From the NCBI GenBank assembly GCA_015660645.1, contig DQKS01000100.1, positions 1 to 38,345 of the forward strand: a stretch of 38,345 nt of DNA, given 5' to 3'. The notes beneath the pieces are model-generated. The model saw only the letters and a list, made by a program, of their open reading frames with translations. It had not been told where the DNA came from and did no database searches. Positions 1 through 38,345 of this stretch are shown here, piece by piece. Both the position numbers and the translations under genes were made by a program. Every line of letters starts with the position of its first letter. Position 1 is the stretch's first letter. Source of the DNA: Gammaproteobacteria bacterium (GTDB lineage: Bacteria; Pseudomonadota; Gammaproteobacteria; Magnimaribacterales; Magnimaribacteraceae).

Positions 1-368
<368 letters not shown>

Positions 369-376
369 TTATTAAA

Positions 377-670
377 TTATTTATCAAGTACGCCGAGAAT
401 ATCTTGTTCATTAAGAACAACCAATTCATCGCCATCTACTTTTATAGTGTTGCTTCCTGCATATTGACCGAAGACTACTAAGTCGCCCTCTTTAACTGCT
501 ACAGCCTGTGTTTCACCATTTTCTAAACTTTTACCAGGTCCAACCGCAAGAACTTCACCTTGTGAAGGTTTTTCTGCTGCTGATCCAGGAAGAACGATTC
601 CACCTTCAGAGGTTTGTTCTTCATCAGTGCGTCTTACTAAAACGCGATCTCCCAATGGTCTAAATTTCAT
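377..670 (-). CDS. groS: 10 kDa co-chaperonin GroES
   Basis: 97 aa, [14 protein letters not shown]...[18 protein letters not shown]; next to groL. Confidence 0.98.
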
Positions 671-726
671 CCTGCTATCTCCAATATTTTATTAATTCAA
701 TTAACACTTACGTTAAAAGATCCGCC

Positions 727-754
727 ATTCTAATTCAGAATCCCCTAAGGTCAA
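727..754 (-). promoter_or_regulatory. Putative sigma70-type promoter for groS-groL (TTGACC-N16-TAGAAT)
   Basis: Minus strand: TTGACC (749-754) and TAGAAT (727-732), 16 nt spacer, in the groS/fxsA intergenic region; GC-rich GGCGG follows the -10. Confidence 0.5.
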
Positions 755-828
755 TGACCAATCTTTAAAACTTATTAACTATTACTAATTTTGGGTTAAA
801 TAAATAAAATTCAACCCTTTAATGAAAA

Positions 829-1254
829 TTACTTATCTTTATCAAATTCACCTTCAATCCAATCTTTTTTCACCGCACCTTTGGTTTCATTTACAACCCC
901 AAAGCCTGTTAAGTTGGTTAAGGCAATTTTAAGCAAGAATCTCCTGGTTACTGGTACTAAACATAATAACCCAAAAAGATCTGTGATAAATCCAGGCGTA
1001 AGCAACAAAGCTCCTCCAATAGCGAGAAAAATACCAGTAATCATTTCTTCAGCTGGGAGTTGAGCCATTCCTAGTTTATTTCTTGCATTTATTAATGTCC
1101 TAAAACCTTGAACTCGTAACAAGGCAAAACCTATTAATGCGGTTAATAAAACTAATAAAATAGTATTAAAGGCTCCAATATTGCTCCCAACACTTATCAA
1201 GACATACATTTCTAATATAGGTAAAACTATAAAAGTAGGTAATAAATATTTCAT
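829..1254 (-). CDS. fxsA: FxsA family membrane protein
   Basis: 141 aa, multiple hydrophobic segments, GFITDLFGLLCLVPVTRR motif; located upstream of groSL as in enterics. Confidence 0.85.
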   Translation of the reverse strand: MKYLLPTFIVLPILEMYVLISVGSNIGAFNTILLVLLTALIGFALLRVQGFRTLINARNKLGMAQLPAEEMITGIFLAIGGALLLTPGFITDLFGLLCLVPVTRRFLLKIALTNLTGFGVVNETKGAVKKDWIEGEFDKDK

Positions 1255-1586
1255 ATCTTTATTCTTGGGATGAAAACAAAATAAACAACCATTCCTAAGA
1301 GGTCTGCCAATAGGTCAAATAGCTCAGCTGACCTATAGGGTAAATTGTACTGAATAATTTCAATTCCTAAAGCAAACAAAAATATGCATAAAATAAGACC
1401 CAAATGAACTTCTAAAGGCCTGGTAGTAGATAAGTCCAAAAGAGTCATCAAAAGAAAGAAGGCTAAAAAATGTATTAATTTATCTAAGTACGGGATGTCA
1501 GGACCATCCTGCTTAATTTCAACGACTGCCAAAAAGAAAATTAATGCAGCTAAGAAAATAAAAATGATTCTATATAAAAATATCAA
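1251..1586 (-). CDS. VanZ-like family membrane protein
   Basis: 111 aa, DKLIHFLAFFLL and GIEIIQYNLPYRSAELFDLLADLLG motifs; TTG start overlapping the ampG stop. Confidence 0.75.
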   Translation of the reverse strand: MIFLYRIIFIFLAALIFFLAVVEIKQDGPDIPYLDKLIHFLAFFLLMTLLDLSTTRPLEVHLGLILCIFLFALGIEIIQYNLPYRSAELFDLLADLLGMVVYFVFIPRIKI

Positions 1587-2857
1587 GATCTAGTCTGCCT
1601 AGATTGTAAATAAAAGCTCAAAATAATGGCCGGAATACCCATTGAAGAAGCATAAATAAAGAAATTAAAATAACCTATCGAATCAACCACTGCACCTGAT
1701 CCTCCTGCCAATAATTTTGCAGGAAGCGTTGCTAACAAAAAAAGTAGAGCATATTGAGTTGCCGTAAAATTATAGCTAGTCAGTGAGGACAGGTATGCTA
1801 TCAAAGCTGTACCTGCAAGACCCTGACTAAAGTTATCTAAAGCTATCACAACCGTTAAAGCGGTTAAATCATGGCCAATAACATCTAACGATGCAAAAGC
1901 TAGATTCGTTACACAAACGAGCAAAGCACCTGTAAAAAGAGTCTTCATCAAAGTAAACCTATAGATCATCAAGCCGCCAAAAAATATTCCTAATACGGTT
2001 ACGACCAAACCAAAAGCATTTGTTATCAAAGCAACTTCTTCTTTTGAAAAACCTGTTTCTCTATAAAAAGGCATGGCCATTGGACCAAGAACAATATCGC
2101 TAAACCTATATGTGATTACAAGAAGCACAATAAACAAAAATTGACCTTGCCATCTGACGTATAGGTCTCTAAATGGTTCAAGGTAAGAATCTCTAAACCA
2201 AACAGTCGGTTGATTAAAGATGGAGATATATTCTTTAACAACTCTTTCTGGCTCAGGCACTTTAATTAAAGAGGCATAAATAACCAAAATCATTAGAAAA
2301 GCTGCTGCTATGTAAGCTGTGGACCAGTCAAAAAAGCTTGCAATAATAAAAGTGACAACTTGAGTAAGTAAGAAGGCCAACCTCCATCCACCTTGGTACA
2401 TCGCAGAAGCCTCTCCAAGTTCTTGCGCTGATACTAATTCAATTCTCATTGCGTCAATGCATATATCTTGAGTTGCAGAAGAAAAACCTACCAACAATGC
2501 AAATAGAATCAACACGTATAATGAATCAGTTGGATCGGAAAAAGCCATGCCAAATAAAGCAATAGCAACCATTGATTGGCTAACAATTAACCAACTGCGT
2601 CTCTGGCCTAAAGACTTAGAAAATATAGGTATTTGAAACCTATCTACAAAGGGCGACCAAATTGCTTTCAAAGTATAAGTTAAAGTAACCCAAGACAATA
2701 ATCCTATAGTGGTTCGACTAATATCAGACTCGGACAACCAAAAGTTAAGTGGATCTATTAACATGCCGAAAGGCAACCCTGAGCAGAACCCTAGAAATAA
2801 GACAGTAACTAGCCTAGGTTGGAAATAACCAAGAACAGAGGCTTTCCAAGTAGTCAT
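1583..2857 (-). CDS. ampG: AmpG-like muropeptide permease (MFS)
   Basis: 424 aa, FLGFCSGLPFGMLIDPLNFWLSESDISRTTIGLLSWVTLTYTLKAIWSPFVDR typical of AmpG. Confidence 0.85.
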   Translation of the reverse strand: MTTWKASVLGYFQPRLVTVLFLGFCSGLPFGMLIDPLNFWLSESDISRTTIGLLSWVTLTYTLKAIWSPFVDRFQIPIFSKSLGQRRSWLIVSQSMVAIALFGMAFSDPTDSLYVLILFALLVGFSSATQDICIDAMRIELVSAQELGEASAMYQGGWRLAFLLTQVVTFIIASFFDWSTAYIAAAFLMILVIYASLIKVPEPERVVKEYISIFNQPTVWFRDSYLEPFRDLYVRWQGQFLFIVLLVITYRFSDIVLGPMAMPFYRETGFSKEEVALITNAFGLVVTVLGIFFGGLMIYRFTLMKTLFTGALLVCVTNLAFASLDVIGHDLTALTVVIALDNFSQGLAGTALIAYLSSLTSYNFTATQYALLFLLATLPAKLLAGGSGAVVDSIGYFNFFIYASSMGIPAIILSFYLQSRQTRS

Positions 2858-2868
2858 TTTAAAGTTTG

Positions 2869-3351
2869 TTAGTCTCTAAAATTAACAAACTGTAAAGGCA
2901 TGTCATAATTCTGGTCTTTAACTTTTTGTATGACTTCCTGAAGCTCGTCTCTTTTTTTTCCATTTATTCTAACGCTATCTCCTTGAATAGAAGCTTGTAC
3001 CTTGATCTTTGATTGCTTGACCAAGGTTGTTATCTTCTTTGCTAATTCCTTATCAATTCCCTCCCTTAGAGTGATTAATTGTCTAGCTGAACCCATGGCC
3101 AAATCAACGTCACCTTGCTTTAAGCTCTTTAAATCTATTCCTCTCTTTGCTAAAGACTCATTTAAGATTGGAGCCATTTGATAGATCTGGAATTCCTCTT
3201 TAGCTTTAAGGTTTATCTCCTTATTATTTAATTCAAATTCAGCTCCGCTATCTTTAAAATCAAACCTATTTTTTAATACTCTGTTTGCTTGATCTACAGC
3301 ATTAGAGATTTCATGAGAATCTAATTCAGACTTTATATCAAAAGAAGCCAT
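2869..3351 (-). CDS. yajQ: YajQ family nucleotide-binding protein
   Basis: 160 aa, MASFDIKSELD...NAVDQANRVLKNRFDFK; C-terminal DMPLQFVNFRD. Confidence 0.93.
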   Translation of the reverse strand: MASFDIKSELDSHEISNAVDQANRVLKNRFDFKDSGAEFELNNKEINLKAKEEFQIYQMAPILNESLAKRGIDLKSLKQGDVDLAMGSARQLITLREGIDKELAKKITTLVKQSKIKVQASIQGDSVRINGKKRDELQEVIQKVKDQNYDMPLQFVNFRD

Positions 3352-3450
3352 ATTTTTATCCTAAAGTTAATTACTAAGCTAAGTTTAGGCTTAACAGACT
3401 CGCAAAAAAAGAATTTTATTCTTTTAATCTTCATACATTATAATATACCA

Positions 3451-3622
3451 AACGGTGCCAAAAGAAATTTTGGTTAAACGGGAAACTGGTGAAGACTTTT
3501 TATAAATCCAGTGCTGCCCTCGCAACGGTAAATAGAAGAATTTTTAGCACATGTCACTGTGAAAATGGGAAGACGCTAACAATTAAACAAGATTAACTTC
3601 TTAAGCCCGGATACCGGCCGTT
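3451..3622 (+). promoter_or_regulatory. Cobalamin (adenosylcobalamin-class) riboswitch upstream of btuB
   Basis: Conserved blocks in order: GGTTAAACGGGAA, CCAGTGCTGCCCTCGCAACGGTAA, GTCACTG, GGGAAGAC, AAGCCCGGATACCGGCC; outer stem AACGG(3451-3455)/CCGTT(3618-3622); upstream TATAAT at 3439-3444. Confidence 0.95.
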
Positions 3623-3659
3623 AAATTAAATATTAATATTAATTACGAAGGGTAATTTT

Positions 3660-5450
3660 ATGAATAAAATGAACTTAGGTTTGTTTCTTTTTCTTTATGC
3701 CTCTTTTACTTTTTCTGATGAAAGTCCCTATGACGAGGTTATTAGCGTGGTTTCAAAACTACCTAAGGAAAATTATAAAGTTCCTGCGACAGTAGATATT
3801 ATTTCTAAGCTAGATTTGGAAATTCTCCAACCATCAAGTGTATTGAATATTCTTAGCAATCACCTGGCGATTGATACAAGCAGTAACGGAGGGCCAGGAC
3901 AAGTAGCCTCTTTTTTCCTAAGAGGATCAAATAGTAACCAAAGCTTGGTCAAGATTAATGGTGTAAAGATAAATCCATCTACAGCTGGTGGAGCTTCTAT
4001 CTACAATCTAGATACAGATCTTATTTCTAAAATTGAAATTGGCTCAGGCCCTTTTTCTTCAATCCATGGCTCTCAAGCTATTGGCGGAGTAATTAGCATA
4101 TCTACTAAAGATGAAACTCTAAAAGATTCTGTCTCCATAGGATTTGGGATTGGACCAGATAATTACCGCAAGGAATATCTTCGAGGAAACCTATTGAGAG
4201 AGAAAACTTCAGCAAATATAATGGTGTTGAATAGTGCTACAAATGGATTCCCTAGTTTGAGCAATTCAAAACTCAATAGAGGCTACGATAATAAAAGTGT
4301 AGCTGGAGATATCAGCTATGGTTATAAAGATTTAGATATTTCTTTCTCTTTATGGACTTCAAAAGGTAATACAGAGTACTTAGTCTTTGGCACCCCTGTT
4401 TCTCAAACTTATAATAATCAGGCCTTTGCAACTGATCTTAGATTTAAAACTAATCGTGGTTATTACATCTTATTTGATATTAATTCATCAGAAGATTTAA
4501 TTAATCAAAACAACCCTAACTATCTCGGCATGCTTGATCATACTCAGACAGAAAGGCAATCTTACGAACTATTAATCAATAAAAAATTAAACCAAATGTT
4601 TGCTTATTCGGTTGGTTTTGAATCGGAACATGAAGAAGTAGATTATTCAAGCTACGGAATAAGTTTCCAAAAAGATCTTAGAACTAAAGCCTTTTTTGGA
4701 ACCATAGAATGGATAAAAAATAAAAATTCTTGGATTGCTTCAGCAAGAGAATCAGACCATGATCTCTACGGAAAACAGTTCTCTTGGAACATGGGATTTC
4801 TACATGAATTAACTAAAAACTGGTCTCTTAATATAAGTTCTGGTACGGCCTTTAGATCACCCAATAGCTCGGAGCTATACGGCTTTGGTTCAAATGAGAA
4901 ACTACTTCCAGAAGTATCTAAAAGTCACGAAATAGGCTTAAGTACAAGGAATAGGAATAGTTCTTTTAAAATTGTTGGGTTCTCTAGAGATACTTTAAAT
5001 CTTATTAATTTTAATTACGCCGATTATGTTTTAAATAATATCGAAGAAGCATTAAATTCTGGAGTTGAACTCAGATATAAATGGAGAAATAATTTTGTAG
5101 ATGGAAGCCTAATGCTAAGAAGACAGAATCCTCAAGACCAGAATCAAAACCAATTGTTGAGAAGGTCAAAACAATCAGCAAGCCTAAGCCTTAGTAAGAA
5201 TATGTCTGGATATCAACTTAATTTTAATGTATCAACTTTTGATAAAAGAAAAGATTTTGGAGATATATCTCTTCCTGGTTATGCATTAATTAACATAAAC
5301 TCTAAAAAGAATCTAACTGAAAAGCTAAGCTTATCAGTAAAGATAGAAAACCTAGCTGATAAAGACTATTTTACAGCTGCTACAGCTAATGGCTATTATC
5401 TTCACCAAGGCAGATCTTTATGGTTAAAGGTTGTATACAATTTGAGGTAA
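3660..5450 (+). CDS. btuB: TonB-dependent vitamin B12 receptor (BtuB-like)
   Basis: 596 aa; plug domain with TonB-box-like DEVISVVSKLP, FFLRGSNSNQSLVKINGVKIN, IEIGSGPFSSIHGSQAIGGVI; preceded by cobalamin riboswitch. Confidence 0.92.
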   Translation: MNKMNLGLFLFLYASFTFSDESPYDEVISVVSKLPKENYKVPATVDIISKLDLEILQPSSVLNILSNHLAIDTSSNGGPGQVASFFLRGSNSNQSLVKINGVKINPSTAGGASIYNLDTDLISKIEIGSGPFSSIHGSQAIGGVISISTKDETLKDSVSIGFGIGPDNYRKEYLRGNLLREKTSANIMVLNSATNGFPSLSNSKLNRGYDNKSVAGDISYGYKDLDISFSLWTSKGNTEYLVFGTPVSQTYNNQAFATDLRFKTNRGYYILFDINSSEDLINQNNPNYLGMLDHTQTERQSYELLINKKLNQMFAYSVGFESEHEEVDYSSYGISFQKDLRTKAFFGTIEWIKNKNSWIASARESDHDLYGKQFSWNMGFLHELTKNWSLNISSGTAFRSPNSSELYGFGSNEKLLPEVSKSHEIGLSTRNRNSSFKIVGFSRDTLNLINFNYADYVLNNIEEALNSGVELRYKWRNNFVDGSLMLRRQNPQDQNQNQLLRRSKQSASLSLSKNMSGYQLNFNVSTFDKRKDFGDISLPGYALININSKKNLTEKLSLSVKIENLADKDYFTAATANGYYLHQGRSLWLKVVYNLR

Positions 5451-5453
5451 ATT

Positions 5454-5996
5454 TTGTCAAAAAGAATAACAAAAGTAACTACAAAAAGGGGGGATGGTGG
5501 CTCAACCGGAATGGGTGATGGATCACGTCTTTCAAAATCTAGTAATCTAGTAAATGCCATAGGGGAAGTAGACGAATTAAATTCATGGATTGGGTTATTA
5601 GCTTCGTCGTCGCATTTAAAGAAAGAAGTGGAATTATTAAGAAGAATACAGAATGATCTCTTTGATATTGGAGGCTCTATGGCCATGCGTTCAGATGTTG
5701 ATTTTGATAAGAAAAAAATAGAGTGGTTAGAAGAAAAGATTGACCATCTGAATAAAGGTTTACCTGACTTAGACAATTTCATACTTCCTGGAGGCCATAA
5801 AGATTCTTCGAAAATTCACATTGCAAGAACTGTGTGCAGAAGAGCGGAAAGATCCCTAATATTAGCAAGAGAAAATGAATCAATAAACAAAAGTTGTATT
5901 ATTTACATGAACAGACTCTCTGATCTTCTTTTCGTGTTAGCAAGAAAAATTAATATTGATTCTGATGAAGGTGAAATACTTTGGGATCAGACTTGA
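5454..5996 (+). CDS. Cob(I)alamin adenosyltransferase, PduO type
   Basis: 180 aa, TKRGDGGSTGMGDGSRLSKSS, EVDELNSWIG, FILPGGHKDSSKIHIARTVCRRAER; TTG start with GAGG upstream, 3 nt after the btuB stop. Confidence 0.93.
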   Translation: MSKRITKVTTKRGDGGSTGMGDGSRLSKSSNLVNAIGEVDELNSWIGLLASSSHLKKEVELLRRIQNDLFDIGGSMAMRSDVDFDKKKIEWLEEKIDHLNKGLPDLDNFILPGGHKDSSKIHIARTVCRRAERSLILARENESINKSCIIYMNRLSDLLFVLARKINIDSDEGEILWDQT

Positions 5997-6542
5997 CTAA
6001 GCTAGGTCTGATTTATACCTGGCCCAATCAAAAAATTCTCCAGGGTCAGTTTTTCTTCCTGGAGCTATATCAGAATGACCTACAATGCTTTCTAGTTCTA
6101 TCTTAGGATAAGCCTTCATTAAAGAGAGTGTTAACTCTTTGAGGCTCTCGTATTGTTCGTTTGTATATTCAGTAGAATCTGATCCTTCCATTTCTATGCC
6201 TATAGAAAAATCATTACAGTTTTCTTGTCCTTTAAAAAAAGAAATTCCTGCATGCCATGCACTTTTATTAAAAGGGACAAACTGTATGACTTTGCCAAAC
6301 CTATCAATCAATAAATGGCTAGAAACTTTTAAGTTTTTTATTTCTTCGAAATACTGGTCTGCAGATACATCAAGCTTATTTTGAAAAAAGTCACTTATAT
6401 AAATTCCTCCAAAGTGACCAGGCGGTAAACTAATATTATGAATTACTAGCAGGGTTACATCAGCACCTGAAGGTCTTTCAGAGCAATTTAGTGATTCTCT
6501 GAATTCTGCAGAAGATATTAAATGATTTACAATTTCAGACAA
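5997..6542 (-). CDS. ampD: 1,6-anhydro-N-acetylmuramyl-L-alanine amidase AmpD
   Basis: 181 aa Amidase_2; VTLLVIHNISLPPGHFGG, SSHLLIDRFGKVIQFVPFNKSAWHAG, FSIGIEMEGSDSTEYTNEQY, VGHSDIAPGRKTDPG. Confidence 0.95.
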   Translation of the reverse strand: MSEIVNHLISSAEFRESLNCSERPSGADVTLLVIHNISLPPGHFGGIYISDFFQNKLDVSADQYFEEIKNLKVSSHLLIDRFGKVIQFVPFNKSAWHAGISFFKGQENCNDFSIGIEMEGSDSTEYTNEQYESLKELTLSLMKAYPKIELESIVGHSDIAPGRKTDPGEFFDWARYKSDLA

Positions 6543-6548
6543 TACTGC

Positions 6549-7238
6549 CTACCTATCATGCTTTCTATCTTTCTGCATGATAAAAGGCTTGCCCTGCTTC
6601 TTAAACTTCTTCTTGTTATTCTTCATGAGCTCTTTGATTTCGTTTCGCTCTATAGCTCCGTTGGAATTAGAATCCATTCTAGAAAAAGTTTCTCTCGCAC
6701 GAGCAAGGAATTCTTCTCTTGTAATATTTTCATTTCCATCTGTATTCAATTTTTGAAATGCATGGTCTTTTGCTACTTTTGGCGCTACTTCTTTAGCAAC
6801 AGATAATTCTTTCTCATCCAGAATGCCGTCTTGATTAATGTCTAATTTTGAGAATATTTTTTCTGAAACAACCCTCTTATCACCATGTTCATTTGATTTA
6901 GGCATTCTTTTAGGTCTAGGTCGCTTGTTTGCTTTAGATACAAATTCTTCCTTCGATACTTTCTGATCATCGTTTATATCTAGAAAGCTGAAGTGGTCAT
7001 TTTTATTTCTTTTGGGCGGTCTTAATTTATTTATAGAAAATTCAGAGTAAGTAAGAACTCCATTTGAATCTGAGTCCATGTGTTGAAAAAGTTTTTGGGG
7101 TTTATGACTGTACTCTTTAAAGCTAATAGCCCTATTCCCATCTCTATCCATTTTCTTCAAGCCCATTATCATTTCTCTGGGGTCAGACATAATTGAGAAT
7201 GATGTAAAAACAATAATTGATGTTAATAAATATTTCAT
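6549..7238 (-). CDS. Secreted/periplasmic protein with six EF-hand loops
   Basis: 229 aa; N-terminal signal-like MKYLLTSIIVFTSFSIMS; 12-residue loops DRDGNRAISFKE, DSDSNGVLTYSE, DINDDQKVSKEE, DINQDGILDEKE, NTDGNENITREE, DSNSNGAIERNE. Confidence 0.88.
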   Translation of the reverse strand: MKYLLTSIIVFTSFSIMSDPREMIMGLKKMDRDGNRAISFKEYSHKPQKLFQHMDSDSNGVLTYSEFSINKLRPPKRNKNDHFSFLDINDDQKVSKEEFVSKANKRPRPKRMPKSNEHGDKRVVSEKIFSKLDINQDGILDEKELSVAKEVAPKVAKDHAFQKLNTDGNENITREEFLARARETFSRMDSNSNGAIERNEIKELMKNNKKKFKKQGKPFIMQKDRKHDR

Positions 7239-7321
7239 AGATTTTATCTCTTTATATATAAGCTAAGACCAATAAAACTTATAGAAGTTCTTAATATATT
7301 GCAAGAAAAACTAAAAGGGTT

Positions 7322-8263
7322 TTAACCATTTCTTAAACCCTTTGGCAATCTAAAGAAAATTCCCTCATCAGCCCTTTCCTCTTCACCAAATAATGAGCAG
7401 TTATACTTATTTTGCAATAATGAAACCAATTCTTTCACAAGATGCTCTGGTGCTGATGCACCCGAAGTGATCCCAACTTCCGTCTTGCCTTCAAGCCATT
7501 TGTGGTCTAAGTCCTCTGAAGAATCTATAAGATATGATTCAACGCCACATCGTTCAGCTATCTCCTTTAATCTATTTGAATTTGAACTATTAATAGAACC
7601 AATTACCAAAACAATATCGCATTCCAAGGCTAGTTGTTTGACAGAGTCCTGTCGGTTTTGCGTTGCATAGCAGATATCGTTTGTCTTAGGATCATGAATG
7701 TCAGGAAACCTTCTTTTTAGTGAATCCATTATTGTCTGTGTGTCGTCTATAGATAAGGTTGTCTGAGTAACATAAGCAAGACTAGTGGGATCATTAATTT
7801 TTAATTTATGAACATCCTCAACACTCTCCACTAAATATATCGAGCCTCCAAAACTATCGTCAAACTGACCCATTGTTCCTTCAACTTCCGGATGACTTTG
7901 ATGACCTATCAATATACATTCATAACCAAGTTTTGAATATTTAATAACTTCTGCGTGGACTTTGCTTACTAGAGGACAAGTGGCATCATAGACTTCTAGA
8001 TGCTTTTCTTTGGAATCTTTTTGGACTACCTTAGATACACCGTGAGCGCTATAGATCACAATTTCGCCCGTTGGCACTTCTTCTATTTCTTCGACAAACA
8101 TGGCCCCCAGACCCTTTAGCTCGTTAACTACTGTTTTGTTATGAACTACCTCATGCTTAACGTATATGGGAGAACCATTTTGCTCTAGAACTTTTCTGAC
8201 TATTTCTATAGCCCTGTCTACTCCTGCACAAAATCCCCGAGTATTTGCTAATCTAATTTGCAT
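7322..8263 (-). CDS. ispH: 4-hydroxy-3-methylbut-2-enyl diphosphate reductase
   Basis: 313 aa, LANTRGFCAGVDRAIEIV, HEVVHNK, YDATCPLVSKVH, SGASAPE. Confidence 0.98.
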   Translation of the reverse strand: MQIRLANTRGFCAGVDRAIEIVRKVLEQNGSPIYVKHEVVHNKTVVNELKGLGAMFVEEIEEVPTGEIVIYSAHGVSKVVQKDSKEKHLEVYDATCPLVSKVHAEVIKYSKLGYECILIGHQSHPEVEGTMGQFDDSFGGSIYLVESVEDVHKLKINDPTSLAYVTQTTLSIDDTQTIMDSLKRRFPDIHDPKTNDICYATQNRQDSVKQLALECDIVLVIGSINSSNSNRLKEIAERCGVESYLIDSSEDLDHKWLEGKTEVGITSGASAPEHLVKELVSLLQNKYNCSLFGEEERADEGIFFRLPKGLRNG

Positions 8264-8738
8264 CAGCTTCTTTCTCTTCGCCTATAAAAAGAATATATAT
8301 TAAATAAAGCGTAACCCCGATTGTTATATAACTATCTGCAAAGTTAAAAACATAGAAAGAGTACTCTTGATAAAATACATGAATAAAATCTACTACATGG
8401 CCTATAAATATTCTGTCTATAAGGTTACCGGCTCCTCCACAGAGGATTAAAGCTAGTGCTAAAGATTCATAAGAACTTAAATTCTTTTCCTTTATCAGAA
8501 TTCTAGCTAAGTATAATAAAACTAAGGTCACTAATCCTACTAAGACCCATCTTCCCCAGACCCCATTATCATCAAATAAGCTAAAAGCTATTCCGCTATT
8601 AAAGATCAAAGTGAGATTAAGGACAGGTAATAACTCAATAGAAGACCCTTCAATCAAAGAAGAGGTTATAAGAAATTTACTTAATTGGTCTAAGCCTACT
8701 AAAACGAAAAAAATTAAAGAAATCCTAGAAAAACTCAT
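8253..8738 (-). CDS. lspA: Lipoprotein signal peptidase
   Basis: 161 aa, four TM segments; NSGIAFSLF, GGAGNLIDRIFIGHVVDFI, FNFADSYITIG. Confidence 0.97.
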   Translation of the reverse strand: MSFSRISLIFFVLVGLDQLSKFLITSSLIEGSSIELLPVLNLTLIFNSGIAFSLFDDNGVWGRWVLVGLVTLVLLYLARILIKEKNLSSYESLALALILCGGAGNLIDRIFIGHVVDFIHVFYQEYSFYVFNFADSYITIGVTLYLIYILFIGEEKEADAN

Positions 8739-8740
8739 AA

Positions 8741-11536
8741 TTAAGCATAGAGCCTAACCTCGCCCTCTCCTTCAATATTCTCAACACACCTTCCGCACAA
8801 AGAGGGATGTTTACCTATCTGACCAACTTCTTCCCGACTATGCCAACATCGTTCACATTTCTTCTCTTTTGTTTTTCGCACACCAACTCTTAGACCTTCT
8901 AACTCTGTTGCCTCCCCCTTTTCTTTAAAATCAAATACTCGAGCTTCCGAGGTTATGAACACAAATCTTAATTCATCAGAAAACTTAGATAAAACAGTTT
9001 TAATTTCAGGTGAACAAAATAAGTCTATTTCAGCATCTAAAGCTGAGCCGATGATTTCATTATTTCTTGAAGCTTCGAGCACTCTATTTACCTCAGACCT
9101 TATATTTAGAACCATGTTCCACTCCTCGTTTGTTATAGCCAGTTCCGCGGAAGAGTCACTCCATCCATTAAACCATTCAAGTAGATGTATAGAAGAAGAA
9201 TTAGGTTTATGTAACTGCCAAGCCTCTTCAGCCGTAAAGCTTAAAATAGGCGACACCCATCTAACTAAAGCTTCTAAGATAAAATATAGAGTGGTTTGAC
9301 ATGAACGTCTGGCATCTGAATTTTTTTTACTGGTATAGAGTCTATCTTTTAGGATATCTAAGTAGAAACCACCAAGTTCATTTGTGCAAAAATTATGTAT
9401 TTTTTTGAAAGCTTGGTGAAACTGATAATTATCATAATCCGAAATTATTTCATCTTGTAAGCTTTTTGTCTTTTCCAGCATCCACTTATCTAGCTGAGTC
9501 ATATTCTTTACTTCAATAGCATTCTTGTCATAATCAAAATCATTAATATTTCCTAGTAGAAATCTAATGGTGTTCCTTATTCTGCGATAAGAATCCGAAG
9601 ATCTATTAAGAATCTCATCAGATACCACCATTTCGTTTCTGTAATCTGTTGAGGCTATCCAAGACCTTAAGACATCTGCTCCCATTGAATCCCAAACTTT
9701 TTGTGGAGAAATAACATTACCAATAGATTTAGACATTTTCTTACCCTCAGCATCAACTACAAAACCATGAGTTAAAACCGATTTATATGGAGGAGTATTA
9801 TTCAAAGCAATACTAGTAAGGAGAGAAGATTGGAACCATCCACGGTGTTGATCGGAACCTTCTAAATAAAGATCAGCTGGAAATGACATCTCTTCATCAT
9901 ATAGAACGCAAGCGTGTGTAACTCCAGAATCAAACCATACATCTAAAGAATCGGTAATTTTATGGTATTGATCTGCATCACTGATTATGGTTGAACAATC
10001 CAAATCATGCCAAGCATCTATGCCATTTTGTTCTACCAGTGTAGCTACTTTTTTAATTATTTCTTTTGTATCTTGGTGTAACTCACCAGTTTCTTTATGA
10101 ACAAGAAAAGGAATCGGAACGCCCCAAGATCTCTGCCTTGATATGCACCAGTCAGGTCTATTTTCTAGCATACTGGCCATTCGGGATTTTCCCCATGAAG
10201 GTTCCCACTTAACTTTATCTATAGATTCTTGTGCTTTCTTAAGTAGATCTTTATTAGACATTCCAATAAACCACTGCGGAGTAGCCCGAAACATTAAAGG
10301 AGACTTATGCCTCCAACAATGAGGATAACTATGTTCATATTTAGCCTCAGCTAACAGAGTTTTATTTTCTCTTAACACACCAATTATCGTTTCATTGGAT
10401 TTGAATACAAACATGCCGGATACATGTTCTACATCATCCATAAACGTGCCATTGCTTTTAACTGGGCTTAAAACTTCTAAACCATTTTCTCTTGCAACAC
10501 TATAGTCTTCTAGACCATGTCCAGGAGCGGTATGAATAATTCCAGTTCCTGCTTCAGTAGTTACATGATCGCCCGTTAAGATTATAGAACCACGTTCTAA
10601 GTATGGGTGTTTGGCAATAAGCCCTTTTAAATCTTTACCAGTACAAATTCCTTTGGTTATATAGCTTGACACACCAAGTCTTTCTGTTGTTTGTCCAATT
10701 AATTCTTTGGCAATTACATAATTTGCTTTAGCTGAATTTATTTCGAGTTCAACTAAACAGTATTCAAAATCTTTATTAACTGTTAAAGCTAAATTACCAG
10801 GCAACGTCCAGGGTGTTGTGGTCCAACTAGCCACATAGGAATCCCCTTCTACTTTACTCTTAAAAATCTTATTAACTATTTCCGTTTCAATGGGAAAGGC
10901 AAAATCTATTGAATCTGAAACCTTATCCTTGTACTCAACTTCAGCTTCAGCTAATGCCGACGAACAATCCACGCACCAATGAACTGGTTTCTCACCTCTT
11001 TGTATAAACCCTTTATCAGCTATCGCTCCCAAAGATCTTATGATATTTGCTTCAAAAGCAAATTCCATGGTGACATAAGGCTTTTGCCAGTTACCAATAA
11101 TTCCTAGCCTTTTAAAATCTTTCTTCTGTATCTCAATTTGGCTAGTTGCATATTTCCTGCAGGCCTCTCTAAACTCCTCAGCACTTACTTTATGACCTAC
11201 TTTTCCAATTTTCTTTTCAACATTTAGTTCTATCGGCAGACCATGGCAATCCCAACCAGGCGTATAAGGAGCATCTTTGCCATTAAGAGTTTGCGACTTG
11301 ACGACAATATCCTTTAATACTTTATTAACTGAATGTCCTAAATGGATCTCTCCATTTGCATACGGAGGACCATCATGCAGAATAAACTTTTCGCGTCCTT
11401 TTCTGGCATCGCGAATTTGTTTATTTAAATCTATGCTTTCCCAATACTCAAGCATCTTAGGCTCACGATTAGGCAAATTAGCTTTCATAGCTAACTCTGT
11501 TTTAGGGAGATTTAAAGTGTCTTTATAGTCTGTCAT
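8741..11536 (-). CDS. ileS: Isoleucyl-tRNA synthetase
   Basis: 931 aa; PPYANGEIHLGHS (HIGH), GKKMSKSIGN (KMSKS), C-terminal zinc motif CERCWH...CGRC. Confidence 0.99.
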   Translation of the reverse strand: MTDYKDTLNLPKTELAMKANLPNREPKMLEYWESIDLNKQIRDARKGREKFILHDGPPYANGEIHLGHSVNKVLKDIVVKSQTLNGKDAPYTPGWDCHGLPIELNVEKKIGKVGHKVSAEEFREACRKYATSQIEIQKKDFKRLGIIGNWQKPYVTMEFAFEANIIRSLGAIADKGFIQRGEKPVHWCVDCSSALAEAEVEYKDKVSDSIDFAFPIETEIVNKIFKSKVEGDSYVASWTTTPWTLPGNLALTVNKDFEYCLVELEINSAKANYVIAKELIGQTTERLGVSSYITKGICTGKDLKGLIAKHPYLERGSIILTGDHVTTEAGTGIIHTAPGHGLEDYSVARENGLEVLSPVKSNGTFMDDVEHVSGMFVFKSNETIIGVLRENKTLLAEAKYEHSYPHCWRHKSPLMFRATPQWFIGMSNKDLLKKAQESIDKVKWEPSWGKSRMASMLENRPDWCISRQRSWGVPIPFLVHKETGELHQDTKEIIKKVATLVEQNGIDAWHDLDCSTIISDADQYHKITDSLDVWFDSGVTHACVLYDEEMSFPADLYLEGSDQHRGWFQSSLLTSIALNNTPPYKSVLTHGFVVDAEGKKMSKSIGNVISPQKVWDSMGADVLRSWIASTDYRNEMVVSDEILNRSSDSYRRIRNTIRFLLGNINDFDYDKNAIEVKNMTQLDKWMLEKTKSLQDEIISDYDNYQFHQAFKKIHNFCTNELGGFYLDILKDRLYTSKKNSDARRSCQTTLYFILEALVRWVSPILSFTAEEAWQLHKPNSSSIHLLEWFNGWSDSSAELAITNEEWNMVLNIRSEVNRVLEASRNNEIIGSALDAEIDLFCSPEIKTVLSKFSDELRFVFITSEARVFDFKEKGEATELEGLRVGVRKTKEKKCERCWHSREEVGQIGKHPSLCGRCVENIEGEGEVRLYA

Positions 11537-11553
11537 AGTCTATTTTTGGCACT

Positions 11554-12501
11554 TTAACCGAAATAAGCTTTAGCTGTTGAAATATCTTTAATAATTTGCT
11601 CTTTTAAAGATTCTAATCCATCAAATTTCTTTTCATCTCTTACTTTCTTACAGAATTCAACCTTTAGCCTTTTAGAATAAATATTCTCTGAAAAGTTTAA
11701 AAGATGTACTTCTAAAACTGGATGATTGCCACCCACAGTAGGTCTAATCCCCATATTAGCAATACCTCCGTAGTCCTTGCCTTCAAGAGTTACTTTTACA
11801 ATGTAAACACCTGCGAAAGGTAGTTTATTTTTTGGAAGCCATAAGTTTGCTGTTGGAATACCTAATTTAACTCCTAGTTGTTGTCCATAGACAACCTTAC
11901 CAGTATAACTATAAGGTCTTCCGAGGAGTCTCTCTGCTTCTTTAAAATTATTATTTGAAAGAGCTTCTCTAATCCTAGAACTACTAACTCTAAGTCCATC
12001 TATTAAGAAGGTTTCTGTATTATCTACAGCAATATTATTATTAATACCCCATTCTTTTAGAAGTTCGAAATCACCTTCTCGGTTTGCTCCAAATCTAAAA
12101 TCATCTCCTATTACTAATTTCTTTATTCCCAATTGAAGAAGGATTTGATTCATAAAAATCTCTGGTGTCATTAATCTTAACTGAGAATTAAATTTTAGAA
12201 AAAAGGCGTAATCTACTCCTAGCTCACTTAATTTTAAGAATTTCTCGGACCACGGAGATATTCTAGGCGGTTTTAATGAATCCTTTTCTAAAACTTCTGC
12301 AAAGAATTCTTTTGCATGAGGTTCAGTAAAGATAACCATCTTAGACCAGTTGTTTTCTAAAGCCTCTTTTTCCATTTTCTTAAGAATTTCTTGATGACCT
12401 AAATGTAACCCATCAAAATTTCCTATAGTAGCGATTGAAGATACACCTGGATTACGAGCTCTAAATAAACTTATATTTTTTCTTCCTCTAATCAAATACA
12501 T
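11554..12501 (-). CDS. ribF: Bifunctional riboflavin kinase/FAD synthetase
   Basis: 315 aa; TIGNFDGLHLGHQEIL, IGDDFRFG, SSSRIREAL, GRPYSYTGKVVYGQQLGVKLGIPTANL; upstream of ileS. Confidence 0.97.
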   Translation of the reverse strand: MYLIRGRKNISLFRARNPGVSSIATIGNFDGLHLGHQEILKKMEKEALENNWSKMVIFTEPHAKEFFAEVLEKDSLKPPRISPWSEKFLKLSELGVDYAFFLKFNSQLRLMTPEIFMNQILLQLGIKKLVIGDDFRFGANREGDFELLKEWGINNNIAVDNTETFLIDGLRVSSSRIREALSNNNFKEAERLLGRPYSYTGKVVYGQQLGVKLGIPTANLWLPKNKLPFAGVYIVKVTLEGKDYGGIANMGIRPTVGGNHPVLEVHLLNFSENIYSKRLKVEFCKKVRDEKKFDGLESLKEQIIKDISTAKAYFG

Positions 12502-12503
12502 AA

Positions 12504-14078
12504 TTAATTTCTTAAATCTTTAGCCCGTATACCCGAAACCCAGAGAGCAAGAAAATAAGCTGTAATACCAGACACCAAGATAAGCATTAGCCTTGAGAAG
12601 CGCTCAATTTCATCATAGTTTCTCCATACTTCTACCTCACTATTAATAAAACTAACGGTTAAATACAACATTAAGGAAGCAAAAATTAATCTTATTAAGA
12701 ATAAAAACCAACCTTTTTCAAAGTTATATATTCTTTCTCTTCTTAAGAGATATAGCAAAGAAAATATAGTAAAGAAAGCTGATATAGAACTAGCAAGTGC
12801 TAATCCAACATGATTAAAACCTAAATGAAAACCTAGTAACCAAGCAAGAAATGCATTTAAGACCATTGAAAATAAAGCTACATAAACAGGTTTTTTTGGT
12901 TGTTGCCTAGCAAAAAACCCTGGTATCAGTACCTTAATCAACATAAAAGCTAGTAAACCGAGGGAAAGAGCTACAAGGCTTAATGAAGCATTTTTTGAGT
13001 CAATTGCCATGAATTCCCCTCTCTCAAAGAGGGTAATTATTATAGGCTCAGACAGCATAATTAAACCAATTACTGCCGGTAAACCTACTAGGAGTATTAG
13101 CCTAATAGACCAATCCAAAGTTTTTGAAAAATCTTCCTTACTTCCAAGACTATGTAAAGACGATAATTTTGGAAGAATAACAGTCCCAATGGCTATAGCA
13201 AATATTCCAAGTGGTAGTTGCATTAAACGATCAGATACATAAAGCCAACTTGGACTTCCTGTGGGAAGAAGAGAAGCTAATATAGTATCAACAAGCATGT
13301 TGAGCTGACTAACACCTCCTGCAATGATCCCAGGAACCATTAAAAACATAACCCTTTTAACTCCTGGATGCTGAAGATTTAAATGAAATCTTGGTAAGAG
13401 GCCTAATTTTATTAAAGGCTTGATCTGTATTAAAACTTGGATACATCCCGCAGTAAAAACACCCCAAGCTATCGCATATATAGGAACCTCTTGAGAAGGT
13501 GCAATCCAAATTGCTACCACTACTAAAGTAAGGTTATAAAATAGAGGAGTTAGAGCAGGCAAAGAAAACCTTTCATAAGTATTCATTATGGAACCAGACA
13601 AAGCCACCAACGATACGAAAAATAAATAAGGAAAAGTGATTTGCAGTATGTCTATAGCTAAAGTTTTCTTTAGCGGTTCTAAGTAAAAACCAGGAGCAAA
13701 AACCATAACAAATATGGGCGCTGCTAAGAAAGCAATTGTAGTAACTAGCAATAAAACAACACTTAAAGAAGCAAAGGTATGATTTATTAGATCTTTTACC
13801 TCTTTTTCTGATTTATTTTGTTTGTACTCGGAAAGAATAGGAACGAAAGCCTGATTAAAAGCACCTTCGGCAAATAATCTTCTGAAGACACTGGGTATCT
13901 TCATGATAACTACAAATGCATCTAGAGCTACTCCTGCTCCCAAGAGGCCTGTAAGGACGACATCCCTTACCAGCCCTAAAATTCTTGAAACAAAAGTCCA
14001 AAAACTAACTAAACCGCTGCTTGCTAGTAGTTTAATAGATTTTTTAGGTAGATTGTTCTTGTTACTGTTTGAATTCAG
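12504..14078 (-). CDS. murJ: Lipid II flippase MurJ (probable CTG start at 14078; ORF track starts at internal TTG 13943)
   Basis: Open frame upstream of 13943 encodes the MurJ N-terminus: (L)[79 protein letters not shown]; no ATG/GTG/TTG between the in-frame stop (14082-14084) and 13943. Confidence 0.9.
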
Positions 14079-14491
14079 TCTTCAGCCTCTTCATTATCAT
14101 CAGATGGTATTAAATCTAAAGATACTGAATTTATACAGTATCTAAGTCCAGTAGGCTGAGGTCCGTCTGGAAATACATGACCTAAATGAGCTTCACATTC
14201 ACTGCAATGCACTTCTGTTCTTAACATTCCAGCCGAGGAATCCTCCTCAGTATCAACACTTGAATCTGAGGAAGGCTCCCAAAAACTTGGCCAACCAGAT
14301 CCTGAATCATATTTAGTATCAGAACTAAAAAGTTCACTATTGCAAACAACACAATGATATTTACCGGAAGTTTTTACCCCATCGTATTGACCTGAAAAAG
14401 CGGGCTCTGTACCTTTATTTTGCGTTACGTAATACTCTTCTGGTGTTAATTGTTCTTTCAGTTCTTCTGACTTATCTTTTTCTTCAATCAT
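14075..14491 (-). CDS. msrB: Peptide-methionine (R)-S-oxide reductase MsrB
   Basis: 138 aa; [59 protein letters not shown]. Confidence 0.97.
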
Positions 14492-14494
14492 TAT

Positions 14495-15421
14495 TTATCT
14501 ACCTGTTGCTTTTCTTAAAACCGACCTATAAGAACTTTCTATACACATCTTATCAGCATAGCCTTCATCTAAAAGCATCTTGTGTGCTTTAGGAAGATTG
14601 TACCAAGGGCATCGAATAAAAAGATGGTGTTCCAAATGATAATTGACATTAAGAGGTACCATAAAATATTTCATTAACAGAGATGCTTTGGTAGTTCTGG
14701 TGTTATTAAAGTCATTATCGCCAGGCGTCACTGCGTGCTCTGCAATATTTCTTATTCTTATAATTAAACTGTAATAAGTAAGTGAGGGAAGCCACCAAAG
14801 TAAGAAGAACAAAGACCAATGGGCTAATAACGAAAGAAGAAGAAAAATAATTAAATTAGATATAAAAAAACCATGAATTTTATGCCAAATCTTAGTTAAA
14901 CCTTCTCTGTAGTTATCTGATTTAGTTTTAAATATGGAAGCTAAAGTATTACCGTATCGCCTCAAACCAGTAATACCCAATAAATCTCTTAGCACTTTCC
15001 GAGCAAAACTTAACTTCGTAATTGGAAAAGGAGCACTCAAAGATAAATCTGGATCTTGCTCCGTTTCAGTAAACCTATGATGCGTAAGGTGATAAGGTCT
15101 ATAAACTCTATTATCTTGAAAAATAGGATATGCACATAACCATTGACTGGCCCAATCGTTTATTTTTTGATTTGAAAAAAGTAAATTATGAGCTCCTTCA
15201 TGAACTAAAACAGCGAGCGCAAACTGCCTACTGCCAATAATAATCAGAGCCATTAGAAAAGTTGCCCAGTGTGGAAATATATAAAAAAGGGCTATCGCTA
15301 TAACAATTTGCGACCAATTAGAAACAATTGAAACTACATTCTTCCAATCTTTCTTTTCCTTTAATGCAACTATCTGTTCCCTGCTAAGGATCTCAGAAGG
15401 CTTCATATTTACGTACGCCAT
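14495..15421 (-). CDS. Membrane fatty acid desaturase family protein
   Basis: 308 aa; histidine boxes HEGAHN, HLTHHRFT, HLEHHLF; hydrophobic segments. Confidence 0.88.
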   Translation of the reverse strand: MAYVNMKPSEILSREQIVALKEKKDWKNVVSIVSNWSQIVIAIALFYIFPHWATFLMALIIIGSRQFALAVLVHEGAHNLLFSNQKINDWASQWLCAYPIFQDNRVYRPYHLTHHRFTETEQDPDLSLSAPFPITKLSFARKVLRDLLGITGLRRYGNTLASIFKTKSDNYREGLTKIWHKIHGFFISNLIIFLLLSLLAHWSLFFLLWWLPSLTYYSLIIRIRNIAEHAVTPGDNDFNNTRTTKASLLMKYFMVPLNVNYHLEHHLFIRCPWYNLPKAHKMLLDEGYADKMCIESSYRSVLRKATGR

Positions 15422-15464
15422 TAAAAGATTATATCTGAGAGATCCAAATGTTTAAAATTTGAAC

Positions 15465-15498
15465 AAAAAAAAACGGCCCGTTTTAGGCCGTCTTTTTT
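15465..15498 (-). terminator. Intrinsic terminator downstream of the acyltransferase gene (possibly bidirectional)
   Basis: Inverted repeat ACGGCC (15473-15478)/GGCCGT (15486-15491) flanked by A9 and T7 tracts. Confidence 0.85.
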
Positions 15499-15548
15499 TA
15501 GTTGTTTTATTCAGCAAGAACTTTTTTAAAGAAAAAGAGGTAATTTTT

Positions 15549-16196
15549 TCATTGCATTTTTGTAGGCAATAGAATGCTTCTTAGCCAGCCAAAGATCGAA
15601 TTATTTGCCAAATCAATTCTGTCAAGATGATCGTACAAGTCTTCCAATGCTTGAGGGTCCTTAAATAAATCAATCCTAGTAAAAGCTTCTTCATCCTTAT
15701 CAAGTTCTTTAATTACCTTTGCTGGATTACCTCCGACAATGACATTTTCTGGTACATCTTTTACAACAACTGCTCCTGCTGCAACAATACTATTCTCACC
15801 AATGGTTACGCCCTTACCAACTACTGCTCGATCACCTACCCAGACATTATCTTTCAATTCAATTGGTTTTGTTGTGCCTACGGGTGCTGCTCTATTGTAA
15901 ATACCATGCCAATCCGCATCAGAAACATAAGCACTATTAGCAAACATACAACCATCGCCAATAGTAATCTTTGAAGCGGCAGCAATTCTGACTCCTGGAG
16001 TTAATAAACAATAATCCCCGATCTCAATAACGCCATCAAATTCGCCTAGATTCCATGTAGTTAGGTGAATATTATTATCAGAAGAAGCTACAAGAGTTGA
16101 GCATTTACCCACATTAACTCTTGTCCCAAAGATATCTATGTACCTTGCCCCCATAACCGTAGGCCTTTCACCTAAGTTCTCAAACTGCGGAGCCAC
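15549..16196 (-). CDS. Left-handed beta-helix (hexapeptide repeat) acyltransferase; true N-terminus probably further upstream
   Basis: 215 aa; IEIGDYCLLTPGVRIAAASKITIGDGCMFANSAYVSDADWH, DNVWVGDRAVVGKGVTIGENSIVAAGAVVVKDVPENVIVGGNPAKVI. Confidence 0.88.
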   Translation of the reverse strand: MAPQFENLGERPTVMGARYIDIFGTRVNVGKCSTLVASSDNNIHLTTWNLGEFDGVIEIGDYCLLTPGVRIAAASKITIGDGCMFANSAYVSDADWHGIYNRAAPVGTTKPIELKDNVWVGDRAVVGKGVTIGENSIVAAGAVVVKDVPENVIVGGNPAKVIKELDKDEEAFTRIDLFKDPQALEDLYDHLDRIDLANNSIFGWLRSILLPTKMQ

Positions 16197-16300
16197 ATAA
16201 AGATCTACATAGAGCCTTACTAGTCTAGCAGTTAATTTTTTTAGCCAATAAGGTCTGTTGTCTCTTCTGATAATTTCTCTCGTTTAGTTATAAGTTGACA

Positions 16301-16309
16301 TGATAAGAT
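16301..16309 (+). promoter_or_regulatory. Putative extended -10 promoter (TGATAAGAT) for the MATE gene
   Basis: TGnTAAGAT followed by ACGCGCC discriminator, just upstream of ATG at 16321; no convincing -35. Confidence 0.35.
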
Positions 16310-16320
16310 ACGCGCCCTCA

Positions 16321-17709
16321 ATGGAACAGCCAATAACCAAAGAAAATATTTCTTCTTACAGAAGAGCGACCAAGGAAGGGTCTCTGTTCTTTAAACTAGC
16401 TGGACCAATGTTCCTGACGCAACTGGCTCTACAACTCATTCAAGTTAATTCAGTTATACAAACCGGAAATTATTCTACCGATGTTCAGGCAGGAATCATG
16501 TTAGCAGGAAACCTTTGGTTTCCGGTCATGGTTGGAATTGGAGGCGTACTATTTTTTATTACCCCTATGGTAGCTCAACTCTTTGGGGCTAAGAAAATCG
16601 AAGAAATTGGACCACTTGTAAGACAGGGTATTTGGCTTTCATTACCTATAATCTTCATAGGAATGCTAGTTCTGTCTCAAGCTCATTTGATTTTAACTTT
16701 AGCCAAAGTAGACCCTGAAATTATTAAATATTCTAAAGAATATCTAAGCCTTTTTGTATTCGCGTTACCAGCTATATTATTAAGCCAACCCCTTAGATCT
16801 CTTTGTGAAGGAATAACTAGACCCCTTCCAATTACTTTCCTAAATGTGTTGACGCTAGTAATAGCAATAATTGGAAACTATACTTTTATTTACGGAAATT
16901 TTGGATTTCCTGAGATGGGTGCTAAAGGAGCTGGCTTGTCTGCAGTTATTGGAACATGGACATCATTTACTCTCTTAATTTTATACCTTAAATTTAATAA
17001 AGCTTTTGAACCTACAAAATTATTCTCTAATTTTGACCTTCCTAATTTGAATACTCTAAAGGAAATACTAAAAGGAGGTCTTCCAGTTGGTTTTGGAAAC
17101 TTCATAGAACTAAGTATGTTTAGTGGAGCAGGCATTATACTCGGTAGATTTGGTAGTGAAGTTATTGCAGCAAATGGTATTGCACTAACAATCGGTGGTT
17201 TATTTTTTATGGTTCCTATGTCTATTGCTAACGCGGCCGCTGTTAGGGTAGGAAATAATGTGGGTGCCAATAATATGTCAGGAGCTAAATACAGCTCTTA
17301 TTTTTCACTACGCGCAGCTACTTTTTGTGCCTTATTTATGAGTTTGATGATTATTCTTAATGCTGAGTCCATGGCCAGCCTATTAAACAATAACCCTAAA
17401 GTTATTTCTTTGGCTGTGACTCTTTTATCTTTTGCTGCATTCTTCCAAGTTGCTGATGGATTAGCCATGGGCGCTATAGGTGCCTTAAGAGGCTATAAAG
17501 ACACACTTGGTCCAATGAAGATTTTAGCTCTATCTTATTGGGGTATTGGATTGCCTGTAGGAGTAGTGCTTTCTATTACTAGCATAATTACCCAACCAAT
17601 GGGTGCGGTGGGAATGTGGGTTGGTATATGCTGCGGCTTATGTGTTGCAGCTATATTAATGGTGCGTAGAGTTAGAAAAATAACTAACCATTTTATTTAT
17701 GATCAATAA
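16321..17709 (+). CDS. MATE (NorM-type) multidrug/toxin efflux protein
   Basis: MEQPITKENISSYRRATKEGSLFFKLAGPMFLTQLALQ...; 12 hydrophobic segments. The ORF track begins at 16300, but that ATG lies at the putative -10. Confidence 0.9.
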   Translation: MEQPITKENISSYRRATKEGSLFFKLAGPMFLTQLALQLIQVNSVIQTGNYSTDVQAGIMLAGNLWFPVMVGIGGVLFFITPMVAQLFGAKKIEEIGPLVRQGIWLSLPIIFIGMLVLSQAHLILTLAKVDPEIIKYSKEYLSLFVFALPAILLSQPLRSLCEGITRPLPITFLNVLTLVIAIIGNYTFIYGNFGFPEMGAKGAGLSAVIGTWTSFTLLILYLKFNKAFEPTKLFSNFDLPNLNTLKEILKGGLPVGFGNFIELSMFSGAGIILGRFGSEVIAANGIALTIGGLFFMVPMSIANAAAVRVGNNVGANNMSGAKYSSYFSLRAATFCALFMSLMIILNAESMASLLNNNPKVISLAVTLLSFAAFFQVADGLAMGAIGALRGYKDTLGPMKILALSYWGIGLPVGVVLSITSIITQPMGAVGMWVGICCGLCVAAILMVRRVRKITNHFIYDQ

Positions 17710-17953
17710 ATTAGATGCTAAAGGCTTAATTTGTCCTGAACCAATTATGCTACTTCATAAAGCTATTAGAGAAGCTAAGCATGGTGATATAATTGAGATA
17801 CTAGCCACTGATCCAAGTACTGAAAAGGACATAGAAAAATTTTGTAAATTTTTAGGGCATAAACTCTTGCAAAAGCAGATAGGTAAAAAGGAGTTTTATT
17901 ATCTTGTTGAGAAACAGGATAAGAATATAATTAAGAACAACAAGGAGAGATAA
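17699..17953 (+). CDS. TusA/SirA-family sulfurtransferase-like protein
   Basis: 84 aa; LDAKGLICPEPIMLLHKAIRE with CPEP motif; overlaps the end of the MATE ORF by 11 nt. Confidence 0.88.
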   Translation: MINKLDAKGLICPEPIMLLHKAIREAKHGDIIEILATDPSTEKDIEKFCKFLGHKLLQKQIGKKEFYYLVEKQDKNIIKNNKER

Positions 17954-18979
17954 ATGACCACTTATATTAATCAACAATGGCTTTTAGATAAACGACCTTC
18001 CGGCATGCCCGATGATGAATGTTGGAAATGGAATGAGGTTGAAGTTCCTGAATTAAAAGAAGGAGAGCTGCTAATAAAAGTTCTTTATCTTTCAATAGAT
18101 CCTTATATGAGAGGCAGAATGAATGATGGAGAATCCTATGCCGCTCCTGCTGCGCTTGGTGAGCCTATGACAGGAGAAAGTATTGGTGTAGTAGTGGAAA
18201 GTAAGTCGGATAAATATATTAAAGGTGATTACCTTTGTGCTCATCAGGGGTGGCAAAGTTATATAGTAGCAAATGAGAAAGACCCTCAACTATTTAAAGC
18301 AGATCCTAGCATTGTCCCATTATCTACCTACCTTGGGACTGTAGGTATGCCAGGAAGAACAGCTTATTTCGGACTCTTAAGAGTGGGATTACCTAAATCA
18401 GGAGAAACTATAGTAGTCTCAGCAGCATCTGGAGCGGTAGGAACCGTTGTAGGTCAAATGGGTAAAATATTAGGGTGTAGAGTAGTTGGCGTTGCTGGAG
18501 GCGAAGTTAAGTGCTCCTACGCTAAAGATGAGCTTGGTTTTGATGATTGTGTTGATTACAAGGCAGGCAACCTTGAAGAAGATCTCAAAACTGCTTGTCC
18601 AGATGGCATAGATATCTATTTTGAAAATGTTGGCGGAGCAGTTAGCAGAGCAGTTGCAAAACTTCTAAATCCTGGTTCTAGAGTCCCTATTTGTGGCTTT
18701 ATTTCAGCTTATAATTCTGAAGATATGAGCAAAGAAGAGACACCTTTTCATGTTTTCGGTGCACTTGATCCGGCTCCTGAACATAGATTTTTTGTTGTTA
18801 CTGAGTGGTTTAAAGAATACAGAGCTGCAACAGAAGAGTTATGTAAATGGATAAAGGATGGCAAGATCAAATACCGAGAAACAATAACGGAAGGTTTAGA
18901 AAATGCCCCACAAGGCTTAAGGGACGTGCTAAGTGGAAAAAACTTTGGAAAACAAGTTATTAAAGTAGCCGAAGAATAA
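17954..18979 (+). CDS. NADP-dependent oxidoreductase, MDR/curcumin reductase (CurA)-like
   Basis: 341 aa; LSIDPYMRGRMND, VVSAASGAVGTVVGQMGKILGCRVVGVAGG, IDIYFENVGG, RVPICGFISAYN. Confidence 0.9.
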   Translation: MTTYINQQWLLDKRPSGMPDDECWKWNEVEVPELKEGELLIKVLYLSIDPYMRGRMNDGESYAAPAALGEPMTGESIGVVVESKSDKYIKGDYLCAHQGWQSYIVANEKDPQLFKADPSIVPLSTYLGTVGMPGRTAYFGLLRVGLPKSGETIVVSAASGAVGTVVGQMGKILGCRVVGVAGGEVKCSYAKDELGFDDCVDYKAGNLEEDLKTACPDGIDIYFENVGGAVSRAVAKLLNPGSRVPICGFISAYNSEDMSKEETPFHVFGALDPAPEHRFFVVTEWFKEYRAATEELCKWIKDGKIKYRETITEGLENAPQGLRDVLSGKNFGKQVIKVAEE

Positions 18980-18980
18980 T

Positions 18981-19829
18981 CTAATTACCTTTCCATTCAA
19001 AATCATAAGAATCATTAATTTCTTTCTTTTTATTTAGAATTGATCGCATAGCTCTTGCTGCATCATTTGATTGCATTGTCGTGTTAAAAGCAGCTTGTTC
19101 AATTCTGAGACCTTCTTCTAAAGAAGTGTCCATCCCTCTATGAATTGCCTTTTTTACTTCTCTAAGTGCTATTGGTGCACGTGAAGCTAAATCCTTACAA
19201 TAATCTAATAAGTCTGATTTAAATGATTCTTTTGGAAGTAATTTATTTATCAAACCATAGTCTAAAGCTTCCTTGTTAGACATCAATTTTGCATGAAGAA
19301 TTAAGTCCATAGCTCTAGAAGCTCCTATTAGTCTAGCTAAACGTTGTGTTCCGCCTCCTCCTGGTAATATTCCGACAGAAGTTTCTGGTAACCCTATAAA
19401 AAATTCGCCATCAGACATTACTCTCAAATCACAACCAAGTGCAAATTCACAACCTCCACCTGCAGTATTGCCGTTGATTCCGGCAACAACTATAGAATTT
19501 AAATCCCTAAGTTTTAGAAGCATTTTATGGAAATTATGAAGTTCTTTGGGTACAGCTTGTTGTACGATATTTTCCTTGCGCGAATCTACATTCTTCTCTG
19601 CAGTTTCAGCTAATTCTGCAACTTCATAATGCTTTATAAACACATCTTCTCCATCTCCTGTAAAAGCTAAAACTCTTAAACCTTCTCTATCTTGAATCGA
19701 GTCAAGGAATTCATGAATTTCAAGCATTCCGTGAGCTGTTAGTGTATGTTCGGGTGGATTGGAGAGATAACAAATAATTAACTGTCCGCTATCTTCAATT
19801 CTAAGATGTTTATATTCTTTTTTTATCAT
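18981..19829 (-). CDS. Enoyl-CoA hydratase/isomerase family protein
   Basis: 282 aa; AGINGNTAGGGCEFALGCDLRVMS, GLPETSVGILPGGGGTQRLARLIG. Confidence 0.92.
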   Translation of the reverse strand: MIKKEYKHLRIEDSGQLIICYLSNPPEHTLTAHGMLEIHEFLDSIQDREGLRVLAFTGDGEDVFIKHYEVAELAETAEKNVDSRKENIVQQAVPKELHNFHKMLLKLRDLNSIVVAGINGNTAGGGCEFALGCDLRVMSDGEFFIGLPETSVGILPGGGGTQRLARLIGASRAMDLILHAKLMSNKEALDYGLINKLLPKESFKSDLLDYCKDLASRAPIALREVKKAIHRGMDTSLEEGLRIEQAAFNTTMQSNDAARAMRSILNKKKEINDSYDFEWKGN

Positions 19830-19891
19830 TGTTTCTAATTCTTTATAATCTTATTTTTTTGTTAACCTTAATAGTTAAAAAGTTTTCTTGT

Positions 19892-20764
19892 CTACCACTT
19901 TGTAAGTTCTGCTACTCCTTTGCCTATATCAGCTGGACTCTTTACCGTATAAACCCCAGCAGCTTCTAAAGCCTTAAATTTTTCTTCAGCTGTTCCTTTT
20001 CCTCCTGCTATGATTGCTCCAGCATGACCCATTCTCTTCCCTGCTGGTGCTGTTACTCCGGCTATATAGGACACAACAGGCTTGGTTATATTTGCTTGGA
20101 TAAACTGAGCTGCTAATTCCTCTGCCGTACCTCCTATCTCTCCCACCATTACTATAGCCTCTGTAGCGGGGTCTTCTTGGAACATGCCCAAAATATCTAT
20201 AAAACTTGAACCAGGTATCGGATCCCCGCCTATGCCAACACAACTACTCTGTCCAAAACCAAAATCCGTTGTTTGTTTAACGGCTTCATAGGTCAAAGTG
20301 CCAGACCTAGAAATAATACCCACCTTACCTGGTAAATGAATGCTTCCTGGCATTATTCCCATTTTACACTCACCAGGCGTAATTATTCCTGGACAGTTGG
20401 GTCCAATCAATCTAACTCCAAGATCATCACAACGCATTTTTACTTCTAACATGTCTAAAGTAGGGACGCCTTCGGTAATGCAAACAATTAGCTGAATTCC
20501 AGATTCAGCAGCCTCTAAGATTGACTCTTTACAGAACCTTGCCGGAACAAAAATAATGCTGGCTGTGGCATTCGTCTCTTTAACCGCATCTAATACTGAA
20601 TTAAACACAGGTAATCCTAAATGCTCTTGGCCTCCTTTACCGGGAGTAACACCTCCAACAAGTTGAGTACCATATTCAATACATTGTTCACAATGTTGTG
20701 TAGCTTGACCTCCGGTAAAGCCTTGGCAAATCACTTTGGTATGTTTATCAATCAGTATGCTCAT
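19892..20764 (-). CDS. sucD: Succinyl-CoA synthetase alpha subunit
   Basis: 290 aa; [66 protein letters not shown]. Confidence 0.98.
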
Positions 20765-21933
20765 TGTGTAATTCCTTTTGCTGCTTTTACAGCCAGTTCA
20801 GCTGCCTGCTCTAAACCAATTGCAGTCATAATATTTAAATTACATTTAGCTAATTTTTTTATACCTAATTCTGCGTTGTTTCCTTCAAGGCGAACCACGA
20901 CTGGAACTTCTACCCCCATGTGGGTTAAGGCATCTACTATTCCATCAGCTATTACATCGCACCTAACGATTCCACCAAAAATATTTATTAGGACGGCTTT
21001 CACATTTGAATCAGAAAGTATAATCCTAAAAGCTTCTGAGACTCTTTTCGAATCCGCAGCTCCTCCAACGTCTAAGAAATTAGCAGGCTCTCCACCTTGG
21101 AGTTTAATAATGTCCATTGTTCCCATGGCTAATCCAGCACCATTGACCATACATCCTATGTCTCCATCCAACGCTACATAGCTTAGGTCCCATTCCGCTG
21201 CTTCTGCTTCTCTTTCATCCTCCTGTGACGGGTCCCTCATCAAGCTAAGTTCTTCTTGCCTATAGAGTGCATTTGAATCAATATTAATTTTTGCATCGAC
21301 GCATAATAGGTCACCTTGAGTGGTAATCACTAAAGGATTTATTTCAAGCAATGTTAAATCTTTTTCTAAAAATAGACGTACTAACCCCATGTAAATATCT
21401 CTGAATTGTATTTTTTGCCTATCGTCTAAACCCAAAGAAGAAGACAATTTATCAGCCTGGTTCTCGTTTGGACCTTGGACAGGATCTATAGCAACCTTAA
21501 AAATTTTTTCTGGAGTTGCCTCTGCTACATCTTCGATATTAACTCCGCCCTCATTGGAAGCCATCATTACAAGCCTTTGGGAGGTTCTATCAATTACGGC
21601 TCCTAGATAAAGTTCGTCTGCAATATTTGAGCAAGATTCTACAAGGATCTGGTTAATTGGCTGTCCCTTTTCATCTGTCTGGAAAGTGACCAAGTTTTTT
21701 CCTAGCCATTTATTGGCAAAATCTTCTACACCTTGAATATCATCAACCAGCTCAACTCCACCAGCTTTACCTCTTCCTCCCGCGTGAACTTGAACTTTGA
21801 CAACCCAACGATCTCCACCCAATGAGAGCGCCGCTTCTTTAGCACCTTCTGCACTATCAGAAGCAACTCCATTTGAAACGGCTATACCATAACTTCTGAG
21901 TAATTGCTTTGCTTGGTACTCATGTAAATTCAT
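20761..21933 (-). CDS. sucC: Succinyl-CoA synthetase beta subunit
   Basis: 390 aa; [60 protein letters not shown]. Confidence 0.98.
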
Positions 21934-21948
21934 TTTTTTTCCCTATTT

Positions 21949-22141
21949 TTATATGGATTGTTTTCTTTTTACGGACAATACAGCTTCATGAAAAGCTTCA
22001 GAGAGACTTAAATTTCTATGCATAACTGATGCAATATCTTCTGTTTTAATACCTTGACTCAAAGCACTGAGAAAAGCGAATCATAAAAAGAGAACTCTCT
22101 GGACTTGGACCAACAACTATTACATCGTATTGATCGGCCAT
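21949..22141 (-). pseudogene. lpd: Degraded dihydrolipoamide dehydrogenase (lpd) remnant: N-terminal ~23 and C-terminal ~42 residues only, frameshifted
   Basis: After the sdhB stop, AAAGGGG SD-like then ATG: MADQYDVIVVGPSPESSLFMIRF (cf. Lpd DVIVIGAGPGGYVAAIRA); in another frame ...FLSALSQGIKTEDIASVMHRNLSLSEAFHEAVLSVKRKQSI* (cf. Lpd C-terminus xxEFGxSAEDIAxxxHAHPTLSEAxxEAALAV); ~400 residues missing. Confidence 0.8.
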
Positions 22142-22154
22142 CCATCAATCCCCT

Positions 22155-22898
22155 TTATGACCCTTTTCTGCTGATAAGTTTGTTTCTAATGTTAGAAATT
22201 GCTTCGGTTGGATTTAAACCTTTAGGGCAAACAGAAACACAATTCATAACTCCATGACATCTATATAAGCTAAATGAATCTTCCAAGTCATCTAGTCTTT
22301 CCTCTGTAGCTTCATCCCTTGAATCCGCAATAAAACGCCAAGACTGAAGAAGAGCTGCTGGTCCTAAAAATTTATCAGGATTCCACCAAAAAGATGGACA
22401 GGCGGTAGAACAACAGCCACAAAGGATACATTCATAAAGACCATCTAATGATTCACGCTCTTGTGGACTTTGTACTCTCTCTTTTTCTGGATTCTTACTC
22501 TTGGTGATTAAATAAGGTTGAACTTTCTCTAGTTGATCGAAGAACGTCTTCATGTCTACAATTAAATCCCTAATAACAGGCAAGCCTGGCATTGGTCTGA
22601 GTGTTAATTTATTTCTTTTTATAGCTTCCGATAAAGGCATTATACAGGCCAGACCATTTTTTCCATTAATGTTCATTCCATCAGATCCGCATACTCCTTC
22701 CCTACAAGAGCTTCTGTAGGATAACGAAGGATCTTTAACTTTTGCCAGATGTAAAGCATCCAAAACCATAATGTCTTTATCAGTCGGAACTTCGATATCT
22801 ATGTCTTGCATGTAGGGCTTATCATCGATCGAAGGATTAAAACGATAAATGTTCATGCGTAAAGTCTGAAGATGTGAAACAGGTATTACAGCGCTCAT
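22155..22898 (-). CDS. sdhB: Succinate dehydrogenase iron-sulfur subunit (start may be the internal MNIYRFNPSID)
   Basis: 247 aa; CREGVCGSDGMNINGKNGLAC, CILCGCCSTACPSFWWNPDKFLGPAALLQ, CHGVMNCVSVCPKGLNP. Confidence 0.98.
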   Translation of the reverse strand: MSAVIPVSHLQTLRMNIYRFNPSIDDKPYMQDIDIEVPTDKDIMVLDALHLAKVKDPSLSYRSSCREGVCGSDGMNINGKNGLACIMPLSEAIKRNKLTLRPMPGLPVIRDLIVDMKTFFDQLEKVQPYLITKSKNPEKERVQSPQERESLDGLYECILCGCCSTACPSFWWNPDKFLGPAALLQSWRFIADSRDEATEERLDDLEDSFSLYRCHGVMNCVSVCPKGLNPTEAISNIRNKLISRKGS

Positions 22899-22899
22899 C

Positions 22900-24693
22900 T
22901 TAATAAGTCCTTACTGAAGGTTGAAAAGCCTGAACCGTTTTAGGCCTGTTATTGACATCTCTTTTGCTGACTTCTTTTGTTCCGGAGAAGTAAATGGAAT
23001 GTTTTAACCAGCCCTCGTCATCTCTGTCAGGATAATCATCTCTAGCATGTGCACCTCTGCTTTCTTTTCTTTCATTTGCAGTTATGGCAGTAGCTTCTGA
23101 GACTTCAAATAAATTCTGCATCTCAAGCGCTTCTATTCTTGCTGTATTAAAAGCAGAAGATTTATCCTGAAGGAACATATTTTCAACCTCACCTCGCATA
23201 TTATTTAACTTCTCAATACCTTTCACCATCAAATCTTCTCTTCTAAATACTCCAAAGTTATTTTGCATATTATGCTGCATTCTTTGTTTTAATACAGGTA
23301 CTTGCTCTCCTTTTGTTGAAGAATTAAGACGATTTAGTCTCTCAAGAGCTTTATCGATATCATCAAAAGAAGCTTTTTTTAATTCAATACCTTGTTTCAT
23401 TAATTCTTCAATATGTATACCAGCTGACCGTCCAAAGACCACTAAGTCTAATAGAGAGTTTCCTCCAAGCCGATTGCCTCCATGGACAGATACACAAGCA
23501 ACCTCTCCTGCCGCATACAAACCTTCAATAATAGTATCTTGGCCTTCTTTAACCGTTATTACTTGCCCATTTAAATTTGTTGGCACACCGCCCATCATGT
23601 AATGACAAGTTGGGACAACAGGAATAGGCTGGACAGCAGGATCAACCCCTGCAAAAGTTTTTGATAGTTCCGTTATTCCTGGCAACCTTTTATGAACAAC
23701 TTCAGGTCCAAGGTGATCCAATTTTAGAAAAAGATGATCTGCTTTAGGTCCGCAACCCCTCCCTTCTAGAATTTCTAAAGCCATTGATCTTGCTACAACA
23801 TCACGACTTGCTAAATCTTTTGTGTTTGGAGCATACCTTTCCATAAACCTCTCACCATCCTTATTTATTAAGTAACCACCCTCTCCTCTACAGCCTTCAG
23901 TCACTAAAGTTCCTGCTCCATGAATTCCTGTAGGATGAAATTGCCACATTTCAATATCTTGTACTGGCAGCCCTGCTCTAAGTGCCATACCAATACCATC
24001 ACCAGAATTAATTAAAGCATTCGTTGTAGAAGCATAGATCCTTCCTGCTCCTCCAGTTGCTAAAACAGTAGCCTTAGAACGTATGTAAAATATCTCTCCA
24101 CTCTCAATCTCAAAAGCAATAACTCCAACAACGGCTCCGTCTTCATTGAGGACCATATCAATGGCAAACCATTCGTTTAAAAACTTGGTTCCTGCTTTAA
24201 GATTGGCCTGGTAAAGGGTATGTAAAAGGCTATGACCCGTTCTATCTGCAGCGGCACAAGTTCTTGTAGCTTGGCCTCCTTTACCATAATCTTTTGACTG
24301 ACCACCAAAAGGTCTTTGATATATTTTTCCCTCTTTAGTTCTAGAAAAAGGCAAACCCATATGTTCTAACTCAAAAACAGCTTTAGGCCCTTCGCTACAC
24401 ATATACTCTATGGCTTCTTGATCACCAATGTAGTCAGATCCTTTAACTGTATCAAACATATGCCATCTCCAATCATCATCGGGGTCATCACTCTGAATCG
24501 CACATGTTATTCCGCCTTGAGCTGAAACCGTATGCGATCGCGTTGGGAATACTTTAGAAATCACAGCGGTATTAAGACCTGATTCTGCCAACTGGAGAGA
24601 GGCTCTTAAACCTGCTCCTCCTCCTCCAATGATAATTCCATCAAAATCCATAACGGGAAGATCCTTTGCATTTATCACTTCATTAACTTTCAT
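22900..24693 (-). CDS. sdhA: Succinate dehydrogenase flavoprotein subunit
   Basis: 597 aa; [80 protein letters not shown]. Confidence 0.99.
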
Positions 24694-24699
24694 CTTTTT

Positions 24700-25047
24700 T
24701 TACCAAATAATTATAAGAGACCAAATAAAAACAATTAAAACGATTAAAAAACAAATAAATCTATAGGAAACATAAACTATTTTGCTAAACCCACCCAATC
24801 TCGCAGGAGTGAAATAGTCCGAGCCTATTGCCCAAGTACCAAGCCACGTGTGTACAGCAAATGAAATTAGGAACAAGGTCGAGAAAACCTTAATAACTAA
24901 ACCTTCAAAGAAAGATTTCCATAATAAGTAATCCATACCTGGATTAGAAACAACGAAGTAAATCAAGTAAACACCATAGAGGAACATGAACAAAGCACAT
25001 GCCCTTATAATTAAAAACTCGTTAGTACCTGACTCTAAGAATTTCAT
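24700..25047 (-). CDS. sdhD: Succinate dehydrogenase membrane anchor subunit SdhD
   Basis: 115 aa, three TM segments, HTWLGTWAIGSDYF; between sdhC and sdhA. Confidence 0.9.
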   Translation of the reverse strand: MKFLESGTNEFLIIRACALFMFLYGVYLIYFVVSNPGMDYLLWKSFFEGLVIKVFSTLFLISFAVHTWLGTWAIGSDYFTPARLGGFSKIVYVSYRFICFLIVLIVFIWSLIIIW

Positions 25048-25053
25048 TATTTA

Positions 25054-25440
25054 TTACCAGATATAGACCAAAAACCAAAAAGAGCAGGTAAAACTTAAAG
25101 CAAATACTAACCAAGACAATAACTGGCCTGACTTTAAAGTTTCTCCAAACCCAAAAAATTCAGCCAGCATCTTCTTTAGACCAGCTAGAACATGATAAAT
25201 AAATCCTACTGCCATCATCACAACAAGTATCTTTAAAAATACGCTATTTACTAAATACCCCTGTAATTGATTAAAAGACTCAAGCGAGATTAAAGAGACT
25301 TGTAGCAACCACACAACCAAAGGAAAGCATAAAAATAGAGCAAAACCTGATATTCGATGAAGAATTGATACAACGCCAACAATTGGCAATTTTATTGCTA
25401 GCAAATTTAAAAATACTGGACGATTATCTTTTTCTATCAC
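25054..25440 (-). CDS. sdhC: Succinate dehydrogenase cytochrome b556 subunit SdhC
   Basis: 128 aa; RPVFLNLLAIKLPIVGVVSILHRISGFALF (SxxHRxSG), YHVLAGLKKM. Confidence 0.95.
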   Translation of the reverse strand: MIEKDNRPVFLNLLAIKLPIVGVVSILHRISGFALFLCFPLVVWLLQVSLISLESFNQLQGYLVNSVFLKILVVMMAVGFIYHVLAGLKKMLAEFFGFGETLKSGQLLSWLVFALSFTCSFWFLVYIW

Positions 25441-25537
25441 TATCTTAAATAGGGTTTGCTTCCGAGCGAGTTAAAGCTAAACAATTATAATTTGTGATTA
25501 AACTAAATGCCATACAAATAGCACGATTGTAGGTGGG

Positions 25538-26770
25538 TTAATTCTCTAATTGAAAAATTAAAAAGAAAGCAGCCAAGAAAAGAGGGATAGTAAATAAAAA
25601 AGGAAAGATTAAATTTGCTTGATAAAGAAAACCACTAAAAAGTGGGCCTAAAGCAAACCCTATACCAGGTGCAACCATTGACATGCCTACTGCAGCTCCT
25701 TGATTATTAGGATCTGCATTTAAAGATGCGGCGGCAGTATAGCCTGGCGTAGCCAATCCCATGCCCAACCCCATTAAACTCATTCCAACAAGAACCCCGG
25801 TAAAATCATAAGAGAGTGATATCACTAGTGCACTTAGAATAAACAGAGGGATGGACCATGCAATTAAACGCAACGGAGATCCTTTAAACCTTTGTACTAT
25901 AGTAAGTTGGGAAACAATAGACATTGCTGCCATGGATCCTAAAGCTATAGCTGTAGATTTAGCTGTTTCGTTTAGAGTTAACAGGAATTTATCTTGTAAA
26001 TAGTAAGCCGTAACAGACTGAACCATAGCAAAGCTGGTAAAGACTATAACGCCTATAGCAAGAAGAAATTTAAGATTCTTATCTAACACCGGCCTGACGC
26101 CAATGTTTTTTGATATTTTTGTATTGCCAGAAGGCAGAAAAAGAAAAGCAAAAATAATAGCTGCAACCATAATAAAAGACATAATTAACAGAGGAGTAAG
26201 CAAACCAAAATTCTGAATATCAACAGAAAATAAATTAATGCCAATTAATGACCCAACCAAAATTGGTCCTGCTATGGTACCAATGTTATTAGCAGCTCCA
26301 AATTTCCCCATACCCGATGAACGGTCTTCATCACTTGTAATATCAGCTACGTAAGCCCCTGTTGCAGGCCTTGAAGCCGCTCCTAGTGCTGAATTTACCA
26401 TTCTGGCTATTAACAAAATGATTAATAAGTTAATGGAGGAAAGATACCCAATTAGTCCATAAGAAACAAAGAAACAAAATAATAAAGTCGATAAAACATA
26501 TCCTGAAAGGCCCATAATCAGTACCACCTTTCTTCCTATTCGATCACTCAATCTTCCCCAATAGGGAGTAAATACAATAAACATAGCCGCAGATATTGAA
26601 ACAAGACTATTGATTTGAATTTCTGAAAATCCAAACTCTCTTCCTATGATTGGCATTGATTGCCAATAAACAGATTGACCCATACTTACAAACACTACGA
26701 TGAACATCAATATTGAAAGGACTTTATTGTCGGTCCGCTTCAAGTCTGTAGATCCCTCTAGATTCTCCAT
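25538..26770 (-). CDS. MFS transporter (DHA1-like)
   Basis: 410 aa; GRLSDRIGRKVVLIMGLSGY (MFS A-motif), 12 hydrophobic segments. Confidence 0.88.
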   Translation of the reverse strand: MENLEGSTDLKRTDNKVLSILMFIVVFVSMGQSVYWQSMPIIGREFGFSEIQINSLVSISAAMFIVFTPYWGRLSDRIGRKVVLIMGLSGYVLSTLLFCFFVSYGLIGYLSSINLLIILLIARMVNSALGAASRPATGAYVADITSDEDRSSGMGKFGAANNIGTIAGPILVGSLIGINLFSVDIQNFGLLTPLLIMSFIMVAAIIFAFLFLPSGNTKISKNIGVRPVLDKNLKFLLAIGVIVFTSFAMVQSVTAYYLQDKFLLTLNETAKSTAIALGSMAAMSIVSQLTIVQRFKGSPLRLIAWSIPLFILSALVISLSYDFTGVLVGMSLMGLGMGLATPGYTAAASLNADPNNQGAAVGMSMVAPGIGFALGPLFSGFLYQANLIFPFLFTIPLFLAAFFLIFQLEN

Positions 26771-28908
26771 TAATTATTATCTGATCTTAAAAGAAAAGCA
26801 TACTCCATAGCGACTTCTTCTAAACTTGCGAATCTTCCACTAACACCACCATGTCCAGCAGATAGATTAACTTTAAATAGAATTGGATTAGTAGAAGTAG
26901 TGTTGTCTCTCAGTTTCGCAACATATTTCGCTGGTTCATAATATTGAACTTGCGAATCCCACAATCCTGCAGTTACTAATATGCTCGGATAAGAATAAGC
27001 ACTTATATTGTCATACGGTGAATATCGCATCATATAATTAAATTCTTTTTTATTAGCTGGATTACCCCACTCATCATATTCGCCTGTTGTTAAAGGTATG
27101 GAGGCATCAGACATTGTTGTTATAACATCAACAAAAGGTACATTAGAAATAATACCGTTATACAAATTGGGTTCCATATTCATTACCGAACCCATTAATA
27201 AACCTCCTGCACTTCCACCTCCAGCATAAATTCTTCCTTTCTCGCCAAAACCTAATTTTAATAACCCTTTGGTTACATCAATAAAATCATGAAAAGTATT
27301 CAATTTATTAAATGTTTTTCCGTCCTCATACCAATGCCTACCTAATTCTTGACCTCCTCTTACATGAGCAATAGCAAAAATAAAACCTCTATCAAGCAAA
27401 GAAAGTCTGGTTGAGCTAAATCCTGCATCTACGGATATCCCGTAAGACCCATAACCGTAAACAAAAAGTGGGTTTTTCCCTTTCTTATACAAATCTCTAC
27501 GGTAAACAAAAGAAACAGGGATGAGAGTTCCATCTCTGCCTTTTATTTCTTTTCTCTGAACTTTATAAAGACTTGGAGAAAAAGGGCCTTTTACTTCAGC
27601 TTGTTTTAGCTTACGTTTTCTACCATTCTTAAGGTCAATGGAATAAATAGAGTCTGGTGATCTCATACTAGAATACCCGTAATAGAATTTAGTACTTTTG
27701 TATTCAGGATTAGCTGCTAAATATGCCGTATACGAAGGGTCATTAAAACTAACTCTTTTTTCAAATTTACCATTCTGATCTAATATTCTTAATTTTCTTA
27801 GACCAGATTCTCTTTCCATCAATACTAAGTTCTTTGGATAGGCCAAAACTGATTGGAGCAGCACATGATCTCTATGCGGGATAATTTCTTTCCATTGCGA
27901 CCTTTTTTTTGATTTCGCTAAAACAGTTTCCAAAAGTCGAAAATTCTTTGCTTTCCAATTGGAGTGAATTAAGAAACGCTTTTGTTCAGGATCATGCTCT
28001 ACTGAATACAAATGATTCAAAGTCCTTGGAAAGAAAACAGAAGGCTTTTCTAAAGGATTAGAGCTTTTTATTAGAAGAGTTTCAGAACTGTTAGTGCTAG
28101 AAATATCTATTTCAATAAATTCCATAGATCTTGAATTCCCAACCGACACATGAAAAGTAGGATCATGTTCCTCATAAATCAGAACATCTTCTGATTGCTT
28201 TGATCCCATTGAATGACGGTAGACTTGGAAAGGCAGAAGAGTTTCAGGATCTCTTCTAACATAAAAAAAATAAGCGCTATCTGAAGACCATGCCATATCA
28301 CCAGAAGTATCTTTAATAACTTGGGCAGATACTTCCCCAGATAACAAATCCTTGAACCTAATTGAATACTGACGCCTTCCTGTTGTATCTTCGGCATAAG
28401 CCAGTTCTTGCTCGGTCGGAGCAATACTCCAATTAGCTAATTGATAAAAATCTGAGTTAATGGCTAATTCATTCACATCCAATAAGACCTGTTCAGGAGC
28501 ATTCTTGTTGGTTCGCCTTATGTATATAGGATGCTCTTTATTTGGTTTATATCGCCTATAATATTCATAAGCACCCATCCTGATAGGTACAGAATCTTCC
28601 TTCTTAGGAATTCTGTCTGTTATTTCCTTAAAAAGCTTCTTTCTTAAATCTTGACCTGAAGTAAACCAATCTTCTAAGTATTCATTCTCTCGTTTAAGAT
28701 GGTTTAAAACCTTCTTACTCTTCCTTGAGTCGTCTCTCATCCAATAATAATTATCGACTCTTTCTATCCCATGGGCCTCCATGATAAAAGGAACCTTCTT
28801 TGGTGAGGGCGCTTTAAGTTCTGTCAATTCTTTGCTCTGTATTTGGTTGATATTAGAAAAGAAAAAGCAGACTAACAGAAAAATCTTGATACACCCCCAA
28901 TCTTTCAT
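26770..28908 (-). CDS. S9A-family prolyl oligopeptidase / oligopeptidase B, probably exported
   Basis: 712 aa; signal-like N-terminus; PFIMEAHGIERVDNYYWMRDD, GGGSAGGLLMGSVMN (GxSxGG), WDSQVQYYEPAKYVAKLR, LSAGHGGVSGRF. Confidence 0.92.
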   Translation of the reverse strand: MKDWGCIKIFLLVCFFFSNINQIQSKELTELKAPSPKKVPFIMEAHGIERVDNYYWMRDDSRKSKKVLNHLKRENEYLEDWFTSGQDLRKKLFKEITDRIPKKEDSVPIRMGAYEYYRRYKPNKEHPIYIRRTNKNAPEQVLLDVNELAINSDFYQLANWSIAPTEQELAYAEDTTGRRQYSIRFKDLLSGEVSAQVIKDTSGDMAWSSDSAYFFYVRRDPETLLPFQVYRHSMGSKQSEDVLIYEEHDPTFHVSVGNSRSMEFIEIDISSTNSSETLLIKSSNPLEKPSVFFPRTLNHLYSVEHDPEQKRFLIHSNWKAKNFRLLETVLAKSKKRSQWKEIIPHRDHVLLQSVLAYPKNLVLMERESGLRKLRILDQNGKFEKRVSFNDPSYTAYLAANPEYKSTKFYYGYSSMRSPDSIYSIDLKNGRKRKLKQAEVKGPFSPSLYKVQRKEIKGRDGTLIPVSFVYRRDLYKKGKNPLFVYGYGSYGISVDAGFSSTRLSLLDRGFIFAIAHVRGGQELGRHWYEDGKTFNKLNTFHDFIDVTKGLLKLGFGEKGRIYAGGGSAGGLLMGSVMNMEPNLYNGIISNVPFVDVITTMSDASIPLTTGEYDEWGNPANKKEFNYMMRYSPYDNISAYSYPSILVTAGLWDSQVQYYEPAKYVAKLRDNTTSTNPILFKVNLSAGHGGVSGRFASLEEVAMEYAFLLRSDNN

Positions 28909-30287
28909 TATTTTTTCCTTCTTTTAACCAAACGCATTCTTTTCTTCTTCTGTCTATCAGTCAAGATATTAGGCTTATCTTTAAAGGGGTTCTCTTTCTC
29001 GCTAAATTTTATTACAAGTGGGGTTGATCCTAATTTTAAGTGGGTTCGATAAAAATTTTCTAAAAACTTCTTATAAGAATCTGCAATTAACTTAAGGTTA
29101 TTACCATGAAGAATTATAGTAGGAGGGTTTTTTCCACCTGCATGAGCATACCTTAATTTAGGTCTAAACCTTCCTGACATTGGAGGGGGTTGTCTTTGCA
29201 AGGCAGCTTTTAAAATCTTGTTTAAAATTGGTGTCTGTAGTTCTTTAATGCTTGAAAGGTAAGCCTTTTCAGCTAATTTTATTAGGACATTGATTCCTTT
29301 CCCCTCTTTTGCTGATATAAATTGTGTTTCTAAGAAACTAGCAAATCTTAGCTTCCTGTGAATATTTTCTTTTAAATCCTCTTTTTGTTTCTTTGAAAGT
29401 AGATCCAATTTATTGGCGGCTATAATAGCCGGCCTTCCTAAAGCAAGAGCCAAACCTAAAAGGTGAATATCTTGATCTACAATTGTTTCAGATGAATCCA
29501 GTACCAAAATTACTACGCTCGCCCTCCTAATAGATTCTAAAGATTGAGAAACAGATGATTTCTCCGTCTCCTCTCTTATTGATCTTTTTCTTCTCATTCC
29601 GGCTGTGTCAACAAGTGTAATGTTCTTGCCATTCCAATTAAGGGGAACTTCTATTGAATCCCTTGTAGTGCCTGATTCAGAAGAAACTAAAACCCTCTCT
29701 TCTCCTATTAATTTATTAATAAGTGTAGATTTCCCAGCATTTGGTCTACCTATTATTGATATTTTTATATCTTCTTCTAAGAATTGATCCTCATTAAAAT
29801 CTTTGTCTTCAAGGTCTTCTAAGACGATCCTTATATCGTCGATACCTTGATTATGAGCAGCCGAGAATCCAATTAATTCTTTAAATCCTAGTTTTTCAAA
29901 TTCTGCTAGATTAGCTTGTTGTCTGAACCCATCAACTTTATTTATTAAAAGGTATATTTGTTTGTTGGTCTTTCTTAAAGAAGATGCAATATCTTCATCT
30001 AAAGGCATTAGTCCATCTATAGCATCAACAAGAAAAAATAAGATGTCTGCCTCTTCAATTGCATTCTCAGCCTGACGCTTAACAGCTATAGATATATCGT
30101 TTCCTTCTAGACTAATTCCTCCTGTATCTATAAGTACAGTAGAAGAATTCCTTAAGTGACCATATTGCCTATCTCTAGTTAAGCCAGCGAAATCAGCTAC
30201 TAGAGCAGATTTTGATCCAGTCAGTATATTAAATAAAGTTGATTTACCAACATTTGGCCTACCAACTATGGCGACTACAGATGACAT
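28908..30287 (-). CDS. der: Ribosome biogenesis GTPase Der (EngA)
   Basis: 459 aa, two G domains: GRPNVGKST/DTGG/NKVD and GRPNAGKST/DTAG/NKLD; KH-like C-terminus. Confidence 0.98.
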   Translation of the reverse strand: MSSVVAIVGRPNVGKSTLFNILTGSKSALVADFAGLTRDRQYGHLRNSSTVLIDTGGISLEGNDISIAVKRQAENAIEEADILFFLVDAIDGLMPLDEDIASSLRKTNKQIYLLINKVDGFRQQANLAEFEKLGFKELIGFSAAHNQGIDDIRIVLEDLEDKDFNEDQFLEEDIKISIIGRPNAGKSTLINKLIGEERVLVSSESGTTRDSIEVPLNWNGKNITLVDTAGMRRKRSIREETEKSSVSQSLESIRRASVVILVLDSSETIVDQDIHLLGLALALGRPAIIAANKLDLLSKKQKEDLKENIHRKLRFASFLETQFISAKEGKGINVLIKLAEKAYLSSIKELQTPILNKILKAALQRQPPPMSGRFRPKLRYAHAGGKNPPTIILHGNNLKLIADSYKKFLENFYRTHLKLGSTPLVIKFSEKENPFKDKPNILTDRQKKKRMRLVKRRKK

Positions 30288-30319
30288 TACATACCTAAGT
30301 TAAAAAGTCTAAAGAAGAA

Positions 30320-31483
30320 CTAACTAACAGAAAGATAAATTAATCTTCCTGAATCGTCTACAACAACAAGATAAGAACCTTCAGAAACTATCTCCAATAT
30401 AGGCCTGTTAGTTACCTTTTTTCTGCCGACAAAAGATCCGTCTTTAGAATCAAGAATATGAACATAACCTTCAAAATCTCCAATCGCAACATTATTTCCT
30501 AGGGCTACAGGAGAGGAAACCCCTCTAAGTTTTAAACCATCTTGTTGCCAGAGTATAGCCCCGGTAGATAATCCAAATGCTTTTATAGAATCTTTCTCAT
30601 CTATCGCTATTATTCTTGATCTCACAGAAACAAGGTCATGAACAGACGATATCTTTTCTTGCCAAGCAATTTGCCCTTTTTGTAAATCGATTGCTGTTAT
30701 ATTGCCTTGGTAAGAAGCTGATACCAGTACATCATTAGAAACAACAGACTTACCATCTACATCTACAACCCGATCAAGTTCGGACTTTCCTTCGTTGATT
30801 GTGACCGGAATCTCTAACCTAATAGCTCCTGAATCGGGATAAATCATAGATACTTTTCCATTTGCAAACCCAGTAAATATAAATCCTTTAGCTAGAATTG
30901 GAGTTGCTGTACCTCTTAAGGTTAATTTTGGGATTGAATTTTGATGTACCCATTTGAGTTCTCCGGTCTTTATATTAAAACCGGTTATTTTCCCGTCTGA
31001 AGTTTGGGCTGCGACGATACTTCCATTAGTTACTGGAGGCGACAATATCTCACTAGATACTTGAGATCTCCAGACTTCAGTTCCGTCCTTAAAATCTAAT
31101 GCAACAAGATCTCCGTCCAAAGTTCCATAAAATATTTTTTTGAAACCTACAGTAACAGCTCCAGACACTAAATCTTCAGTCTCTTTGCTCCATATATCTG
31201 ACCCAGAATCTGAGTCCACTGCGATTAAGTAACCATTAGACGAGATATGAATAATTGTATTATTAGATATAGAGGGAACTAACCTTCCAAAATTATTATC
31301 ACTTCCAAATTTTTTATTCCATTCCACATCTAAGCTAACGCTCTCTGTAATTCTTATTAACTCTGCTGGTACTTCATTTTCTTCTTCATCATCACCCCAA
31401 AATTTTAATCCACTTAAGGATGAACAAGCATCCAAAGAGAGAAATAAAACTGAAACGTACAAAATCCTAGTAATTTTATTCAT
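30320..31483 (-). CDS. bamB: Outer membrane assembly lipoprotein BamB
   Basis: 387 aa; lipobox LDAC; PQQ/beta-propeller repeats such as GTLDGDLVALDFKDGTEVWRSQV; upstream of der. Confidence 0.94.
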   Translation of the reverse strand: MNKITRILYVSVLFLSLDACSSLSGLKFWGDDEEENEVPAELIRITESVSLDVEWNKKFGSDNNFGRLVPSISNNTIIHISSNGYLIAVDSDSGSDIWSKETEDLVSGAVTVGFKKIFYGTLDGDLVALDFKDGTEVWRSQVSSEILSPPVTNGSIVAAQTSDGKITGFNIKTGELKWVHQNSIPKLTLRGTATPILAKGFIFTGFANGKVSMIYPDSGAIRLEIPVTINEGKSELDRVVDVDGKSVVSNDVLVSASYQGNITAIDLQKGQIAWQEKISSVHDLVSVRSRIIAIDEKDSIKAFGLSTGAILWQQDGLKLRGVSSPVALGNNVAIGDFEGYVHILDSKDGSFVGRKKVTNRPILEIVSEGSYLVVVDDSGRLIYLSVS

Positions 31484-32119
31484 TTATCCATCCTCTTGAA
31501 GGTCTGAAATTTTCATACTTATTAGGGATTTAATGGGTTGACTATTGCTTAGTTCCAAAGCTTGCAAATAACTTAACTTGGCTTTATTAATCTGATTGAG
31601 TGATCTCTCAGCATCTCCTCTTACTTCAAATAAACTTGCCGTTAAAGTTTTTTCTTCTTTCAAGAGATCTAAAGCAGCTTGAGGACTGTCTTGTTCTAAG
31701 AAAATCTTCGCCAGTCTTAGCTTAGCAATACTTCGTACTGGATTAAACTTACTATCCCAAGAAGAAGATCTAGCTATAACCCAATTTAAATGTTGTTCAG
31801 CCTGCTCAAGATTACTCTCTTCTACACCAATCTTGGCTAAATGTAATGCTGCGAAATCTGCATACAAAGTATCAGAATAAAGATCTATAATTTCTTTGGC
31901 CTTAGTCTTCTTATCAGTTAATGTTGAGCTTAGAAAGTCATCATAAAGCCTAGCTGATTCAAACTCATTAACATTTGAAGAAGATATGGAATAATCTCTA
32001 TAAACGATAAAAATTACTGAAGCTGCTAGAAGCATTCCTAGTATGTATTTATATTTATCCCACCAAACAGATAAAAGGTCTATTTGCTCTTCAGGTGAAG
32101 CTGAAAAAAAGTTTGCCAT
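31484..32119 (-). CDS. yfgM: YfgM-like TPR membrane protein
   Basis: 211 aa; EEQIDLLSVWWDKYKYILGMLLAASVIFIVYRDY, TPR-like C-terminus; between hisS and bamB. Confidence 0.88.
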   Translation of the reverse strand: MANFFSASPEEQIDLLSVWWDKYKYILGMLLAASVIFIVYRDYSISSSNVNEFESARLYDDFLSSTLTDKKTKAKEIIDLYSDTLYADFAALHLAKIGVEESNLEQAEQHLNWVIARSSSWDSKFNPVRSIAKLRLAKIFLEQDSPQAALDLLKEEKTLTASLFEVRGDAERSLNQINKAKLSYLQALELSNSQPIKSLISMKISDLQEDG

Positions 32120-32131
32120 TATTTTTCCTTT

Positions 32132-33409
32132 TTACTTTTTAAATGAATTCTCTAGCTTGTCTATTAAGCTTTCTATATCCATTGTTTCTTGTTCTGATTT
32201 TTCCCTAAGGTCTTTACAAGAAATAACCTTATCTTCAAGTTCGGTATCTCCTAAAACAAGTGCAAACCTTGCACCTGATTTATCAGCCTTCTTAAATTGA
32301 GACCCAGCACTTTCTGACCCTAAATTTACTTTTAAGTTCAGATTAGGAATTCTATCTCTTATTTGTTCAGCAAGCACCATCGCTTTTAAAATACTTTCGT
32401 CCCCAAAGCATACAAAAAAGCAATCTACACTTTGATCTTCAACTAATTTACTGTCTCCAGAATCTTGAAGTAGCAAGATAAGCCTCTCCATTCCTATAGA
32501 AAAACCTATAGCCGGACAGGCCTTTCCTCCAAGTTCTTCAATTAAATTATCATATCTTCCACCAGCACAAACGGTATCTTGAGAACCAAGACTACTAGTT
32601 TTCCATTCAAAAACAGTTTTATTGTAATAATCCAAACCTCTAACTAGATTGGGGTTTACTGCATAAGAAATTCCAAGCATTTCCAATATGTTAATAAGTT
32701 TTCTGAAATGGTTTTCCGATTCTTCATCCAGATAATCAGTTATCTTCGGAGCACCTTTTAACAACGACTGAATCTCTGGTGACTTTGAATCAAGAATTCT
32801 TAATGGGTTCTCATGCAACTTCCTTACCAAATCATCATCTAAATTTTCTCTCAGAGGAGCAAAAAATTCCAACAGATCCTTGGTGTAGTTCAACCTAGTA
32901 TTTTCATTACCAATGCTATTTATTTCAAGGTAGACGTTTTCTTCTATCCCTAGCTTCTTCCATAACCTTGAGGATAGCTGAATAATCTCTGCATCTATTT
33001 CAGGACCATGGATCCCAAAAACTTCTACACTAGATTGATGAAATTGCCTTGATCTTCCTTTCTGTGGTCTTTCATATCTAAACATAGGTCCGTTATACCA
33101 AAGGCGAGGAGAGTCTATCCTAATTAAATCATTATCTATACAGGCTCTAACGCAACTAGCTGTTCCTTCAGGTCTAAGAGAGATACTATCTCCACCTTTA
33201 TCTTCAAACGTGTACATTTCTTTAGAAACCATATCTGAAGCTTGATTCGATCTACTAAACAGCTCCGTACTCTCCACTACTGGAAATCTAATTTCTTGAT
33301 AGCCATAAGAAGAAAAAGTACTCCTAATTATTTCTTCTGCATAAACCCAAGAAAGTACTTCTTTTGGTGGTATGTCATTCATGCCTCTTACGGATCTTAT
33401 TTTTGCCAT
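32132..33409 (-). CDS. hisS: Histidyl-tRNA synthetase (start at MAKIRSVRGMNDI; the track start 33427 overlaps ispG)
   Basis: SVRGMNDIPP, LRPEGTASCVRAC, RYERPQKGRSRQFHQ, VRGLDYYNKTVFEW. Confidence 0.98.
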   Translation of the reverse strand: MAKIRSVRGMNDIPPKEVLSWVYAEEIIRSTFSSYGYQEIRFPVVESTELFSRSNQASDMVSKEMYTFEDKGGDSISLRPEGTASCVRACIDNDLIRIDSPRLWYNGPMFRYERPQKGRSRQFHQSSVEVFGIHGPEIDAEIIQLSSRLWKKLGIEENVYLEINSIGNENTRLNYTKDLLEFFAPLRENLDDDLVRKLHENPLRILDSKSPEIQSLLKGAPKITDYLDEESENHFRKLINILEMLGISYAVNPNLVRGLDYYNKTVFEWKTSSLGSQDTVCAGGRYDNLIEELGGKACPAIGFSIGMERLILLLQDSGDSKLVEDQSVDCFFVCFGDESILKAMVLAEQIRDRIPNLNLKVNLGSESAGSQFKKADKSGARFALVLGDTELEDKVISCKDLREKSEQETMDIESLIDKLENSFKK

Positions 33410-33410
33410 C

Positions 33411-34526
33411 TTAATTTGATTTAACAATAACCGAATCTTTATCCAATTTTATTTTATCTACCTTGTCTCTAATTAACTTTTCAAGATGCTCAGCTAAATT
33501 ATAACCCTCTACTTTATGATCAGGTTTCCCATCAATATAAATTAAGTTTTTAGGGGATCCTCCTGTTACTCCTATTGATGTGTGCTTTGATTCTCCTGGA
33601 CCATTAACATAACAACCTATAACGGCAACATCCAGATCTTCTTTAATATCTTCTAATCTACTTTCCAATTTATTCATTGTACCTATGACATCAAAATTCA
33701 TTCTTGAACAGGTAGGACATGCAATAAAATTTATTCCTCTTGATCGTATCTTGAGGCTTTTTAGAATGTCCCAACCTACTTTTATTTCATCTACAGGATC
33801 TGATGCCAAGGAAACACGCAAGGTATCGCCAATACCATCAAGCAGTAAAGCTCCTAAGCCTACGGCTGATTTCACCGTTCCTGATCTAAATCCTCCTGCT
33901 TCCGTTATACCTAAATGCAAAGGCTGGTCAATTAGTTTTGCTATTTTTCTATAGCTTTCAATTGTCAAAAATACATCTGATGCTTTAATGCTAAGCTTAA
34001 AATCATTAAAGTTTAGTTGTTGGAGAATGTTGATATGACCCAATGCTGATTCAACTAGGGCATCTGCATTAGGTTCGCCATATTTTATCTGAAGTTTCCT
34101 CTCCAATGAGCCTGCATTTACTCCCACTCGAATGGGAATCCCATTGTCTTTAGCAGCAGAAACTACTTGTTTAACTTTTTCTTCTTTACCAATATTACCT
34201 GGATTTATTCTTATACAATCTGCCTTTCCCTTGATGGCCTCTAATGCCATCATGTGATCAAAATGAATATCTGCGACCAATGGTAGATTTGAACCTTTCT
34301 TAATTTTTGCAAAAGCATCAGCAGAATCTTTATCCGGCACTGAAACTCTTACTATATCTGCCCCAGCATCTTCTAACTGTTTTATCTGCGCTAGAGTGCC
34401 TTTAACATCAGTAGTTTTGGTATTTGTCATGCTTTGAACAGAGATGTCTGCATCTCCACCCACAAGAACATCCCCGATTTTGATTTGACGAGATTTTCTT
34501 CTATTATTTTGATTCTTTAAATTCAC
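33411..34526 (-). CDS. ispG: 4-hydroxy-3-methylbut-2-en-1-yl diphosphate synthase (flavodoxin)
   Basis: 371 aa; [54 protein letters not shown]. Confidence 0.98.
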
Positions 34527-34527
34527 T

Positions 34528-35352
34528 TTACTTACCTGAAGGCAATACTACCCAACTTACGTTATTTTCCCTATTAGAAGACTCTAATAAATCGATAACT
34601 ACTCCATTAAATCTTAAAGTTGCATAATTAGCATTGCCAATCTTAATTTTAAAGGGGCCTTTTGAATTTACTTCTAGAGACGTGCCTGCTTTAGCTAATT
34701 TAAACACCAACCTCTCGGACTCATTATATACTTCCACCCAACATTCTTCTGGAAAATAGAATTGCAACAAATCTTCTAAGACTATTAGCTCTTCAGTTAC
34801 AAGAGTTTCAATGGGCTTGGTGATAGTTTTATTAAAAAGTATCTTTTCCTTATTCTCTTCTAAAATATCAGTGTCGTTATCTACTTTTATTTCAGCCCTT
34901 GAAGTAGTTTTAACCTCATCAAGCACTTTGTCATAAGAGTCTTCTGGTGCATTTTCTAATTGATCATTTTGAGAACACGAAGAAAAATAAATAAAAAATG
35001 AGAAAAAAAGAAGAAAAACTATAGGGATAATATATTTTTTAAAAGGCAGTAACTTTGACTCTAATTTTATTGATTGTTTATTAGAAGTATTTTTATAACT
35101 CTTTAAGTTTTGCAGATATTTTTCTATTATAAAATCAGGGTCTAACTCAAGTTTTTTTGCGTAAGCCCTTAAGTAGCCTTTAATATAAGGATCTCCTCCT
35201 GGCATTACCTCATAATCCTCCTCTTCAAGAGCTTGAAGATATTTCTCAGGTATATTTAATTCGGAAGAAAGTCTCTTATAACGAAGCCTCTTTTTCTTTC
35301 TTGCCTCGCTTAGGAGTTGGCCTGAAAATTTTTCTTCTAGAGGTTCAGGCAT
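34528..35352 (-). CDS. rodZ: RodZ-like cytoskeletal HTH membrane protein
   Basis: 274 aa; N-terminal HTH ([61 protein letters not shown]), one TM helix, C-terminal DUF4115-like domain; upstream of ispG. Confidence 0.9.
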
Positions 35353-35363
35353 TAAATTAAAAA

Positions 35364-35771
35364 CTAACCAGAAAAGAAATAGGCTATTTCTCTATCTGCA
35401 GATTCTGGTGAATCAGAACCGTGCACAGCGTTAGCATCAATAGAATCTGCAAAGTCTGCTCTTAAAGTTCCAGGTGCAGCTTCTTGAGGGTTAGTGCTCC
35501 CCATTACTTCTCTATATTTTGAAATAGCGTTCTCACCTTCTAGGACCTGAACTTGTATAGGTCCAGAAGTCATAAATTCTACTAATGCTGGGAAGAATGG
35601 TCTGTCTTTATGCTCAAAATAGAAACCTTCTGCCTCTTTTGCAGATAGGTGCAGTTGTTTTTTTTCTTTTATCATCAAACCTTGTTCTTCTAGCCTTGAA
35701 CAGATTTCTTCTACATGCCCTTTTGCGTAAGCGTCAGGCTTAATAATTGAGAGAGTCGTTTCTAGTGACAT
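35364..35771 (-). CDS. ndk: Nucleoside diphosphate kinase (start [14 protein letters not shown] at 35771)
   Basis: [61 protein letters not shown]. Confidence 0.98.
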
Positions 35772-35798
35772 ATTATTCCCTTGGTTAAAGAGGCGCGC

Positions 35799-35828
35799 AT
35801 TATACTTATTCACACGGAAAAAGGTTAA
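35799..35828 (-). promoter_or_regulatory. Putative sigma70 promoter for ndk (TTAACC-N18-TATAAT)
   Basis: Minus strand TTAACC (35823-35828), TATAAT (35799-35804), GCGCGCC discriminator, then AAGGGA SD before ATG 35771. Confidence 0.6.
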
Positions 35829-36019
35829 CTCATCTCTTCTATCCACAACATTTGAATAGCTTCTAATATTTTCTCATTGGATCTATCTGCATGACCTTTA
35901 AACCCGTCTAACCCAATTACCCAGTCTCTCAAATCTGTAAAAAGAACATATTGTGGATCAATTTCAGGGTATTTCTCACAAAGCTCAATCGCTATTTCAT
36001 TTACGTCTGTCCAAAGCAT
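35825..36019 (-). CDS. iscX: Fe-S cluster assembly protein IscX
   Basis: 64 aa; [40 protein letters not shown]; downstream of fdx. Confidence 0.95.
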
Positions 36020-36020
36020 A

Positions 36021-36359
36021 TCAATGGCTCTCAGAAACCATGTTAATTGTATATCTAGGTATTTCTATTTCTAAATCTTCTTCACCAACAACGATTTGAC
36101 AACCAAGTCTTGATTGAGATTCTAGACCCCAAGCTTTATCGAGCATATCTTCCTCTGTTTCCGAGGCATCATCAAGTGAAGAGAATCCGTTCCTTACAAT
36201 GACATGGCAAGTAGTACAAGCACAGGATAATTCACAAGCATGTTCTATAGATATCCCTCTATCCAAAAGAATTTCACAAAGGTTTTCACCGGGGTTAACT
36301 TCGATCTCAGCTCCTTCTGGACAAATCTCTGTATGAGAGCCAATCTTTATCTTTGTCAT
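36021..36359 (-). CDS. fdx: ISC-type [2Fe-2S] ferredoxin
   Basis: 112 aa; EHACELSCACTTCHVIV...SRLGCQIVV. Confidence 0.97.
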   Translation of the reverse strand: MTKIKIGSHTEICPEGAEIEVNPGENLCEILLDRGISIEHACELSCACTTCHVIVRNGFSSLDDASETEEDMLDKAWGLESQSRLGCQIVVGEEDLEIEIPRYTINMVSESH

Positions 36360-36381
36360 TTTCTAAATAATCTTATATAGA

Positions 36382-36759
36382 TTAAGTTTTTACTTCAAAG
36401 CTTTCCCCACAACCACAAACTGCTTTTACATTAGGATTGTAGAACTTGATTCCTTCATTCACGCCATCTTGCTCAAAATCTACCTTTGTTCCTTTAAGAT
36501 ATAAAAAAGATTCAGAATCAATAAATACCGAAACATCATTAAACTCAAAAGAAAGATCATCCGAATTCTTCGACTTTACATAATCTAAGGAGTAAGTATA
36601 TCCCGAGCATCCTGAAGATTCCGATACAGAGAATCTAATTCCTATATTTGAATTCTTGTTACTTAGATTTTGTTTAAAGTGCTTAATAGCGCTTGGGCTT
36701 AAATCGAAACTATTTGGATCAAAAGAACTAGGTTGAGTAAGATTAGGCATACTTATCAA
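36382..36759 (-). CDS. iscA: A-type Fe-S carrier, IscA
   Basis: 125 aa; LSPSAIKHFKQNL, SGCSGYTYSLDYV, NPNVKAVCGCGESFEV. Confidence 0.94.
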   Translation of the reverse strand: MISMPNLTQPSSFDPNSFDLSPSAIKHFKQNLSNKNSNIGIRFSVSESSGCSGYTYSLDYVKSKNSDDLSFEFNDVSVFIDSESFLYLKGTKVDFEQDGVNEGIKFYNPNVKAVCGCGESFEVKT

Positions 36760-37164
36760 TTAAATCTTAGATTCGTAATCTTTTATGGCTTGGTGAATAC
36801 TATCTTCTGCTAAAACAGAGCAATGAATCTTTATAGCAGGAAGCTCTAGAGCATCAACAATGTCCTGATTTCTAATTTCTTTAGCTTCTTCAAGAGTTTT
36901 TCCTTTTAGCATGTCAACTAACTCACTTGAAGAGGCTATTGCAGATCCGCATCCATAAGTTTTGAACTTCACATCGCTTATAACGTGAGAATTATTCCTT
37001 TGTTCACACTTGATTTGTAGTCTCATTACATCACCACAAGCCGGCGCTCCCACCATGCCAGTTCCTATATTTAATTCTGAAGGATCCCACCTACCTACAT
37101 GGTGTTTTTCTGGTTCTTGAAGTGTTTTTTCAAACTTATCTATTACTTTCTTACTGTATGCCAT
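36760..37164 (-). CDS. iscU: Fe-S scaffold protein IscU
   Basis: 134 aa; GMVGAPACGDVMRLQIK, FKTYGCGSAIASSSELVD, KIHCSVLAEDSIHQAIKDY. Confidence 0.97.
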   Translation of the reverse strand: MAYSKKVIDKFEKTLQEPEKHHVGRWDPSELNIGTGMVGAPACGDVMRLQIKCEQRNNSHVISDVKFKTYGCGSAIASSSELVDMLKGKTLEEAKEIRNQDIVDALELPAIKIHCSVLAEDSIHQAIKDYESKI

Positions 37165-37180
37165 TTCTTACCTCGCTGTA

Positions 37181-38345
37181 TTAACTAGTCGACCATTCAA
37201 TCGTATCTAAATCCACTCCATCTTTATACATATCCCAAAGTGGAGATAATTCTCTTAATTTTCCTACCGCATTCCTTACAAGGCCAATTGTATATTCAAC
37301 CTCTTCATCAGTTGTAAATCTTCCTATAGCAAATCTAATTGAGCTATGTGCTAGTTCGTCCTTCAGACCTATTGCTCTTAAAACGTACGAGGGTTCTAAA
37401 CTAGCAGAGGTACAAGCCGAACCAGAAGAAACTGCTATATCTTTCAAAGCCATTATAAGTGATTCGCCTTCAACATAATTAAAACTAACATTTAAAAAAC
37501 CAGCTGCTCTATGTTCTCGATCTCCATTCAAATAAACTTCTTCCATATCATTAAGGCCGTCCCAAAATTTATCTCTCAACGACTTGATACGCTTATTATC
37601 TTGGATCATATCTTCTTTAGCTATTCTGAAAGCTTCTCCCATACCAACAATTTGATGTGTTGCCAAAGTACCAGCTCTCATACCTCTCTCATGACCTCCT
37701 CCATGGATCTGAGCCTCTAATCTTACTCTTGGCTTTCTTCTTGCATACAGTGCTCCTATTCCTTTAGGTCCATAAGTCTTATGAGCAGAAAAAGACATTA
37801 AATCAACTTCAAGCCGAGATAAATCTATAGGTAATTTACCTGTGCTTTGAGCTGCATCTACATGAAAAATAATACCTTTTTCTCTCGTTATTTTGCCGAT
37901 GGATTCAATATCATTAATAACTCCAATTTCATTATTAATATGCATCAAAGATACTAAAATAGTTTGATCCGTAATTTCACTAGAAACCATAGCAGGAGTA
38001 ACTATTCCATTAGAACCTGGGTCCAAATAACTTATTACAAAACCTTCTCTTTCTAATTGCCTACAACTATCAAGTACAGCTTTGTGCTCCACTTTAGAAG
38101 TAATAATATGGTTGCCTTTTCCTTTGTTAAATCTCGCTGAGCCCTTAATTGCAAGATTATCTGATTCAGTTGCCCCTGAAGTCCACACTATTTCACGGGG
38201 GTCACAATTAACTAGCGTAGCAACATTTAAGCGCGCTTCTTCAGTTGCCTCTTCTGCTTTCCAACCAAAAGCATGGGATCGCGATGCAGGATTACCAAAA
38301 TTTCCATCAAGAGAAAGGCATTCTTGCATTTTTGTAACAACTCTC
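37181..38345 (-). CDS. iscS: Cysteine desulfurase IscS (5' end beyond the window)
   Basis: [90 protein letters not shown]; frame stays open to the window edge ([10 protein letters not shown]). Confidence 0.98.

Follow-up and report, generated by a model that had tools for sequence, protein, structure and literature searches.

An lpd remnant between sdhB and sucC in a SAR86 genome and the apparent stages of its loss among relatives

Fragments of lpd in the sdhB-sucC gap

The window, that is, the whole stretch of 38,345 nucleotides analysed here, belongs to a SAR86 draft genome (G000; 1.42 Mb, 102 contigs, 86% complete) and carries on its minus strand an operon with the order sdhC-sdhD-sdhA-sdhB, a 221-bp gap, and sucC-sucD. 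Each of the six is an open, complete gene that matches its own family, in keeping with the original prediction, made from the letters alone, that the operon outside the gap looks functional. The same prediction described the gap, put at about 220 bp, as a scar of lpd (E3) that retains an SD-like AAAGGGG and an ATG; the distance from the stop of sdhB to the start of sucC proved to be 221 bp (22154-21934, minus strand), and both elements could be read directly (Table 1).

Table 1. Features of the sdhB-sucC junction in the window
Feature	Position	Strand	Evidence
sdhB, complete, upstream flank	22155..22898	-	NCBIfam match above cut-off; 75-93% identity in same-family genomes
SD-like AAAGGGG over the sdhB stop (TAAAGGGG) and former lpd ATG (22141-22139)	22139..22158	-	Direct reading
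N-terminal lpd remnant (codons 1-25) with a decayed glycine motif	22067..22141	-	Alignment, profile
CTCAG, common to both fragments: deletion junction, ~400 codons gone, frame changed	22067..22071	-	Alignments
C-terminal lpd remnant with its own stop, homologous to residues ~429-465 and on to the end	21949..22071	-	Profile (E=7e-6), DNA alignment with relatives
sucC ribosome-binding site, purine-rich, derived from the last lpd codons	21934..21948	-	Alignment with intact lpd 3' ends
sucC, complete, downstream flank	20761..21933	-	NCBIfam match above cut-off

Translation of the gap gives MADQYDVIVVGPSPESSLFMIRFSQCFESRY and a stop in one frame, and FAFLSALSQGIKTEDIASVMHRNLSLSEAFHEAVLSVKRKQSI and a stop in another. 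The longest frame spans 43 aa and does not encode a full-length E3 with its FAD motif, CxxxxC and HPTxSE. Following the ATG at 22141, MADQYDVIVVGPSPESSLFMIRFSQ aligns without gaps to residues 1-25 of the Lpds of relatives (score 59 against same-family Lpds, the best of 5000 shuffles reaching 44), as expected of the Lpd-like start with a decayed glycine motif that had been proposed; its frame continues to a stop at 22046. The second fragment, LSALSQGIKTEDIASVMHRNLSLSEAFHEAVLSVKRKQSI, lies in a different frame that ends at a stop at 21949, comprises ~37-40 C-terminal Lpd codons, and aligns to residues ~429-465 of 475 (score 76, best of 5000 shuffles 63). The pentamer CTCAG is common to both fragments, and the deletion junction is therefore placed there; the two ends agree with the predicted internal loss of about 400 codons. 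The redox-active CxxxxC region falls within the deleted part, its second half being absent, and the His position of HPTxSE is Asn in the C-terminal fragment.

A search for Lpd matches with profiles had been suggested as a check, and its outcome depended on the profile: generic Pfam and NCBIfam models matched neither fragment, an outcome that by the prediction's own terms would count as a refutation, while a lineage profile built from six same-family Lpds recovered both. Across all frames of the window, this profile ranked that of the C-terminal fragment first (E=7e-6), which upholds the proposed frame change followed by an Lpd tail, and the other remnant frame second (E=0.0033).

The same junction in relatives

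We read the junction in 23 further genomes of the window's family (f1), whose genus g1 consists of the window species and two others, G001 and G002. An intact lpd of 475-480 codons lies exactly between sdhB and sucC in five f1 genomes (G004, G008, G009, G012 and G015). G003 has a 463-bp remnant in which the first ~50 codons are fused in frame to the last ~95, with one internal stop, and remnants of 165 bp in G001 and 223 bp in G002 have break points that differ from the window's. This comparison across relatives settles the identity of the remnant. Gaps of 79-124 bp in genera g4 and g6 were searched for Lpd traces and none were found, and in four loci of family f3 sdhB and sucC are 17-66 bp apart, as measured by match ends.

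The examined loci of families f2 and f4 have the order sdhB-sucA-sucB-lpd-sucC, and a genome scan yielded 57 loci with lpd between an sdhB and a sucC 3-8 kb apart; together they confirm this order as ancestral. The original prediction had read sdhCDAB-(sucAB)-lpd-sucCD from the remnant, which by itself indicates just lpd; the position of sucAB comes from the f2 and f4 loci. According to these relatives, sucAB was once present and was lost earlier than lpd, at family level. The arrangement is that of the Gammaproteobacteria in which lpd is linked to oxoglutarate dehydrogenase, such as Pseudomonas and Marinomonas: flanks, place and direction of lpd match, whereas the window lacks sucAB and retains lpd as two out-of-frame ends.

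The final codons of lpd (AATAGGAAAAGAAA in G009) also serve as the sucC ribosome-binding site, and lpd stop and sucC start overlap in the intact genes of genus g2 and in G003. A deletion extending further would therefore probably be costly.

Gaps fully devoid of lpd contain boxes ahead of sucC that are conserved across species, ATTTATCC..TACAAT in g6 (e.g. L027) and TAATATAG in g4 (e.g. L026), which are possibly new promoters. No promoter was found inside the window's own gap, promoter-like sites in the region being fewer than in shuffles.

Partner enzymes and remaining copies of lpd

Gene censuses covered 35 f1, 9 f3 and 17 f2 and f4 genomes. From the distribution of the ferredoxin oxidoreductase (KOR) and from Ramfelt et al. 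2024 (PMC11582366) we infer that f1 is Magnimaribacteraceae, f3 RedeBAC7D11, f2 Suzuki and f4 CHAB-I-7. sucA is absent from f1 (0/35) and f3 (0/9), whereas each of the 17 f2 and f4 genomes has it; KorA was found in 30/35, 4/9 and 0/17, respectively, a clean complement except for five f3 genomes with neither. With no sucA in f1 and a ferredoxin oxidoreductase in 30 of its 35 genomes, the operon lpd would have lost its main partner. In both SAR86 families concerned, the ferredoxin enzyme is reported by Ramfelt et al. 2024. The lineages and the enzyme replacement are identical to those of the ferredoxin-linked alternative TCA cycle that they describe in SAR86; among the main-text passages found, none deals with lpd or the sdhB-sucC junction. 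Beyond that paper, a literature search on lpd decay or SAR86 oxoglutarate dehydrogenase found nothing relevant.

KorA lies ~19 kb from sdhB in G001, G002 and G003, and in G002 a 671-aa NAD(P)-binding iron-sulphur protein comes first, followed by KorA and then KorB. In the single-contig genome G007 (L162:5021-8020; G007:C1, ~1048020-1051020), korA is reduced to its last quarter, which stands directly after der together with an intact korB. Its first three quarters and the segment that lies in between in relatives are missing, through either a deletion or a misassembly.

The five f3 genomes without a match to the sucA or KorA family (G048, G051, G054, G057 and G060) are 91-93% complete. All nine f3 genomes (these five with G036, G039, G042 and G045) lack lpd, E2, sucA and gcvH, so that every lipoyl-linked complex searched for is missing.

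The E2 census found none in g1 or in g4 and g6, the two genera nearest to it. gcvH is present in 31/35 f1 and 0/9 f3 genomes and lpd in 26/35 and 0/9, a distribution suggesting that glycine cleavage is what still uses Lpd. At most one lpd per genome scored above the cut-off. The search for a second, intact lpd in the window genome, which had been suggested, located one at C70:35386, adjoining two DUF6644 genes and a GPH-type symporter. Neither gcvH nor gcvP turned up in this genome, in which the gcv-linked contig ends early. G003 has its intact lpd in an lpd-aceE-E2 (pyruvate dehydrogenase) cluster. In G001 and G002, which have the remnant and gcvH, no second lpd was detected, the assemblies being broken or incomplete at the expected place; with that neighbourhood missing or at a contig end, we do not claim that these two genomes truly lack lpd.

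In a tree of Lpds, the operon-unlinked proteins of g1, g4 and g6 group among the f2 and f4 operon Lpds, apart from the f1 operon Lpds. A single clade of all f1 Lpds is not rejected (p-AU 0.153); given this value, replacement by a foreign lpd is not claimed, and the unlinked f1 copies could reflect either relocation or transfer within SAR86.

Timing and explanation of the loss

Counted against the intact lpd of G012, differences at codon positions 1/2/3 amount to 6/5/7 in the window (codons 12-25), 10/11/11 in G002 (codons 12-32), 2/3/9 in G001 and 2/4/7 in G003, all of them small counts; the intact genes of G008 and G012 differ by 6/3/13 (codons 12-32). The absence of a third-position excess, on these small counts, indicates that the window remnant is probably under relaxed selection. 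The gap thus shows these marks of a pseudogene of dihydrolipoyl dehydrogenase (lpd, TIGR01350): homology above chance, an intact orthologue at the same place, disabling changes and apparently relaxed selection.

The flanking genes bear on whether the deletions arose once or several times. In a tree of sdhB and sucC, g1, g4 and g6 group together, and parsimony requires just two losses within f1, which would suit a single deletion in the ancestor of g1 (or of g1, g4 and g6) that was trimmed later. The third positions of sdhB and sucC, however, show identities of only 42-67% between the g1 species, of which there are three, and with flanks so near saturation a remnant dead since the g1 ancestor should be almost unrecognisable. 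Moreover, G001 and G002 are sisters in this tree (support 89/87) and yet differ in their extent of decay (14/63 against 32/63 differences, p=0.0015), G001 having kept a coding-like pattern where that of its putative sister is flat. We consider one ancestral deletion unlikely, though it keeps appreciable weight; on these small counts, the data suggest that lpd was inactivated separately, at different times, after the g1 species split. Inactivation in the window genome looks younger than that split yet old enough for the codon-position pattern to have flattened, so the "recent" of the original prediction is to be taken in a relative sense.

Two other readings were considered. An assembler might have dropped the middle of a full-length lpd, as the fragmented state of the draft would allow, but such a collapse would not cause the remnant's own decay (the frame change, the lost glycine motif, the catalytic His replaced by Asn) or its flat codon-position pattern, and separate assemblies of both sister species have different remnants at the same place. 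Given these remnants and the intact copies in relatives, we regard an assembly collapse as very unlikely. Alternatively, the start site and about the first 11 lpd codons may have been selected as a short translated leader, through which sucC is coupled to translation of sdhB and expression of sucCD is sustained, in which case lineages that lost the leader would have gained a promoter in the gap (TACAAT in g6, TAATAT in g4). The purine-rich site, the ATG and the motif MA-x-x-[YF]-D-x-I-x-[IV]-G are indeed kept in all three g1 species, the codons after the motif have decayed in G000 and G002, and the stop/start overlap in g2 and G003 implies that coupling existed once. Set against this, the three genomes have no more than ~33 bases of this kind in common, their frames end differently (at 31, 44 and 64 codons), and g4 and g6 manage without any such frame, so that both the leader and its promoter corollary seem improbable. 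The 5' end of lpd may have been kept by chance or recency.

We therefore favour, with a probability of about 0.82, a non-functional lpd remnant whose operon copy decayed after its partner complex was replaced, separately in several lineages. The NAD-linked 2-oxoglutarate dehydrogenase complex would have been replaced by a KorAB-type 2-oxoacid:ferredoxin oxidoreductase, its substrate being presumed, and sucAB removed. This would have left lpd with its other partners only, namely glycine cleavage and, in a few genomes, pyruvate dehydrogenase. An lpd copy elsewhere would cover these, leaving the operon copy free to decay by internal deletions that, in separate lineages, spared the end next to sdhB and the ribosome-binding site of sucC.

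The lpd remnant is a known type of feature and a case of ordinary gene decay. Pseudogene remnants in reducing genomes likewise combine internal deletion, frame change and loss of motifs and codon-position bias, and this one is unusual only in that several stages of loss occur in one gene, at one junction, among close relatives. Its interest is this staged, parallel decay: whole gene, fresh remnant, old remnant and empty gap form a readable series of parallel loss in an abundant ocean lineage. The operon lpd was apparently lost after its metabolic partner had been replaced, and the order and timing of the switch from a dehydrogenase complex to a ferredoxin enzyme become traceable at a single junction.
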